In this document: piece by piece, positions 1-64,000 of the stretch
How the letters are laid out: each line of letters starts with the position of its first letter
How positions within the stretch are numbered: the first letter of the stretch is position 1
NCBI RefSeq assembly: GCF_003991905.1
Contig: NZ_RSCL01000006.1
Span: forward strand, 287,733 to 351,732
Reading direction: 5' to 3'
DNA: 64,000 nt
Source of the DNA: Dulcicalothrix desertica PCC 7102
Lineage (GTDB): Bacteria > Cyanobacteriota > Cyanobacteriia > Cyanobacteriales > Nostocaceae
Made by a program: the position numbers and the translations under genes
The notes under the pieces: generated by a model
Told to the model about the DNA's origin: nothing
Seen by the model: the letters and a program-made list of their open reading frames with translations, nothing else
Database searches by the model: none

Positions 1-379
1 GAACCATCAAATTCTCTTGGTTCTCGACAATAGTTTTCATAATTGCCGCATACTCGCGCTTATCAGTTTGCGCGCGTAAAGCCCAAACCGCAGGGCCACG
101 CGAAGAATTAAGAATACGTTTTTGTAAATAAGTACGGTCAGCCATCTTGCCAATTTCCCCACCAAGTGCATCAACTTCGTGCGTCAATTGAGATTTTGCA
201 GGGCCACCAACTGCTGGGTTACAAGGTTGCCAACCAATTTTATCTAAATTCAGTGTCAACAGCAGAGTGCGACATCCAAGACGTGCTGTCGCAAGTGCAG
301 CTTCACAACCGGAGTGACCTGCACCAACGACGACCACATCGAAAGCGTCTTGGAATTCTACTTTTTCGTGCATGGTCAT
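1..379 (-). CDS. mnmG: MnmG (GidA), tRNA uridine-5-carboxymethylaminomethyl synthesis enzyme, N-terminal part
   Basis: FAD enzyme that works with MnmE to install the carboxymethylaminomethyl group on U34 of certain tRNAs. The reverse strand gives an N-terminus with the dinucleotide-binding motif [14 protein letters not shown] followed by family-typical stretches [24 protein letters not shown] and [15 protein letters not shown]. About 126 residues of a usual ~630 are present; the rest lies beyond the left edge. Two ATGs (379 and 373) lie two codons apart, so the start is certain only to that degree. A plus-strand reading frame inside it is a shadow. Identification is by recognition of the conserved N-terminus and is firm. 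Confidence 0.95.
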
Positions 380-602
380 AAACTTTCAGTAAGCATGATT
401 AGATACTGTTAATTTTAACCGAAATAAACCATATTTTGTAATTCAGATTGCCTTTAGGGTAGGTTAAATTAATTACAATGCCTGTAACTAGATAGAACTA
501 TTTTATCAATCGCCGCTTAAAATCAAGATTTACTCATGAATAAGCTAAAATTTATCTAAACTTTACAATCAAAGTATTAAATAAAACCATCCAAACACAT
601 AA

Positions 603-1775
603 ATGAAAATCCTTCAATTAACCTACTACGACAAAAAAATAAACTGGCGCCTATCCCCAATGCACTTTTCCAACCTCAATCTTCTAGTTGGCATATCTGG
701 AGTTGGTAAAACACAAATACTCAAATCAATAATGAACCTGCGCTCAATAGCCAGAGGTCATTCATTAAATGGTGTTACCTGGGATGTAAATTTCTCTATT
801 AACAATAATATTTATCAATGGAAGGGAGAATTTGAGTATGAACATAGTAATACGTTGGTAGCAGTAATCACTAATGAAGAAGAGTTAGAAAGCAGAAAAT
901 TTATAATTTCTAACGAGTATTTGTCTGTAAATAGTGAAGTAATAATAGAAAGAAATACTACCGAAATTCAATTTAAAGGAAATAAGCTTCCGAAATTATC
1001 TCGATTTACCAGCGCGATTAATATATTAAGTGAAGAGGAAGATATTTACCCTGTAAAAGAAGGGTTTAATCAGCTTGTGTACAGTGACCAGTTTAAGTCT
1101 GATTATCATTCATTGAATATAATGCTTCACTCAGTAAATAAAACGATTGACCCTAACAGTTTTGCTGTTGTCGCTAGTCACTATTATAGTCTAGAAAAAA
1201 TTAAAGAAAGTGGCTTACCAATTCAAATAAAGTTAGCATTAGCTTATAGATATGAACGCGATATTTTCAAACAAATCAAAAATCAATTTATTAACATTTT
1301 TGAACAAGTAGAAGATGTTAAGTTAGAGTTTGAAACAGATGATAATCTTTCTATTTCTACAACTATTTCACAATATCCTTTCGTCCAAATAAAAGAAAAA
1401 TATGTAGATAAATGGATTAAGCAAAATCAAATATCAGCAGGTATGTTTAAAACACTAATGCACATTAGTGAACTTTATTTATCTGCGAATAATACAGTAA
1501 TTTTAATTGATGAATTTGAAAATAGCTTAGGAGTAAACTGCATTGATGTTTTAAGCGATTTATTAATAACTGACACACAATTACAGTTTATACTTACAAG
1601 TCATCATCCCTACGTTATTAATAAAATAAGCATGGAATATTGGAAGATTGTTACTCGTAAAGGAGGTGTTGTTACTGTTAAAGATATGAAAGAGTTTAAT
1701 CTCCCTAAGTCTAGACACCAAGCATTTATGCAACTTATTAACCTTGATGCTTATAGAGAAGGAATAGCTGTGTAA
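603..1775 (+). CDS. AAA/ABC-type ATPase, candidate defence protein
   Basis: 390-residue ATPase of the OLD/SMC-like AAA group. Walker A GISGVGKT is at residues 30-37, an ABC-signature-like QISAGMFKTL at about 276-285, Walker B VILIDEFEN at about 299-307 and a switch-like SHHP at 333-336. There is no signal peptide or membrane segment. Its TAA overlaps the ATG of the next gene (TAATG), so the two are probably translationally coupled. In AbiL, PARIS and some retron systems such an ATPase is paired with a TOPRIM/RloB-type protein, which fits the neighbour. The gene is AT-rich and contains no GGCGCC, unlike most of the window. A defence role is inferred; the ATPase assignment is from visible motifs. 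Confidence 0.85.
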   Translation: MKILQLTYYDKKINWRLSPMHFSNLNLLVGISGVGKTQILKSIMNLRSIARGHSLNGVTWDVNFSINNNIYQWKGEFEYEHSNTLVAVITNEEELESRKFIISNEYLSVNSEVIIERNTTEIQFKGNKLPKLSRFTSAINILSEEEDIYPVKEGFNQLVYSDQFKSDYHSLNIMLHSVNKTIDPNSFAVVASHYYSLEKIKESGLPIQIKLALAYRYERDIFKQIKNQFINIFEQVEDVKLEFETDDNLSISTTISQYPFVQIKEKYVDKWIKQNQISAGMFKTLMHISELYLSANNTVILIDEFENSLGVNCIDVLSDLLITDTQLQFILTSHHPYVINKISMEYWKIVTRKGGVVTVKDMKEFNLPKSRHQAFMQLINLDAYREGIAV

Positions 1776-2464
1776 TGAATATCTATTTTCTTGTAGAGGG
1801 GAAAAAAACTGAAAGAAAAGTTTATCCAGCATGGTTAGCTCATCTTGTACCAGAACTACAACGAGTTAGTAACTATAACGAAGTTGATAGAAACAACTAC
1901 TATTTATTTAGCGCAGAAGGTTATCCGTCAATAATATACGAACATCTACCAAATTCCATCGCTGATGTTATGGAAAATGGGAAGTATGATTATTTTGTAG
2001 TTTGTTTAGACGCAGAAGAAAATGCAGTAGATGCAATTAAACAAGAAATATATGAATTGATTAGAGTTGAGAAAATTAATCTTGGATTAATTCAGTTTGT
2101 TATTATTGTTCAAAATCGTTGTATAGAAACTTGGTTTTTAGGTAATAAAAGGATATATTCAAGACAACCTCAATCACAACCTCTTTTAAATTATACAAAA
2201 TATTACAATGTTGCAGAAAATTGTCCTGAGTTAATGGGTAAATATAAAAATTTTAATACTCATGCTCAATTTCACGAAGAATATTTAAAAGAGCTATTTA
2301 GGGCAAAAAATATTAATTATTCCAAAAAGAATCCCGGTGATGTAATAAAACTTTATTATTTAGAGCAATTATTATATCGAATCCATGACAATCAATATCA
2401 TCTGCTAACATTTCAAGATTTTGTAAACTTTTGCCATCTCATTAAATCTAAGTTAATTACTTAA
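1775..2464 (+). CDS. TOPRIM/RloB-like protein, partner of the AAA ATPase
   Basis: 229-residue protein beginning with FLVEGKKTERKVY (acidic residue E8), then VVCLDAEE (D79, E81) and VQNRCIETWFLGN (E118). The order VEGxxTE, DxE/DxD, then a Cys-Glu-x-Trp segment is the pattern of RloB-like and DUF4276/TOPRIM-type proteins, which are probable metal-dependent nucleases. It overlaps the upstream ATPase by one base and very likely forms a complex or toxin-effector pair with it. GC content is low and GGCGCC sites are absent. The exact family (RloB, DUF4276 or DUF4435) cannot be settled by eye. Function is inferred from motif order and gene pairing. Confidence 0.75.
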   Translation: MNIYFLVEGKKTERKVYPAWLAHLVPELQRVSNYNEVDRNNYYLFSAEGYPSIIYEHLPNSIADVMENGKYDYFVVCLDAEENAVDAIKQEIYELIRVEKINLGLIQFVIIVQNRCIETWFLGNKRIYSRQPQSQPLLNYTKYYNVAENCPELMGKYKNFNTHAQFHEEYLKELFRAKNINYSKKNPGDVIKLYYLEQLLYRIHDNQYHLLTFQDFVNFCHLIKSKLIT

Positions 2465-2477
2465 CTAACTGATTAAT

Positions 2478-3347
2478 ATGTTAAATAGATTTCTCAAAAA
2501 AGGTATTTATATTTGTTTGGTGATATTCACTAGCTTAACTTTAGTCGCTAGTAATGGTAATGTAAATCATGTTACAGGCGCCAACGACCTAAAAACCAAC
2601 GAAGATTGTTTAATTGAGCGTGCCTTAAAAAAGCCAACTTCCAACCGTCCATGTATCACAAACCCCATACCATCAATTACTCCAATACCCACTCCTAACT
2701 TAGCATTACCACAAAAAGAGCGTTTTTTAGCTTTTATTACAACTCAACTACCATTAATACCCAATCCTAATACGTTTGAATATATTATGTTGCGTCAATA
2801 TGGGGCGCCTTTTGTTAATTTAAATTCAGCTATAAAACTACCACCAAAAGTATTTTTCCCTAATCCTGAAGAAACAAGAACTTATCAAGCAAGCTTAGTA
2901 ATGAGCAAAGTCAACAGTGGAAATAACTGCTTATTACAAAAAGCTGCTGCTGATGCATTCAATATCGCTGACAAACAAATCAATATTCCCTTAAAATCTG
3001 GATATGGTGCTGGTGACTGTACACGGACATACGAAACAAATCTGAGATTTTGGAAAAAATACGCCAACAATAATACTTTAGAACGAGTTAAGCAAGGTCG
3101 AGAAACAGCTATATTAAATGTAGTGGCGCCACCTGGAACATCACAGCACTTATGGGGTTTAGCAATAGATTTAAGAGTTTCCTATTCAGCACAAAGAAAA
3201 GCTTTAAACCAAAATGGCTGGTTCCAAACTGTAGAAACAGATTTACCTCACTGGACTTATTTAGGTGTACCAGAAGAAAAATTACCAGATTTTGGCTTCA
3301 ACAAAAAAATCGTCAGAGGAATTACTTACTGGTTAACACCACTATAA
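2478..3347 (+). CDS. M15 family (VanY-like) D-Ala-D-Ala carboxypeptidase, exported
   Basis: 289 residues. The N-terminus (KKGIYICLVIFTSLTLVAS, residues 7-25) looks like a signal peptide or anchor, followed by a Pro/Thr-rich linker at about 60-76. The catalytic part carries the zinc-ligand pattern of peptidase family M15B: SQHLWGLAIDL (H224, D231) and ETDLPHW (catalytic Glu E253, zinc ligand H258). The family trims D-Ala from peptidoglycan stem peptides in the periplasm. It starts 13 bp after the RloB-like gene but is functionally distinct, and an 81-bp dispersed repeat follows its stop codon. Family assignment is strong; the exact substrate is not known. Confidence 0.85.
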   Translation: MLNRFLKKGIYICLVIFTSLTLVASNGNVNHVTGANDLKTNEDCLIERALKKPTSNRPCITNPIPSITPIPTPNLALPQKERFLAFITTQLPLIPNPNTFEYIMLRQYGAPFVNLNSAIKLPPKVFFPNPEETRTYQASLVMSKVNSGNNCLLQKAAADAFNIADKQINIPLKSGYGAGDCTRTYETNLRFWKKYANNNTLERVKQGRETAILNVVAPPGTSQHLWGLAIDLRVSYSAQRKALNQNGWFQTVETDLPHWTYLGVPEEKLPDFGFNKKIVRGITYWLTPL

Positions 3348-3352
3348 CTCTA

Positions 3353-3433
3353 AGAAACCGGGTTTCTACCCATTCATTGTCGCAGACAAATCATCGTTTT
3401 TATTAAAGATATAGTTAAAGAAACCCGGTTTCT
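3353..3433. repeat. 81-bp dispersed element with AGAAACCGGGTTTCT ends
   Basis: Two 15-bp near-palindromes, AGAAACCGGGTTTCT (3353-3367) and AGAAACCCGGTTTCT (3419-3433), flank a core containing CATTGTCGCAGACAAATC. A homologous 81-bp copy lies at 30726-30806, also directly after a gene; a related pair without this core is at 28510-28576. It may act as a terminator-like hairpin or be a small non-autonomous mobile element. Confidence 0.85.
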
Positions 3434-3553
3434 AATTTGTATGGTACAAACTTGGGAACAATAAATATATGACTCAAGTGCGATGACCCAATGAACGTAT
3501 AGGGGCGATAATTATTACAATGAATGTGACATCTCAACCCTGGAGTTCTAACA

Positions 3554-4138
3554 GTGGGCTTATTCGATGATTTGAGTCGGTTTCTGGAAAGCCGTTTAGA
3601 AGAGTTCTTAAAAAACAACCCCCATTTGGAGCTAGAAGCACTGTTAGACCAGTTGCGTCAACAAGAGGGAGATACATTAAAACTAATAGCGGACTTGCAA
3701 TTGCAAGAAAAACGCTCTCAAGATGAAATTCTTGCCACAGCAACCGAAATTCAAAAATGGCATGAGCGAGTTCAAAAAGCCAAAGCTGCCAACCGTGAAG
3801 ACCTAGCATCCGCAGCACAAGAACGAGAAGCAGCGCTACTGCGTCAAGGAAACCAGCAGTGGGCGAAAATGCAAGGTATAAAAGACCGCATCAAACAATC
3901 TAAAGAACTTTATCAAAAAATTCAAGTTCGGCGTCAAGAAGTCCAAACCAAAGCAACCCAAGCACAAGCAACACGCGCACAAGCTCAAAAACAAACAAAA
4001 ACCCAGCAGCGCATGGAAAGTGACGGTTGGTGGAAATCAACTAATAGCTCAAGTAGCTTCGACGACCTAGAAGAACAATTTCTTCGCTTAGAAACCGACG
4101 ACGAACTGCAAAGAATGAAACGACAAATGGGTAAATAA
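3554..4138 (+). CDS. TIGR04376-like cyanobacterial coiled-coil protein
   Basis: 194 residues from a GTG start, opening with GLFDDLSRFLESRLEEFLKNNPHLELEALL, which I recognise as the start of the TIGR04376 family of cyanobacterial proteins. Residues about 30-150 are a nearly continuous charged coiled coil (QQEGDTLKLIADLQLQEKR onward; Q/K/A-rich at 120-150) resembling PspA-type proteins in composition. No membrane segment is present. The C-terminus is acidic and ends QRMKRQMGK. It stands alone between repeats, and its biochemical function is unknown. The start is chosen because the conserved first residues follow the GTG directly. Confidence 0.8.
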   Translation: MGLFDDLSRFLESRLEEFLKNNPHLELEALLDQLRQQEGDTLKLIADLQLQEKRSQDEILATATEIQKWHERVQKAKAANREDLASAAQEREAALLRQGNQQWAKMQGIKDRIKQSKELYQKIQVRRQEVQTKATQAQATRAQAQKQTKTQQRMESDGWWKSTNSSSSFDDLEEQFLRLETDDELQRMKRQMGK

Positions 4139-4149
4139 TAGTTAAGAGT

Positions 4150-4173
4150 GTAGAGACGCGACATGTCGCGTCT
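4150..4173. repeat. GTAGAGACG-type hairpin
   Basis: GTAGAGACGCGACATGTCGC followed by GTCT forms a strong hairpin (GACGCGACATGTCGCGTC core) just after the TIGR04376 gene. Related GTAGAGA...TCTCTAC hairpins with different loops are at 15013-15040 and 55084-55111. It is a dispersed intergenic palindrome and may also act in termination. Confidence 0.7.
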
Positions 4174-4227
4174 GTTATTGAGTTAACAAGGCATTATTGG
4201 CGCCTTCATCAGATTTGTGTCGCTAAT

Positions 4228-4271
4228 TTTCCTAGAGGATATATTCCGATTCAATTTATCCTCTAGGAATT
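4228..4271. repeat. Single copy of the CCTAGAGGAT / ATCCTCTAGG hairpin
   Basis: TTCCTAGAGGATA and TATCCTCTAGGAA arms flank a short AT-rich loop. The same arms build each unit of the tandem array at 54985-55389. It lies between the convergent TIGR04376-like gene and the gene at 4274 and could be a bidirectional terminator. Confidence 0.75.
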
Positions 4272-4273
4272 CA

Positions 4274-4960
4274 TTACATTTTTTCGCTTCTTTCTGCCAA
4301 AAAACCAAGAACCATCAAACTCACATCACCACGTTCACTTGGCAACATCGCCAAAACCTTATCAAAGCTTTGCCGCATTTCGGCAAAACTAGATTGACCC
4401 TGACTAGTACCCGAATACTCAGCAAGTGCCGCACGGTTTTTAGGAGTAGCTGGGTCAAGTTGACGCAATTTGACACGTAACTGCGATATTTTATTTTGAA
4501 CTTGTGTATTATTAACTCTCCTAGCTGGTTTAGATTGATGTAAACGAATCAATTTTGTTACCAACTCCTCATTAGATACAGCATCGCGTCGAGCCATATG
4601 GGTATACATAGTACCCCCGCCAGCATAAGCTTGTTGTAAATAAGCAGAAGCAATACCATATTGCCTACTATGTTGACGATAAGCTTTGATGCGCTGACCA
4701 ATATTACCAGGCAGTTTAGCAATTGCTACATCATTTCGCTGCTTCATGCATTCAGCATACACTTCCGAACTTATATCCTCTGACACCTCGCTCCAACCAC
4801 CTTTCTTCTCAGCATAGAATTTTGTCCAAGATTGATATTTCATTCCTAAAATCTTGTTACAACTCAATCCCAGCTTCTCTTCATCTAAATTATCTTGAGC
4901 ATTAACACTCTGGCCCAGTAACACCAGTGCAGTTAAACTTGCTATTAATATCTTTTTCAT
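4274..4960 (-). CDS. Exported hypothetical protein
   Basis: 228 residues with a clear signal peptide (MKKILIASLTALVLLGQSVNA, cleavage near residue 21). The mature part has two cysteines (SCNKILG and AECMKQ), a Gly/Tyr segment (YLQQAYAGGGTMYTH) and a basic, Gln-rich helical second half. I do not recognise a family; it resembles cyanobacterium-restricted secreted proteins. The gene has its own upstream AT-rich spacer (4961-5102) with a TCCGTTGTATCCGTTG repeat and is oriented with the next two or three minus-strand exported proteins. A periplasmic location is inferred from the signal peptide only. Confidence 0.7.
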   Translation of the reverse strand: MKKILIASLTALVLLGQSVNAQDNLDEEKLGLSCNKILGMKYQSWTKFYAEKKGGWSEVSEDISSEVYAECMKQRNDVAIAKLPGNIGQRIKAYRQHSRQYGIASAYLQQAYAGGGTMYTHMARRDAVSNEELVTKLIRLHQSKPARRVNNTQVQNKISQLRVKLRQLDPATPKNRAALAEYSGTSQGQSSFAEMRQSFDKVLAMLPSERGDVSLMVLGFLAERSEKM

Positions 4961-5059
4961 TTTTTCCCTAAAAGCTTTGTAAGTCTTATTACTTAGCTTT
5001 TATAGCATCACTTGTAATATAATAAACAGTAAAATAAGTACCAAAACATGTAAATTTAC

Positions 5060-5100
5060 AACGGATGCATTATCTGTTACATCCGTTGTATCCGTTGCGT
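5060..5100. repeat. CATCCGTTG / CAACGGATG repeat cluster
   Basis: ACAACGGATGC and TGTTACATCCGTTGTATCCG form an imperfect inverted repeat of nine-base units (AACGGATGT and relatives). The same unit bounds the repeat island at 54936-55499. Confidence 0.6.
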
Positions 5101-5102
5101 TC

Positions 5103-5381
5103 TTATTCATCCGAAGCAGGCAAACTATGCTCAACAGGTTGCGGCGCCTCAAAAACAACCGCTTGACTACTTTGTTCAACTGCTTGAGTGGGTATAATAT
5201 CGCGGATTACGTTTGGAGTCGAGTTAAAATAAGAACCCATTAGTTTATTGTAATTGGAAGCAACCGCAAGAAAGGCGCCACCGAGTATATATATAGGTAA
5301 AGGCAAAGTAAAATCTTTTGCCCAGTCAAATAATTCGGCTAAAGCGAACAGTAGAAAGAAACAAGCAAACCAAACTGCCAT
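5103..5381 (-). CDS. Small membrane hypothetical protein
   Basis: 92 residues. One hydrophobic segment at residues 1-15 (MAVWFACFFLLFALA) and another at 26-41 (LPLPIYILGGAFLAVA) predict a two-pass inner-membrane protein, with a polar, acidic C-terminal tail (VEQSSQAVVFEAPQPVEHS). This layout is common for short uncharacterised cyanobacterial proteins. The ATG is preceded by AT-rich sequence with no strong ribosome site. It lies between two exported hypotheticals on the same strand, but spacings of over 100 bp argue against one tight operon. Function unknown. Confidence 0.65.
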   Translation of the reverse strand: MAVWFACFFLLFALAELFDWAKDFTLPLPIYILGGAFLAVASNYNKLMGSYFNSTPNVIRDIIPTQAVEQSSQAVVFEAPQPVEHSLPASDE

Positions 5382-5490
5382 ATATATACCCCAAAGCTGC
5401 GAATCATTATATATAATAATTCAACTTCAGCAATAGTGTATTAGTACCATTAAACTAAAAGTGGTAGATGCAATGGTTCCTTACGTACTT

Positions 5491-6105
5491 TTACTTTTGC
5501 AATATAGCAGCTCGTAACCGTACTAATTGTGCATACCAGTCTTTGAAATATGGATGCTCCTGAATTTTGGCAAATGCTTCAGGTGAAAGTGTTTTTACAA
5601 AATCGTTATGAACTACGATTGCCCGATTTAGTTTTTTAACATCAATGTAATTGCAGGTTGATACTGACTGAGACTGACAATCTGGCAGCAATTCTGATAG
5701 TGCAGTTTTGAGTTTATCTACTGCATTATCTGAGGCGCCTAATTCGACTAACGCTGTCTTAAATTTAACTTCTGCTACACCCGCTTCTGGTTTCCTAGCA
5801 ATGAGGTCAATAATCACATTATTTTCGGTTGAAACCTCTTCACCCGTGTTAGCAATTTTACCAAATTCTTGCTTCAAAGCTTCGGTTGTTACGAATGGTG
5901 AACCACTATTAAAATTGATGCTAACATTCGGCGCGTCTGGTAAAAAGACTTCTATGCCAGGATTATAGTTCAAAAAGCTAGATGATTCATCACTACTGCC
6001 TGTTACATTTGCACTTCCAGCATATGCACTTTTAGGCATTATTAGCAGTGCAGTACAAACAATTAATACAGTACTCAAACTAGTGGAAACACGTTGTCTT
6101 TTCAT
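5491..6105 (-). CDS. Exported hypothetical protein, operon with the barrel-like protein upstream
   Basis: 204 residues with a signal peptide (STVLIVCTALLIMPKSAYAG, cleavage after AYA near residue 29). The mature part begins Ser-rich (SSDESSSFLNYN) and ends in a helical region with two cysteines (LPDCQSQSVSTCNY). It lies 35 bp downstream of the gene at 6141-7313 on the same strand, so the two are probably co-transcribed and may act together in the envelope. I do not recognise the family. Confidence 0.65.
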   Translation of the reverse strand: MKRQRVSTSLSTVLIVCTALLIMPKSAYAGSANVTGSSDESSSFLNYNPGIEVFLPDAPNVSINFNSGSPFVTTEALKQEFGKIANTGEEVSTENNVIIDLIARKPEAGVAEVKFKTALVELGASDNAVDKLKTALSELLPDCQSQSVSTCNYIDVKKLNRAIVVHNDFVKTLSPEAFAKIQEHPYFKDWYAQLVRLRAAILQK

Positions 6106-6140
6106 CTTTATTGTTGTTTTGTTTGTAGGATAGGTAAGCT

Positions 6141-7313
6141 TTAAAACTGAAATGCAGAGCCTGCGACAATTGTCAAGCCAGAACCTTCATTCAAATTATC
6201 GGTGACATCTGTGAAAATGGCATTAATTACTAAAGGAAATTTTTTGATTGGTACTACTGAGGCGCCAACGTTTAAGCGGTTGCCAGTCCAACTGCTCACT
6301 AAAGAAATTTCGGGTGTGACTTGTAAACCAACACTTCCGAATAAGTTAGGAGTGTTTTCCCCATTTAGAATTGCACCCTTAGAACGGAAGGCGCCACTGC
6401 CTACACCAACAGAAACAGTCAAAGGTAGTTGATTCGATATAAGTGGAAACGCTTGGGTAACTACCCCGTAAACTGTCGCATTAGCAGCAACAGTATCTCC
6501 CCAGCGAATTGGGTTAGACCATCCAAATGCAGCAGCTGTGCCTCTTCCAAAGTATTTATGTAATTTAAAGCCTATTGTGCCACTGTCGCCAAAGTCAAAA
6601 TCATTAAAATTACCACCACCAACGCTGGTGATATTAAAGTTAAACTCAACACCTAATGAGTTAATGGCATCACCTTCACCAAAACCAAATGATAGCGAAC
6701 CATCAACTCTATCGCGGTCTCCATCAAACGGAAATCTCACCCCACCACCAATATAAGCTTGTTTGGAACTGGCGCCGTAACCTGTTGGAGTCCCAGCACT
6801 CGAAGCAGGAGCAACCCTGCGACTCGTTCTAGTTTCAATGACAATAGGTTCTATTAGCAGGTCTTCACGCGATTTATTAAGTTCTCCAAAACTATCCCCA
6901 ACAGTTCCCGAAGAATCTGTTTGAGCTACCTGTTGCTGAGAAAATGGCTTCAGAGCATTTAGTAACTTTGAATAACGTTTCGAGTCTTCTTTGTTAGAAA
7001 CTTTATTGAAATCTCGATTAAATTCAGATAACGATATAGGTTGCTTAACAATTAGTTCTCTTTGTACGTCAGCATATCTACTGCGTGCATGAGCGCGCAA
7101 CTTTTCAAGAAGTTGATTTTGCGATGAAGTTACGTCAGTTTTATCAAGAGTTGCTACTTCTGGTTTTTCCTCTACGATAAAACCGTAGCTAGCAGTCGAA
7201 CTCAGCAAAACAGCTGAAAATAATCCAGGTGCTATTAGTCTACTGATATTACGTATGGAACTTCTATGTTTAAGCGAAACCACGGTTGTATTTATTTTTT
7301 TATTCCGATTCAT
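6141..7313 (-). CDS. Exported protein with outer-membrane beta-barrel character
   Basis: 390 residues. The N-terminus has a hydrophobic export signal (LIAPGLFSAVLLSSTASYGF, ending near residue 46). Residues about 170-390 are a string of alternating Gly/aromatic beta-strands (YIGGGVRFPFDGDRD, GSLSFGFGEGD, TIGFKLHKYFG, LFGSVGLQVTPEISLVSSW), and the protein ends in GSAFQF with a terminal Phe, a usual feature of outer-membrane barrel proteins. No specific family is recognised. It probably heads a two-gene operon with the smaller exported protein 35 bp downstream. Surface or transport roles are possible but unproven. Confidence 0.7.
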   Translation of the reverse strand: MNRNKKINTTVVSLKHRSSIRNISRLIAPGLFSAVLLSSTASYGFIVEEKPEVATLDKTDVTSSQNQLLEKLRAHARSRYADVQRELIVKQPISLSEFNRDFNKVSNKEDSKRYSKLLNALKPFSQQQVAQTDSSGTVGDSFGELNKSREDLLIEPIVIETRTSRRVAPASSAGTPTGYGASSKQAYIGGGVRFPFDGDRDRVDGSLSFGFGEGDAINSLGVEFNFNITSVGGGNFNDFDFGDSGTIGFKLHKYFGRGTAAAFGWSNPIRWGDTVAANATVYGVVTQAFPLISNQLPLTVSVGVGSGAFRSKGAILNGENTPNLFGSVGLQVTPEISLVSSWTGNRLNVGASVVPIKKFPLVINAIFTDVTDNLNEGSGLTIVAGSAFQF

Positions 7314-7499
7314 TTAAGGAACTCCTCATACCACTGTAAGTGGCATGTGTCTTTAATTACATGGACATGTACATAGAATTCCCAGAAATCATCCAAAACT
7401 AACACAAAACTAATAATAATTTTCTTGACAAATCCGAGATTATATTCATTCATAAAAGGAAAATTAAACAAAAATAGCAGTTGGTACGTAATAGTACAA

Positions 7500-7572
7500 A
7501 CTGCTATTTTTGTAAATGTGGGCGGTTCGGGATGCCCACTCCACAAGATTAAGATGCCCACTCCACAAGAAT
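7500..7572. repeat. GATGCCCACTCCACAAGA direct repeat
   Basis: GATGCCCACTCCACAAGA occurs twice (near 7532 and 7554) beside a GGGCGGTTCGGGATGCCC hairpin. Relatives of this GTGGGCATCC...GCCC family lie at about 26788-26815 and 43190-43262. Confidence 0.7.
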
Positions 7573-7579
7573 TAAGTTT

Positions 7580-10180
7580 TTAAGGTAACTTGTTTAGCCA
7601 AGGACTTACACAAACGTTCAACTTTTCGCCTAGTTTAAGTATTTGTCGATATTGAGCTGTATCTTGATGGTTTGCTATGCTTGCTTTTACTTTTGGTAGT
7701 ACATGGGTTTGCAGATAGTGGAAATAAAGTTCCTGCGCTTTGTCTAGAGATATACCGATATTAAGTTGATGTGCAGCGCAAACTAAACGCTCGAACTGTT
7801 GAATATCTGTTTCTAAGTTGCCGTAGACATCATGTAATAGCTGCCAAAGGTTTCTGAGAATAACTTGTTCTAGCAAAACTTTCCCTTCTGGGATATTTAG
7901 TCTACACCGTAGGTGTTTTGCTTCGGTGACTGCTGCTTCTAGCTCTACGAGATGGTTTGTAATATTCGCGCGTTCTAAAATATCTTGTTCTAATGCGCGT
8001 AATATTGTCATGCAGCGATGTCCTAAAGCAATATCTGCCGCTACTTGCAATTCTTGCGGCGCCGGCAAACCATCGCGATGGAATGCCATTAAAATTCCGT
8101 AATTATCCCGATACGTTTGTGTGTAAAGTTGGTCTAGTCGGCTTAATGTTTCTTGGCTCAATAACCGCATAATTCGGTGCCGTTCTTCAGCAAAAAGATT
8201 TTGTAAATTATATGCACCATCGCCGAATAACTGCGTCATTACCAAAATGGTATTTGCGGCTGAGGCAGATTGTAGACCATTAAACAACTTTTCTTTCAAG
8301 TTGCTGTGAGTGCGTCTTCCCTCAAATGGTTGAATGCAGCAGTGAAAATCCCATCCACCCAGATGCAAAACGGCAAACTCCAAATGCTCGCTTTCCCAGG
8401 TAATTTCTGATACTAGATTCAAATGTCCAACCGCCAAAGTCATGGCGCCCATACGTTGCAACTCTAAGTCTTGTTCGGAGACTGTATAGCAATATATGTG
8501 TTTTTGGTAATTGGAGTTTTGATACTGTGACTGCTTGTTAAACAGTGAGCTAATAGCGTATTGGGCAGCAACTTGTCTAAAGTTAACTTGTGCTGTAATT
8601 ACAAGCTGTCGATAAACTTCGGCGCCATGTCCAAATAATTCTATATTGCTAGGCGCCCCATTTAAACGCTTGACAAATTTATGTTCAAGTTGTACTCCAG
8701 CGACATCACCAGCAAGTTCTAACGCACGAGCAGCATAGCGAAGAATTTGTGTACCTTCAGGACGCGAAAGTTCTTCAAAGAACCAACCACAACTTGTAAA
8801 CATCAATAACGAATGACGCTGCATTTCCAATAAACGCAGTGCATCAACTTGTTCCTCTTTTGTCAACTTGTGGTTTTGGTGACGGGACAAAAAACGATTA
8901 ATATTTTCTTGACTACGGTCGCTAATAACTGCAACGTACTCATCACGTGCTAACCAAGGGTCGGTAAATAATTTTCGACCGTAATCTTCGTAAACTTTTA
9001 TTAACTCATCGCGTAACCAATTTAAAGCATCGCGTAATGGGCGCCGCCATTTTAAATGCCATCCAGGGGCGCCACCACAACCACAATCTTCTTGCCACCT
9101 ATCAACACCGTGAGCGCAACTCCAAGCGGTAATAGGTTTTAACTCAACTTCCATCGTTGGCTGACTTAAACTTAGGTAATGAGCAAAGTTTGTCACCGTC
9201 CAACCACGGTGAGGAAATTCCCCAATAAAAGCAAACGCGAGTGTCTTCTCAGTTCCACCTTTGTGATGTCCAAAGGTTTCACCATCAGTTGCCACCGAAA
9301 TTAATTGTGAAGAACGATGATCCCCGCGTACTGCTGCACCGATGCGTCCAGCAAAATGACTAGAATTATAAACAACATCACTAAATCCCATATCGCGAGA
9401 AATCGGGCCATCATAGAAAAAGATATCTATAAAGTCCTGTTTCCTTTCCCCCTTTAAATAACACCGATATGGACGTGTGGGATCAATTTGACTTCCACCT
9501 ACTTCTTGCCATTCTGTGTTTGGGTTATCGTGAGTTGGAATTAAACGACAGCGTTGTGCTTGTGATGGCGCCAGGACTATAAACTTGATCCCCTCTGCAA
9601 TCAAAGCTTCTATTGTTGGATAATCTACAGCAGCTTCAGCCAGCCACATTCCTTCGGGATCACGTCCAAATCTGGCTTTGAAGTCTGCTTTACCCCATCG
9701 AATCTGCGTATACTTATCACGCTCGTTCGCCAATGGCATGATGATGTGATTATACACCTGTGCTATGGCGTTGCCATGACCATTGAGCCGCACAGAGGAT
9801 TTTTTGTCAGCTTCTAAAATCCGCTGATAAACTTCAACATCGTGTTTTTCTAACCACGACATCAAAGTGGCGCCGATATTAAAACTTAAATACTCATAAT
9901 TATTAATGATCCCCACGACTTCGCCCCGGTCGTTAAGCACTCTAGCAAAGGCATTCGGACGATAACACTCGTGATGAATCCGCTCATTCCAGTCATGAAA
10001 AGGCGCGGCGCCGCTTTGACGCTCAATCGCATCCAAATAAGGGTTTTCGCGTGGTGGTTGGTAGAAATGCCCGTGTACCGCAACATAAACACCCATAGTA
10101 GTAGATAGTGGGTTTACATCAGTCGAATGCGGCATCGAAATTGAGCCAGAGCTAGCTGGCAGTTCAGCAGCAGAAGTCAT
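7580..10180 (-). CDS. GH57-family glycoside hydrolase-like protein with DUF3536
   Basis: 866 residues. The N-terminal GH57-like domain contains YVAVHGHFYQPPRENPYLD, HDWNERIHHECYRPN and MWLAEAAVDYPTIEALI (residues about 30-200). Further on come DGETFGHHKGGTEKTLA, the region where GH57 enzymes carry an acid catalyst, and CSCAHGVDRW-like and EDCGCGGAPGWHLKWRRPLRD segments. The C-terminal half is the helical DUF3536 part. GH57 enzymes act on alpha-glucans (amylase, branching or transferase activities), so a role in glycogen metabolism is possible but the reaction is unknown. No signal peptide is present. It is transcribed alone, with a long repeat-bearing spacer upstream. Confidence 0.88.
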   Translation of the reverse strand: MTSAAELPASSGSISMPHSTDVNPLSTTMGVYVAVHGHFYQPPRENPYLDAIERQSGAAPFHDWNERIHHECYRPNAFARVLNDRGEVVGIINNYEYLSFNIGATLMSWLEKHDVEVYQRILEADKKSSVRLNGHGNAIAQVYNHIIMPLANERDKYTQIRWGKADFKARFGRDPEGMWLAEAAVDYPTIEALIAEGIKFIVLAPSQAQRCRLIPTHDNPNTEWQEVGGSQIDPTRPYRCYLKGERKQDFIDIFFYDGPISRDMGFSDVVYNSSHFAGRIGAAVRGDHRSSQLISVATDGETFGHHKGGTEKTLAFAFIGEFPHRGWTVTNFAHYLSLSQPTMEVELKPITAWSCAHGVDRWQEDCGCGGAPGWHLKWRRPLRDALNWLRDELIKVYEDYGRKLFTDPWLARDEYVAVISDRSQENINRFLSRHQNHKLTKEEQVDALRLLEMQRHSLLMFTSCGWFFEELSRPEGTQILRYAARALELAGDVAGVQLEHKFVKRLNGAPSNIELFGHGAEVYRQLVITAQVNFRQVAAQYAISSLFNKQSQYQNSNYQKHIYCYTVSEQDLELQRMGAMTLAVGHLNLVSEITWESEHLEFAVLHLGGWDFHCCIQPFEGRRTHSNLKEKLFNGLQSASAANTILVMTQLFGDGAYNLQNLFAEERHRIMRLLSQETLSRLDQLYTQTYRDNYGILMAFHRDGLPAPQELQVAADIALGHRCMTILRALEQDILERANITNHLVELEAAVTEAKHLRCRLNIPEGKVLLEQVILRNLWQLLHDVYGNLETDIQQFERLVCAAHQLNIGISLDKAQELYFHYLQTHVLPKVKASIANHQDTAQYRQILKLGEKLNVCVSPWLNKLP

Positions 10181-10840
10181 GCAATATTATTCCAGTATTT
10201 TGATAAACTTGCGCTTTTGTACTAGACAGTCGATATAAAATTCTCTACAGTTGCGTTCCCACAGAATCAGTACATGTAACAACTATTCAACCTTAAATCC
10301 TTATTGTCCTATAGTAATTCTACTTTTGTGGGTAATCTACATCACCAAGGGGAGTGATTTCTGAAGGCGCCAATATATCCTAGGAATTTGAAAAGCCTTC
10401 AACTGAGGATATTTTTCTGTATTTCGCAAGAATTTTAATAGTGTCTTAATTTATTAAACAGCATAGTTAAGATATAATTTTTGCTTTTTATTTAAATTTT
10501 TGCTAAAAATGATTATGAATCCGAATTAAAACATAATTAAACTTTACAAAAGAAAACAAAAAGAAAAAACCGTGAAAATTCGGAGCCATGTACGCACATG
10601 CAAAAGACTATGCTAGAGACTTAGTTATGAGTTATGAGTGAGTCGTGCTGAGTGCTAAGTTAGGAGTTAAGAGTTAGGAGTTATGAGTTATGAGTTATGA
10701 GTTAAAACCGTTATTACAAGTAAATCTGCACCCTCAACTTACCGAAATGACAACCATTGGTTGCCAAAAACTCTGCTTTCCTAGCACTCAGCACGACTCA
10801 CTCCTCACTCAGCACTCCGAACTATTAAATAAGGTGAAAA
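10181..10840. other. Repeat-bearing intergenic region upstream of the CAX gene
   Basis: 660 bp between divergent genes. No convincing ORF. It holds a GAGTTAT heptamer run (10620-10705) and a perfect 22-bp inverted repeat (10636-10657 with 10782-10803, containing GTCGTGCTGAGTGC). Promoters for both flanking genes must lie here, but I could not place them. Confidence 0.7.
10620..10705. repeat. Heptamer short tandem repeat (GAGTTAT/GAGTTAG)
   Basis: Repeated TTATGAGTTATGAG units and GTTAGGAGTTA variants. This matches the short tandemly repeated heptamers known from heterocystous cyanobacteria. One arm of a 22-bp inverted repeat is embedded in it. Confidence 0.85.
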
Positions 10841-11941
10841 ATGTCAGTCAAAAATAAAATATTCTTAGTGTTGTTACTATTTATCCCTGTTTCTCTAGCT
10901 GCACATTATCTAGAGTGGGGAGAGTTGGCGGTTTTTGTTACAGCCGGCTTGGCCATATTGCCTTTGGCTGCTTGGATGGGTGCAGCTACAGAAGAAATTG
11001 CCGTTGTTGTTGGTCCTGTGCTTGGTGGGTTATTAAATGCCACCTTCGGTAATGCTACAGAACTAATTATCGCCCTAGTAGCACTCAATGCTGGTTTAAT
11101 CGATATAGTTAAAGCTAGCATTACAGGGTCAATCATTGGTAACTTGTTGCTAGTTATGGGTTTAGCGATGTTACTAGGTGGGTTACGCTATAAAGAGCAA
11201 AAATTTCAGCCAATTGTTGCGCGTGTAAATGCAGCCTCAATGAACCTAGCTGTAATCGCGATATTATTGCCAACAGCTATGAACTATACATCGCAAGGAA
11301 TTAGCGAGCAAACACTACAAAATTTCTCATTTGCCGTAGCAATAGTATTGATAGTTGTATATGTATTAACTCTATTATTTTCAATGAAAACTCACTCATA
11401 TTTATATGAACTGGGTATTGCCGAAGCCGAAACCGAAACCGATGCATTAGAAGCTACGCACGGAAAGCCGAATATGTGGCTTTGGACTGGTGTACTACTA
11501 GTTTGTACTTTGTTCGTAGCAATTGAGTCAGAACTTTTAGTTGATTCCTTAGAAGTTGCCACATCACAACTTGGTTTAACTGCATTATTTACTGGGGTAA
11601 TATTAGTACCTATCATTGGTAACGCTGCTGAACACGCAACAGCCGTTACGGTAGCCATGAAAGATAAAATGGACTTATCGCTATCGGTCGCAGTTGGTTC
11701 GAGTATGCAAATTGCTCTTTTCGTGGCGCCTGTACTAGTTATCGCAGGCAAGTTCCTCGGTCAACCAATGGACTTGGATTTTAAACCATTTGAACTAGTA
11801 GCCGTAACCGTATCAGTACTCATTGCCAACACAATCAGCTCCGACGGTAGATCAAACTGGTTAGAAGGTACTTTACTACTAGCAGCATACACAGTCCTAG
11901 GATTCGCCTTTTTCTTCCACCCAGTACCAGCAATTATCTAG
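10841..11941 (+). CDS. cax: Ca2+/H+ antiporter, CAX family
   Basis: 366-residue polytopic membrane protein of the Ca2+:cation antiporter superfamily. The two internally repeated signature regions are clear: GNATELIIALVALNAG with GSIIGNLLLVMGLAMLLGG in the first half, and GNAAEHATAVTVAMKDKMDL with VGSSMQIALFVAPVLV in the second. Both acidic residues used for cation exchange (GNATE, GNAAEH) are present. About eleven hydrophobic segments are visible, with an acidic loop (AEAETETDALEA) between the halves as usual for CAX. It exports Ca2+ in exchange for protons. A ribosome site (AAGGTG) precedes the ATG by about 7 bases. A repeat-rich spacer lies upstream. Confidence 0.92.
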   Translation: MSVKNKIFLVLLLFIPVSLAAHYLEWGELAVFVTAGLAILPLAAWMGAATEEIAVVVGPVLGGLLNATFGNATELIIALVALNAGLIDIVKASITGSIIGNLLLVMGLAMLLGGLRYKEQKFQPIVARVNAASMNLAVIAILLPTAMNYTSQGISEQTLQNFSFAVAIVLIVVYVLTLLFSMKTHSYLYELGIAEAETETDALEATHGKPNMWLWTGVLLVCTLFVAIESELLVDSLEVATSQLGLTALFTGVILVPIIGNAAEHATAVTVAMKDKMDLSLSVAVGSSMQIALFVAPVLVIAGKFLGQPMDLDFKPFELVAVTVSVLIANTISSDGRSNWLEGTLLLAAYTVLGFAFFFHPVPAII

Positions 11942-11963
11942 TACTCCACGTCATTAATTCCGA

Positions 11964-11999
11964 TACGTTGTAGCACAGGCATCCTTGCCTGTGTAGTGT
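11964..11999. repeat. GTAGCACAGGCATCCTTGCC element
   Basis: TTGTAGCACAGGCATCCTTG followed by CCTGTGT, an internal hairpin (ACAGGCA/TGCCTGT). A second copy is at about 57893-57921 and a degraded one at about 50215-50242. Dispersed intergenic palindrome. Confidence 0.8.
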
Positions 12000-12125
12000 A
12001 TATTTTGGCGCCACTAAACCACGGCGCCTGATTCCCATGAAAATGCCTCTTTTGATAGATTTTGCGTAAACAGTTCGCCCTGTGCGTGTATATATAAAGT
12101 ACTAACTCGTCAATTCAGAAGCAAT

Positions 12126-13883
12126 ATGTACGGACAACCAAGTAACCCTAATAATACTCCTATATTTGAAGGCTTTTTCCTGCAAATGGTCATGGCTGGG
12201 CAGCAAGCGAAATGCCAGGAAATTATTACCCAAGCACTTGGTTCAGATTGGGAAGTTAAGCTAATTGGTGATAATGGTACTGAGTTTGAAATTACAAACA
12301 GTGATGCAAACACTTTATCCACCAAAGAAGCTTGGGACAAAGCTTATTATTTGCGCTCTCAACCTGGTGTAGTGTACGCAGAACCACTGTTTGCTGTTCC
12401 CGTAGCTATGCCAGTACAGCCAACCCAAAATTTTAATCAGGATACAAATCAACCTTCACGGCGCCTTACAGGATTTGAGAACCCAAACCAACAAAATATA
12501 AACGATGAAAGTAGCGATGTTGATTGGCCTTTAAAACAACTTCGCGTCTTTGAAACATGGCAACGCTTTTTCCCCGACCCCAATAAATTGCCAGGAGACG
12601 GAATTCTTATTGGGCATCCCGACACTGGTTATACACCACATCCAGAAATTATCTCAAATCTACTTCTAAATAAAGCCTTCGACTTTCTCAGACAAGACAA
12701 AGACCCAGTAGACGAGCTTGAAACATCTCCAAATGAAATAATCAACAATCCTGGTCATGGTACATCAACCGCTGGCGTTATTATTAGTACTAGAGCTTCA
12801 CAAGCAAATTACCCAACCGCCAAAGGCGTTACGGGCGTGGCGCCTGGTGCTAAATTAGTTCCTTTACGAGTTTCTTTATCAGTTGTACTAATCAGTATTG
12901 TCAATATTTCTTCTTCGATTGAATACGCAGCAGATAACGGTATTCACGTAATTTCAATTAGTTTAGGGACAGCTTTTCCTAGTCAGCGCTTGCGAAGTGC
13001 AATAATTTATGCTCAAAAGCGAGGTGTAATTATTGTTGCCGCATCTGGCACCGCAGTTCCCTTTGTAGTTTGGCCTGCTGCTTACGAAGAAGTCATCGCC
13101 GTAACAGGTTGTAATGTACGACGCGAAGTATGGTCTGGTGCATCACGTGGTAGACAAGTAGATGTAACGGCGCCAGGTGCCGGTGTTTGGTACGCAAAAA
13201 CCAACAAGACCGATACCGGATTGGAATATGATATTAACCAAGGTGATGGTACTTCATTTTCAGCACCATTTATTGCGGGTGTAGCAGCATTATGGCTTTC
13301 ATATCATGGACGCGACCAACTTATTCAGCGATACGGCGCCGAAAAAATACCCTTCATATTTAATCAAATATTGCGCGATAGCTGTGAAAAATTTCCCACA
13401 TGGAAACCCAATAGATTTGGTGAAGGACTTGTAAATGCCGAAAAAGTACTAGACTCCCCATTACCAGACAATCAAAATCAATCACTCATGGCGCCAGCAA
13501 TAGCACTACAACAACACTCACCAATAGATAACGGCATAAATACATTCAACCATCTATTCGAGCAACAGCTAGTAAATAACCAGCCAGAAGAAGATTCAGA
13601 AGAAACACCCGATAACACAATGCTAAAATTATCTTTAGCTCAATTACTACAAACAACACCAAACCAACTACCCAAACGACTAAAAGAAATAGGCAAAGAA
13701 CTAGCATTTCACTTCGCCGCAGACCCACAACTTTACAACCAACTCACTCAAACAATACAGGCGCCAAAACCAGGTGTAGCAAGCTTCAAAACACAACAAG
13801 ACCCATCTAATAACTTAAATAACCTACGCACACGCCTGTTATCACAAGGCACATCCGAAGTCCTAAAAAACAAAATAAATTAA
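12126..13883 (+). CDS. S8 family serine peptidase (subtilase) with altered oxyanion-hole position
   Basis: 585 residues. The subtilase triad is D166 (GHPDTGY), H211 (GHGTSTAGV) and S377 (GDGTSFSAPFIAGVAALW). The oxyanion-hole motif, normally ASGN, reads ASGT (T309, codon ACC at 13050-13052). No signal peptide is visible at the N-terminus (MYGQPSNPNN), so it may be cytoplasmic or use another export route. Residues 20-90 resemble a propeptide-like region. The C-terminal ~140 residues are a Gln/Asn-rich extension of unknown role. It is transcribed alone after the CAX gene. The family is certain; proteolytic activity is less so because of the Asn-to-Thr change. Confidence 0.88.
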   Translation: MYGQPSNPNNTPIFEGFFLQMVMAGQQAKCQEIITQALGSDWEVKLIGDNGTEFEITNSDANTLSTKEAWDKAYYLRSQPGVVYAEPLFAVPVAMPVQPTQNFNQDTNQPSRRLTGFENPNQQNINDESSDVDWPLKQLRVFETWQRFFPDPNKLPGDGILIGHPDTGYTPHPEIISNLLLNKAFDFLRQDKDPVDELETSPNEIINNPGHGTSTAGVIISTRASQANYPTAKGVTGVAPGAKLVPLRVSLSVVLISIVNISSSIEYAADNGIHVISISLGTAFPSQRLRSAIIYAQKRGVIIVAASGTAVPFVVWPAAYEEVIAVTGCNVRREVWSGASRGRQVDVTAPGAGVWYAKTNKTDTGLEYDINQGDGTSFSAPFIAGVAALWLSYHGRDQLIQRYGAEKIPFIFNQILRDSCEKFPTWKPNRFGEGLVNAEKVLDSPLPDNQNQSLMAPAIALQQHSPIDNGINTFNHLFEQQLVNNQPEEDSEETPDNTMLKLSLAQLLQTTPNQLPKRLKEIGKELAFHFAADPQLYNQLTQTIQAPKPGVASFKTQQDPSNNLNNLRTRLLSQGTSEVLKNKIN

Positions 13884-13910
13884 AATCTTAATGCCATAAC
13901 TACACCTATG

Positions 13911-14080
13911 TCATGCTGAGGAACGAAGCATCTAATTATTGTCATGCTGAGGAACGAAGCATCTCATTGTCATGCTGAGGAACGAAGCATCTGATTATCA
14001 TGCCAAGGAACGAAGCATCTAAGACTGTCATGCCAAGGAACGAAGCATCTAAGATTGTCATGCCAAGGAACGTAAACGAA
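13911..14080. repeat. Six tandem units of TCATGCTGAGGAACGAAGC
   Basis: Units start at 13911, 13942, 13970, 13998, 14028 and 14058 (period 28-31 bp). The first three read CATGCTGAGGAACGAAGCAT and later ones CATGCCAAGGAACGAAGCAT; the last is truncated and runs into GTAAACGAAG. Spacers are only 5-8 bp, so this is a tandem intergenic repeat and not a CRISPR array. It marks the start of an accessory patch. Confidence 0.9.
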
Positions 14081-14177
14081 GTTTTCCTGCTGGGTAGTTT
14101 TCCTTATATTAATTTGACTTGATTGAATCAACGAATTATTCCGCAAGTACTATTATATTAATTCAAGGAGTTGGCAC

Positions 14178-14531
14178 ATGATGTACTCGGATATTGAAAC
14201 AAAAGATAGGGTAAAAATTTTTCAAAAAATTACAGATTATTTTATTGGGTTAAAAGTGACATTATTTTCTTACAGCCCTAGTTTTCGCGAATTATACCTA
14301 CTTATTGAAAAAAATAGTAGATATTTTCTGATAAAATTCGCGCATGTTACTTATGTCAAAACTCATAGAGAATGGATTTTTAAAGGTTTGACAATTGAAT
14401 TTGATTCTAAAGAAGAAATAGGAAGTTGTCGGACTTTATACAAATTTTACGTTCGAGACAACTTTGAAGTAATATGCCCTTTATTTAGTGTAATTGAAAT
14501 TGTAAATGGTAAAGACGTAGTTAACAGTTAG
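14178..14531 (+). CDS. Hypothetical protein, AT-rich accessory gene
   Basis: 117 residues from ATGATG, preceded by a good ribosome site (AAGGAG, 7-base spacing), so the start is well supported. The protein is an alternating beta/basic sequence (YFLIKFAHVTYVKTHREWIFKGLTIEF) with no signal or membrane segment. It reads as a small alpha/beta protein and I do not recognise it. It lies 60 bp upstream of a similarly sized AT-rich gene on the same strand, between a tandem repeat and a TnpB gene, with no GGCGCC sites nearby. This suggests a horizontally acquired pair. An immunity-type or antitoxin-type role is possible, but nothing in the sequence proves it. Confidence 0.6.
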   Translation: MMYSDIETKDRVKIFQKITDYFIGLKVTLFSYSPSFRELYLLIEKNSRYFLIKFAHVTYVKTHREWIFKGLTIEFDSKEEIGSCRTLYKFYVRDNFEVICPLFSVIEIVNGKDVVNS

Positions 14532-14590
14532 ATATTTCTTATTGAGATTGGTTGCAATATTTATATACATATACATCGATTAATAAGCAA

Positions 14591-14983
14591 ATGGATACAC
14601 ATGAAGTCAAGTTTACCGATAATTACCCATCATTAGCAAATGGTACGGCAAGCTTATTTCGATATGATAGATGGGATAAATTATTACTTTTAGCAGTAAG
14701 TGTAAATATAGAGCAACAAAAATTATTTTTAGCTTTTTATAATTGTGATTTTTTAGAGTTTGATAATCATGTAAATGTCAATATAGATCAAATGACAATT
14801 TTACAAGATTTAGAAGCTCTAATTATTAAAGAATCATCATCTCATTTTTTATTAAAGTGTAACTCAATTGAATTATGGAACGAAGATAAGTTTAAAGAAT
14901 ATGACAAAAAATTATATATCAAACTAGGTGAGGAAAAGAGATACGGTATAAGAAAGCCTATACTTTCTATTGAAGAAATTTAG
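14591..14983 (+). CDS. Hypothetical protein, second gene of AT-rich pair
   Basis: 130 residues from ATG 14591 (MDTHEVKFTD). A TTG 13 codons upstream (14552) would lengthen it, but neither site has a strong ribosome-binding sequence. Predicted mixed alpha/beta: RYDRWDKLLLLAVSVNIEQQ, then LFLAFYNCDFLEFDNHVNV and a charged C-terminus. The size and beta-hairpin pattern resemble small immunity-type proteins, but no family is recognised. It probably shares a transcript with the gene at 14178. The AT content and lack of GGCGCC sites match its neighbour and not the surrounding chromosome. Confidence 0.6.
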   Translation: MDTHEVKFTDNYPSLANGTASLFRYDRWDKLLLLAVSVNIEQQKLFLAFYNCDFLEFDNHVNVNIDQMTILQDLEALIIKESSSHFLLKCNSIELWNEDKFKEYDKKLYIKLGEEKRYGIRKPILSIEEI

Positions 14984-15012
14984 CTCAGGATGGATTTATG
15001 AAACATATAGAT

Positions 15013-15040
15013 GTAGAGATGTGATTAATCACGTCTCTAC
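15013..15040. repeat. GTAGAGATGTGATTAATCAC hairpin
   Basis: GTAGAGA...TCTCTAC palindrome around GTGATTAATCAC, the same family as the hairpins at 4150 and 55084. It lies between the small AT-rich genes and the 3' side of tnpB. Confidence 0.75.
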
Positions 15041-15049
15041 AATGCGTGT

Positions 15050-15151
15050 AAACCGGAGGTTCTGCTACAAGAAACTTATCTAAACCTACCCAAAGTTAGG
15101 CGCGCCTAACTACAAAGCAAGCATTAGTGTTCTTTTCCCGCTTCCTACCTA
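15050..15151 (-). ncRNA. Possible omega RNA / right-end region of the TnpB element
   Basis: In IS200/IS605 elements the TnpB guide RNA comes from the 3' end of tnpB and the right end of the element. The 100 bp downstream of this tnpB contain an 18-bp perfect palindrome (AGTTAGGCGCGCCTAACT, 15094-15111) and a GAAGCGGGAAAAGAACACTA stretch on the coding strand, so a structured RNA is plausible. Neither the guide boundary nor the element end could be fixed by eye. This is positional inference only. Confidence 0.3.
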
Positions 15152-16429
15152 TTAACGCGCAGGTTCTTCCAAGGGAGTCGGCTCCTTCTTGTCCACGGGC
15201 ATATCTTCCGACTTAGCCAGTCGTACATATTCGTCTGGTGCGACCGATAAATTGTATGCGGCGTGCTTATCACGGTCTATTCGCTCGTGATGAAAAGCAC
15301 AATTTGGATTTATACACCAAAATTCACGGTCGCTTAAGGTTAATTCATTATTTTTCGTGTCACATAATGCACATTGTTTAGATGATGGGTACCATCGGTC
15401 AACAATTTCTAATTTACTACCATACCACTCACATTTATAAGTTAGCTGACGGCGAAATTCATAGAAACCTAAATCGCTGATACAGGATGATAGCTTGTGA
15501 TTAGCAATCATGCCAACAACATTTAAATCTTCAATTCTTAAATGCGCGTATACAAAAGCTAAATCAAAAGTTGTTTTATGTAGGAAACAGGAGCGTTGAT
15601 TAGCAATATGTCGATGTTGACGGGCTAATTTAGCATAAAAACGTTTGGCACGCTTTGAAGCCTTTACTCCCAAATTACGATTCCCTAATTGTTTATTACG
15701 GTTGTGATATTGCAGTTTGCCCAGCTTGGTTTTCGCTTGATTCATGGGCTTGGGAGCCGTAATTTCTACATCTTTGTAATCACCTGTTGAATTTACAACT
15801 GTTGCAAAAGTTTTAACACCTAAATCAATACCTGTTGCAGTTGCAACTAAATGTATTATTGGTGGTATTTTTTCCGCATCAATGTTAAAACTAACAAACC
15901 ATTTATCTGCAACTCTTGTGACAGTAAAGGTTTGAGAAGAACAGATAAAAGGTATTTTTTCTTTTAATCGATAAGTTCCAAGACCTGGTAAAGTAATTTT
16001 CTTACCTGGTTGTAAAACTTGACGATTACTAAAAGGCAAAGGTGGCTGACCTTTCTCTAGGTAAGTACCAGAAGTCCTATAAACTGTAAAGCTATCTCCT
16101 TTCTTCTTTTCTTTTCTTACTGGTATATTGGCTCTACCTTCTCGACAATTTGTTAAAGCTTTGCCTAAGTCTTGAAACACCGACTGATAGATGGTAGATG
16201 GGTAATCATTCATCCAACTATATTCAGGCAGAGTTTTCAAATAATTATTAAAAACTTTCTTAATTTCTTTGAGACGCTTTGCATCACTCGCACTAACACC
16301 TTCAAACTGCCAAGACGCTTTTAATAGTTCTAAAGCAAAATTCCAAACAAATCTTTTATAACCTGCACAACCACGCAAATAAGTTTGCTCTTTATTATTT
16401 AATTTTAGCTCGAACTTAAGTGCGTACAT
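15152..16429 (-). CDS. tnpB: TnpB, RNA-guided nuclease of IS200/IS605 type
   Basis: 425 residues, normal full length. An N-terminal OrfB/helix-turn-helix region (YALKFELKLNNKEQ..., GYKRFVWNFALELLK) precedes a RuvC-like nuclease with D202 (GIDLGVKTFA), E300 (RIEDLNVVG) and the IDRDKHAAYNL motif at 384-394. The usual NAA is HAA here. A zinc finger is present (C353, C356, C372, C377). All catalytic acids are intact, so it is probably active. No TnpA transposase gene is near, so the copy moves only in trans or is immobile. In this family TnpB cuts DNA guided by an RNA from the element's right end. Upstream sequence is AT-rich. Confidence 0.9.
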   Translation of the reverse strand: MYALKFELKLNNKEQTYLRGCAGYKRFVWNFALELLKASWQFEGVSASDAKRLKEIKKVFNNYLKTLPEYSWMNDYPSTIYQSVFQDLGKALTNCREGRANIPVRKEKKKGDSFTVYRTSGTYLEKGQPPLPFSNRQVLQPGKKITLPGLGTYRLKEKIPFICSSQTFTVTRVADKWFVSFNIDAEKIPPIIHLVATATGIDLGVKTFATVVNSTGDYKDVEITAPKPMNQAKTKLGKLQYHNRNKQLGNRNLGVKASKRAKRFYAKLARQHRHIANQRSCFLHKTTFDLAFVYAHLRIEDLNVVGMIANHKLSSCISDLGFYEFRRQLTYKCEWYGSKLEIVDRWYPSSKQCALCDTKNNELTLSDREFWCINPNCAFHHERIDRDKHAAYNLSVAPDEYVRLAKSEDMPVDKKEPTPLEEPAR

Positions 16430-16876
16430 ACAAATTAAAAAGTAGATGTTAGATATAATTCTTCAATATAGTTAGTTTGTTCGTCAAGTATGTTCATATT
16501 GAAAATTGTATCTGGCATTGTATCGAAACTGTAACATATCTATAAAAAAGTAATAGTTCAGAAACTTGCTTATATTGGAGAGCTATAGGGAAGTTTAGGT
16601 AAGAAATTGGCTACTTGTATAATCTCCCTCAGAGATTTTTACAAATGATTTATGGTTAGATATATTTTAACTTAAATATTTTGGTTAAAGTTTTAAATAT
16701 ACTTATGGTGAGGCGCCGTTCGATTTTCGGGGTTTTGTTGGGTTGCGCTTACGGGTAAACCAACCTACGAATTTGATACGAATGGTACTGTAGGTGATTG
16801 TAAAGCAATATAGGGCGCCATTCATTACGTAGGGTAGTAGTTGGGTGAAGCTGCGAATGTTGAGGAATCTTAAGTA
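16430..16876. other. AT-rich intergenic region with a GTTGGGTTGCGCTTACGG repeat
   Basis: 447 bp between tnpB and the DprA-like gene. No gene seen. From about 16734 it has TTGTTGGGTTGCGCTTACGG followed by ACCAACCTACG, a dispersed repeat type in cyanobacteria, with GGCGCC at 16710 and 16814. The left end of the TnpB element should lie near 16450, but I cannot delimit it. Confidence 0.6.
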
Positions 16877-17461
16877 TTGAGTAAGCGCGCGCGAGTAAAG
16901 GCGCTATCTCTGCTAAAATATCTTGGTTGTTTAAGAAGTGCGAAGCATCCGTCTTTGAGCCAGTCAACAGACCTTATTAATAATATCGATACGTTAGCGC
17001 AAGAGTTGGCGACTATCCAGCAGACAGGTTCTAAACGAATTGCACTGCTGGGTTCGCGTCACGTCCCCATTACGCATCAGAGTCTGATAGAGATGATGAC
17101 TTATGCCTTAGTTTTATCAGGCAACCGCATTATCACTTCGGGTGCAACCGGCACCAATTCTGCCGCAATTAAGGGAGCAATGCGTGCTGACCCCAATTTT
17201 TTGACGGTAATTTTACCACAAAGTCTAAACCGTCAGCCGATAGAATCGCGCCAACAACTTGAACAGGTAATGCATCTTGTGGAAAATCCAACTAATGATA
17301 GTTTGGCCCTGGCAGAAGCTAGCTATCTGTGCAATAAGGAGATAGTCTCCCGTTGCCAGCAGCTTATCTGTTTTGCGTTTCACGATAGCCGCACCTTGTT
17401 ACAAACATGTAGAGAAGCTGAAGAACAGAGGAAGGTGGTAACTTTATTTTACTTTGATTAA
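16877..17461 (+). CDS. DprA-like DNA recombination-mediator-type protein
   Basis: 194 residues with a Rossmann-type DprA/LOG fold: KRIALLGSRHVPITHQSLIEM, LSGNRIITSGATGTNSAAIKGA and NKEIVSRCQQLICFAFHDSRTL. Cyanobacterial genomes label this family DNA recombination-mediator protein A. It is much shorter than true DprA (about 300-370 residues), so binding of nucleotide or DNA is uncertain. Two starts compete. TTG 16877 has a GAGGAA ribosome site at 9-base spacing, whereas TTG 16955 begins at SQSTDL, where I expect the conserved protein to start; the extra 26 residues are basic and may not be translated. It is a single gene after a repeat-bearing spacer. Confidence 0.75.
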   Translation: MSKRARVKALSLLKYLGCLRSAKHPSLSQSTDLINNIDTLAQELATIQQTGSKRIALLGSRHVPITHQSLIEMMTYALVLSGNRIITSGATGTNSAAIKGAMRADPNFLTVILPQSLNRQPIESRQQLEQVMHLVENPTNDSLALAEASYLCNKEIVSRCQQLICFAFHDSRTLLQTCREAEEQRKVVTLFYFD

Positions 17462-17598
17462 CTTTACTGAAAGTCGGCAGTCATTAAGTCAACAGTCAAG
17501 AGTTAGTTGTATTAATTCTAGATTATAGACTTTAGACTGAGGGCTTTAGATTCACTTGTCCATGCATCACAAATTACAATTAACATTTACAGTTAGCC

Positions 17599-17997
17599 GT
17601 GTCAGCCATTTTTTTATACTCTATTTTCGCTAGCGTTGTGCTGATTTACGCTCCATTTCTAGTAGTCAGCTATGGTCGTTTTCGCGTAGGCTACGATATG
17701 GCTGCTCCTCGCGCAATGTTTGATAAATTACCTCCTTACGCACAACGAGCAACTTGGGCACACCAAAATTCGTTTGAAACGTTTATGGTGTTTTCCGTAG
17801 CAGCTTTAATGGCTTATGTAACTGGTGTTAATTCACAGACTTCAGCAGTCGCAGCAATTGCCTTTGTCATCGCGCGATTGCTGTACTCTATTTTCTATAT
17901 TCTGAATATACCCATTTTGCGCTCCTTAATGTTTGCTGTGGGTGGACTCTGTTCGTTAACTTTGTTTATTCAGAGTCTTATTCAAGTTAAAGGTTAG
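17599..17997 (+). CDS. MAPEG family membrane protein
   Basis: 132 residues from a GTG start. Four hydrophobic segments are spaced as in the MAPEG family (microsomal glutathione S-transferase-like): residues about 3-24, 62-77, 82-98 and 106-127. Family-typical stretches are RAMFDKLPPYAQRATWAHQNSFETF and ARLLYSIFYILNIPILRS. Bacterial members are of mostly unknown activity; eicosanoid and glutathione metabolism roles come from eukaryotic relatives. It probably sits in the thylakoid or plasma membrane. It is followed 89 bp later by the YajQ gene on the same strand, without evidence of a shared function. Confidence 0.85.
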   Translation: MSAIFLYSIFASVVLIYAPFLVVSYGRFRVGYDMAAPRAMFDKLPPYAQRATWAHQNSFETFMVFSVAALMAYVTGVNSQTSAVAAIAFVIARLLYSIFYILNIPILRSLMFAVGGLCSLTLFIQSLIQVKG

Positions 17998-18086
17998 TAA
18001 ATTAGAGTTAGGGGCATTCACGTCCCTAGCTCAAATACCTTTACAACTTCAACCCAAGCATACCTATTTCTCACACCAAAACTGTT

Positions 18087-18578
18087 ATGGCTTCAACCTA
18101 TTCATTTGATATTGTCAGCGATTTTGACCGACAAGAGTTAGTCAATGCTATAGACCAAGTTGTGCGAGATGTTAAAAGTCGCTACGACCTCAAAGACACT
18201 AACACCACTGTTGAATTAGGTGACGAAAATATCACTATCAATACCGACAGCGAATTTACTCTCGATACAGTACAAGGTATCCTGCGCGAAAAAGCTGCAA
18301 AGCGTAATCTATCACAGAAAATCTTTGAGTTTGGCAAAATTGAATCAGCTTCAGGTAACCGCGTTCGTCACGAAGTAACCCTTAAAAAAGGTATAAGTCA
18401 AGAAATTGCAAAGCAAATATCTAAGTTAATTCGTGACGAGTTCAAAAAGGTACAAGCATCAATTCAAGGTGATGCTGTTCGCGTCAGCGCTAAAAATAAA
18501 GATGATTTACAAACTGTCATAACTCGACTCAAGCAAGAAGAATACCCAGTTGCCTTACAATTTACTAATTACAGGTAA
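18087..18578 (+). CDS. yajQ: YajQ family nucleotide-binding protein (DUF520)
   Basis: 163 residues, the usual size. It opens with [23 protein letters not shown] and contains [34 protein letters not shown] and [22 protein letters not shown], all conserved in YajQ. The fold is two ferredoxin-like domains. Some homologues bind cyclic di-GMP and act with a transcription regulator, so the same is possible here but not shown. The ATG follows a non-canonical ribosome site. It converges with the LptA-like gene, leaving only 2 bp between stop codons. Confidence 0.92.
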
Positions 18579-18580
18579 AT

Positions 18581-19150
18581 TTACTGTTCGGGCATGGCTA
18601 CTTTATCAGCCGTCATCTTAAACTCGTTGGTTACGAAAAAAGTAGCAGTTTCTGCCTCATACTGTTGTCCTGCTCGCACAATTTTGACTTTACCCGTCAA
18701 AACGACTTTTTGCTCCAATTTATAGTATTCTGCTTTCTCAGCAGTCGCAGTAATTTTTTGAGGCTCGTATCTAAACTCCACATCCCCAGACCAAGTAATC
18801 ACATCATTGACCCTTGGTACTCCTGGCTGTACTAATAAATTTGTTGTGGGCGCCCCAGTTACTGGAGTCGGAATTGTACCATTCGTCGGCGCCCCAGTTA
18901 CTGGAGTCGGAATTGTACCATTCGTCGGCGCCCCAGTTACTGGCGTTGGAATTGTACCATTAGTCGCCGCCCCAGTTACTGGAGTCGGAATTGTACCATT
19001 ATTCGGCGACAAATCAGGCGCCTGAGCATAAACACTGTTAATAGTCGCATTAAGTAAAACCGCGTAAATCAAAACTCCTGGCAGCAAAAACGATAAATGC
19101 AAACCCCTTGCTTGGGCAAAGTTAGACAATAAGCCATATTTTTCAAACAT
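18581..19150 (-). CDS. LptA/OstA-like periplasmic protein with 13-residue tandem repeats
   Basis: 189 residues. The N-terminal hydrophobic segment (HLSFLLPGVLIYAVLLNATINSVYA, ending near residue 42) is a signal peptide. Then come four tandem copies of NGTIPTPVTGA(P/A)T at about residues 49-100, encoded by exact 39-bp units. The C-terminal ~80 residues (DVITWSGDVEFRYEPQKITATAEKAEYY...VVLTGKVKIVRAGQQYEAE) have the repeating beta pattern of the OstA/LptA N-terminal domain, which carries lipopolysaccharide across the periplasm. Three of the four DNA units contain GGCGCC. Copy number may vary between strains. A role in LPS export is a family-based inference. Confidence 0.75.
   Translation of the reverse strand: MFEKYGLLSNFAQARGLHLSFLLPGVLIYAVLLNATINSVYAQAPDLSPNNGTIPTPVTGAATNGTIPTPVTGAPTNGTIPTPVTGAPTNGTIPTPVTGAPTTNLLVQPGVPRVNDVITWSGDVEFRYEPQKITATAEKAEYYKLEQKVVLTGKVKIVRAGQQYEAETATFFVTNEFKMTADKVAMPEQ
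18849..19004. repeat. In-frame 39-bp tandem repeat (four units)
   Basis: Units start at 18849, 18888, 18927 and 18966, each GGCGCCCCAGTTACTGGAGT... with GTT for AGT changes in the third and GCCGCC in the fourth. They encode the Thr/Pro linker of the LptA-like protein. Confidence 0.95.
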
Positions 19151-19851
19151 TTTAGCCAGCTTCTAGTTACAAACTTAAAATATAACTGCAACATCTTGGC
19201 ATGACATCCAGTTAAATGACCACTCGATTCCCCTAACCCCCAATAACTTTAGGGGAAATTTGCCCCCCTTATTAAGGGGGGTTGGGGGGATTAAGTATCA
19301 AATATACATTCCCCAAAGATGAGATATTAAAAACAAAATATACATCAAGTTTGTATTAATAATTATTTTTTAACACGCATATAATATAAATAGATAGTAT
19401 TTTTAATTACACATAAATTCAACATTTCTTTGATTTTAGCGAATTACAAAGACATGAAAGTCAAAAAAAATACATGTATACAATAACACGAATGCAAAAA
19501 AAATACTTCCGCTTAATTACGTATAAACACTGAAAATAATTTATAACCATCTAAAAATAATAACTAAAATGACTTTAGTATTAACACTAGTAGCAGATTT
19601 GTAAGCCAAATTGGCATAAAAATTGTGCGTATTTTTTAATTTAAGGTTGTTTCATAGTAAACTCGATTATGGTACATTAAAGAAACAAATCCATTTGCAT
19701 TCAATTTACAATTATAAAATAATTTATTTGACGAAAGTAATATATATTACCAAGTTTTCACCGTTCCCTATTCGTATTTACAACTAAATAGATACTAAAA
19801 AAATAATTTCAGTAAATCATGCAGTCTTCATAACTTGGAGAATGCGTTATT
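19151..19851. other. AT-rich intergenic region upstream of the taxis operon
   Basis: 700 bp with no convincing gene. Near 19230-19290 is a CCCCTAACCCCCAATAACTT / TTAAGGGGGGTTGGGGGG inverted repeat of a type common in cyanobacterial spacers. The rest is over 70 percent AT and presumably holds the divergent promoters. An ATG at 19842 opens a 12-codon frame that overlaps the TTG start of the response-regulator gene. Confidence 0.6.
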
Positions 19852-21099
19852 TTGTCGGTATTTATTTGTCCACCCTCTAAATTCTTCACATTCATTGCCA
19901 TGAGTAAATCTACTTTAGATCAAGAATCAATGAATACAGTTAATCTTGGTAGGCAGAAATTTTTTCAACCTCTTGAACATTTATCGTTCTTACAAAAAAT
20001 TTCGCAAGATTATGTCAGTGGGAAGTTACAGGTCTTTAGTATTTCACAACAGTGGTCAATATATTTTGAGGAAGGCAAATTAATTTATGCTTGTCAGTTG
20101 AATGAAATGTGGAATCTTTTCTACAAAAAATTACAGCAGGTAAGTCCTGATATGAATTTAAACAATCAGGTATGTAATCAACTAAAAGCGATTTTTGATA
20201 GTCATCATGATGATGGTGGTTGTTCGAGCTATTTAGCAATATGTTGGTTACTTGACCAGCAATATATAGATGCATCCCAAGTTAAGCAATTAATCGAAGA
20301 GTTAGCACTCGAAGTTATGGATTCATTCCTTAAACTCCGAGATGGTATATATGAATTTTTGCCCAATAGTTTTTTAGACGATTTACCCAAGTTTACTCAT
20401 ATTGATATTTCTACTATTGCCCGACTTTGCCAGCAACGTGCGCGAAAAATTGGTAATTTCATTCACCCAGTGTATCGCACCAGCAATTATTTGTTCTCAG
20501 ATTTAAGTGAGCAAGAACTCAATAGTTTCGACCAACCTCAATTACCTCAACAATCTTCTCGTAAAGAAATTAATCAGTACACCGAAACTACAAAAGCGCC
20601 ATCCTTACCAGTTAATAACTACATCGACGCACAAGTCAAGGCGCCTGCCCAAAATACTGATAATACAGCTACACATCGAGATGTACCTTTGAATGAAATT
20701 AAGTCGGACGAAACACATAAGATTTATAAAGTCATGTGCATTGATGACAGTCCAACAATAATAAAAGCAATGCAAGGCTTTTTAGACAAAGAATTATTTC
20801 AAGTTGTAGGTGTCACAGACTCACTCAAGGCATTAATGCAAATCCTTCGTGCCAAACCTGACATTATTTTACTCGATATCTCAATGCCAAATTTAGACGG
20901 TTATGAACTTTGTTCGTTACTACGTAAACATCCAGAATTTCGCCATACACCCATAGTCATGGTGACAGGTAGAACAGGATTCCTCGACAAAGCACGTGCT
21001 AAATTAGTTAAATCATCAGGATATTTAACCAAACCTTTCACTCAAGCAGAATTAATTAAAACAGTATTTCAACAAGTCAGTTGTTTAACTTCGTTTTAA
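19852..21099 (+). CDS. PatA-type response regulator (DUF4388-like + receiver)
   Basis: 415 residues from TTG 19852 (GGAG eleven bases upstream); ATG 19900 is a credible alternative start (MSKSTLDQ). The N-terminal ~200 residues are the PatA-like domain (QDYVSGKLQVFSISQQWSIYFEEGKLIYA), and residues about 295-412 are a receiver domain: VMCIDDSPTIIKAM, ILLDISMPNLDGYEL with the phosphate-accepting Asp, and SGYLTKPF with the conserved Lys. The family includes PatA, PixG, TaxP1 and HmpA, which act in heterocyst patterning or in pilus-based motility. It heads an operon with an MCP and a CheA hybrid, so a taxis output role is likely. Confidence 0.9.
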   Translation: MSVFICPPSKFFTFIAMSKSTLDQESMNTVNLGRQKFFQPLEHLSFLQKISQDYVSGKLQVFSISQQWSIYFEEGKLIYACQLNEMWNLFYKKLQQVSPDMNLNNQVCNQLKAIFDSHHDDGGCSSYLAICWLLDQQYIDASQVKQLIEELALEVMDSFLKLRDGIYEFLPNSFLDDLPKFTHIDISTIARLCQQRARKIGNFIHPVYRTSNYLFSDLSEQELNSFDQPQLPQQSSRKEINQYTETTKAPSLPVNNYIDAQVKAPAQNTDNTATHRDVPLNEIKSDETHKIYKVMCIDDSPTIIKAMQGFLDKELFQVVGVTDSLKALMQILRAKPDIILLDISMPNLDGYELCSLLRKHPEFRHTPIVMVTGRTGFLDKARAKLVKSSGYLTKPFTQAELIKTVFQQVSCLTSF

Positions 21100-21130
21100 C
21101 CTTCATAATTTATTTTATTGAGACAAATAA

Positions 21131-24100
21131 ATGTTAGAAAAAGTTGGCGCCAATAGCAAACCAAACGATAACGCAAAACCAAACAACGTTGATTCAATTG
21201 CTTTATTTAACCAGCAACCAACAAAATCATTTTTAGACAAAATTGGCTTGCGTACAAAATCAGTTTTATTTGCAACCGCAATTAGTACAATCCCAGTACT
21301 TACGATTGGCGCCATTTTATATTCATTTGTAGACCAATCACGTCGGCAAGAAATAAAAACAGCACATAGTAATCAAGCAAATCAAATCACGACAAACATT
21401 AAAAATTCTCTCAAAGAACAGTTACGTGAACTTGAATATTTACCCAACCCAGATTTAATTAATAGTCGTCGTTTCCAAGACCAGCAGGAAATACTTAACA
21501 ACTGGCAAGAAGCAAACAAAATCAATAGTACTAATAATCAACTTTTTATTGTAGATTTTAACGGCAATGTTATTGCTGATGCCCAAAATAAATTAACACA
21601 AAACCAAAAACAAGAAAATTATTTTCAAACTGTATTAAAAACCAATAAGGCATTTATTAGCCAACCTTCTTCAAATAGCAATAACCAGTATTACCTAGAT
21701 TTAGCTGTACCAGTTCAAGGCAGGAATACGAATCAAATTCTCTACATCGTTCGCTCTACTGTTCCTGTCAGCTATTTTCAAAATTTCCTGACTGCTACTC
21801 AAGATAAATACTATATTACCGACGCTTCTGGAAGAATATTTTTGTCTAATAATAAAAACTCACTAGGCAATAATGCTCAAGAACTACCTACAGAAAAATT
21901 ACTCCTTACAAATGCTTCGTGGCCAAGTGACCCAGAACTTGGTAACTTAAAATGGAAAACTTTACTAACTACCGATAAAGCAATAGCTTTTGCTCCAGTC
22001 AATAAATTACTGTGGAAATTGGTAATTGCTACAATTGCTACTACTTTACTAGCTGGAGGAATTGCTGCCATTTTAGGTCATCGAATGCTTTTAAGAATTA
22101 TTAATGCTAACTATACTTTAAAGAAATTGGGACGCGGTAATTTACAAACTCGAATGTCGCTACAGGGAACTGATGAATTAACGAGTTTGGGTGTCAACAT
22201 CAATGATATGGCACAAAAACTCGAAGAATTGCAGCAACAACAAAAGCAAGAAACTCAGCAACTGCGTTTATTCACCAATACATTAATCTCAATTCGCCAA
22301 CCATTTAGTACAGATTCTCTATTAAATACAACAGTTACAAAAATTAGACAAGTATTTAATGCAGACCGTGTTGCTATATACTCCTATAGTTTGCTTGCGC
22401 GAAGTCAAGTATTGGCAGAATCACTGGCGCCTGGTTTACTTAATATATCTGACGATATCATTACTTCCCAGTACGTTAGCCTCGAACCGATAGATGATTT
22501 AAAAAATAATCAAGTGCTAACGATTAGCAATATTTACGAAGCTAATTTCAATTCCGAACATTTGTATTTATTAGAACAGCTACAGGTAAAATCTAAACTA
22601 ACTGTCCCTATATTCAAAGACAGCGCGTTTTTTGGTTATTTAATTGTCCATCATTGTAGTAAACAGCATACCTGGCAACCGCAAGAAGTAAGTTTTCTGA
22701 CTCAGTTCGCGCAGCAGTTTGGGTTAAGCTTAGAGAGAATACGATTGCTCGAAGATTCCCAGTCTCTTAAAAACTTAGCTGTGCATTTAGCTAGTTCATC
22801 GAAAGCACACGATATATATAATGTAGCAGTACAAGATGTACGGCAAGCATTAAAAGCCGACCGTACTGTTATTTATAAATTTGGCGAAAACGGACATGGC
22901 GTTTTTCTAGCTGAGTCAGTCATCGCAGGTTTTACTTGTGCAATGGGTATGCAGCTTGTAGAACCTTGTTTAGGAAAGTGTGTAGATAAACTGACCAAAG
23001 GAAAAATTCAAGTCATCAATAATGTATATCAAGCCGGACTAAATGATTGTTATCTGCAACTATTAGAAAGTTTTAATGTCAAAGCAAATTTAGTAGTGCC
23101 AATTATAGTAAATAACAACCTACTCGGTTTACTTATCACACATCAGTGTTCGCACCCCCGCAACTGGCAGCAGTCAGAAATTGATTTATGCGAGCAGTCC
23201 GCGCGTTTGATTGGTTTAGCATTAGAACGTGCTGACTTATTCTCAACCACACAACAAGCACGAGCTAGTGCAGAACATCTGTTCAAGCAGCATCAACAGC
23301 AAAAACAGCATCATTTTGCACAGCTAATGTCCTTATTAGAACAAATTGAAGGCGCCGTAGTCACTCCAGCAGAAGTAATACAGCACTTAACCGAAATAGA
23401 AGATAACCAAACACACCATATCAACAAAATTGCCACGACAACGAACACACGCAACGAAATTAAAACTGTTGCCAAAAGCGCACGTCTCGCAGCACAAGCT
23501 GCAAGTACTACAACATCGTTAGTAGTAAATATGAGTTCAATAATCGATACAAATATTGAGAATACCAATAATTTACAAAATACAATCGACGAAACAGTTG
23601 GTAAAATCAGAAATTTAGGAGATGATTGCCAAGAAATAGCAACTCTAGCTATACTAATCAATCAAATCGCGGCACAAACCAACTTATTAGCAATAAATGC
23701 TGACATCGAAGCCGCGCGAACATCAGATAATAGACAAGGGTTTGGGATGGTCGCAGAAGAAGTTGCTGCATTGGCGAATAAATGTACTGCTGTATCAAAT
23801 CAAATCATGAATATAGCTCATCGTCTTCAATCTGAAACTACCGAAGTTGTAACTACGGTAGAATCACAAAGTCAGCAAGTAACTGAAAATACTAACTCAT
23901 TAATCGCAGCCAAAGCGAATTTAAGCGAAATAACAGACAAGTGTGGTCAAATCGAAACGAACGTAAACTCGATTTATGGCGCCACAGCGTCACAAATTCA
24001 AGCATCAAAACAAGTGGCAACTGCATTAAAAAACTTATCCAAACTAGATACAAACGAATATTCACAGCTTTTAAATTCTCATTCACAAGCGGTAGCACTA

Positions 24101-24157
24101 ATTAAGCGAATGAAGCAAAGCCTTGAAATGTATCAAGTTGGAGAAAATAATGGATGA
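21131..24157 (+). CDS. Methyl-accepting chemotaxis protein with two GAF domains (PixJ/PtxD-like)
   Basis: 1008 residues. TM1 is at about residues 52-72 (ATAISTIPVLTIGAILYSFV) and TM2 at about 297-318, enclosing a Cache-type sensor, followed by a HAMP region. Then come GAF1 (~390-545) and GAF2 (~565-710), then an MCP signalling domain with the tip ILAINADIEAARTSDNRQGFGMVAEEVAALA. GAF2 keeps two cysteines in cyanobacteriochrome-like positions: C613 in EPCLGKC (DXCF-like) and C640 in LNDCYLQLLESFNVKANLVVPI. GAF1 has Glu-His where the second would lie (FNSEHLYLL). Bilin binding and phototaxis are therefore possible for GAF2 only. It overlaps the CheA gene by 8 bp. Confidence 0.9.
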   Translation: MLEKVGANSKPNDNAKPNNVDSIALFNQQPTKSFLDKIGLRTKSVLFATAISTIPVLTIGAILYSFVDQSRRQEIKTAHSNQANQITTNIKNSLKEQLRELEYLPNPDLINSRRFQDQQEILNNWQEANKINSTNNQLFIVDFNGNVIADAQNKLTQNQKQENYFQTVLKTNKAFISQPSSNSNNQYYLDLAVPVQGRNTNQILYIVRSTVPVSYFQNFLTATQDKYYITDASGRIFLSNNKNSLGNNAQELPTEKLLLTNASWPSDPELGNLKWKTLLTTDKAIAFAPVNKLLWKLVIATIATTLLAGGIAAILGHRMLLRIINANYTLKKLGRGNLQTRMSLQGTDELTSLGVNINDMAQKLEELQQQQKQETQQLRLFTNTLISIRQPFSTDSLLNTTVTKIRQVFNADRVAIYSYSLLARSQVLAESLAPGLLNISDDIITSQYVSLEPIDDLKNNQVLTISNIYEANFNSEHLYLLEQLQVKSKLTVPIFKDSAFFGYLIVHHCSKQHTWQPQEVSFLTQFAQQFGLSLERIRLLEDSQSLKNLAVHLASSSKAHDIYNVAVQDVRQALKADRTVIYKFGENGHGVFLAESVIAGFTCAMGMQLVEPCLGKCVDKLTKGKIQVINNVYQAGLNDCYLQLLESFNVKANLVVPIIVNNNLLGLLITHQCSHPRNWQQSEIDLCEQSARLIGLALERADLFSTTQQARASAEHLFKQHQQQKQHHFAQLMSLLEQIEGAVVTPAEVIQHLTEIEDNQTHHINKIATTTNTRNEIKTVAKSARLAAQAASTTTSLVVNMSSIIDTNIENTNNLQNTIDETVGKIRNLGDDCQEIATLAILINQIAAQTNLLAINADIEAARTSDNRQGFGMVAEEVAALANKCTAVSNQIMNIAHRLQSETTEVVTTVESQSQQVTENTNSLIAAKANLSEITDKCGQIETNVNSIYGATASQIQASKQVATALKNLSKLDTNEYSQLLNSHSQAVALIKRMKQSLEMYQVGENNG

Positions 24158-26657
24158 TAAAGAGCGAGAAATTCAACTTCAATTTATTGAAGAAGCGAAT
24201 AATCACCTCAATACAATCGAAGTTGTACTATCAGAACCACAAATAAGTATCCATAATATAAATAATGCGATGCGTGCTGCTCACTCAATCAAAGGAGGAG
24301 CAGGAATGTTGAGCTTTGGAGTATTGAGTCAGTACGCGCATCAGCTTGAAGATGCGTTTAAAGTTTTAAAAACCAAAAAACAAAACTTAGATATAGATGA
24401 AATACAACCTCTTTTACTCGCGAGCGTAGACGGGTTACGTCAAATATTATCTCATTATACTTCCAATTTTAGTAACAATAATCACGCATCGATTGAAAAG
24501 ATTAGCGATTGTTTTGATAAACTACACGAAATACTCGGAGAAGCAAACCCAGAAGATGCATCAACTATTTTAGCAACCGAGGAAAACTCGCAAGAAATTA
24601 TTCCTTTAATTTTTCAAACTCAAGTCGAAGATTATTTACAGCAACTCGAATCACTTATACACCAAGAACCAGAGACTTTACGAGAAGAACTCGTGACAAT
24701 GGCAGGTGAATTAGGTGGTTTGGGGTACATGCTACAAATAGAATCATTTACCCAGTTATGCGAGTCAGTTATTAACTCCATATCGAACGCACAAACAGAC
24801 CACGAAGTTATCGAAATTAGTAAATCAGCACTACAAGCTTGGCGCCAATCTCAAACATTAATCCTCAAAAATCAACTAAATTCAATACCCACTGATCACA
24901 CTCCCCCTACTCCTCCCACCTCCACCACAACGAACACTACCTCACCCATTCGTATTGGAGCAAAACAACTAGAAGTTACCAACGATTTATCGAGTGAATT
25001 AACAATTCAGTGTCAAACATTAAAAATCAAGTTAGAAAACCTGAATGAACAATTCGGCAATTTAAAGTATTGTAGTAATAATATTGATTTAGAATATCGT
25101 GAATTTTCTTCAAACACCATAAATAAAGTACACTTAAAACCACTACAATCACAGATTTTTAAACTACAAGAAATAATTAATGATATTAACTTTAAACTTA
25201 TCGACTTCAATCAAACTAATTCTATATTAAATCGGACAGCCCAGAATTTGCAAAATTCGCTGACGCAAATACTAATGCGTCCACTCACAGATATTCTTGA
25301 ACGTTTTAAGCGCGCATTGCATGACTTAAGCATTGAGTATAATAAACCAGTTCAACTTAAAATTACAGGTGCCGAAACCTTAATTGAACGCAGTATATTA
25401 GATACAATACAAGAACCTTTATTACATATATTACGCAATGCTTTTGACCACGGTATCGAAGACCGACAGACTCGAATTAACCGAGGTAAACCTGAACAAG
25501 GCTTAATTGAAATAAGTGTTACAACTACTCAAAATAATATTATAATCGTAGTTCGTGACGATGGAAATGGTATCTCGACTGAAAAAGTCAGAAAGCGTGC
25601 AGAAGAAATAGGGTTTGATAGAACACTACTTGCACAAGCAACCGACGATGAATTATTACTACTAATATTTGAAGCAGGTTTTAGTACAAGTGATGAAGTT
25701 ACTGCACTTTCCGGCCGAGGTGTTGGCATGGATGTTGTGCGTAGTAACATTAAACAAATTGATGGAGACGTAAAAGTTTCTACACAATCAGGGAAAGGTA
25801 CACAATTTACCCTCACCATTCCCTTTAATGTATTAATATTTAAAGTGCTATTTATCGAATCTAACTCGATGTTATTAGCATGTCCAACTTCAACTACCCG
25901 CGAAGTATTATCGTTTACACCATCAGATATATTATTAGTAGCAGGTCAAGAATATTTACATTACCAAAATAGTAATATTCCATTAATTAACTTAGCCGAT
26001 TATCTGCACTTTCATTGTAACCATCCCAGTTGGCGCCACGACCATGTTACAGCAAAAACGGCTACAAAGTCGGCGCCTTGTGTATTAATAGTTGAATATC
26101 AACAGCAAAATATAGCAATAAAACTAGACCATTGTTGGGGTGAACTTGAAGCAATAATTCGCTCATTTGAATCGAATATAGCTTTGCCGACAGGATTTAC
26201 TAACTGTACAATTACTAACAACGGTCAAGTAGTTCCAATCATTAATTGGGAAAAATTACTATTCTCACCACCAACTCAAAACCAGACCATAAAAAACGAA
26301 GATAAAACAATTTTAATTATAGATGACTCTACCAACATTCGTCAGCTACTCACGCGGACACTGCAAAAAGCAGGTTATCAAGTTGAAGAAGCAAGCGACG
26401 GTTTACAAGGTCTCGAAAAGCTTCAAACAGCTTTATCAATAAAAGCCATAATTTGTGATATTGATATGCCTAACTTAGATGGATTTGGATTTTTAGCCAA
26501 AGCAAAAGCACAACCCAACTTTAAACACATACCAATTATTCTTTTAACATCACATACAGGCAACAGATATCGTAATCTTGCATTTCAACTTGGCGCCAAA
26601 GCATACCTATGTAAACCTTACAATGAGTACGAATTACTCAAAGTGTTAAACGAGTAG
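24150..26657 (+). CDS. cheA: CheA-type hybrid histidine kinase with C-terminal receiver
   Basis: 835 residues. I start it at ATG 24150, which has a GGAG ribosome site and overlaps the MCP stop (ATGGATGA); a TTG nine codons earlier is less likely. Domains: HPt with H45 (RAAHSIKGGAGML); a second HPt-like helical region without an obvious His; kinase ATPase with LLHILRNAFDHGIED, VRDDGNGIS and GRGVGMDVVRSNI; a CheW-like domain; and a receiver with ILIIDDSTNIRQLL, D770 (ICDIDMPNLDG) and YLCKPY. This is the PixL/HmpE/TaxAY architecture. It completes the operon, but no separate CheY or CheW gene lies within or beside it. Confidence 0.92.
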   Translation: MDDKEREIQLQFIEEANNHLNTIEVVLSEPQISIHNINNAMRAAHSIKGGAGMLSFGVLSQYAHQLEDAFKVLKTKKQNLDIDEIQPLLLASVDGLRQILSHYTSNFSNNNHASIEKISDCFDKLHEILGEANPEDASTILATEENSQEIIPLIFQTQVEDYLQQLESLIHQEPETLREELVTMAGELGGLGYMLQIESFTQLCESVINSISNAQTDHEVIEISKSALQAWRQSQTLILKNQLNSIPTDHTPPTPPTSTTTNTTSPIRIGAKQLEVTNDLSSELTIQCQTLKIKLENLNEQFGNLKYCSNNIDLEYREFSSNTINKVHLKPLQSQIFKLQEIINDINFKLIDFNQTNSILNRTAQNLQNSLTQILMRPLTDILERFKRALHDLSIEYNKPVQLKITGAETLIERSILDTIQEPLLHILRNAFDHGIEDRQTRINRGKPEQGLIEISVTTTQNNIIIVVRDDGNGISTEKVRKRAEEIGFDRTLLAQATDDELLLLIFEAGFSTSDEVTALSGRGVGMDVVRSNIKQIDGDVKVSTQSGKGTQFTLTIPFNVLIFKVLFIESNSMLLACPTSTTREVLSFTPSDILLVAGQEYLHYQNSNIPLINLADYLHFHCNHPSWRHDHVTAKTATKSAPCVLIVEYQQQNIAIKLDHCWGELEAIIRSFESNIALPTGFTNCTITNNGQVVPIINWEKLLFSPPTQNQTIKNEDKTILIIDDSTNIRQLLTRTLQKAGYQVEEASDGLQGLEKLQTALSIKAIICDIDMPNLDGFGFLAKAKAQPNFKHIPIILLTSHTGNRYRNLAFQLGAKAYLCKPYNEYELLKVLNE

Positions 26658-26785
26658 GCGCCTGTATAATTAATGACTTCAAATCACATCAATCATCAAT
26701 TCAAAATCATGACGAAAGTCACATATATTTATATCTAAAACCCGTAGAAAAATTCGACAAAATTAGATATTATTTATAACAATAT

Positions 26786-26816
26786 TGTGGGGTGGGCATC
26801 CTTGCCCGCCCGACTC
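26786..26816. repeat. GGGTGGGCATCCTTGCCCGCCC hairpin
   Basis: TGGGGTGGGCATCCTTGCCC followed by GCCCG forms an inverted repeat, one of a dispersed family with copies near 7520 and 43240. Confidence 0.7.
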
Positions 26817-26839
26817 CAACTACATTGGTGTGTGGTGTG

Positions 26840-27010
26840 ATGAACCTTGATTACAGAATCAGCATAGTTTTAGTACTTGCTTTATCATTATGTGTAATGA
26901 TTCCGAAATCGCTACAAGTAATGGCAAGTGACCGTTTTTGTCCAATCACAGAGGAATCAAGCCTTAAATCAACCTATTATTCTCAAAATTTCGGTCTCGA
27001 AACACAGTAA
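26840..27010 (+). CDS. Short secreted-peptide-like hypothetical
   Basis: From ATG 26840 this encodes 56 residues with a signal-peptide-like start (MNLDYRISIVLVLALSLCVMIP...VMA) and a short polar tail containing one cysteine. An upstream GTG (26792) would lie inside a dispersed repeat and is unlikely. No ribosome site is evident and no family is recognised. It may be real but could be chance; it lies between the taxis operon and a convergent gene. Confidence 0.35.
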   Translation: MNLDYRISIVLVLALSLCVMIPKSLQVMASDRFCPITEESSLKSTYYSQNFGLETQ

Positions 27011-27011
27011 C

Positions 27012-27045
27012 AAAAAAGGGTAAAGGAAATACCTTACCCTTTACT
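27012..27045 (-). terminator. Rho-independent terminator for the BioD/DRTGG gene
   Basis: On the minus strand AAAGGGTAAGG and CCTTTACCCTTT form a stem with a short loop, followed by a T run, 9 bp after the stop codon. Confidence 0.7.
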
Positions 27046-27053
27046 CCTTACCC

Positions 27054-28145
27054 CTACACAGCTGCTGGAGTTAAACCAAGCGACGATAACAAGCGGTCAA
27101 CATCAAAATTTTGAGCCATTAGTTCACGAATACAATTAACCTTAATAGGTTCGTGAACGCGCACTTGCCCAAAAGTTTTATCAACAATTTCCACAGTTGT
27201 TAATGTATCTAAATCTACTGACAAAATAGGTATTTCAAGTTCTTCAGCACGATTCAAAATAAAAGCTGGGGGTGGTAGCTGTCCTGTGAGAATCAAGCAT
27301 TGCGTCGAAGTTTCCAGCGCTGCTTGTTGAATTTCTATACGGTCTCCTCCTGTAACAACAGCCATATTATGACGCTTACGAAAATACTTCACGGCAGAAT
27401 TAACGTTCATTGCTCCAATCGCTAAACTTTCAACCATCATCAAATCTAAGCGTCCATTTCCACATAGAACTTGTGCGTTTAATTGATTAACTAGTTCTCT
27501 AACGCTAACACTGCGTAATAAATTATTATTAGGTAAAATACCTAACACAGGAATTGAAATCGACTCCAAGTATGGACGAACTGTTTTGTCCACAACTTCA
27601 AGTTGAGATAAGGGGATATCATTAATTACGACCCCAATCAAGCGATTTCCAATGCGCTCCTTCGCACTCTTAAGCGACTCCACTATCAGCAACGAACTAT
27701 AGCGACATACTAATAGTACTTTTGCATCAATAGCTTCAGCGATAGAAAGCAAAGACATATCAAACAAACAGCCTTCATCCAAACTACCTGCTCCTTCGAG
27801 CAATACCAAGTCTTTTGCTGGCAACTGAGAATATTGCTCAATAAAGGACTGTTTGTAATTTAATTTATCTTCACCAAGCAAGCGTTTTTGTATAGCTAAC
27901 TCATCCAAAGCAAGTAAGGTTGGCGCCTTAGAGCTTGCCGATAAATTGAGACTAGAGCCAATAAACTCTACGTCTTCCTCTACCAAACTGCCTTCGGATT
28001 CACTCAAACAGGTGCCCAAAGGTTTACCGTAAGCAATATCAAGCCCTTTTTGAATAAGCTGATGAGACAACCCTAAAACTGTCGTTGATTTACCACTGTA
28101 AGCTTCAGTCGAACCTACAAGTAGGTATTTCGGCGATTTTGGCAT
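27054..28145 (-). CDS. BioD-like/DRTGG protein (phosphotransacetylase-family annotation)
   Basis: 363 residues. The N-terminal half is a P-loop domain of the dethiobiotin synthetase (BioD) type: YLLVGSTEAYSGKSTTVLGLSHQL is the Walker A region, and LVLLEGAGSLDEG is the conserved acidic segment. Residues about 215-325 form a DRTGG domain (GNGRLDLMMVESLAIGAMNVNSAVKYF, VVTGGDRIEIQQAALETS), as in the regulatory part of some phosphotransacetylases. The catalytic phosphotransacetylase domain is absent, so despite the usual database name it is probably regulatory or nucleotide-sensing. It is monocistronic, with a terminator 9 bp downstream. Confidence 0.85.
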   Translation of the reverse strand: MPKSPKYLLVGSTEAYSGKSTTVLGLSHQLIQKGLDIAYGKPLGTCLSESEGSLVEEDVEFIGSSLNLSASSKAPTLLALDELAIQKRLLGEDKLNYKQSFIEQYSQLPAKDLVLLEGAGSLDEGCLFDMSLLSIAEAIDAKVLLVCRYSSLLIVESLKSAKERIGNRLIGVVINDIPLSQLEVVDKTVRPYLESISIPVLGILPNNNLLRSVSVRELVNQLNAQVLCGNGRLDLMMVESLAIGAMNVNSAVKYFRKRHNMAVVTGGDRIEIQQAALETSTQCLILTGQLPPPAFILNRAEELEIPILSVDLDTLTTVEIVDKTFGQVRVHEPIKVNCIRELMAQNFDVDRLLSSLGLTPAAV

Positions 28146-28594
28146 TCGGCACTCCTAATGTGATTCCGGAACTAACGTTTGAGCGCGGTTAATAAAAGAG
28201 GACAATTACAGCATAAAATGGCGCTATTGGAATTAAGTGCGTCTTTTTTCAACAGTATGATCTTTTTTTGCCGCAAGATAAAACTGAGCAAATAACTCCA
28301 AAACTTTTTTCAAAGCCATTTCACTCAGTAATAAGTTGTAAAATTTACCAAATCTTCCTTTCTTACGAAGCTTTGGGCGCCTAACCTAATCAAATGCATA
28401 AAAACACTTGACAAAAAATACATTTTAAGCATAGAAGATGCCAGCATTCAGGTAGGTGCTTATTAATTTTAAGTCGAACCAAACGTAAGCGACGAAACCC
28501 AAAAAAACCGGAAACCGGGTTTCTCCAGCACTAAACACGATAATCTTCAATTTAAACCAAAAGAAACCCGGTTTCTCGGACAATAAGCAGTTTC
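28146..28594. other. Intergenic region with an AAACCGGGTTTC repeat pair
   Basis: 449 bp without a gene. It holds the promoter region of the BioD/DRTGG gene (upper part) and a pair of AAACCGGGTTTC palindromes at 28510-28576. One GGCGCC is at 28377. Confidence 0.65.
28510..28576. repeat. Pair of AAACCGGGTTTC palindromes
   Basis: GGAAACCGGGTTTCT (28510-28524) and AGAAACCCGGTTTCT (28562-28576) are separated by 37 bp. The ends match the 81-bp elements at 3353 and 30726, but the core differs. It lies just after the EbsA-like gene. Confidence 0.8.
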
Positions 28595-28975
28595 TTAATT
28601 ATTTTCATCGATGCGTAGTAATTTGCGGTAAAAAGCCTGTGAAAAATCTGTTGTGCGGTTACGCTTGTAACTTTCTAGCAACTCAATCAAAAAATTAACA
28701 AACTCAAAACTAGCGGTCATCACTTCGTAGTTAAGTTCCGCATTGCCATCAAACTGGATTCGGCAGCGCGTTAAATCTGAAGGTAAGCTTGCGGCATTCC
28801 AGGTTGCCACAAAAGGAACACCTGAACCGGACTCAATTTTGCGCTCTCCCTCTAGACTTCCTTTTTGGTATAAGCTAATCGCATAAGGCAAAAAATTACG
28901 CTTGCTTCCCTGAACATAAGGCATGTAGACGCTAGCTTGCTGTTGTGTAGCAGCTTGAAGCTTATCGATTGCCAT
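28595..28975 (-). CDS. ebsA: EbsA-like protein (type IV pilus/biofilm factor family)
   Basis: 126 residues, soluble, no signal peptide. The sequence (VYMPYVQGSKRNFLPYAISLYQKGSLEG, VPFVATWNAASLPSDLTRCRIQFDGNAELNYEV, DFSQAFYRKLLRIDE) matches my recollection of the conserved cyanobacterial EbsA family, whose Synechococcus elongatus member is required for type IV pilus assembly and biofilm self-suppression. The gene stands alone with a palindrome pair after its stop codon. The match is from memory of the family and was not searched, so the symbol is given with moderate confidence. Confidence 0.65.
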   Translation of the reverse strand: MAIDKLQAATQQQASVYMPYVQGSKRNFLPYAISLYQKGSLEGERKIESGSGVPFVATWNAASLPSDLTRCRIQFDGNAELNYEVMTASFEFVNFLIELLESYKRNRTTDFSQAFYRKLLRIDENN

Positions 28976-29316
28976 AACTGAATTTTCCTTTGATACTGAG
29001 TTAACTAGTTGTGGATAGTGTTAACTTTAGTGTTCCCAAAAACACTTAATTATTCACACAGAAGCTCAATACAGAGATTGGTAATTAAAGCAACTCAAGA
29101 AAGAATATGAAAATGTCGGGTACAATAGGGCTGCACTTGCTTTTATGGGAGATAAAGAACGGTGGCGCCATAAATTCACCTATTTGCACGGTGGGTTAAG
29201 CTTTTTGTAATTTCTCTACTCAGAGATAATTATGAATAGTTTAGTAACTGGTGCGGCTGATTCAAAAACTTATAAAGCAAGTGTAAAAAAGTACTGGTGG
29301 TTGAATCAAGTGACCT
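28976..29316. other. Intergenic region upstream of the GT2 gene, containing a possible leader ORF
   Basis: 341 bp between divergent genes. One GGCGCC is at 29163. ATG 29232 opens a 37-codon frame (MNSLVTGAADSKTYKAS...) that ends at 29345, 29 bp inside the glycosyltransferase gene. No other coding signal seen. Confidence 0.5.
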
Positions 29317-30726
29317 ATGCCAGCGAATTCCTGGCCCGAGAATGATTATACAAGCGAGTTTGACCCGCTGACCTTGTTATCTGAGTTATCAGCAGACGAG
29401 GATTCCGTGGAAGAGGCAACTAATACCCTGTCACTTCCATCCCGATTTCAAAATCGAAGACGCAAAGCCGCTATAGTCCTATCTATAGTTTGGAGTAGCA
29501 CTATTGCCTTACATTTAATTTCTTGGGGTTCATTGTTTGTGTTGGGATTATCTACCATCGTAGGGCTTCATGCTCTTGTAGTGGTTTTTGCCCGACCAAG
29601 ACGGTACACAGAAGTTATTGAGGGTGAGCTACCTTTTGTGTCGTTATTAGTAGCAGCAAAAAATGAAGAAGCTGTTATTGGCAACCTCGCCAAAAATCTT
29701 TGTAGCTTGAAATATCCTCAAGATAATTACGAAGTTTGGATTGTTGACGATAATAGCAGCGATAATACCTCACTCGTTCTATCTCAAATCGCAAAAGAAT
29801 ACACTAACTTAAAAGTTTTGCGACGCTCCCCTGATGCAACTGGTGGAAAATCCGGCGCCCTTAACGAAGTTTTACCATTAACTAAAGGTGAAATTATCGC
29901 CGTTTTCGATGCCGATGCTCAAGTAGCCCCCGATTTACTTGTCAACATAGTACCCATGTTTCAACAGAAACAAGTTGGTGCAGTACAAGTAAGAAAAGCA
30001 ATAGCAAATGCCAGAGAGAACTTCTGGACTCAGGGACAAGCTGCTGAAATGGCGCTTGATACCTTTTTACAGTCGCATCGAAATGCGATTGGTGGAATAG
30101 GGGAACTGCGAGGGAACGGTCAATTTGTTCGTCGTCAAGCTTTAAACCGTTGTGGTGGTTGGAATGAAGAGACTATCACTGACGATTTAGATTTAACTTT
30201 ACGATTACATCTTGACAAATGGGATATTGAGTGTGTATTCGACCCGTCGGTAAAAGAAGAGGGTGTCACAAATGCACTAGCACTTTGGCATCAACGTAAC
30301 CGATGGGCAGAAGGTGGATACCAAAGGTATCTAGATTATTGGGATTTGCTTTTTCGGAATCGCCTTGGCGCCCGTAAAACGCTAGATATGTTGGTATTCC
30401 TGTTAACACAGTATATTGTGCCAACAGCAGCAGTACCAGACTTATTAATGGCATTAATTCGCCATCGTTCACCGATGTTAGCTCCAGTTACGGGCATTGC
30501 GGTTAGCATGTCGATGACAGGAATGTTCGTTGGATTATCGCGAATACGTAAAGATAAAAAATTTAGAGTCTCCGCGTATTTGTTAATCTTGCTTCAAACC
30601 CTTCGCGGCACTATATACATGCTCCACTGGTTAATCGTTATTAGCAGTGCTACGGCGCGTATGTCTGTACGACCCAAAAGGTTGAAGTGGGTAAAAACAG
30701 TACACCAAGGCAAAGTCAGTACATAA
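29317..30726 (+). CDS. Membrane glycosyltransferase, family GT2 (processive type)
   Basis: 469 residues. An acidic N-terminus is followed by two TM segments (about 50-90). The cytoplasmic GT2 domain has VSLLVAAKNEEAVIGNL, WIVDDNSSDNTS, the DXD-type FDADA, GELRGNGQFVRR, the TDDLDLTLRL acid and the QRNRW (QxxRW) motif. Further TM segments occur at about 350-450. The QxxRW motif points to a processive polysaccharide synthase of the cellulose/hyaluronan-synthase type or a related glycolipid synthase. The product is unknown. A 37-codon upstream ORF overlaps its start, which could couple translation. An 81-bp repeat begins at the stop codon. Confidence 0.88.
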   Translation: MPANSWPENDYTSEFDPLTLLSELSADEDSVEEATNTLSLPSRFQNRRRKAAIVLSIVWSSTIALHLISWGSLFVLGLSTIVGLHALVVVFARPRRYTEVIEGELPFVSLLVAAKNEEAVIGNLAKNLCSLKYPQDNYEVWIVDDNSSDNTSLVLSQIAKEYTNLKVLRRSPDATGGKSGALNEVLPLTKGEIIAVFDADAQVAPDLLVNIVPMFQQKQVGAVQVRKAIANARENFWTQGQAAEMALDTFLQSHRNAIGGIGELRGNGQFVRRQALNRCGGWNEETITDDLDLTLRLHLDKWDIECVFDPSVKEEGVTNALALWHQRNRWAEGGYQRYLDYWDLLFRNRLGARKTLDMLVFLLTQYIVPTAAVPDLLMALIRHRSPMLAPVTGIAVSMSMTGMFVGLSRIRKDKKFRVSAYLLILLQTLRGTIYMLHWLIVISSATARMSVRPKRLKWVKTVHQGKVST

Positions 30727-30806
30727 GAAACCCGGTTTCTATTCATTCATTGTCGCAGACAAATCTTTTTTTTATTACAAGATATCGACAAAGAAACCGG
30801 GTTTCT
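30726..30806. repeat. 81-bp dispersed element with AGAAACCGGGTTTCT ends, second copy
   Basis: AGAAACCCGGTTTCT (30726-30740) and AGAAACCGGGTTTCT (30792-30806) flank a core sharing CATTGTCGCAGACAAATC with the copy at 3353-3433. Same length and same gene-end location, between the convergent GT2 and dnaX stop codons. Confidence 0.9.
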
Positions 30807-30810
30807 AGTG

Positions 30811-33348
30811 TTATTCATCATCAGTTTCAACCACATCAATCAAATCAGACGATGCAGCAGAGTCCCCAAATTCTGCTGCATCTTCGTTATAGCCAATTAC
30901 TTGTCCATCAAAAAACTGTGCTAAACGTTCGGCAGCATACCAAACCTTCTCAACATCCACACTTGATACTGTGTTTGATTGTTGTATGGATAATGTTGAT
31001 GAAACTTCTTCGTCAGTCGGCGCCTCTTCAGTAAGTGCATCAACAGATAAATTAGATACATCAGATTTCTGTACAGGTGTTTCCTCTACAGGTTGCTGTA
31101 CCTGAGCATCTTGGGGAATATATTTTGGCGCCGTATTATTTAAATAATTTTGGGCGCCATTACCATTTTGTACAGAATTATCTTGTTCTTTATTTTGTTC
31201 TTTATTTAAGTACGATGTAGTATTTTGTAGATTATTTCCATTTTGAGTAGTTTTGTTACCATTACTCGATATAACAGAGTCAGGTTCTACATGTGTTGTC
31301 GGGGGAGGTTCCTCAGTCGTCGTATAAGCTACACCGTTTTCTTTAGTACGATTTGAACCTGAGTTAAGAACTTCTAGATTTACTGTAATTTCGCGATTAA
31401 AAGTAGCTTTAAAAGCTCGTCGAATAATCGGTAAGTCTTCTTGAACCCGTTTATGCCAAGCTTGTTTAACACCAAGTCGAGCTTCTTCAGAGCGAATTTC
31501 AATTACATTACACATTTGACGCAGCATTTCACGTCTTGATATAGGTTCAAGATTAGATAGTACTTTTTGCCAAGTTTGTGCTAGGTCGTCATTTGGATTG
31601 TTATTTATTGGTTGATTATTAGTAGGTGGCGCCTCTTTTGGAGCCGATTGAGACTGGGTTTGCGGTTGATTATTATTTACTGGTGGATTTATTGGTTGAT
31701 TTACTGGTGGATTTATTTGTGGATTTATTGGTTGTATGGGCGCCTTACCATTGGTCTGGGAGTTATTGTTATGTGGCTGCTGGGTAGGTATGGGCGCCGC
31801 TTGAACACTTATATTAGGACTATTAGGACTTGGCGCCGCAGTAGAAAGCGCAGATGGAAGTAAACCAAGAAGCGTAACTTCCAACCACAAACGCGGTTGA
31901 GTAGTATTTTTAAGTTGAACTTCAGCGTTTCGTAAATGCTGCTGTCCTGCCAAAATTCCATGAATATCAATGTTTTTTACCAATTCAACGAGAGCTTGCC
32001 AAGTTTCTTGAGTACAAGCAACCAAGTCACCACGGTTAGAAGCTGTTTTGGCAATCAGTAAATCTCGGTAAAAACCAGCCAGGTTTTGTAAAATAGTTAG
32101 CGGTTCGCGTCCTCTATCCAGAATTTGACGGGTAGTATCAATTAACTCTTCGGCATTATTAGCAGTGATAGCTTTAAATAACCAATACAAATCATGTTCG
32201 CTAACAGTACCTACCAAATCCCAAACATTATTTGGATTAACTTGCTCAGGCAATAAACTCAACTGGTCGAGTAAACTTTCCGCATCACGCAACCCACCCT
32301 GTGACAACTGTGCCACCAAAGTAATCGCTTCGGTTGTAATATTGATATTTTCTTTTATAGCTATATCAGTTAAATGAGATACCATCGCATCCAATGGTAT
32401 TCTACGAAAATCAAATCTTTGGCAACGCGAAATAATTGTAGGCAGTACTCTTTGCGGGTCAGTTGTAGCGAGTATAAAAACAATATGTTTAGGTGGTTCC
32501 TCTAGTGTTTTTAGTAGCGCATTAAACGCCTGGGTACTGAGCATGTGGCAGTTATGGACACTCAGTCCATTCGCAACAAAATTATGATTGTCTTCGACCT
32601 CAATATCATAGACACGCTCAATTCTACCTAATTTTACAAACTTAACTATCTCGAAACTTGTAGAAGGCGCCACAACCGCATTCACAGGGGATAGTATCTT
32701 GGTTCCTTCTTTGATATCTCTTGCTGGTATCCACCCTTGGTCAGTCCTAATTAAATGATTGCCTGTGCATCGAATTTCACGATTAGTTGTTTTGATAACC
32801 AAGGTTTGGCGTTCGCCTTGGTCGAACCAACGAACAACTCGTTTGTATTCCCAGTTTCCTGTGGAATCGTTATAACTTAGGACTTTCTTCCCTTTTATTT
32901 CAGGATTATCTATTCTGACTAATCCTTCGCTTGTTAATACGAGAGAATCTCCTGTTAGACATTCGTCGATGACATAAACCTTGTATCGACACTGGACTGG
33001 GGCAAACTGAGCTTTTTCGATGATGTCACGGACGTTTTCGACACCTGTGTTACTTGCTGCGTCTATTTCAATAACATCGACGGTATAACCTTTGGTAATT
33101 CCTAGGCAAACGTCGCACTTTTCACACGGTGTAGCTGTTGGGTGTGGGCCACTAAGGCAATTTAACGATTTGGCGAGAATACGCGCACTCGATGTTTTAC
33201 CAGTACCACGCGGGCCAGTAAATAAATACGCAGGCGCAATACGAGACGTGTTGATAGCATTAGTAAGAGTTGTTGCTATAGCAGATTGTCCCACCAGCTC
33301 TTTAAAGCTTTTTGGACGGTACTTGTGATGTAAGGGTTCGTAAGACAT
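30811..33348 (-). CDS. dnaX: DNA polymerase III subunit gamma/tau with in-frame mini-intein
   Basis: Clamp-loader ATPase of the replisome. I start it at ATG 33348 (MSYEPLHHKYRPKSF), the conserved family N-terminus, giving 845 residues; 15 upstream codons are spurious. Walker A is YLFTGPRGTGKTSSARI, four zinc-site cysteines lie in CLSGPHPTATPCEKCDVC, and Walker B VYVIDEC is split by a 137-residue intein before CHMLSTQAFN. SRC-type sensor motifs (ATTDPQRVLPTIISRCQRF) follow. The tau C-terminal part contains a Q/N/P-rich linker (PINPPVN repeats, about 530-640) and a DnaX domain V-like region, then an acidic tail. Function depends on intein removal by protein splicing. Confidence 0.95.
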   Translation of the reverse strand: MSYEPLHHKYRPKSFKELVGQSAIATTLTNAINTSRIAPAYLFTGPRGTGKTSSARILAKSLNCLSGPHPTATPCEKCDVCLGITKGYTVDVIEIDAASNTGVENVRDIIEKAQFAPVQCRYKVYVIDECLTGDSLVLTSEGLVRIDNPEIKGKKVLSYNDSTGNWEYKRVVRWFDQGERQTLVIKTTNREIRCTGNHLIRTDQGWIPARDIKEGTKILSPVNAVVAPSTSFEIVKFVKLGRIERVYDIEVEDNHNFVANGLSVHNCHMLSTQAFNALLKTLEEPPKHIVFILATTDPQRVLPTIISRCQRFDFRRIPLDAMVSHLTDIAIKENINITTEAITLVAQLSQGGLRDAESLLDQLSLLPEQVNPNNVWDLVGTVSEHDLYWLFKAITANNAEELIDTTRQILDRGREPLTILQNLAGFYRDLLIAKTASNRGDLVACTQETWQALVELVKNIDIHGILAGQQHLRNAEVQLKNTTQPRLWLEVTLLGLLPSALSTAAPSPNSPNISVQAAPIPTQQPHNNNSQTNGKAPIQPINPQINPPVNQPINPPVNNNQPQTQSQSAPKEAPPTNNQPINNNPNDDLAQTWQKVLSNLEPISRREMLRQMCNVIEIRSEEARLGVKQAWHKRVQEDLPIIRRAFKATFNREITVNLEVLNSGSNRTKENGVAYTTTEEPPPTTHVEPDSVISSNGNKTTQNGNNLQNTTSYLNKEQNKEQDNSVQNGNGAQNYLNNTAPKYIPQDAQVQQPVEETPVQKSDVSNLSVDALTEEAPTDEEVSSTLSIQQSNTVSSVDVEKVWYAAERLAQFFDGQVIGYNEDAAEFGDSAASSDLIDVVETDDE
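32551..32961 (-). mobile_element. DnaX mini-intein (137 residues, no homing endonuclease)
   Basis: Splicing motifs: block A starts with C1 (CLTGDSLVLTSEG), block B has TGNH (REIRCTGNHLIRTDQGWIPA), block F is RVYDIEVEDNHNFVANG, and block G ends LSVHN followed by Cys (+1) of the extein CHMLS. The stretch between blocks B and F is only about 40 residues, too short for a LAGLIDADG or HNH endonuclease. Insertion lies between Glu and Cys of the Walker B DEC motif, a highly conserved site of the type inteins favour. Synechocystis DnaX is known to carry an intein. Confidence 0.95.
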
Positions 33349-33617
33349 GGTATTGGTGATTTTTATGCCGAATGAGGCGTTGAAATTACACAAGTGCCCT
33401 AAGTGGGACTAGCTGAGAGTATATATTTTAAGCACTAGGGAATGCAAAATCTCACCCTGTGAACATTTTTCTACATTCATAAAATTTAAATATTATATAG
33501 ATTAGTTAAACTAATACAAATTTTTCCTGTAGATTTTATTTAATTGATACACCACTAAAGTGCGGCGCCATAGCTACAATCTTAGGGTACACACCAAGCA
33601 AATAAAGGTGCATGTAG

Positions 33618-34310
33618 ATGTTCAAAAGGCTTATTCAGTGGCTGAAAAAATTTTTCCAAGCTTTGTTCGGTGGTAACACGACAAAGCCCAAATCCAAAAT
33701 TGTCAGTTCGGTTGAGAAAAAACCCGCTCCTCCCCTCAGCGACACAGATTTGGAATTCTTGTTTACTGAGCTTTTGGAAGGAGTTAACCAAGCGCGCGGT
33801 CAAGCGTGGGCACTGAAATGGCTGCATAACATTGAACACCGTGTTTCTACTGAACGTTGGTTAGAATGGTTAAATAAGTTTGGTGATAAATTGCTGGCAT
33901 CAACGGCACCAAATAATGAATTAGCTGCAAGACTCGTTCAACTTGGCGAATTGGAAGTTGGCGAGGTTGGAGACACTGCTTATGATATAGGAATGGAACT
34001 GCTAACTCGCAATCAAACCGAACCAATTTGGGAATACAGTGGACCCGACAACGTGACGCAGTTAATACCCGATACCTCAGAACAGCATTCAACGCTTCAA
34101 CAGCCAGAAAACACACCCGAAGGAGAAGGTGAATTTCAAACTATTACTCTTGACCAACTCTACGAACTGATGCATCAGGATACTAACCTGCGCGCTTCTA
34201 TTGCTCAACAAGTTGGTATAGAAAGTGATGACCCAGACGTGATCATCCAAGCGTTAGTTGACCAATTCCAAGCTGAATCTCAAGCTAATCCTCAAGACTC
34301 ATCTATTTAG
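33618..34310 (+). CDS. Hypothetical protein sharing an N-terminal domain with the TPR-CHAT protein
   Basis: 230 residues. A basic amphipathic N-terminus (MFKRLIQWLKKFFQALFGG) is followed by a ~90-residue helical domain (LSDTDLEFLFTELLEGVNQARGQAWALKWLHNIEHRVSTERWLEWLNKFGDKLL...AARLVQLGELEVGEVGDTAYDIGMELL). The same domain opens the 1444-residue gene at 34583 with high identity, so the two are tandem paralogues. The C-terminal ~60 residues (TLDQLYELMHQDTNLRASIAQQVG) are a separate helical segment. No signal peptide; the amphipathic start could bind membranes. Function unknown; a partnership with the larger paralogue is likely. Confidence 0.75.
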   Translation: MFKRLIQWLKKFFQALFGGNTTKPKSKIVSSVEKKPAPPLSDTDLEFLFTELLEGVNQARGQAWALKWLHNIEHRVSTERWLEWLNKFGDKLLASTAPNNELAARLVQLGELEVGEVGDTAYDIGMELLTRNQTEPIWEYSGPDNVTQLIPDTSEQHSTLQQPENTPEGEGEFQTITLDQLYELMHQDTNLRASIAQQVGIESDDPDVIIQALVDQFQAESQANPQDSSI

Positions 34311-34582
34311 TGCAATTGTACTAAATGAAACCAAATTTGGCAAGGGGGTAGGAAAATAAAAATTAGGTAAAGTTAATTAATTATTGGCAGCAGAAATATA
34401 GCGTATAAATCGAATGAGTGGTATTGTATCTTTTGTTTCTCAAGAAAATGTATTCGCCTGTTAAAACATGTATTTTGATTAAATATTTCTTGAAATATTT
34501 GTAACTAAGCGAACACATAGCGATTCCCTAAATTCATGAGTATCGCTACAATCAATGAGGCACATCCAGAGTATAACGGTAG

Positions 34583-37500
34583 ATGCTCAGGCGGTTAGTA
34601 AAATTGCTTAGAAAGTTTTTCCAGCAACTGTTTGGTAAAAAGAAAGAGCGTTCGAGGGCATTGGTAACGCAACAGACTGTGGTGCAATCACCACCGATGT
34701 TAACTAATGCCGATTTAGAGTATTTGTTTACCCAGTTGCTAGAAGGTGTGAGTCAAGCACGTGGGCAAACTTGGGCAATCAAATACTTAGAACGAATGTC
34801 CAATCGTATAAGTACACAACGTTGGTTAGAGTGGTTGCAAATTTTTGGCGAGCGATTGCTTGCTTCTCCTGCACCAAATGAAGAGCTAGCGTTTCGACTG
34901 GTTCAATTAGGGGAGTTAGAAATTGGCACTGTCGGAGACTTTGCTCACGACATAGGAATGCGACTGCTAGCTCGTAATACAGGTGTTTCATGGCAAGATA
35001 TTCGTAACGACGAAGTTACTGAAGGAAGTATCGAGATAATCGTGCCTAATCCAAACTACGAATCTGCCATTTCCTTATCTGGTACAGACTCTCAAGATTT
35101 AGATTTCGATAATTCCTCAACTGCTGATTTTGAATTACCACCAGAAATATCTGGGCAAGATTTGCTCGATATATATAGTGAAGATTTACAAGAGTTTGAG
35201 CAGTCCACTTCTCAACCCGATTCAATTTACTATTCAGATTTAATAAGCAACACAGCGATAACATCAGTAACTGAAGATGTTGATAGTGTTTTTTGTGATA
35301 CACCCGGACAAAATTTACTGCGTCAGTTCGGTGAAGATTTGTGGGGAATACAAGAACAATATTCAACATCAGTAACAAATTATATAAACGAACCAAATAA
35401 TGATTTAATTTCTACAACAGAAAGTAATATTAATAATGTAGAAATAGTCGAAAATATCGAAAATATCGAAATTACAGATACACAGCAGCAAGAAGAACTA
35501 TTACGCCAGTACGGAGAGGAATTATGGGATTCAGAGCCGGCGGCGCTTCTTGAACCTGTAGTATACGAATCGAATTTAACAAATGAATTAGCCAACGAAA
35601 ATGTGGCGCCAACTCAAACCACAATAGAAGAAGAAATTACTCCGGCATTATTAGATACTCCAGGACAATATCTAATTACTGAGCTAGGAGACGATTTATG
35701 GGGTACAGATACAAAACTAGAAGTTGAAATTGAGGCGCCAACTGAAACAGTTGTTGAAGAAATTACCACAGGCGAACAGTGGGCGCGGATAATAGACGAA
35801 AATTATATAGAGTTTATTGCACCAGAGGCACCTACTGAAACAGTTGAAGAAGAAATCGATTTAGATTCTCCAGTAATTCCAGTTCAGCGTCCAAGCGTTT
35901 TACCAATACAGCAAGACTTTGACGATGCACTTACCGAGATGTCCCCAACCGTCGCGGTAACGCTTGACGAACTTTGGGTGCGGTTACAACAAAGTGCAAA
36001 TTTAGTTGAACAGTTAGCATCTGGGTTACTTTCTGAAACTAGTACCTCGCAAATTTTTGTTGATATCCCCAACCAAGCATCTAAGCTACTAGAAGCACAA
36101 GCATGGTTCTATCAGGCTTTAGCGCAAACTAAAGCCGGAAATTTATCAGCTGCTGTTTTTTCGTATGACCAAGCAATTGAAGCAGCACCTGATGCTTATG
36201 AATACTGGTTTAATCGAGGTTTAGCCCTGTTCCACTTGAAAAATTTGCAAGGAGCCATTGCCAGTTATGAAAATGCAATTGCCATTAAACCCGATTATTA
36301 CAAAGCTTGGTTTAATCGAGGCGCCAGTTTAGGTGAACTAGAAAGATACTCAGAAGCAATAGCGTCATTTGATAAAGCGATTGAAATTAAATCAGACTAT
36401 GGTGATGCGTGGGCAGGTAAAGGATTAGCATTACTAAAACTTTGGCAAATACCTGAAGCAATTAGCTGCTATGACCGTGCCACACAACTCGAACCAATGG
36501 ATGCCGAAAATTGGTATTATCGCGGAATTGCACTGTCGCAAAACAAACAATATGCTGAAGCGATTACCTCATTTGACGAAGCCGTGGAAATACAACCGCA
36601 ACACTCAGGCGCCTGGTATCAACGTGGGTTAGCGATGGCACAATTAGAGCAATGGGAAGAAGCGGTTATTTCATATCAAAAAGCCCTAAAATCGCAACCA
36701 GGCTCTTATGAACTTTGGTACCTGCGTGGAGTAGCACTCGATAAATGTAATCGACACGAAGATGCAGTTGAGTCTTATGATAATGCTCTTGCACTCAACC
36801 CAGAATTTTATGAAATTTGGATAGACCGAGGTGTACTTCAAGCAAGTTTAGGAGAATGGCATCAAGCAATAGCATCATGGGATAAAGCACTTGATATTAA
36901 CCCCAATGTATATTTGGCTTGGTTCAACAAAGCCATCGCTTGGGAGCAACTGGGAGACTCATATCAAGCGCTTATATGCTATGACCAAACGGTTGATAGA
37001 GAGCCAAATATATTTGCAGCTTGGTACAACCGAGGTTTACTACTAGCAGCTTCAGAAAAATATGAAGACGCAATTTTATCATTCGACTATGCAATTCAAC
37101 TACAAAGCGACAGCACCGAAGCATGGATAGCGCGTGCGAATACTGTAGAAAAATCTGCGGATTTCGATTATTACTTAAGTTCGCATAGTTCAATTGCAAA
37201 TGAAAATCCGGCATTAAACGCGCGTGGTTCGGAAGGAAAATTAGCGACTTATGCAGTAGCTGTTAACTACATAAATAAAGATACTCAACCCGAAGTTTGG
37301 TGTAAATTACATATAGCACTTGGTAATGCTTATTACGATAGAGGCAAGCGCTACACTTACATTTCCGACGATTGGTCACAAGCTATTTACGCTTATAATC
37401 AAGCATTATCGGCTGTTAATAGTACAGAGTTTCTATCATTGCATTTAGAAGTTTTACAAAACATTATTATAGTTCTACTAGGATTCGGTGATACTTTACA

Positions 37501-38917
37501 GGCACAACAATTTCAAACTTATGCAGCAACCTTATTATCAAATACCTTAAACGACTCACAGCGCGACAATAATAGCAAAAAAGATTTAGCATTAAAATTT
37601 GCTGGTATCGGACAACTAGCAGTAGATATTTCCGTACAATCAGGTGAACTGCTCCAAGCTTTAGAACTAGCCGAATTTGGTAAAAATGCTTGTTTAAATT
37701 GGCAACAATTTGGTTTCGTTGACAACTTCTATTCTCCGAGCTACAAATCAATACAAAATTTAGTCAATTCCACAACAGCTATTATATATTGGCACATCAG
37801 TCCTTCTGGCTTACGAAGCTTTATCGTCAAAACAAACCATCCAGAACCAATACTTGTCTTTACACCAATGTTGAACATTGGTGAAATGAACGAAATACCA
37901 GTACCCGAAGTAATTGCAAATTTAACAGCATTTGAAGACTGGGCAACTGAATGGAACCAGCATGTAGAAGAATCTTGGGTGCCTTTCATGGAAGCGCGAC
38001 TGCTCAAACTTCGTGAAATTTTAAGTATTGGCGCCATCGAACAAGAACTCGAAGGCATTACAAAGTTAATATTAATACCTCATCGCGATTTATTTAAATA
38101 TCCACTTCATGCCCTATTCTTACTAACCAGTATAAAAACAATCACCTATTTTCCGACTGCCGAACTAGCATTAGCACTGAAAAATCAAACATCGCAACCT
38201 ATTGATACACAATCATTACTAAGTATAGAGGCGCCAACCACTAAAAATTATCCATTACTAGAATCAGTAAAAATACAAACAGAAGGTATTACAAATCTAT
38301 TTAATCAAGTCAAACGAATTCAGGCAGCAAAAGCAACAAAGCAAGAAGTACTCAACGCACTGAGTAACCATAGCATCCTTCATTTTGCAGGTTACGCAAA
38401 CGACAACCCAAACAACTCCAAACAATCACAACTATTACTAGCAGAAGAAGAAAAGCTTTCGTTAGAACAAATTAATGCGCGAATTCTCAATAACTATTCA
38501 TTAATAACCCTTTCAGGTCAAACAACAATCACCACAGACCAAACAATAACCACAGAATATGTAGGTATAGTCAGCGAACTCATGAAAGCAGGTGTTAACC
38601 ATGTATTAATAACACAATGGATGGTTGATAATATTGCCAATGCACTAGTAATGATCGAATTTTATCGAAGACTCAAACAAGGAAAAGCTGCCCCTACTGC
38701 CCTAAACGAAGCAACCGCATGGTTAAAAGAACTAACCGCAGGTGAATTAAAGAAATGGTACGAAGATAACTTACGAAAATCGCCCCTTGGAGGAACTAAA
38801 ATACAGGCGCCAGTCGCAGAACAACTCCAAAAACTCAGCACCATCCCAACCAACCAAAAACTCTACAACCATCCCTACTACTGGGCAGCCTTTAAAATTC
38901 ATGGCAACCTAGACTAA
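34583..38917 (+). CDS. TPR protein with a degenerate C-terminal CHAT domain
   Basis: 1444 residues. Residues 1-140 repeat the N-terminal domain of the upstream gene (MLRRLVKLLRKFFQQLFGKK..., LTNADLEYLFTQLLEGVSQARGQTW). Residues ~190-375 are an acidic linker with four copies of a motif like LLRQFGEDLWG. About ten TPRs fill 506-856 (for example AWFNRGASLGELERYSEAIASFDKAIEIK). Residues ~1050-1444 are CHAT-like (HFAGYANDNP, LITLSGQTT, VNHVLITQWMVDNIANALVMIEFYRRL). The catalytic His is Tyr (Y1271) and the catalytic Cys is Gln (Q1313), so protease activity is unlikely. It is followed 22 bp later by a P450 gene. Confidence 0.88.
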   Translation: MLRRLVKLLRKFFQQLFGKKKERSRALVTQQTVVQSPPMLTNADLEYLFTQLLEGVSQARGQTWAIKYLERMSNRISTQRWLEWLQIFGERLLASPAPNEELAFRLVQLGELEIGTVGDFAHDIGMRLLARNTGVSWQDIRNDEVTEGSIEIIVPNPNYESAISLSGTDSQDLDFDNSSTADFELPPEISGQDLLDIYSEDLQEFEQSTSQPDSIYYSDLISNTAITSVTEDVDSVFCDTPGQNLLRQFGEDLWGIQEQYSTSVTNYINEPNNDLISTTESNINNVEIVENIENIEITDTQQQEELLRQYGEELWDSEPAALLEPVVYESNLTNELANENVAPTQTTIEEEITPALLDTPGQYLITELGDDLWGTDTKLEVEIEAPTETVVEEITTGEQWARIIDENYIEFIAPEAPTETVEEEIDLDSPVIPVQRPSVLPIQQDFDDALTEMSPTVAVTLDELWVRLQQSANLVEQLASGLLSETSTSQIFVDIPNQASKLLEAQAWFYQALAQTKAGNLSAAVFSYDQAIEAAPDAYEYWFNRGLALFHLKNLQGAIASYENAIAIKPDYYKAWFNRGASLGELERYSEAIASFDKAIEIKSDYGDAWAGKGLALLKLWQIPEAISCYDRATQLEPMDAENWYYRGIALSQNKQYAEAITSFDEAVEIQPQHSGAWYQRGLAMAQLEQWEEAVISYQKALKSQPGSYELWYLRGVALDKCNRHEDAVESYDNALALNPEFYEIWIDRGVLQASLGEWHQAIASWDKALDINPNVYLAWFNKAIAWEQLGDSYQALICYDQTVDREPNIFAAWYNRGLLLAASEKYEDAILSFDYAIQLQSDSTEAWIARANTVEKSADFDYYLSSHSSIANENPALNARGSEGKLATYAVAVNYINKDTQPEVWCKLHIALGNAYYDRGKRYTYISDDWSQAIYAYNQALSAVNSTEFLSLHLEVLQNIIIVLLGFGDTLQAQQFQTYAATLLSNTLNDSQRDNNSKKDLALKFAGIGQLAVDISVQSGELLQALELAEFGKNACLNWQQFGFVDNFYSPSYKSIQNLVNSTTAIIYWHISPSGLRSFIVKTNHPEPILVFTPMLNIGEMNEIPVPEVIANLTAFEDWATEWNQHVEESWVPFMEARLLKLREILSIGAIEQELEGITKLILIPHRDLFKYPLHALFLLTSIKTITYFPTAELALALKNQTSQPIDTQSLLSIEAPTTKNYPLLESVKIQTEGITNLFNQVKRIQAAKATKQEVLNALSNHSILHFAGYANDNPNNSKQSQLLLAEEEKLSLEQINARILNNYSLITLSGQTTITTDQTITTEYVGIVSELMKAGVNHVLITQWMVDNIANALVMIEFYRRLKQGKAAPTALNEATAWLKELTAGELKKWYEDNLRKSPLGGTKIQAPVAEQLQKLSTIPTNQKLYNHPYYWAAFKIHGNLD

Positions 38918-38939
38918 TTATTAATAATTACTTCATATC

Positions 38940-40253
38940 ATGAGCGCCAATCAACTTCCACCGGGCAGCAACGGTTTACCAATACTCGGAGAAACCCTAT
39001 CATTCGTATTCGACGCCAATTACATCGCCAAACGCTACCAGCAATACGGCGCCATATTCCGAACCAACTTAATAGGTAAACCAACAGTAGTCATGGTTGG
39101 GCCAGAAGCCGCCGAATTTGTACTTTCCAGCCACATGGAGCATTTCTCCTGGCGCCAAGGATGGCCCAATAACTTCAAAGAACTACTAGGAGAATCACTA
39201 TTTTTAATGGACGGTGAAGAACATCGGCAAAAACGGCGCCTGATAATGCCAGCAATGCACGGGCCAGCACTAACAGATTATTTCGCCACAATGGAGCAAA
39301 TAACCCAAAATTATCTGAACAAATGGGTAACGAAACATGAATTTACTTGGTTTGAAGAATTTAAACAACTAACCTTTGATGTAGCGAGTGAACTATTATT
39401 AGGTACAAAAACTGGTACAGATTCTATACGTCTAAGTCAGCTATTTACAACACTAACAGACGGTTTAATAACAATAAACCCATTAAAATTACCATTTACC
39501 CAATACGGAAAAGCCATAGCAGCAAGGAATCAAATACTCGAACATTTAACTACAGTTGTTCGCCAACGTCGAGAAAATCCTACCAAAGACGCACTATCTT
39601 TACTAATTCAAGCCAAAGACGAAGACGGTAATAGTCTAACCGAACAAGAACTTGTTGCCCAATCAGTCCTATTACTTTTTGCAGGACACGAAACAACAAC
39701 CTCAATGTTAACTTGGTTATGCATCGAACTAGCTCGCCATCCCGAAGTCAAGCAGCGCGCGCGTTCCGAACAACTACAACTAGCAAAACAAGGAGAATTA
39801 AATCTCGAACAACTCGGACAAATGCCGTATTTAGAACAGGTATTATCCGAAGTCGAACGCTTATACCCACCTGTTGGAGGAGGTTTTCGTGGTGTAGTAA
39901 AAGACTTTGAATTTAAAGGCTACCATATACCCGCAGGTTGGCAAGTACTTTACTCAATACTACAAACTCATCGTATCCAAGAAATTTATCCAGAACCCGA
40001 ACGCTTCGACCCAGAAAGATTTAACCCACAGCGCAAAGAAAATAAACGACCCTTCAGCTTAATTGGTTTTGGTGGTGGTCCCCGCGTTTGTATCGGGATA
40101 GCATTCGCCAAAATGGAAATGAAAATAATTGCCGCACACCTACTGCGTAACTACGACTGGGAAATATTACCAAACCAAAGCTTAGAAGTTGTGCGTGTTC
40201 CTACCACACGACCAAAAGACGGGTTCAAGGTTCGATTTGGCGCCAACACCTAA
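38940..40253 (+). CDS. Cytochrome P450, CYP120-like
   Basis: 437 residues. Family features: proline-rich start (LPPGSNGLPILGE), helix C HRQKRRLIMPAMHG, helix I oxygen-binding AGHETTT, K-helix EVERLYPP (ExxR) and the haem loop FGGGPRVCIGIAFAKME with thiolate C384. No membrane anchor is evident. The overall sequence resembles cyanobacterial CYP120 enzymes; Synechocystis CYP120A1 hydroxylates retinoic acid, so an apocarotenoid or isoprenoid substrate is plausible but unproven. It starts 22 bp after the TPR-CHAT gene and may share its transcript. Redox partners are not nearby. Confidence 0.92.
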   Translation: MSANQLPPGSNGLPILGETLSFVFDANYIAKRYQQYGAIFRTNLIGKPTVVMVGPEAAEFVLSSHMEHFSWRQGWPNNFKELLGESLFLMDGEEHRQKRRLIMPAMHGPALTDYFATMEQITQNYLNKWVTKHEFTWFEEFKQLTFDVASELLLGTKTGTDSIRLSQLFTTLTDGLITINPLKLPFTQYGKAIAARNQILEHLTTVVRQRRENPTKDALSLLIQAKDEDGNSLTEQELVAQSVLLLFAGHETTTSMLTWLCIELARHPEVKQRARSEQLQLAKQGELNLEQLGQMPYLEQVLSEVERLYPPVGGGFRGVVKDFEFKGYHIPAGWQVLYSILQTHRIQEIYPEPERFDPERFNPQRKENKRPFSLIGFGGGPRVCIGIAFAKMEMKIIAAHLLRNYDWEILPNQSLEVVRVPTTRPKDGFKVRFGANT

Positions 40254-40276
40254 TAGCTTACTAACGCGCTTGGAGC

Positions 40277-41239
40277 TTGCTTTCACAATCTATAGTGATT
40301 GGTACTCCTGGTTTTATGCCAAGTGAACAAACTACTGGAAGACCTGTATTTTCAAGCGATTTATATAGTTTAGGGCTAACAGCAATTTATTTACTCACAG
40401 GTAAGTACCCCCAAGAACTTGCCACTAATCCTAGTACAGGAGAAATTTTGTGGCGCCAATATGCTTTGAATATCACACCCAGCTTTGCAGCAATTTTAGA
40501 TAAAGCCATTCAACCTTACGCACCAAATCGTTATAAAAATGCTTCTCTTATGCTCCGTTCCCTGCAAAATCTTGTCGCTCCTAAAATCCAACCAAACCCC
40601 ACACTAATTTCTGCTGCACCTACAGGCGCCTATGTTCAACCGCAACAAACACCAACAGTTGTAGTAGCACCAAGTCAAGCGATACCTTACCAGCAACCAG
40701 CAAATGCCCAAGGTATGAATGATTGGCAAAAAGCGTTAGTCATGGGTGGAGTTATCGGTGTATGTGTTCTTGGTGGTTTACTAATTATCGATAGAAAAGA
40801 TAATACTCAACCGCAAACGACTGTGGTTCAACAAAGTACTTCTGTGGCGTCTACAACTAGTTTACCTACTCAAGAGCGACGATTATCTCAACCTCTTGTT
40901 TCCAGAACTTCAGCAGGACAAGCGTTAAGAAATTATTACGAAACAATCAATAGGTCTGAATACCAATCTGCTTGGAGCCAACTTTCTCCCCAACACCGAA
41001 ATAATCCTGATTTGCATCCAGCAGGTTTTAATTCGTTCACCGAATAATGGCAACAGGTTACACGAATAAACATTCAGGAAATAGTGAATCCAGCAACAAG
41101 TAACGATACAGCAATCGTAGAAGCACGAGTCAAATACACCATGACATCAGGAAGACAAATTTCGCAATCATTACGCTATTTTTTTGTATGGGATGCAGTT
41201 TCAGAAAGACGGTTAATTGAAAAAGTTCAAAAGATTTAA
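40277..41239 (+). pseudogene. Ser/Thr protein kinase remnant (C-terminal part, with an in-frame stop)
   Basis: The frame begins inside a kinase domain at IVIGTPGFMPSEQTTGRPVFSSDLYSLGLTAIYLLTGKYP (activation-segment end and helix F) and lacks the N-lobe, catalytic loop and DFG. A TM segment (KALVMGGVIGVCVLGGLLIID, residues about 150-170) and a Pro/Gln linker follow. A TAA at 41045-41047 interrupts an extracellular-type domain: the same frame continues SFTE-stop-WQQVTRINIQ... to YFFVWDAVSERRLIEKVQKI and ends at 41239. It is therefore truncated at the 5' end and also carries a nonsense mutation. The upstream P450 ends 23 bp before it. Confidence 0.8.
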
Positions 41240-41452
41240 GCTACAGTCATTTTTTACCAATAAATACGTAGATTTATTAAAAATAATACTCTAATAATTC
41301 TATCACTTAAGTAAATCAATGATTATTTAGGCTACTTAATCGAGATTTATGGCTTATTTTTAAAAATCCAAATTACCTTATTTAAGTAGTTATTCAGATG
41401 TGGTTAGTCATATTTATAGCTAAGTTGGTAAAAAGTTCTAGGTGCAAGAGTT

Positions 41453-41731
41453 ATGATGACACCAATCCTGTTGAACTATCGCTACCAGGTGATTAGAGTA
41501 CTTGGTTCTGGTGGCTTTGGCGAAACATTTTTAGAAGAAGATACGCAAATGCCAACTAAGCGCAGGTGCGTAATTAAACAACTTAAACCTGTCGCTGATA
41601 ATCCAGAAATTTATCAATTATTCCAAGAACGGTTTCAGCGCGAAGCTGCTATTCTCGAAGAACTCGGTGATGGTAAGACTAATAAAACTTTGGCAATAAT
41701 CTTTATGGTTATTGGGCTTTATAGGGGATAA
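41453..41731 (+). pseudogene. Ser/Thr protein kinase remnant (N-lobe only)
   Basis: 92 residues: LLNYRYQVIRVLGSGGFGETFLEEDTQ is the kinase glycine-rich loop, RRCVIKQLKPV has the ATP-binding Lys, and FQREAAILEELGDG is helix C with its Glu. The sequence then departs into an unrelated tail (KTNKTLAIIFMVIGLYRG) and stops. The rest of the kinase is missing. It lies downstream of a kinase C-terminal remnant, in the wrong order to be one gene, so it is either a second decayed kinase or the product of a rearrangement. Confidence 0.75.
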
Positions 41732-42051
41732 TGGCACAATTCCACTTTTCTTCAAAAATTGGAATGTAACAAAATGTAAGTGTTTCTAGATAATTACCAA
41801 TTTTTTATCATAATGATGCATCTGCCTAAGCAGAAGCTATGTTCAAGTGTCAGTAGATACATATAAATACTAATGTTTTATCACAATGACCTTTCGTTCA
41901 AGCAAAAGTTGTGTTAAAGTTTTAATAAATAGCGTACCATAGGGGTGTATGCACCATTATATTTACCTTAGTGTACACCATAAAAAAGCATGACTGACGG
42001 TTGATAGGAAAAACTTTTAATAGGCGTTCTGAGATATCTCAGGAGAATACG
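41732..42051. other. Intergenic region with an imperfect direct repeat
   Basis: 320 bp. TTTATCATAATGA...AAGCAGAAGCTATGTT (from 41803) recurs in diverged form as TTTATCACAATGA...AAGCAAAAGTTGTGTT (from 41877), about 73 bp apart. No gene seen. It lies just upstream of the small overlapping gene pair and may hold its control region. Confidence 0.5.
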
Positions 42052-42480
42052 ATGACTTTATCATTAAAAAAATCTAAAATTAACCAAATATTTTCTAATG
42101 CATTAAATTTTTTAGGGATTAATTCAATTTTCGGTTTTTTCTCCAATGAAAAATCTGTATTGCTAGAAATTAATAACTTAGTGCATCGTTTGGCGCAACT
42201 AGAAAATGTAGAGGAAGTTAGAGCTGTAAGAAGCAAAAACGATTCGCATGAGATAACTTTTCAAATCTTATCTTATGCGGATTTTGATAATACAAGGAAG
42301 CTTGCAGAAATTGCAACAGCTTTGGTGGTTGAGACTGAATGGAAAATCTGTGATATTTCTAATCAAGAAGATTGGGACTTTGGAACTCAGGTACTTAGCG
42401 ATTTTGGTTCTAGTATAAAAAATAATCAGATAGTTTCCTTTAGTAATGCCCAATCCAAGTATTTATCAGCAGCAAGCTGA
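42052..42480 (+). CDS. Small hypothetical protein, first gene of an overlapping pair
   Basis: 142 residues. I start at ATG 42052, which has a strong ribosome site (AGGAG, 6-base spacing); a TTG 17 codons upstream lacks one. The protein is mixed alpha/beta (LLEINNLVHRLAQLENVEEVRAVRSKNDSHEITFQILSYADF...LAEIATALVVETEWKICDIS) with no signal peptide. I do not recognise the family. Its last 35 bases overlap the start of the next gene, so translation is probably coupled. The lack of GGCGCC sites and the neighbouring kinase debris suggest an acquired module. An antitoxin or regulator role is possible but unproven. Confidence 0.65.
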   Translation: MTLSLKKSKINQIFSNALNFLGINSIFGFFSNEKSVLLEINNLVHRLAQLENVEEVRAVRSKNDSHEITFQILSYADFDNTRKLAEIATALVVETEWKICDISNQEDWDFGTQVLSDFGSSIKNNQIVSFSNAQSKYLSAAS

Positions 42481-42859
42481 ATTTAACGAACAGACTGCCA
42501 AAGCTGCTCAAGCAGGTTTTCCTGATTGGGCTGTTATTATGTGCTTTTATGCTGCTCTCCACTGGGTTAATGATTATGCTTTTCGACAGGGTGATATCAA
42601 AAACTTTGAAAACGATGATGATAGTGATTCGCCCCACAAACGTCGAAGAATGTACGTAAAAAAAATTGCAAAGCAAAATAAGTGGAATGATTTAGAAGAA
42701 GCCTATGAGCTACTTTATAGAGTTAGTATGACGGCAAGGTATTTAGAAGGATTAGAAAAACAAAACTGCACGGCTAGAGAACATTATGCTAAAAATGGTG
42801 TTCAATTTTGCTTCGAGTACTTAGAAACAATTAAAAAAAGACTCATTCAAAAGTCTTGA
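42446..42859 (+). CDS. HEPN-like helical protein, second gene of the pair
   Basis: 137 residues, mostly alpha-helical. The arrangement FPDWAVIMCFYAALHWVNDYAF, then SPHKRRRMYVKKIA, then EEAYELLYRVSMTARYLEG resembles HEPN-type proteins (helical nucleotide-binding or RNase domains with a Y/F-A-A-h-H segment, a His-Lys-Arg stretch and a Leu-Tyr...Arg-Tyr segment). A strict R-x4-6-H RNase motif is not obvious. It starts 35 bp inside the upstream gene in another frame. The pairing recalls toxin-antitoxin or abortive-infection modules, but function is inferred only from fold resemblance and context. Confidence 0.65.
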   Translation: MPNPSIYQQQAEFNEQTAKAAQAGFPDWAVIMCFYAALHWVNDYAFRQGDIKNFENDDDSDSPHKRRRMYVKKIAKQNKWNDLEEAYELLYRVSMTARYLEGLEKQNCTAREHYAKNGVQFCFEYLETIKKRLIQKS

Positions 42860-43260
42860 ATAGATTTAATTATTACATTTTTGTTTGTCAAAGCATGAAA
42901 AACGTTTTATCACGCAGTTAACTTTTATTTTACAGACCCAACTTCAGGTACTACTTATACTACTGTTTGGGCAAAAGTTGAATTTTTAAATTGAAGATTT
43001 AAAATTATAAAAATATTCTTTATTTTAAATCAGGCGTTCCCAAATTAAGATATTAATTCTCTTTTATTACTGTGATGAGATAAAAAATTATTGGCTGGCT
43101 TCACTATATATAGAATTAAAATTGTCCCACTATCTGTAAATTAACTTACTAGCTTTTTGTTGGGTTACTATAAATAAAACTCTTGTGGGATGGGCTTTCT
43201 CTTGCCCCTTCCTAAATATAGTTCTAGATGTAGGGGCGGGCAGGGATGCCCGCTCCACAA

Positions 43261-43308
43261 GACATAAGACATAAGACATAAGACATAAGACATAAGACAT
43301 AAGACACA
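43261..43308. repeat. ACATAAG heptamer tandem repeat
   Basis: About six and a half consecutive copies of the 7-bp unit GACATAA (ACATAAGACATAAG...), a short tandemly repeated repetitive sequence directly after a GGGCGGGC...GCCCGC hairpin. Confidence 0.95.
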
Positions 43309-43324
43309 AGAAAATTTATAAATA

Positions 43325-43350
43325 AAAAAAGCCTGTTTTTAACAGGCTTA
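43325..43350 (-). terminator. Rho-independent terminator of the ribosomal protein cluster
   Basis: On the minus strand GCCTGTT-AAA-AACAGGC followed by TTTTTTT. It lies about 70 bp past the rplL stop and ends the rplK-rplA-rplJ-rplL transcription direction. Confidence 0.9.
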
Positions 43351-43419
43351 GTTTAGCTTCACTTATGAGGGTGAAGCAACAAATCCACAGATTTCTAAAA
43401 CATTGAGGCAAAAGTGAAA

Positions 43420-43812
43420 TTACTTGACGGTAACTTTACCACCAGCTTCTTCGACGCGCTTCTTAGCATCTTCAGCTTTATCTTTTGCAACTCCTTCAAA
43501 TAATGCTTTAGGCGCCGCTTCTACTAAGTCTTTAGCTTCTTTCAAGCCTAAACCAGTTAATTCACGAACAATCTTAAGAACAGCAATCTTCTTATCAGCA
43601 GGTACTGAGTCAAGAATTGCGTCAAATTCGGTCTGTTCTTCAACTGGTTCAGCAGCAGCAGCTCCAGCACCAGGCGCCATCATCATCATGCCACCAACAG
43701 GTGCAGCAGCGCTTACTCCAAAAGCTTCTTCGATTTGCTTAACGAGTTCAGAAGCTTCAAGAAGTGTTAGACCTTTCAATTTCTCTAAAATATCATCAGT
43801 TGTAGCGGACAT
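43420..43812 (-). CDS. rplL: 50S ribosomal protein L7/L12
   Basis: 130 residues. The N-terminal dimerisation region ([28 protein letters not shown]) is followed by the flexible Ala/Gly/Met hinge ([26 protein letters not shown]) and the C-terminal domain that recruits translation GTPases ([42 protein letters not shown]). It forms the ribosomal stalk on L10, whose gene is 36 bp upstream. The start is preceded by AGGAGACTAAAAA, exactly the same 16-base initiation region as rplA. A strong terminator follows. Confidence 0.98.
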
Positions 43813-43848
43813 TTTTTAGTCTCCTCTAATTGTAATTGTTGATAATGC

Positions 43849-44415
43849 CTACTCGGCAGCTGTTTCTTGTGCGCCTTCAGTGGCACCTTCTTTGTCCTTG
43901 TCAGCGTAAGCTTGCAAAGCACGTCCCAACGAACTTGGTACTTCGTTGATACCAACGGCAATTTTGGTAGCCACTGCGTTGATGGCGCCTGCAATTTGTG
44001 CTATGAGCTGTTCCTTGGAAGGTAAATCTCCCAATGCTTTGACATCTGCCTCTTTCAGCAGCTTGCCTTCCATTACACCACCACGAAGTGTGGTTTTATC
44101 CTTGGTGGCTTTTTGAAACTCTTGGTATGCCTTAATTGCCGAAGAAAAATCTTCTTTTACCAGCAAAAAGGCATTAGAACCCTTGAGCAATTCTGATAGT
44201 GGTTGCCATTTTTCGTCATCTTGAATGGCAATGCCCATTAGAGTATTTTTTGTTACTTTGCAAATTGTGCCACTTGGACGTAATTTGCGCCGTAAGTCAG
44301 TAATTTCAGCAACTGTTAGTCCTTGATAATCAATTACTAGTGCCAAACTTGACTCACCCAAAGTCTGTTTGAGTTCACTGACAATCTCTTTTTTACCCTC
44401 AACTGTTCTTCCCAT
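43849..44415 (-). CDS. rplJ: 50S ribosomal protein L10
   Basis: 188 residues, family length. It opens [48 protein letters not shown] and has [12 protein letters not shown], both conserved in L10, with a C-terminal helical region that binds L7/L12 dimers. It anchors the stalk to 23S rRNA. It lies in the rplK-rplA-rplJ-rplL order; the long 376-bp spacer before it probably holds the autoregulatory L10 leader. A Glu/Ala-rich tail ([12 protein letters not shown]) closes the protein. Confidence 0.97.
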
Positions 44416-44454
44416 TTCGCTTCACCCCCTTGGAGGATTTTAGATTTATGTTGG

Positions 44455-44506
44455 GGGCGGGTTTAGAAATATCCTCAAATTAAGGAAGATAATGGTTAAC
44501 CCGCCC
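44455..44506. repeat. GGGCGGGTT / AACCCGCCC hairpin element
   Basis: Nine-bp arms GGGCGGGTT (44455-44463) and AACCCGCCC (44498-44506) lie in the rplJ 5' region. Related copies are at 45571-45623 and 58766-58819. Confidence 0.85.
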
Positions 44507-44680
44507 TTACAGGGTTTTATATTAGTTCGCGCGCAAACAATAAACCCCAGCTTCCGCGCGAGCCAGGGTTTTACATCAAGGTCGATTTCTAAAATCGTAT
44601 TACATCCAGTAAAATCAATTTCACACTTTTCTAGCTGTGAAACTAAACTATAAATACTTAAGATGTAAACCTCGGCAGGA
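44507..44680 (-). promoter_or_regulatory. Probable rplJ (L10) mRNA leader
   Basis: In many bacteria the rplJ leader is bound by L10 for feedback control. Here the rplA-rplJ spacer is 376 bp, and on the minus strand a hairpin AAACCCTGGCT...AGCTGGGGTTT (44541-44572) with a GC-rich loop is obvious, plus GCGCGC-rich sequence next to it. The assignment is from position and structure only; the boundaries are approximate. The upper part of the spacer (44690-44790) has GAGTGCTGAGTGCTGAG repeats. Confidence 0.4.
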
Positions 44681-44791
44681 TATTAAGCATAAAGCACCTG
44701 CTGTCTCTGGCTACTATATTTAGTTATGAGTGCTGAGTGCTGAGTTTGAAGTTATAACTCCTAACTCCGCGCCTTCTAACTCCTAACTTTT

Positions 44792-45505
44792 TTAGGTTTC
44801 GTTCATTTTTAAGTCACGAAGTGCGTTGATGTCAATACGGATGCTGGGTCCCATTGTTGAAGCAACGTACATACTTCGCCAGTAACGACCCTTGGCGCCA
44901 CTTGGACGGTTACGGTCGATAGTTTCTTGCAACGCCTTTAAGTTAATTAATAAATCGTCAGGCGCAAATGTGACTTTACCAAACATAACATGAACAATAC
45001 CAGTTCTGTCTGCTCGGAATTCTAATTTACCAGCTTTGAATTCAGAAATTGCGCTGACTAAATCAAAAGTAACAGTACCACCTTTTGGTGAAGGCATCAA
45101 CCCTCTTGGACCAAGTAATTTACCAAGCTTTGCAACTTGTGGCATTACATCGGGTGTTGCAATCAATTTGTCGAAATCCATCATCCCTTTCTGGATTTCG
45201 TCGATTAGTTCTTCTGAACCAACAATGTCGGCGCCTGCGTTAGTAGCTTCTGTTACTTTTTCGCCTCGCGCAATTACTGCTACACGAACTTCATTACCTG
45301 TTCCTTTAGGTAATGCAACAGTTGTTCGCAGTTGCTGGTCACTATATTTTGGGTCAATTCCTAAACGGATATGAGCTTCTGCTGCTTCTGGAAATTTTGC
45401 TGTTGCGGTTTCCTTAAGTAAAGCTAATGCATCTAGCGGTGCATAATCTCTATCTTCTATTTTCGCAAGCAAAGCCTGCATTCGACGTGATACTTTTTTT
45501 CCCAT
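44792..45505 (-). CDS. rplA: 50S ribosomal protein L1
   Basis: 237 residues, family length. It contains [46 protein letters not shown] and the signature [25 protein letters not shown]. It binds 23S rRNA in the L1 stalk and, in many bacteria, its own mRNA. The ATG lies after AGGAGACTAAAAA. It is separated from rplK by a 119-bp spacer with a GGCGGGTT hairpin, and from rplJ by the long leader region. Confidence 0.98.
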
Positions 45506-45570
45506 TTTTTAGTCTCCTGGGGTCAACACGAAGCAATTAGCCTCTCCCCCGATAAAATTTCTACTGTACT

Positions 45571-45623
45571 GGCGGGTTTATCTATATCTTGGGATAACAA
45601 TGAAAAATTTAGGTGAACCCGCC
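45571..45623. repeat. GGCGGGTT / AACCCGCC hairpin element, second copy
   Basis: GGCGGGTT (45571-45578) and AACCCGCC (45616-45623) arms lie in the rplK-rplA spacer. Same family as 44455 and 58766. Confidence 0.8.
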
Positions 45624-45624
45624 C

Positions 45625-46050
45625 CTAATCTGTAACCGTAACACCCATGTTTCTTGCTGTACCAGCGATGATGTTCATTGCTGCATCAATATCGTTGGCA
45701 TTCAAGTCGGGCATTTTTGTTTGGGCTATTTCACGTAACTGGCTTGTCGTAATTGAACCGACTTTCTTTTTATTCGGTTCATTCGACCCTGTTTCGATTT
45801 TTGCCGCTTTTTTAATTAGTACCGAAGCTGGAGGAGTTTTGAGGATGAATGTAAAACTCCGGTCTTCAAATACCGATATTTCTACAGGAATAATCATCCC
45901 AGCTTGGTCGGCTGTTTTGGCATTATATTCTTTGCAGAACATCATGATATTAACACCGTGCTGACCAAGCGCGGGACCTACAGGCGGTGCTGGGTTGGCT
46001 TTACCTGCGTTAAGTGCCAACTTAATAACCGCTACAACTTTCTTCGCCAT
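45625..46050 (-). CDS. rplK: 50S ribosomal protein L11
   Basis: 141 residues, exact family size: [39 protein letters not shown], then [18 protein letters not shown] and the C-terminal rRNA-binding domain with [10 protein letters not shown]. It is part of the GTPase-associated centre. It lies 6 bp after nusG, so the two are co-transcribed. Confidence 0.98.
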
Positions 46051-46056
46051 TTTGTT

Positions 46057-46698
46057 TTAGCTCTGTTTCTCTACCTGATTGAATTCTAGTTCGACCGGTG
46101 TATCTCGTCCAAATATTGATAGTAAGGCTTTAAGTTTACTCCGCTCTGGGCTAACTTCAATCACCTCACCTTCAAAGTCTTTAAATGGACCAGAAAGCAC
46201 AATTATCTTATCACCCGTCGTCATATCAATCTTGACGACTTCTTGCTGTTCGGTAGTCTGTTTAAAGATTCGCTCGACTTCAGAATTACTCAACGGTACG
46301 GGTTTAACGTGACCGCGACTTCTACCTGTTCCGCGTTTTTGCTCTGCCCCCACGAAGTTAATTACATGGGTGGTGTTGCGTACTACCTGCCAAACATCAT
46401 CATTCATGATCATCCTCACCAGCACATAACCGGGGAAGACTTTTTCTTCGGTTTGATGGCGACTACCATCTTTACGGATTTTGACGGCGGGTGTGTGTGG
46501 TATTTCCACCTGAAGTATTTTATCAGCTACATCAAATGTTTGAATGCGCTGCTCCAAGTTTGTTTTAACACGCTTTTCACAACCCGATGCTACTTGCACT
46601 GCATACCAGCGAGAAACCTTTGAGGAAGCATTATCTTGCCCGGTTTCGTCGGAGTGCAAAGCTTGTTCGTTGTAACCAGAGTCTGTTACAGAAGTCAT
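46057..46698 (-). CDS. nusG: Transcription termination/antitermination factor NusG
   Basis: 213 residues from ATG 46698, chosen because it overlaps the secE stop (ATGA) and leaves out a spurious 8-codon extension. The NGN domain begins SRWYAVQVASGCEKRVKTNLEQRI and contains KVFPGYVLVRMIMNDDVWQVVRNT; the KOW domain is at about 150-200 (TTGDKIIVLSGPFKDFEGEVIEVSPERSKLKALLSIFGR). It binds RNA polymerase and links it to Rho or the ribosome. The ~30-residue Ser/Asp-rich N-terminal tail is a common cyanobacterial addition. Gene order secE-nusG-rplK is the standard one. Confidence 0.97.
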   Translation of the reverse strand: MTSVTDSGYNEQALHSDETGQDNASSKVSRWYAVQVASGCEKRVKTNLEQRIQTFDVADKILQVEIPHTPAVKIRKDGSRHQTEEKVFPGYVLVRMIMNDDVWQVVRNTTHVINFVGAEQKRGTGRSRGHVKPVPLSNSEVERIFKQTTEQQEVVKIDMTTGDKIIVLSGPFKDFEGEVIEVSPERSKLKALLSIFGRDTPVELEFNQVEKQS

Positions 46699-46919
46699 CC
46701 GAATACCTGTTGGGCGCCCCACGTAAAGAGTTTATCAACTAAAAAAATCAACGCTGCTGAAAGTGTCACCATTAACAATACAGCCGCTGACTCACTAATT
46801 ACTTGCTTTCGACTGGGCCAGACAACTTTCTCGAACTCTTCTTTAGTGCCTTCAACAAATTTGTTGACGCTGAACCCACCCGAAGTTTCTGCTATTTCAG
46901 CTTCGTTTTTCTTGCTCAC
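46695..46919 (-). CDS. secE: Preprotein translocase subunit SecE
   Basis: 74 residues: a charged N-terminus, then NKFVEGTKEEFEKVVWPSRKQVISESAAVLLMVTLSAALIFLVDKLF with the conserved VVWPSRKQ stretch and one C-terminal TM segment. It stabilises SecY in the translocon. It overlaps nusG by 4 bp. Confidence 0.95.
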   Translation of the reverse strand: MSKKNEAEIAETSGGFSVNKFVEGTKEEFEKVVWPSRKQVISESAAVLLMVTLSAALIFLVDKLFTWGAQQVFG

Positions 46920-47148
46920 GGTTTCACCTCCCTTTTCGCTATCAAAAGTGCCTGCCGCTAAGAATAATCAATTCTTAACGAGATTCATACATCCAGTCAA
47001 CAACTTACAGCTCTAGCTCCTGATTTAAACAACTCGAAGCAAGAACTGTAAATAATAGTTAATAAGATTCTACCCGAAATTTTCTTGTCTTGTGGTTAAT
47101 ACTACAAGATTTTTGAAATCTTTCGGGTTGCAATCGTTCTATTGAGAG

Positions 47149-47221
47149 CGCGCCCTGGAGGACTTGAACCCCCGACATCAGGTTTTGGAGACCTGCGTTC
47201 TACCAACTGAACTAAGAGCGC
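47149..47221 (-). tRNA. trnW: tRNA-Trp (CCA)
   Basis: 73-nt cloverleaf on the minus strand: acceptor GCGCTCT pairs with AGGGCGC, the anticodon loop is CTCCAAA with CCA, and the T arm is GGGGGTTCAAGTCCTCC. It stands just upstream of secE, the usual cyanobacterial position. CCA is not encoded. Confidence 0.97.
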
Positions 47222-47378
47222 TTGTAATGTCTTTAATTCAGTCCTAAACGCTGAACTTTAATCATTATAACGCAACTTGGGCAATATTTTTATAAAAAAT
47301 AAAAATTTCGCTATTGGGAGAAGACTAAGCGGCTGAATGCCGCTATCACAAACATTTTCCCCTTCAGGTCAGGCAAGC

Positions 47379-47741
47379 TTACAAAGAACGGTCAAACCGC
47401 TGTTTAATCCGGGTTGCCTTACCAACACGGTCGCGTAGATAGTAAAGTTTTGCACGACGAACTTTACCACGACGAATAATCTTAATGCTGTCAATACGGG
47501 GAGAATGAAGCAAGAAAACTCGTTCAACACCAATGCCTTGGAATACACGGCGGACAGTAATAGTTTCGTTAATGCCACCATTACGCTTGGCTATTACTAC
47601 ACCTTCGTAAGGCTGAACGCGAAATTTTTCGCCTTCTCTGATTTTTACACCGACTTTGACTGTATCGCCGACGTAAATGTCAGGCAAGTCTGATTTTAGC
47701 TGCTCCGCTTCTATTGAGCGGATAATTTCTTGAGCGTTCAT
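47379..47741 (-). CDS. rplS: 50S ribosomal protein L19
   Basis: 120 residues. [91 protein letters not shown] spans the whole conserved L19 fold. It sits at the 30S-50S interface. Transcription is toward tRNA-Trp and secE, with a 157-bp gap containing an AT-rich stretch. Confidence 0.98.
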
Positions 47742-47830
47742 TGTTTTATCGAAAAACTCACAATCAATAATAATAAGTCGAAAATTGCTATTTAGTCTAC
47801 CTATTCTTAGACTTTAAAAACGTATAGACA

Positions 47831-47869
47831 TAAAAAAACTCTGTAGTTGATACTTACAGAGTTTTTTTA
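47831..47869. terminator. Bidirectional hairpin terminator
   Basis: AAAAAAACTCTGTA (arm 47838-47845) and TACAGAGTTTTTTT (arm 47855-47862) give an 8-bp stem with A/T runs on both sides. It lies 6 bp beyond the tRNA-fMet 3' end and would stop the tRNA transcript before rplS. Confidence 0.85.
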
Positions 47870-47874
47870 ATTGG

Positions 47875-47948
<74 letters not shown>

Positions 47949-47989
47949 TCGTCTTTTTATAGTATATACTCAAGTTCTAAATTTGGCAA

Positions 47990-48955
47990 CTATAAAATTG
48001 ATAATTCTCCAATAACTTCCAAACGCTTATACTGACCGAGGTTCATAAATTTTTCTGCCATTGCTTGGGCACTAGTTGGAGAAATCCACCCCATTTGCTG
48101 GAGTAAATGAATTGCTGCGGCATTTCTAGCTCGCTTTGCTCCATCTATAACTTTAATCGCCAGTCCCATACCTTCGCCGAGTCTACTAATACACTGCACA
48201 CCTTCTGCTCCGGCTTTACTAACGAGTTCTCCTGGGCAATGGCGCATTAATTCGGTGTCAAACTCTCCATCTCCAGCCACCATCACTGGATGATGCGTCA
48301 TCGCGCGTACAATTCTCTCCATATCTAAATTGCTACGCTCGGCAAGTTTGGCGTACAAATGTGCCATTTGCGCTAGCTGTAATAAATATGTTGGAACTCC
48401 ACAGTCATCATGAACGCTAATAAATTCATCTGCTGGCATTCGTAGCAATTCCGCTACCTTACCAATGATTATTTGCTGAACTGGATGTTTACGGTCTAAA
48501 TAGCTGTGTAAAGGGAAATGTCGCTGCTGACAAACCGCGAGCATTCCAGCATGTTTCCCAGAACAATTGTACTCCAGCCGATTTTTTTTACCTTCGGGAA
48601 CTGGGCATTGCAGTGCAGTAGGGTCAATATCTGCCCGCCAGAGAATATTGAAAACTTGTCGCACCTGCTCAATACTGCCTTTGTGGGAACTAGTGATAAT
48701 AGCTAAATCTTTATCACTCAAGTCATAACGTTCGAGAGTTCCTGTTGTCGTTACACAAAGTGCTTGAAACGGCTTAAGTGCCGAACGTACAAATGTAGCA
48801 GTTTCAGCGTTGCCTGCAACTGATAAAACTCTGCCTCGTTCATCTGACACCACAGCTTGCACTGTGTGTCGAGATTCAATAATACCTTCACGCAGCAACC
48901 TGACTTCCAATGCTGCGGCTTGAGTTCTTTTTGCCATTGCTGCGTTTCTGCTCAA
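47990..48955 (-). CDS. Asparaginase (PF06089 type)
   Basis: 321 residues (ATG 48937, six codons in, is an alternative start). Features: SRHTVQAVVSDERGRVLSVAGN, FVRSALKPFQAL, AIITSSHKGS, NCSGKHAGMLAVC, DDCGVPTYLLQL and HPVMVAGDGEFDTELM, all typical of the bacterial L-asparaginase II / PF06089 family that hydrolyses asparagine to aspartate. No signal peptide, so it is probably cytoplasmic. It is followed upstream on the same strand by the CGLD27 and RsfS genes at 6- and 23-bp gaps, which suggests one operon. Confidence 0.9.
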   Translation of the reverse strand: MSRNAAMAKRTQAAALEVRLLREGIIESRHTVQAVVSDERGRVLSVAGNAETATFVRSALKPFQALCVTTTGTLERYDLSDKDLAIITSSHKGSIEQVRQVFNILWRADIDPTALQCPVPEGKKNRLEYNCSGKHAGMLAVCQQRHFPLHSYLDRKHPVQQIIIGKVAELLRMPADEFISVHDDCGVPTYLLQLAQMAHLYAKLAERSNLDMERIVRAMTHHPVMVAGDGEFDTELMRHCPGELVSKAGAEGVQCISRLGEGMGLAIKVIDGAKRARNAAAIHLLQQMGWISPTSAQAMAEKFMNLGQYKRLEVIGELSIL

Positions 48956-48961
48956 TACTTT

Positions 48962-49459
48962 TTATATAATCTGCCAAACTATAGTACCAGCAATATACAA
49001 CACAAACATAAGGGCAAACGTTAGTTGCAGGCGCCGCAAAATTGGTTGAATTTGATACGTGACTATCAAACGGTCACGCGTTAGTATCTCTGTTGGCTTT
49101 GCCCAAGTTTGACCGTCATACCATCCCGACTCTTCATAAAATATTACCGGGCTGAAAAGACGGTCGCGCACGTATGACCACCCCAAGTACAATCGCACTA
49201 ATACAAGTACAACGCCAATACTAGCTCCAGCAGCAGCACTAAGAGCAAACTGAGCGATGAACTTGTGAGGAGGAAAACTAGCAGCAGACAATGGACCAGC
49301 AATTAACCAGGACAAAGCGTAAATCCAAGCGATTCTAATTATGTACTCCCGTAATTCGGCAGTACAATCACGAAACAACCAAGCCGATTTCAACTGTTCA
49401 TATTCGTTGACGGGTTGTTGCTCGGTTGGCACTGGACATGAAACAGAAGACTTAGTCAT
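48962..49459 (-). CDS. CGLD27 family protein (DUF1230)
   Basis: 165 residues: a soluble N-terminus (VPTEQQPVNEYEQLKSAWLFRD), TM segments at about 43-60, 70-92 and 145-163, and the conserved block YLGWSYVRDRLFSPVIFYEESGWYDGQTWAKPTEILTRDRLIVTYQIQPILRRL. The family is conserved in cyanobacteria and plastids; the Arabidopsis/Chlamydomonas members are linked to iron-limited growth and photosynthesis. It lies between rsfS and the asparaginase gene with very short gaps. Confidence 0.9.
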   Translation of the reverse strand: MTKSSVSCPVPTEQQPVNEYEQLKSAWLFRDCTAELREYIIRIAWIYALSWLIAGPLSAASFPPHKFIAQFALSAAAGASIGVVLVLVRLYLGWSYVRDRLFSPVIFYEESGWYDGQTWAKPTEILTRDRLIVTYQIQPILRRLQLTFALMFVLYIAGTIVWQII

Positions 49460-49482
49460 GGCTCACTCCGAACAGGCAAGCT

Positions 49483-49920
49483 TCACTCATTTGTAAAATC
49501 GATACGTTCCGCATGACCCCAAAAAGCTTCCAAATTATAAAATTCGCGCTCTTTAGGCATCATAACGTGAACTATGACATCACCGTAGTCATACAGCACC
49601 CAATTTCCTTCTGCTTTCCCTTCTATCCGTAGGGGAAGACGTTGCAAATCCTCTTTGATTTTATCTTCAATCGCCGAAGCAACTGCTCGAACCTGAACAC
49701 GTGAAAAGCCTGTTGTCACCACAAAATAGTCTGCAATATATGAAACATCCGCGACCCTAAGTATCACAATGTCTCCTGCTTTGCGGTCAGATGCTGCCTC
49801 TGCTGCTGAAAAAGCAAGTCGGGCACTGGCATCATCGCTGTTTAATTGAGTGGCTTTAAACGGACTATTTGTCACTGCTACAGACCGTAATGGGAAGTTT
49901 TCTTGAGAATAATCCGACAT
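49483..49920 (-). CDS. rsfS: Ribosome silencing factor RsfS
   Basis: 145 residues with KAGDIVILRVADVSYIADYFVVTTGFSRVQVRAVASAIEDKIKEDL and the signature GNWVLYDYGDVIVHVMMPKEREFYNLEAFWG. RsfS binds L14 and blocks subunit joining under starvation. It is the first gene of the apparent rsfS-CGLD27-asparaginase operon. Confidence 0.95.
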   Translation of the reverse strand: MSDYSQENFPLRSVAVTNSPFKATQLNSDDASARLAFSAAEAASDRKAGDIVILRVADVSYIADYFVVTTGFSRVQVRAVASAIEDKIKEDLQRLPLRIEGKAEGNWVLYDYGDVIVHVMMPKEREFYNLEAFWGHAERIDFTNE

Positions 49921-50339
49921 TCAAGTTTGGTTTGAGATTTACTATTGTTTTAATTACCCGTTTCAACTATTCTTTACAATTACTTACAATTGCCTCCTAA
50001 AAGGCAACGGCATGACAATCATGGTTTTTTTTGAATACTAACAAAAAAACACGTGTCCATGTTAGGGATTCACGCCTTTTCTAAAACTATGCACCACCTT
50101 TATCCTATTATTTAGCCTCTGTTCACCAAATTGGAAATTATACCACATTTTGCAGCGTTAATAAAGATTTACACTAAAATAACCGTACAAACTTCATATT
50201 ATTTATTATACCCGTAGCACAGGCATACGAACTGTTGCATGTGTTGGCGCCTGTGAAATGGCGGGAGCAATGCCAAGCAGCGATTACTACGTTATCCTAG
50301 ATATACACAACGTTACTGTTAGGCATAGGAGAACGTAGC
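49921..50339. other. Intergenic region between rsfS and the Tic20-like gene
   Basis: 419 bp between divergent genes. It includes a degraded copy of the GTAGCACAGGCAT element (about 50215-50242) and one GGCGCC (50246). No gene seen; promoters for both sides are presumed. Confidence 0.6.
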
Positions 50340-50831
50340 ATGAGTTGGCGCGGCTCGACAACCGTCAAAGACCGTATTTTTGCTTGTTTACCTTATTTAC
50401 TTCCTTTGATTGAGGTATCAAATTTTGGTAGACCTTTACTGTCAGAGTTCCCACCTCTCGCGGTAGTATTTAGTCCTCTGTTCGCAGTATCATCTGTCTA
50501 TAATACAATCGCTCGCAGCTTCCCTTTTGGGCTGGGTGGGTTGATTATATTTTTTGCCTTATTTATGCTAGTAGTCCGAAATGAAAGAGTCCCCCACTTT
50601 ATTCGTTTTAACACGATGCAGGCAATTCTTTTAAATATTGTGATTATTTTATGCACTATAGTACTAGAGTTGATTGGTATTACGGGTAATGGGTTTGCGC
50701 TCTCTACCTTAGCCACAACAATTTTTCTTGGCATTGTTGTTGCATCTGCGTATTCGATTGTGCAATCAACACTTGGACGTTACGCAGAAATTCCAGCAAT
50801 TTCAGATGCCGTCTATATGCAGGTTCGTTAG
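50340..50831 (+). CDS. Tic20 family membrane protein
   Basis: 163 residues with four hydrophobic segments and the Tic20-type start VKDRIFACLPYLLPLIE, then VVRNERVPHFIRFNTMQAILLNIVIILC. Plastid Tic20 is part of the inner-envelope import channel; cyanobacterial homologues are of unknown role. The ATG follows AGGAGAACGTAGC, a good ribosome site. Confidence 0.88.
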   Translation: MSWRGSTTVKDRIFACLPYLLPLIEVSNFGRPLLSEFPPLAVVFSPLFAVSSVYNTIARSFPFGLGGLIIFFALFMLVVRNERVPHFIRFNTMQAILLNIVIILCTIVLELIGITGNGFALSTLATTIFLGIVVASAYSIVQSTLGRYAEIPAISDAVYMQVR

Positions 50832-50856
50832 TAATAGCCGTAAATAGCTTTGATCG

Positions 50857-51633
50857 TTAAGAGCGCGCTATTACAACATTTTCTAAACGACCAATTCCTT
50901 CAATTTCAATGCGGATGCGGTCTCCTAATCTAAGTGGTCCTACCCCAAGTGGTGTGCCTGTCAACACGACATCACCAGGTAATAGCGTCATCACTTGACT
51001 TATATATGACACTAAATAATCTGGCGAAAACACCATTTGGTCAATACATGCTGACTGTACTGGTTTGGTGTCGTCATTTAAAAAAGTTTGCAAGCGGGCG
51101 CCAGGATTGATTTCGCGTACAATCCAAGGACCGATAGGACAGAAAGTGTCAAATCCCTTTGCTCGCGTCCATTGTCCGTCTTTTGACTGCAAATCTCGTG
51201 CGGTTACATCATTGGCAATTGTGTAACCCCATATTTTATCAGTCGCTTCAGAAGGTGTACAACCAACTGTAGGGGCGCCTATTACTAACGCCAATTCTCC
51301 CTCATAATCTACACGCTGCGATTGAGGAGGATACATGATGCTTTCTTTATAGGCAATTACCGTTGTTGGTGGCTTCATAAATATTAGCGGTTCCTTTGGT
51401 ACGGGAGTACCCATTTCTTCAGCATGATCCGCATAATTTTTTCCAACCGCTACAATTTTAGATGGCGCACAAGGAGCAAGAATGTGATAACTATCTGGTG
51501 CCAACGTTAAATCTGTGGGTTGACCTTGCATCCAAGGAGGTGCATCTAATACAACCACATCAAGCGATAACTGGAGCAAACCATAAAAAATCTGCCCTTC
51601 AAGATTTTGAACTCGCACGTAGCGCTGTGCCAT
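50857..51633 (-). CDS. Fumarylacetoacetate hydrolase (FAH) family protein
   Basis: 258 residues. Motifs: KIVAVGKNYADHAEEMG, PLIFMKPPTTV, RVDYEGELALVIG, WGYTIANDVTARDLQ, RAKGFDTFCPIGPWIV and LLPGDVVLTGTPLGVGPLRLGD. The metal-binding Glu residues of the family (YEGELA) are present. Members are acylpyruvases, decarboxylases or hydratases; the substrate here is unknown. Single gene, convergent with the Tic20-like gene. Confidence 0.93.
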   Translation of the reverse strand: MAQRYVRVQNLEGQIFYGLLQLSLDVVVLDAPPWMQGQPTDLTLAPDSYHILAPCAPSKIVAVGKNYADHAEEMGTPVPKEPLIFMKPPTTVIAYKESIMYPPQSQRVDYEGELALVIGAPTVGCTPSEATDKIWGYTIANDVTARDLQSKDGQWTRAKGFDTFCPIGPWIVREINPGARLQTFLNDDTKPVQSACIDQMVFSPDYLVSYISQVMTLLPGDVVLTGTPLGVGPLRLGDRIRIEIEGIGRLENVVIARS

Positions 51634-51902
51634 AACTAATATCCTTGCTTCTCACCAGTCGTAGTATCTCGTTATAAAGGCAAACAGCAGTTGGCTTTTC
51701 GTTTATTTCAAGGGAACTCACGACAAAGCTTACTAATTGTAAGATTACCACGGGTTCCATAAAACTCATTCATTTGAGATAAAAGCTGATATGATGGTAG
51801 TTCCTTGCTGAAAAACTGTCTATAAAACCATTCAACTGCCTTTTAGCTTGAATCGAAACGCGACAGTACAGCCATTTTGTCCAAAAGGATTACTATTTAA
51901 TC

Positions 51903-52232
51903 ATGCAAACCGTTTACGAAACAATGTACATTCTTCGTCCTGACCTTGGAGACGAGCAAGTCGAGCAAAACATTAGCAAATACGAAAACTTGCTCAAAGA
52001 ACAAGGTGCAGAAGACATCGAAATTCAAAATCGTGGCAAGCGGCGCCTCGCATATGAAATTGGCAAGCACCGCGATGGAGTTTATGTACAAATGAACTAC
52101 AAAAATGGTGGAAAAGCAATTGCACCAGTTGAGCGCGCGATGCGTTTAAGCGAAGAAGTAATCCGTTATTTGACCATTAAACAAGAAGTCAAGTTGGCGC
52201 CTGCTGAAGAAATTACAGAAGAAGTCGCATAA
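51903..52232 (+). CDS. rpsF: 30S ribosomal protein S6
   Basis: 109 residues: [32 protein letters not shown], then [51 protein letters not shown]. Normal S6 length and fold. It binds S18 and 16S rRNA; rpsR is not adjacent here. A long inverted repeat follows. Confidence 0.97.
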
Positions 52233-52265
52233 ACTTTACTTAAATTAAGTTTAATAAGCACGGGC

Positions 52266-52319
52266 ACTGGGTACAAAGTCCACTCTCTTAATAAGAGTGT
52301 GTCGCACTTTGTACCCAGT
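52266..52319. terminator. Perfect 14-bp inverted repeat after rpsF
   Basis: ACTGGGTACAAAGT (52266-52279) and ACTTTGTACCCAGT (52306-52319) form the outer stem; CACTCT/AGAGTG a second inner stem. No T run follows, so it may be a transcript end, a processing site or a mobile palindrome rather than a classical terminator. Confidence 0.6.
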
Positions 52320-52421
52320 ATCTTTATACATATGCTACATTAGCAGTTACTTGCCGTCTCCGGGATGACGCTGTTATACCTAATGGTGGTAAAGTCTTTG
52401 TAATGGGAGCGTAAACATACT

Positions 52422-52982
52422 GTGAGCCAAACTGATAACTCCACAATTCAAGCTCTCTCTACGGAAGCGTCAAAGTTGCGTCAAGAATTGCAACTGCGTG
52501 ACCAGCTCGTACAACAACTTTCGCAAGAATTGTTTCGACTGGTCAAAGGCAATACAAACTTTATGCCTGGTCCGGAAGTTTCAGAGCGTCATCAAACTCA
52601 ACTGATAGCACTGCGTGAGCAGCTACAAGCAGTTGAGCAACAAGTCACGTTTTATCAAGACCAAATCACATCTCGTGATACAGAAATATATCAACTGCGG
52701 CAAACAGTTCAAGAACTGACCGACCGTAGTCGAATGTTAGAGCAAGTTGTACAAGAACTTCCGCAAATTTACCGTCGTAAATTTGAGGAGCGAATGGCGC
52801 CAGTTCGTGAGAAAGTGGCGACACTACAACGCGAAAACAGACAATTACAAGCAGAACTGCAAAGCGTTAGTTACCGTCTAGCTTTAAAAACTCGCACGGC
52901 AACGCACAGTGGTATAGATTTACCAAATTTTCCGCGTTTGTCATCTCCAGATGGAAATATGTCAACTGTTCCAAATGTATGA
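52422..52982 (+). CDS. Coiled-coil hypothetical protein
   Basis: 186 residues from a GTG start at 52422 (MSQTDNSTIQ). Residues ~12-155 form a long coiled coil (STEASKLRQELQLRDQLVQQLSQEL, then RTREQLQAVEQQ-like heptads and ENRQLQAELQSVSYRLAL), interrupted by a short Gly/Pro loop (NTNFMPGPEVSER). The tail is Ser/Pro-rich. No signal or membrane segment. It resembles structural or scaffold-type cyanobacterial proteins, but I do not recognise a family. Confidence 0.75.
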   Translation: MSQTDNSTIQALSTEASKLRQELQLRDQLVQQLSQELFRLVKGNTNFMPGPEVSERHQTQLIALREQLQAVEQQVTFYQDQITSRDTEIYQLRQTVQELTDRSRMLEQVVQELPQIYRRKFEERMAPVREKVATLQRENRQLQAELQSVSYRLALKTRTATHSGIDLPNFPRLSSPDGNMSTVPNV

Positions 52983-53315
52983 ACTAAATATATAAATAGT
53001 TGAGTGATAAGCTTAAAATTACGCTAAAAAATTAAAACTAAAATTCGACTAATAATTTAGCGATGCACGCATCTATATTTACTTACTTACACACGTAAAT
53101 ACATTGCATTATTTATCCAAGCAAGCCGTGAGTAATGGTCGTTTGCGCTCTTGCAATCAGTTACTAACACAGAAGCAAGACCATACTACGGCGCCTTTTT
53201 CACAGGTTACAATTGAGCGCTCGCACTATATAGTCATAGATATTGCTCAATAGTTGCTTGAAAATAAAATCAGAGGCTTAATCAGCTTAAACCATCGAAG
53301 GTTTAGATGTATTTT
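52983..53315. other. Intergenic region
   Basis: 333 bp between convergent genes. AT-rich with one GGCGCC (53190); no gene or strong hairpin seen. Confidence 0.5.
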
Positions 53316-53675
53316 TTAGTGTGTTGCAGCTAAAAAAGTTTCGTCATTGTCAGCAGTTAGAACTGCATCTTCATAAGAGTTATAAATTTCAAACACAGAG
53401 TCAAGTTGGGTAAGCTCTAAAACCAACCGAACAGGAGTTTGAACATTGCAAAGAACTAAACGACAACCATGTTGACGTGCAGCTTTTAAACCATTTACCA
53501 GTGGAACTAGACCAGAACTGTCCATGAAATTTACCTTAGCTAAGTCGATAACCCACAATTGGTTAGCACTTGGGGTAATTTCACTTATCTTTTGGTTCAA
53601 ATCAATTCCAGTTTGTGAATCAATGCGTTCACTAGGTTGGAACAAAACTACTTGGGACTCGGATGAATTAGTCAT
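53316..53675 (-). CDS. STAS-domain anti-sigma factor antagonist
   Basis: 119 residues spanning one STAS domain: RIDSQTGIDLNQKISEI, LWVIDLAKVNFMDSSGLVPLVNGLKAARQHGCRLVLCNV and LVLELTQLDSVFEIYN. S53 or S54 in MDSSGL is the phosphorylatable serine. Partner-switching proteins of this kind bind anti-sigma kinases. Single gene; its kinase and phosphatase are not nearby. Confidence 0.9.
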   Translation of the reverse strand: MTNSSESQVVLFQPSERIDSQTGIDLNQKISEITPSANQLWVIDLAKVNFMDSSGLVPLVNGLKAARQHGCRLVLCNVQTPVRLVLELTQLDSVFEIYNSYEDAVLTADNDETFLAATH

Positions 53676-54292
53676 GAATTTAATCAGGTAATTGTAACGG
53701 GCAAAAAACAGAAAAATGACATAAATAACAAATTCTTCTTAACCAGAAACTACTACACTACTCAGAAATTCTGAGTTGCGCTGCAATTTGCTTTAGTCGA
53801 AGAACATCAGTATTCATGCCGTATAAATTGTATTAACTATCTCAATATACGCATAAGATAACCATAAATTCGGTAGCTTTCGTATCTTTTACAGAGTTTT
53901 TATAATTTATCTATACATTTGTGAAGTTTTAATAAATATATCATGAAATCTTTATGTAAAACTGCTGGTATAGTCTACGTCTAAGTAAAAATTATTTAGA
54001 CAAGTCAAATTATTTACACTCCAACAGAAAATAACTTTTATTTGCTTTTAATAATTTCATTTGCTAGTACTTGAAATAGAACCGTAAAATTACTGTTCCC
54101 TTTGAATTAATAATTACCTCTACTTTTGGGAATATTAAATATAGGTATTTCCAATAATAACAATAAGATATTTTAATGCTCGTTGTAAGTACCGTTATAA
54201 GTACCTTAGTACTTCTCCCAAAATTTGACACCAAATGTCAAAACCCGTCAAGATATAGGTAAGGTAAACAAATGTAAATATAGCGGTAACAG
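53676..54292. other. AT-rich intergenic region between the STAS and DedA genes
   Basis: 617 bp between divergent genes. No gene seen. Includes TAAGTACCGTTATAAGTACC (54186-54205), a short direct repeat of TAAGTACC near the DedA gene that could be a regulatory site. Confidence 0.5.
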
Positions 54293-54924
54293 ATGTCGTT
54301 AGAATTTATCTCGCTGGAGAATATCCAAGAGATTGCTCACCACTATGGGTATTTGGCAATTTTTGTGGGTATATTATTAGAAAACTTAGGCATCCCGATT
54401 CCAGGGGAAACTGTGACGTTAGTTGGAGGTTTCCTTGCTGGTAGTAATGAACTAAGGTACTGGTTTGTATTATTTGATGCAGTAGCAGGCGCCACGATAG
54501 GTGGAATTTTCGGTTACTGGATAGGACGTGCAGGTGGTTGGCCGTTGTTAGTTAACTTTGGAAAACTGCTGCGTATTTCGGAAGTACGACTTTTAAGTAT
54601 TAAAGATAAATTTAGTGAAAATAGCGTCAAAACCGTATTTTTTGGTAGATTTTTTGCTCTCATACGAATTTTCTTGGCGCCGCTCGCAGGTATTGTTGGT
54701 ATGCCGTTCGCGGTAAATTCTTTCTAGTCAACATTGCAGGAGCTAGTATTTGGGGCAGTGTAATGGTAACGCTAGCTTACTTTGCAGGTAAAGTTGTCTC
54801 GTTAGAACAACTGGTTGCTTGGGTTAGTCAATTTGCACTTTTAGCCTTGTTAATTTTAGCGGCTGTTATATTTATTCCTTTATGGCTTGAATCTCGGCAA
54901 GAAAAAATTGGCACTGGAGAGTAG
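54293..54924 (+). pseudogene. DedA family membrane protein, frameshifted
   Basis: The first frame (54293-54727) gives 144 residues of a normal DedA protein: YGYLAIFVGILLENLGIPIPGETVTLVGGFLAG, GATIGGIFGYWIGRAGGW and FFGRFFALIRIFLAPLAGIVGMPFA. It then ends VNSF-stop. The next frame, from about 54718, continues the protein as FFLVNIAGASIWGSVMVTLAYFAGKVVSLEQLVAWV...IPLWLESRQEKIGTGE and stops at 54924. A one-base change near 54712-54717 (CGGTAAATTC) would join them into about 210 residues, the family size. Natural frameshift, sequencing error or programmed shift cannot be told apart here. DedA proteins are lipid carriers or flippases. Confidence 0.85.
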
Positions 54925-54935
54925 GCTTAACTTGC

Positions 54936-55499
54936 AACGGATGTAACGGATGCAACGGATGTAACGGATAAGTCAGATATATTTATATCCTCTAGGAAAA
55001 TAACGGATGGAGCCATAATTCCTAGAGGATAAGTTAGATACACTTATATAGCAGTCCTAAATCATTTGTAAAATCCGCACGCTGTAGAGACCGAATTAAT
55101 ACGGTCTCTACGTGGATACATTTTTCACAACTCATATGGGATTGCTATATCCTCTAGGAAAAAACCGGATGGTGTCAAAATTCCTAGAGGATAAGTTATA
55201 TATATTTATATCCTCTAGGAAAAGACCGGATGGAGCCAAAATTCCTAGAGGATAAGTCAGATACATTTATATCCTCTAGGAAAAGACCGGATGGAGCCAA
55301 AATTCCTAGAGGATAAGTCAGATACATTTATATCCTCTAGGAAAATAACGGATGGCGCCAAAATTCCTAGAGGATAAGTTAGATACATTGGAAAATTAAC
55401 AACGGTAATTAACTGATGTAACTGGGCTTGTAATTTGATAAAGCAGAAATTCGTTTGTAATGAATAACTCATCCGTTACATCCGTTACATCCGTTGCCA
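54936..55499. repeat. Repeat island bounded by inverted GGATGTAAC repeats
   Basis: The left end carries GCAACGGATGTAACGGATGC and the right end (about 55471-55499) carries CATCCGTTACATCCGTTGCC, inverted relative to each other. Between them lie the 61-bp hairpin units, a GTAGAGACC...GGTCTCTAC hairpin (55084-55111) and a unique stretch. It has the look of a composite of nested small palindromic elements or one MITE-like element. It sits between the convergent DedA and argG genes. Confidence 0.8.
54985..55389. repeat. 61-bp hairpin-bearing tandem repeat (five units)
   Basis: Units begin at 54985, 55147, 55208, 55269 and 55330; the last four are exactly 61 bp apart. Each contains ATCCTCTAGGAA and TTCCTAGAGGAT arms around CCGGATGG(A/C)GCC-type loop sequence, then AAGT(C/T)AGATACATTTAT. 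Loop variation (GTGTC, GAGCC, GCGCC) with conserved stems suggests selection on, or recent expansion of, a hairpin. Confidence 0.95.
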
Positions 55500-55504
55500 A
55501 CTAT

Positions 55505-56704
55505 TTATTGTCCTGTTTGTGACCAAACGCGGGTTGGCAGTCCCCAAACATAAATAAAGCCTTCGGCAGCTTTATGGTCGAACTGGTCTTCGGCGCCGTA
55601 TGTTGCCAGGTCAGGTGTATATAAAGTATTTTCAGAGCGGCGCCCAACAATTGTAGCGTTGCCTTTAAACAACTTTAAACGTACTGTTCCAGATACGCGC
55701 TCTTGGGTTTTTTGAATGAAAGCATCGAGTGCAGCTTTTAATGGGCTATACCATAAGCCGTTATAGACTATTTGGGTATAAGTTTGCTCGATTCCCCTTT
55801 TGTACTGGGTGACATCAGCAGTTAACGTCAAACTTTCTAAATCACGATGGGCATTGATTAAAACTATCATTGCTGGAGATTCGTAGATTTCCCGCGATTT
55901 AATTCCAACAAGACGGTTTTCAATCATATCAATCCGTCCAATACCGTGATTGCCTGCTGTTGTATTCAGCGTTTCGATTAATTCAACAGGATTTTTTGGT
56001 TCTCCGTTGATGGTTGTTGGAATACCCCTTACAAATCCGATTTCAATATATTCTGGTTCGTTAGGAGTGTCAGCTATTGCTTTGGTCATTTCATAGATTT
56101 CTTCGGGAGGTTCCATTGCTGGGTCTTCTAACACCCCCGCTTCTATACTCCGACCAAGTAAGTTTTTGTCAATACTATAGGGGGAAGATTTTTTGACGGG
56201 TGCTGGAATGCCAAAACGCTCACCGTAAGCAATTGTTTCTTCTCGACTCATTCCCCACTCGCGTGCTGGCGCCAAAATTTTTAAGTCTGGCTTTAAAGCA
56301 GCAGTTGAAACATCGAAACGTACTTGGTCATTACCTTTACCCGTACAACCATGTGCGATTGCATCTGCACCATATTTTTCTGCCACCTCTACTAATATTT
56401 TTGCAATTAGTGGACGTGCAAGCGCAGTTCCTAGAGGATAACGGTTCTCATATAAAGCATTCGCTTGAATGGCGCCAAAAGCATAATCCTTGATAAAAGT
56501 ATCTTTTACATCCATAACTAGTGATTCACTAGCACCCGATTTTAATGCTTTAGCGCGAATAGGCTCTAATTCATCACCCTGTCCTAAGTCAGCAGCGAGA
56601 GTAATTATCTCTTCTACACCCCATTCTTGTTTGAGGTAGGGAATACATACCGAAGTATCTACCCCACCAGAATATGCTAAAACAACCTTCTTTGCGCGAC
56701 CCAT
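55505..56704 (-). CDS. argG: Argininosuccinate synthase
   Basis: 399 residues from ATG 56704 (GGAG ribosome site at 6-base spacing). [21 protein letters not shown] is the PP-loop ATP motif; [48 protein letters not shown] and [22 protein letters not shown] are family hallmarks. It joins citrulline and aspartate in arginine synthesis. Monocistronic; the repeat island follows its stop codon. Confidence 0.98.
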
Positions 56705-56816
56705 TCGTTTCTCCAATTGGCAGCAATACCGAGGTCTATATTATCTGATGATTTAGCCAATGGGGGATATAGATAAGGAAGAATAGATAGTGGATAGCTG
56801 ACATAAAGGGGTAAAC

Positions 56817-57857
56817 ATGGGTAAGTACGATAAAATTTTTCAATCGGACGATGTATCTCAAGAGGAGCTAAGTCCAGAAGAAGCAGTTGCTGCTATTGCC
56901 GTTGTCACAACAGCAGCAGATGTAACGCTTGAAAATGTAGATATCGAAATGCTTGTTGATATCCTCTGGGGTTTTGAGGTATTTGAGCAGTATGACGACA
57001 ATGCACTTTCTGAAATTATTAGTAAATTAATTTCAATTGCGGAGACTGATGGGTTAGGTGCTTTATTTAACGCTGCGTCGGAGTTCCTTACTGACGAACT
57101 AGTTCTGGATGGGTTTGCGGCAGGAGTTAGCGTTTTAGTATCGGAGGATGATATTGATATTCCGAAAGCGAAAATGCCTTTACTCAAGCAGTTACAATCT
57201 GTGTTAGAAGTTGAAGACGAAGAAGCAAACGAAGTTATCGAAGAAGTTTTAACAGCGTTTGAGGAAGTTGAAGAAGATATTCTGGGTGATGAAACAACTG
57301 ATTTTGCAGAAGACCTTTATTCGTCTCCTGAAGGTAATTTTACTGTCTCCATTCCAGTTACTCCTGATGCAGGTGGAAAAATCCAGACTGCTGAAGGGAT
57401 GGTAAGTTTTTCTGATGACTACGGAACTTTACTAAGAATCGATTATTACCTTATTCCCCCATCCCAGCGAGCCGAAATTGATGATTCTGTTCGTGAGCAA
57501 TATTTTGAATCTGTTCTACTCGATAAATATATTCCTCAAGCAATAGTTGCTAATTTATCTTCTGCTTCTGTGGAATATACTGGTTTTTTACCGAACGAAA
57601 TGCAAGGCGCCTATTTTGCCTTGGTGAACATGCCTGGTGGCTGTACAATATCCAAACAAGAAAACAACGGTCATCCTCAAAGACTAGATGCATTTCGTGG
57701 CATCATCGCATTTCAACAACATGATTTTATATACATAGTTACTAGTCAGCGCTGCTTCTTTAGTGGTGAAACTCTTGACTCTATCGACACCGAAGCCGAA
57801 ACGATGAAAGCAAATATACTAGCATTCATCGACACAATGGAATTTTCCAACATCTAA
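56817..57857 (+). CDS. Acidic protein with TerB-like N-terminal domain
   Basis: 346 residues, very acidic. Residues ~20-155 are helical and TerB-like (PEEAVAAIAVVTTAADVTLENVDIEMLVDILWGFEVFEQYDD..., repeated as DGFAAGVSVLVSEDDIDIPKAKMPLLKQLQ); TerB domains occur in tellurite-resistance and stress-sensing proteins. Residues ~170-346 are a beta-rich domain (GNFTVSIPVTPDAGGKIQ, GYFALVNMPGGCTISKQ-like) of PsbP/DUF1795 appearance. No signal peptide. Function not established. Followed by a dispersed repeat, then sodB. Confidence 0.75.
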   Translation: MGKYDKIFQSDDVSQEELSPEEAVAAIAVVTTAADVTLENVDIEMLVDILWGFEVFEQYDDNALSEIISKLISIAETDGLGALFNAASEFLTDELVLDGFAAGVSVLVSEDDIDIPKAKMPLLKQLQSVLEVEDEEANEVIEEVLTAFEEVEEDILGDETTDFAEDLYSSPEGNFTVSIPVTPDAGGKIQTAEGMVSFSDDYGTLLRIDYYLIPPSQRAEIDDSVREQYFESVLLDKYIPQAIVANLSSASVEYTGFLPNEMQGAYFALVNMPGGCTISKQENNGHPQRLDAFRGIIAFQQHDFIYIVTSQRCFFSGETLDSIDTEAETMKANILAFIDTMEFSNI

Positions 57858-57892
57858 CATCCCAGCACTCCATTCCCATTAATTTTGATGGG

Positions 57893-57922
57893 TTGTAGCA
57901 CAGGCATCCTTGCCTGTGTGGT
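57893..57922. repeat. GTAGCACAGGCATCCTTGCC element, second copy
   Basis: Same 27-bp hairpin element as at 11964-11999, again shortly after a gene end. Confidence 0.85.
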
Positions 57923-58154
57923 TAATATATCTTTTACCTTATTAGACGCAGAATACACAGAGAAAAAAGAGTAAGAGAATATCAACTTCATGCCAAAGAT
58001 ACATTCCAAAAATCTGCTAAATGTGTGACGTTATTTGTGTAAACGTCAAAATTGCCGCTCCAAAAGCACATTTACTTGTAAAATCAGAATATTAAGTTTT
58101 ATAACAAGCGCTCAAAGCTCTAAACTAAAAACGGTAAAGAGAGGATTTCACACA

Positions 58155-58757
58155 ATGGCATTTGAACAACCACCACTCCCCTTTGCAAAAGATGCGCTCG
58201 AACCATACGGCATGAAAGCCGAAACCTTTGAATATCATTATGGTAAGCATCACAAAGCTTATGTAGATAATCTCAACAAGTTGGTTGATGGTACCGATTT
58301 AGCCAACAAGTCACTTGAAGAGGTAATTCAAATCTCCTTCAAAGATTCTTCCAAAGCTGGCGTTTTCAATAATGCAGCCCAAGTTTGGAATCATACATTC
58401 TTTTGGAACTGTTTGAAACCTTCAGGTGGCGGCGCCCCTAATGGTGACCTCAGCGCTCGAATTGAGAAAGACTTTGGTGGCTATGATAAGTTCGCTGAAG
58501 AATTCTCAAATGCTGCTGCAACCCAGTTTGGTAGCGGTTGGGCCTGGTTGGTTGATGATGGTGGCAAGCTTTCTATCATGAAAACACCAAACGCCGAAAA
58601 CCCACTTGCACACGGCAAAAAAGCATTATTAACTCTCGATGTATGGGAACACGCATACTATATCGATTTTAAAAATGCTCGCCCTGCGTTTATCAAGAAC
58701 TTCCTTGATAAACTAGTTAACTGGGATTTCGTCGCTCACAACATGACAGCTGCCTAA
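58155..58757 (+). CDS. sodB: Fe superoxide dismutase
   Basis: 200 residues from ATG 58155, the conserved N-terminus AFEQPPLPFAKDALEPYGM; upstream codons in the same frame are not coding. Metal-site regions EYHYGKHHKAYVDNLN, VWNHTFFWNCLKP and LTLDVWEHAYYIDFKNARP are all present. AAATQFGSGWAWL, with its Gln, marks the Fe type over the Mn type. It removes superoxide in the cytoplasm. A GAGAGGATT ribosome site precedes the start. Confidence 0.97.
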   Translation: MAFEQPPLPFAKDALEPYGMKAETFEYHYGKHHKAYVDNLNKLVDGTDLANKSLEEVIQISFKDSSKAGVFNNAAQVWNHTFFWNCLKPSGGGAPNGDLSARIEKDFGGYDKFAEEFSNAAATQFGSGWAWLVDDGGKLSIMKTPNAENPLAHGKKALLTLDVWEHAYYIDFKNARPAFIKNFLDKLVNWDFVAHNMTAA

Positions 58758-58765
58758 GCTAGTAA

Positions 58766-58819
58766 GGGCGGGTTAACAAGGATTTTAAATTTCGTTTTAA
58801 GATATTTGTAAACCCGCCC
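58766..58819. repeat. GGGCGGGTT / AACCCGCCC hairpin element, third copy
   Basis: GGGCGGGTT (58766-58774) and AACCCGCCC (58811-58819) arms stand 9 bp after the sodB stop. Related to the elements in the ribosomal protein cluster; may act as a terminator for sodB. Confidence 0.85.
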
Positions 58820-58840
58820 CAACAGATATAATCCAAACGG

Positions 58841-59047
58841 ATGGATAGCAAAGATATAGCCCATTACATCAATATCACAAACGGCGCCTCTAAACCTTGG
58901 CTGCTGGTTCAACTGCGACTCAAAAAGCTGCAAGAGCGTCGTGCCGAAATTTCTCACGAAGAATATGTAAAAGAATTAGAAGATATTCACGAAGATATGA
59001 TGAAACTCGGTGAGTGGTGGCGTGGAAAAGAAAGTGAAGTTTTTTGA
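58841..59047 (+). CDS. Small conserved hypothetical protein
   Basis: 68 residues: MDSKDIAHYINITNGASKPWLLVQLRLKKLQERRAEISHEEYVKELEDIHEDMMKLGEWWRGKESEVF. Helical and charged, no signal peptide. It reads like a conserved small cyanobacterial protein. Codon usage and length suit a real gene, but function is unknown. It lies between sodB and purM on the same strand. Confidence 0.65.
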   Translation: MDSKDIAHYINITNGASKPWLLVQLRLKKLQERRAEISHEEYVKELEDIHEDMMKLGEWWRGKESEVF

Positions 59048-59135
59048 TATTAGCTTTGTTAAAAAAAAATAAAAATTTGTATTCGTGTGATGATAGCCTA
59101 GTAAGTCGTTGGATTGATAACGGTGTTTTGACGAC

Positions 59136-60161
59136 ATGGATTACCGCGAGGCTGGAGTTGATGTTGAGGCAGGTCGAGCTTTTGTAAATCAAATTCGCAA
59201 TTTGGTTCATAGTACGTTTAGACCTGAAGTTCTGGGTGGATTGGGTGGTTTCGGCGGTTGCTTTCAATTACCTTCTGGCTATAAGGAACCTGTGCTTGTG
59301 TCGGGTACCGATGGTGTGGGAACGAAGCTCAAAATCGCGCATATGCTCAACCGTCACGATACAGTTGGTATTGATTTAGTTGCGATGTGCGTTAATGATA
59401 TATTGACCAACGGCGCCGAACCTTTGTTTTTTTTAGATTATGTCGCAACCGGAAAGTTAGAACCCGAACAACTCACTCAAGTCGTAGCAGGTATTGCTTC
59501 GGGATGTAAGCAAGCAGGTTGTGCTTTACTTGGTGGTGAAACGGCTGAAATGCCAGGATTTTATCAAGCTGGTGAGTATGACTTGGCTGGTTTTTGTGTA
59601 GGAATTGTTGAAAAAAGTCTTTTACTTGATACTTCACAGGTACAAATTGGAGATATTGCTATCGCACTACCAAGTACTGGTGTTCATAGTAATGGTTATA
59701 GCTTGGTACGAAAAATTATTAGCGATAATAATTTGGCATGGGATGATAAACCAAATATACTTGGTGGTAAAAGTTTAGGTGATACTTTTTTGACTCCAAC
59801 ACAAATTTACGTTAAGCCAATATTAGCAGCGCGCGCTTCAGGACTAGAAATTCACGGGATGGCACATATTACAGGTGGTGGGTTGCCAGAAAATTTACCG
59901 CGTTGTCTCGGTGCAGGTCAAGCAATTAAAATCGAATTGAATTGGACTATTCCACCTGTGTTTGAATGGCTCGCACAAACAGGTGATGTTGGTCAAGCTG
60001 CAATGTACAACACTTTTAATATGGGTGTTGGATTTGTTGTGATAGTTCCACCACAGCAAGCAGAGCAAACAATTAATTACTTTGCTTCATATAACATTAC
60101 AGCTTCAAAGATTGGAGAAGTCGTTTCTGGCACCGGTGAATTAATAGGTATACCTACTTAA
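59136..60161 (+). CDS. purM: Phosphoribosylformylglycinamidine cyclo-ligase (AIR synthetase)
   Basis: 341 residues: [79 protein letters not shown] and [17 protein letters not shown] are all PurM motifs. It closes the imidazole ring in purine synthesis using ATP. Normal length; the plus-strand purM stands alone. Confidence 0.98.
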
Positions 60162-60175
60162 TATTTGTATTAAAA

Positions 60176-60206
60176 GCAGCCCGGTTTCGTAGAAGTTACC
60201 GGGTTT
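60176..60206. repeat. Degenerate CCCGGTTTC / ACCGGG hairpin after purM
   Basis: CCCGGTTTCGTAGAAGTTACCGGG resembles a fused, shortened relative of the AAACCGGGTTTC palindromes. It probably forms the purM transcript end. Confidence 0.5.
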
Positions 60207-60408
60207 AATTAATATGACCAATCGAAAATACTCATGACTATAAGCTTTTAAATTTGCTAACGTAGTCTTAACATATCGCAAAATTTTGCCACACATTATT
60301 ACAAAAATCACGGTTGACACTACAAAATAGTGCTGAATGTGACAAAAATCATAGAAGGTGTATCTAAAAAGTAAAAATAAATACTATTTAACTTAAATAG
60401 AAGAGGTT

Positions 60409-61095
60409 ATGACTGTAAATTTTGCTCGCACTGTTGCGTCTAAAGAGCTTTTAAAGGAAGTATTCCAAAATATTAGTGCTTCATCTTGCCCTCAATTTTA
60501 TAACTTTCACCTGCACACAGTTTATTCAGATGGGAAGTTACAACCAGATGCGTTGATCGAACAAGCAATTGCTTATGGTTTGAAGGGACTAGCAATTACT
60601 GACCACCACGCAATTGGGGGTTATGAAGCTGCTATGTCATGGCTTAAAGATTGGAAATGGAAGAACCAAGGATGTAAAACACCACATTTGTGGAGTGGTG
60701 TAGAAATTAACGCCAATTTATTAGGCGCCGAAGTTCATATTCTAGGTTATGCGTTTGATGTTGAACACCCAAGCATGAAGCCATATATCCAGCGACGATG
60801 TGTGACTGGTGATGATTATGAAGCGAAAAATGTAATTGCCGCTATTCATGAAGCTTCGGGACTAGCAGTACTTGCCCACCCAGCGCGCTACCGAAGGGCG
60901 TTGTTTGAATTAATTCCAGAAGCAGCTAGGCTGGGAATCGACGCGGTAGAGGCTTTTTATGCTTATAACAACCCTAAACCTTGGAAACCCAGTACGATTG
61001 AAACTGAACAAGTGCTTCGTCTTGCAGACCAATATGGTTTGTATGCTACCTGCGGTACTGATACACACGGTTTAAGTTTATTGCAGCGTTTGTAA
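60409..61095 (+). CDS. PHP domain phosphoesterase
   Basis: 228 residues. PHP metal-binding motifs in order: NFHLHTVYSDGKL, ITDHHAIGGY, GVEINANL, AVLAHPAR and CGTDTHGL. PHP proteins are polymerase-associated exonucleases or phosphatases acting on phosphoesters; this short form resembles nucleotide or 3',5'-nucleoside bisphosphate phosphatases. The substrate is unknown. It starts after AAGAGG, and the DUF2993 gene follows after 90 bp. Confidence 0.9.
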   Translation: MTVNFARTVASKELLKEVFQNISASSCPQFYNFHLHTVYSDGKLQPDALIEQAIAYGLKGLAITDHHAIGGYEAAMSWLKDWKWKNQGCKTPHLWSGVEINANLLGAEVHILGYAFDVEHPSMKPYIQRRCVTGDDYEAKNVIAAIHEASGLAVLAHPARYRRALFELIPEAARLGIDAVEAFYAYNNPKPWKPSTIETEQVLRLADQYGLYATCGTDTHGLSLLQRL

Positions 61096-61185
61096 TTGCC
61101 CAGTCGTTTTAAACGGATATACCGACTTGCTGTATTGTTCATATTTTGTTACAAAAATACATGGAAGTATAAATACCAAACGCAA

Positions 61186-61980
61186 ATGTTCGGCGGACTA
61201 ACTGGTTTAACAGATCCAAAAGGCACTGACTGGGGAGAGCGTATGCTCAACACAGTAGCGAGTCAGACTATTCGCCATTTGTTTACAAAAAGCGAGTCTG
61301 TCGAAGTCTCTGTGCGTTGCTTTCCAAGCAGCAAGTTATTGCAAGGTAGTATTGACAGTTTTAAGATGAGCGGACGAGGTTTAATGATTCGTCGCGACTT
61401 CGCAGTCGAGGAGATGTCATTTGAAACTGATGCAGTCGCAATTGATTTTAGTTCGGTACTAAGTGGAAAGCTAAAACTCAAGCAACCAACACAAGCTGTT
61501 GCCCAAGTTGTTTTATCTGAAGCTGGTATTAATCAGGCTTTTGGCGCCGAACTTGTCACAAAGCGTCTAGACAATCTATCATTACCACAATTAACTGAGC
61601 TATCAGGTGGTAATCCTGTTTCGTTTAAAGATGTTCAAGTGGAGCTTCTACCAGAGAACCGTTTGAAGATTATTGCTAAAGCTGATTTTAATAACGGCGA
61701 ACTCATACCTATTATTATGACCGTTACTATTGGTATTCAAAAACGGCGCCGTGTTTCGTTTCAAAATCCAGAAATAGACCTAATTACTGTATCAGAAGAA
61801 CAAAAGGATTCTTCAAAGACTTTGGGATTGATACTGGCAGAGATTTTAGATAATATGGTTGATTTAGACCGCTTTGACTTGGATGGCGTCAAAATGCGGT
61901 TAAACCGTTTGGAAACCGAAGGCAAAAATCTAATTTTTAGTGGTTATGCGGAAATTGAAAGAATTCCGCAAACTGGTTAA
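61186..61980 (+). CDS. DUF2993 (LmeA-like phospholipid-binding) protein
   Basis: 264 residues from ATG 61186 (MFGGLTGLTDP), chosen because upstream codons do not look coding. The body is a repetitive beta structure: SVEVSVRCFPSSKLLQGSIDSFKMSGRGLMIRRDFAVEEMSFETDAVAIDFSSVLSGKLKLKQPTQA, the DUF2993 pattern, related to LmeA lipid-binding proteins. No signal peptide is evident. It may be membrane-associated through a lipid. Confidence 0.85.
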   Translation: MFGGLTGLTDPKGTDWGERMLNTVASQTIRHLFTKSESVEVSVRCFPSSKLLQGSIDSFKMSGRGLMIRRDFAVEEMSFETDAVAIDFSSVLSGKLKLKQPTQAVAQVVLSEAGINQAFGAELVTKRLDNLSLPQLTELSGGNPVSFKDVQVELLPENRLKIIAKADFNNGELIPIIMTVTIGIQKRRRVSFQNPEIDLITVSEEQKDSSKTLGLILAEILDNMVDLDRFDLDGVKMRLNRLETEGKNLIFSGYAEIERIPQTG

Positions 61981-61982
61981 GT

Positions 61983-62004
61983 AATGGTGGGCTTCAGCCC
62001 ACCC
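61983..62004. terminator. GGTGGGCTTCAGCCCACC hairpin between convergent genes
   Basis: GGTGGGCT and AGCCCACC arms with a two-base loop, between the DUF2993 gene stop (61980) and the ugd stop (62011). It could serve both directions and resembles a dispersed cyanobacterial palindrome. Confidence 0.6.
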
Positions 62005-62010
62005 TACAGT

Positions 62011-63396
62011 TTATCGTCCGACACCGATATATTGGAAACCAGCTTTTTCCATATCTTGAGGGTTGAGGAAGTTACGACCGTCAATAATTACAGGGTGGCT
62101 CATCAACTTAGCCATTTTGTTATAGTCTAAGGTGATGAATTGTTGCCATTCGGTAACTAGTACCAATGCATCACAACCATCTGCAAGACGTTCAGCGTCA
62201 GTTTCTACTAATACGCCCGAAAGACCGTGACGCATTCCGGTTTGAGAAACGATTGGGTCGTATGCTTTAACTTTGGCGCCGAGACGATTGAGTTGTTCGA
62301 TTAAATTTAGTGCAGGTGCATCACGTAAGTCATCTGTATCAGGCTTAAATGTTAAGCCGAGTAATCCTACAGTTTTACCTTTAAGAATTTTCAGAGCTTG
62401 TTGTAGTTTTTCTAATGCAATTAAACGCTGACGTTCGTTAACGCTAACAGCAGCTTTGAGAAGTTGAGCTTCGTAACCGTAGTCATCAGCAGTGTGAATA
62501 AGCGCACTAACATCTTTGGGGAAACACGAACCACCCCAACCAATACCAGCATTGAGGAACTTGCTACCAATACGTGAATCTAAACCAATACCTTTCGCAA
62601 CTTGAGTAACATCGGCGCCTACGCGGTCGCAAATGTTAGCAACTTCGTTAATAAAGCTAATTTTGGTAGCTAAGAAGGCGTTAGCGGCATATTTAATCAT
62701 TTCTGCCGAACTGAGGTCTGTTGCGAGTACAGGAACAGGGGCAGCAGTTTTATTTTCAGCAAACTGACGCTCGACAATAGGAGCATAAAGTTGCTTCATC
62801 AATGCGACTGCTCTTGGACTATTACCACCAAGTACAATTCGGTCGGGGTTGAAAGTGTCATAAACAGCGGAACCTTCGCGCAAGAATTCTGGGTTGCTAA
62901 CAACATCGAAGTCTGCAACTTCGGGCAACCTTTCTGCGGGGCCACTACCTGCTGTAACTAATTGTTTTTGACGTTCTGCAAGACCATCCAGAACAATCAT
63001 TCGCACCCAGTCACCTGAACCAATGGGTACTGTTGATTTGTTAACGATTACTTTGTAACCACCATTTAAATTGGCGCCAATGCTGCGGGCAACTGCTTCT
63101 ACATAACGGGTATCACTTTCACCATTAGGTAGTGGAGGTGTACCAACTGCAATGAATAAAATTTCACCGTGTGCAACACCAGCGGCAATATCGGTGCTGA
63201 ACTCAATTCTTCCTGATTGAATTGCACCTTGCATGATTTCAGAAAGCCCCGGTTCAAATATCGGAGACTGACCGGCTTTCATAATTTTGACTTTTTCTTC
63301 GTTATTGTCGATGCACACAACATCATGACCAATATGTGCTAAACAAGCACCTGTAACCAAGCCAACATAACCAGTACCAATTACACAAACACGCAT
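62011..63396 (-). CDS. ugd: UDP-glucose/GDP-mannose 6-dehydrogenase family protein, likely UDP-glucose 6-dehydrogenase
   Basis: 461 residues: MRVCVIGTGYVGLVTGACLAHIGHDVVCID (NAD site), FIAVGTPPLPNGESDTRYV, SKSTVPIGSGDWV-like NKSTVPIGSG, NPEFLREGSAVYDTFNPDRIVLG, LSSAEMIKYAANAFLATKISFINE and the catalytic GWGGSCFPKDVSALIH with Cys. It oxidises UDP-glucose to UDP-glucuronate. The adjacent gene encodes a UDP-glucuronate decarboxylase-type epimerase, so together they would make UDP-xylose for polysaccharide synthesis. Confidence 0.95.
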   Translation of the reverse strand: MRVCVIGTGYVGLVTGACLAHIGHDVVCIDNNEEKVKIMKAGQSPIFEPGLSEIMQGAIQSGRIEFSTDIAAGVAHGEILFIAVGTPPLPNGESDTRYVEAVARSIGANLNGGYKVIVNKSTVPIGSGDWVRMIVLDGLAERQKQLVTAGSGPAERLPEVADFDVVSNPEFLREGSAVYDTFNPDRIVLGGNSPRAVALMKQLYAPIVERQFAENKTAAPVPVLATDLSSAEMIKYAANAFLATKISFINEVANICDRVGADVTQVAKGIGLDSRIGSKFLNAGIGWGGSCFPKDVSALIHTADDYGYEAQLLKAAVSVNERQRLIALEKLQQALKILKGKTVGLLGLTFKPDTDDLRDAPALNLIEQLNRLGAKVKAYDPIVSQTGMRHGLSGVLVETDAERLADGCDALVLVTEWQQFITLDYNKMAKLMSHPVIIDGRNFLNPQDMEKAGFQYIGVGR

Positions 63397-63462
63397 TTTC
63401 GTTCAATTCCTATCTTAATTTTGTACAATGAAAGTGAGGTAATATTTAAAACTGTCTTTAGC

Positions 63463-64000
63463 TTAAATAGGCGCATTGCCCATGCGTTTACGGAAATCTT
63501 CTACTGTTAGTTTTAATCCTTCTGCAAGAGGCACAGTAGGTTCCCAATCAAGCAATGTTTTAGCTTTAGTAATGTCAGGACGGCGCCGACGTGGGTCATC
63601 AGAAGGTAAAGGTTCGTGGATTATCTCTGCATTTGGATTAATCATGTCTCTTACCGCTTCTGCTAACTGCAAAATCGTATATTCTCCGGGATTACCAATA
63701 TTTACAGGACCAACATAGTCACTGTTCATTAAGCGAATAAACCCTTCAATCAAATCTGAAGCGTAACAAAAACTACGAGTTTGAGAACCATCGCCGTATA
63801 CAGTTAGAGGTTTACCCTGTAATGCCTGGACAATAAAGTTACTAACAACACGACCATCATTTTCTAACATACGTGGGCCGTATGTGTTAAAAATACGAAC
63901 CACTCGTATATCAACTTTATTCTGACGGTAGTAATCGAATGCTAATGTTTCAGCAATACGCTTACCTTCGTCATAGCAAGCGCGTAAACCGATAGGGTTA
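63463..64000 (-). CDS. NAD-dependent sugar epimerase, probable UDP-glucuronic acid decarboxylase, 3' part
   Basis: C-terminal ~179 residues: YDEGKR (the YxxxK active site, near the right edge), [74 protein letters not shown] and [21 protein letters not shown]. This pattern is that of UDP-glucuronate decarboxylases (Uxs). The N-terminal NAD-binding part lies beyond the window. It lies 66 bp upstream of ugd on the same strand, which supports a joint UDP-sugar pathway. Confidence 0.9.

Follow-up and report, generated by a model that had tools for sequence, protein, structure and literature searches.

The window, the whole 64,000-nucleotide stretch of DNA analyzed here, encodes a TPR-CHAT protein in which both catalytic residues of the CHAT protease domain are gone. 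The reading that we favor, with a probability of roughly 60%, is that this protein acts as a scaffold that is probably tethered to the membrane, and that its CHAT protease has been disarmed repeatedly and is now a non-catalytic module.

Gene layout, predicted fold and the catalytic site

The gene is a single intact ORF, with the following domains and codons.

34583..38917, + strand: gene of the putative TPR-CHAT pseudo-protease, 1444 aa (ORF and Pfam)
34583..34987, + strand: N-terminal domain (N-domain), residues 1-135, with a basic amphipathic helix (about residues 3-16), a flexible stretch and a helical bundle (AlphaFold)
36095..37132, + strand: TPR array, about residues 505-850 (Pfam TPR_1, 10 stretches, E 2.7e-65)
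37133..38032, + strand: residues 851-1150, the helical region after the TPRs and the first caspase-like strands (AlphaFold model)
38033..38905, + strand: CHAT domain, residues 1151-1441, catalytic dyad gone (PF12770 and Csx29 fold match)
38393..38395, + strand: codon TAC, Tyr1271, catalytic His site (alignment, codon)
38516..38518, + strand: codon GGT, Gly1312, most likely the catalytic Cys site, the Ala codon before it lost (codons of loci L095, L096 and L097)
38519..38521, + strand: codon CAA, Gln1313, most likely the Glu of S-A-C-E-T and not the Cys (codon comparison)

The PF12770 match, the sole CHAT match in the protein, reaches 108.8 bits against a curated cut-off of 24. The AlphaFold model of residues 855-1444 (mean pLDDT 85.4, pTM 0.86) has the caspase/separase-like fold of a CHAT domain, with Csx29 as its best fold match (8eex_B, Z 30.9, rmsd 2.9 over 344 residues), followed by yeast separase (5u1s_A, Z 28.2), DdvA (Z 22.6) and gingipain (Z 17.9). 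Csx29 and separase were the comparisons proposed in the original prediction, which held that the fold-defining parts remain; both bear this out, and the TPR-CHAT protease fold is predicted to be intact around the missing dyad. Residues 851-1150 form the start of the model range matched by the Csx29 and separase chains in the fold search. The model also matches chains of the ciliary central pair (7n6g_1N, Z 20.4; 9ijj_B, Z 18.8), which hints that TPR-CHAT-like scaffolds may occur in eukaryotes.

The original prediction was that the catalytic His and Cys had been replaced by Tyr1271 and Gln1313, in motifs reading HFAGYA and LSGQTT. Both motifs are present, as are both segments quoted as fold-defining, and the numbering is right. 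The replacement of the His holds, as Tyr1271 sits on the His column in the alignment with the outgroups. The Cys is likewise absent, but Gln1313 as its former site was rejected on codon comparison within the genus. There, the codons read TCG GCT GGT GAA where the motif is LSAGET and TCA GGT GAA where it is LSGET, set beside TCA GGT CAA for the LSGQT of the window; on the simplest and most likely path, Cys would have become Gly (G1312), the Ala codon in front of it would have dropped out, and Glu would have become Gln1313. MAFFT shifts a one-residue gap between runs, sometimes onto the Cys column, and because gap placement varies in this way the Gly1312 assignment rests on the GGT codon in common. 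The window CHAT has no Cys in the 283 residues counted, from LILIPH to the end; a displaced Cys nucleophile is therefore excluded in the counted part. Three of the six other genus members also lack a CHAT Cys, and three have one.

When a profile of 20 orthologues was searched against the PDB, the His and Cys columns faced two residues of the TPR-CHAT chain 8d9g_A that are likewise a His and a Cys. By hand count along the alignment, with a numbering offset of 37 residues, these are H585 and C627, which the excerpted text of PMC9729208 gives as the His-Cys dyad of TPR-CHAT. Where an active CHAT would carry its catalytic His and Cys, the window protein has Tyr1271 and Gly1312.

The host, a cyanobacterium with an 11.4-Mb genome, has 70 CHAT matches, of which the own-genome census resolves the 30 strongest; the weaker 40 lie mostly outside the coverage of the profile (39 regions, of which 5 have His and Cys, 3 are partial and 31 are beyond coverage). 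Both residues are kept in 28 of the 30 strongest, the exceptions being the TPR-CHAT gene and L006 (G000:C28:110921-111745, - strand). The latter is a second dyad-less CHAT, reading HLATSSC and LNSYDT, about 4 kb from the intact L008. A search for an active CHAT paralogue had been suggested, and the genome does hold candidates for this role, namely paralogues whose dyad is intact; L029 (HFTGH/LSACET) is the closest in sequence among the 30.

Loss of the dyad among orthologues

With the last 540 aa as query, orthologues were found in 208 of 217 family genomes (E <= 1e-60); in an order sample drawn evenly and including family members, 160 of 388 genomes match at E <= 1e-45. Among named relatives, Calothrix comes closest: in PCC 7103 and PCC 7716, for example, the C-terminal 540 aa are 96% identical; judging from the names of relatives, the family appears to be one of heterocyst-forming cyanobacteria. 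We aligned 119 family orthologues from 119 different genomes with 29 outgroup and paralogue sequences, reassigning L254 from the orthologue to the outgroup set after tree inspection. Twelve of the 119 lack the catalytic half and all end at about the same point: genus g28 contributes 10 of them, from its 12 matching genomes, and g25 and g59 one each, from their single sampled genomes; all three genera were chosen partly for their weaker matches. No remnant of the deleted half was found near the 12 truncated loci (best tblastn E 0.37).

Among the remaining 107 orthologues, both residues are kept in 34, whereas the His is lost in 69, the Cys in 36 and both in 32, with loss of the His alone in 37 rows and of the Cys alone in four; the 119 rows were hand-picked out of 208 from listed matches, and these proportions are not those of a random sample. 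The dyad is intact in 27 of the 29 outgroup and paralogue rows and in 32 among 80 named loci. Both residues are missing in all seven genomes of the window's genus and in the two sampled genomes of the neighboring genus g20. At the His site the replacements across lineages are Y, Q, R, S, N, D, E or V, with Tyr in 40 of the 69 His-less rows, and the common trait is therefore loss and no particular replacement; at the Cys site they are Gly, Ser, Ile, Trp, Asn, Ala, Gln or His. The proposal that Y and Q might be conserved among orthologues thus survives in part: loss is kept genus-wide, but with 34 of 107 copies retaining His and Cys the two letters are no fixed signature.

Four of the 107 rows (L246, L248, L249 and L250) keep the His and have Ser for Cys, a combination that might allow residual activity. 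Two related TPR-CHAT proteins, L257 and L264, have Tyr and Lys in place of the His and keep the Cys; since both lie outside the family, His loss is not confined to it.

Trees were built with the catalytic columns masked. By parsimony, the minimum number of changes among orthologues is 18 for the His and 8 for the Cys with IQ-TREE (quick) and 17 and 9 with FastTree; when branches with less than 95% support are collapsed, there are still 12 changes for the His and 6-7 for the Cys, and across all 148 rows the numbers are 21 and 8. Loss is the likely direction because the outgroups keep the dyad. Cys loss falls mostly within His-less rows (32 of 36), and therefore the His usually went first. Near relatives within genus g7 differ at the His site, with H, R, N or Y. 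The outgroups conserve 105 columns at 90% or more. Among these, retention in the orthologues is lowest for the His column (0.36, against a median of 0.95) and 11th lowest for the Cys column (0.66), whereas all 107 orthologues keep W1346, W1380, W1434 and P1431 along with many other fold residues; the His site is thus relaxed more than the fold.

The ten genus pairs compared for selection all postdate the loss of both residues. In these pairs, dN/dS is 0.13-0.29 for CHAT, 0.06-0.16 for the TPRs, 0.00-0.11 for the N-domain, 0.08-0.31 for residues 851-1150 and 0.23-0.47 for the linker (residues 148-500); CHAT exceeds the TPRs in 10 of 10 pairs and residues 851-1150 in nine of 10. The seven genus copies contain no stop within matches. 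For the catalytic half, eight of nine other dyad-less pairs (g20 included) give 0.15-0.34, and one dead pair with very few changes gives 0.67. Pairs of g7 with intact His and Cys have whole-CHAT values of 0.07-0.15, about half those of the dead genus, which points to some relaxation, although other intact pairs reach 0.42 in the catalytic half and the intact and dead ranges overlap. The dead CHAT, then, remains under constraint, though perhaps a weaker one than that on an intact CHAT. These data agree with the earlier claim of a conserved pseudo-protease on a TPR scaffold, in that dyad loss is common to the whole genus and the two g20 genomes and the domain is under purifying selection. A lone decayed gene, the alternative named with that claim, is ruled out by the seven of seven genus members and the low dN/dS.

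The N-terminal domain and its gene neighborhood

The N-domain recurs in a small gene immediately upstream.

33618..34310, + strand: small gene of 230 aa that carries the N-domain (52% identity) and ends in a short acidic tail
30811..33393, - strand: dnaX with an intein-like insert (PF14890), divergent neighbor of the pair (Pfam)

The N-domain has no Pfam match, and its AlphaFold model (mean pLDDT 80.7, but only 54 for residues 1-10 and 48 for residues 11-20) gave no confident match in fold searches (Foldseek E 1.1 at best; VIA Z 5.8 at best), which is not proof of a new fold. Residues 2-18 have a net charge of +5 and a hydrophobic moment of 0.50, a moment reached by 0.5% of 2000 shuffles. The N-terminal helix, predicted at low confidence, probably tethers the protein to the membrane.

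The small partner protein has no Pfam or NCBIfam match. Its gene lies on the same strand, at most 2 kb upstream, in 77 of the 86 orthologue loci with at least 1.5 kb of upstream sequence, and dnaX is divergent in 65 of the 76 loci with at least 2.5 kb. In the clade that lacks the catalytic half, the partner is upstream in 11 of 12 loci and dnaX is present in 11 of 12. The host genome has two copies of the N-domain, one besides that of the TPR-CHAT gene, and 38 of the 291 genomes sampled from the class contain the domain. Its presence in 20 of 29 main ORFs of the outgroup and paralogue set shows that it is no mark of dead copies and that the three parts, N-domain, TPR and CHAT, came together before the losses. 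Thirteen N-domain ORFs were fetched from outside the family, of which 10 are complete short proteins, all from cyanobacteria (L373-L380, L382 and L384); TPRs are present and CHAT matches absent in every one of them. G019, a family member whose genome is small, has a single 214-aa N-domain ORF and no TPR-CHAT match. Taken with the CHAT-less proteins, this means that N-domain proteins can stand without CHAT.

The original prediction had placed TPR-CHAT proteins in defense and cell-death circuits, and such a role finds no support here: PADLOC gave no match for the TPR-CHAT protein or its small partner, and the gene is near-universal in the family and usually adjacent to dnaX. Presence in 208 of 217 family genomes beside dnaX therefore looks like that of a core gene, and not like a defense island. 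For the sensor or decoy function put forward in the same prediction, the analysis yielded evidence neither for nor against.

Downstream, a close P450 directly follows in four of six other genus members, and elsewhere only distant matches were found (24-36% identity). Beyond the P450 lie an ORF at 40277-41047 with a weak partial Pkinase match (E 0.022) and a short ORF at 41453-41731 with no Pfam match; the two are possibly pieces of broken genes. Farther away in the window, an IS605-type OrfB/TnpB-like gene with a Cas12f1-like TNB domain occupies 15152-16429 on the - strand.

Interpretation and comparison with known systems

In the favored reading, the N-domain and the TPR array would do the conserved work of the protein. 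The CHAT would descend from a His/Cys protease, given that 34 of 107 orthologues and 27 of the 29 sequences in the outgroup and paralogue set still have the dyad. We propose that the dyad was lost repeatedly, usually the His first, because proteolysis stopped being required in many lineages; as 34 of 107 copies keep both residues, some lineages may still need it. In the window's genus both residues are gone, and selection would keep the fold as a module without catalysis, most likely one whose surface binds peptides or partners where the TPR scaffold ends; we infer both this binding role and the direction of change. In another clade the catalytic half has been deleted and the remainder kept. 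Sequence-based pseudoenzyme calls have been wrong before, as the excerpted text of PMC12037411 describes for USP53/USP54.

It is also conceivable, though unlikely, that CHAT in the dead lineages is functionless and drifting, and that the fold persists only through too little time. Such plain decay would fit the many separate losses with their varied replacements, the dyad surviving in only 34 of 107 copies, the absence of the whole catalytic half from 12 sampled genomes, and a CHAT dN/dS that is above that of the TPRs in all ten genus pairs and about twice that of the intact g7 pairs. However, the post-loss CHAT values of 0.13-0.29 are far below 1, the four residues W1346, W1380, W1434 and P1431 are universal among the 107 copies, and the matches in the seven genus copies are free of stops.

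Slightly less likely still is a harmful ancestral protease that remains in use where intact and has elsewhere been selected off by one-step changes at the His site, the scaffold being kept. The order of loss is what this would lead one to expect (32 of 36 Cys-less rows also His-less, with 37 His-only losses), as are the variation at the His site among near relatives in g7 (H, R, N, Y) and a His column more relaxed than every other conserved column. Yet relaxed constraint alone yields the same pattern, PADLOC gave no match, and the conserved neighbor is not a defense gene. Highly improbable, finally, is a changed mechanism or site, with a Thr or Ser nucleophile or some other activity. The Ser and Thr of LSGQTT do lie beside the old site and the domain is under selection, but the window CHAT has no Cys and the residue at the Cys site varies by lineage; no replacement nucleophile is therefore conserved, and with no conserved residue at the site such a nucleophile was set aside as unlikely.

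CHAT domains, TPR-CHAT proteins and pseudo-proteases with a caspase fold are already known. Among the papers listed in our literature searches, none described a CHAT family in which dyad loss is repeated inside one orthologous gene. At somewhat less than even odds, we tentatively suggest that this near-universal and usually dnaX-linked gene, in the family of Nostoc, Calothrix and Scytonema, presents every stage from intact through His-less and dyad-less to copies without the catalytic half, the series having begun separately about a dozen times or more, as a natural experiment in the passage from signalling protease to binding protein, and that the N-domain pair represents a new cyanobacterial membrane-scaffold module. 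Loss repeated in near relatives, with a constrained fold, provides matched intact and dead orthologues of one gene, which make a non-cutting role of a caspase-like domain directly testable. The small N-domain gene and the TPR-CHAT gene beside dnaX form a further uncharacterized conserved unit. The CHAT profile and fold suggest a protease, yet only 34 of 107 sampled copies keep the residues, so fold-based annotation misleads.

The best structural match, the Csx29/TPR-CHAT protein of type III-E CRISPR (Craspase), which associates with Cas7-11/gRAMP, has TPR, linker and CHAT in the same order, and no PDB chains other than Csx29/TPR-CHAT gave a sequence match below E 0.01 (best 1.3e-6). Unlike the window protein, Csx29 has the His-Cys dyad, according to the excerpted text of PMC9729208; the window gene also differs in its conserved neighbors, the N-domain gene and dnaX, and in its extra N-terminal helical domain. 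Separase similarly joins a helical part to a caspase-like protease fold (Z 28.2), but is a eukaryotic protease with 13% identity over the aligned part. The transmembrane anti-sigma factor DdvA (8rot, 8rw5) matches the model at Z 22.6 and gave no sequence match in the profile-PDB search. HetF of heterocyst-forming cyanobacteria comes from the same bacterial group and also combines CHAT with TPRs. The excerpted text of PMC8406250 places its CHAT in aa 1-555, with TM and TPR domains, and reports that mutation of the conserved active site abolishes function; in the window protein, by contrast, CHAT is C-terminal and the site is lost, and the layout is not that of HetF.

The nearest parallel is provided by the cyanobacterial pseudo-orthocaspases, which, in the excerpted text of PMC6426788, have a caspase fold without the His-Cys dyad, most often with Tyr-Ser, and a p20 domain with no other domains identified. 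The change of His to Tyr is shared, Tyr being the residue in 40 of the 69 His-less rows here. The window protein is not itself a pseudo-orthocaspase, as p20 (Peptidase_C14) is absent from the 24 Pfam families matched at E <= 0.1. Its CHAT sits on a TPR scaffold and, unlike in the pseudo-orthocaspases, the loss is repeated within one orthologous gene.
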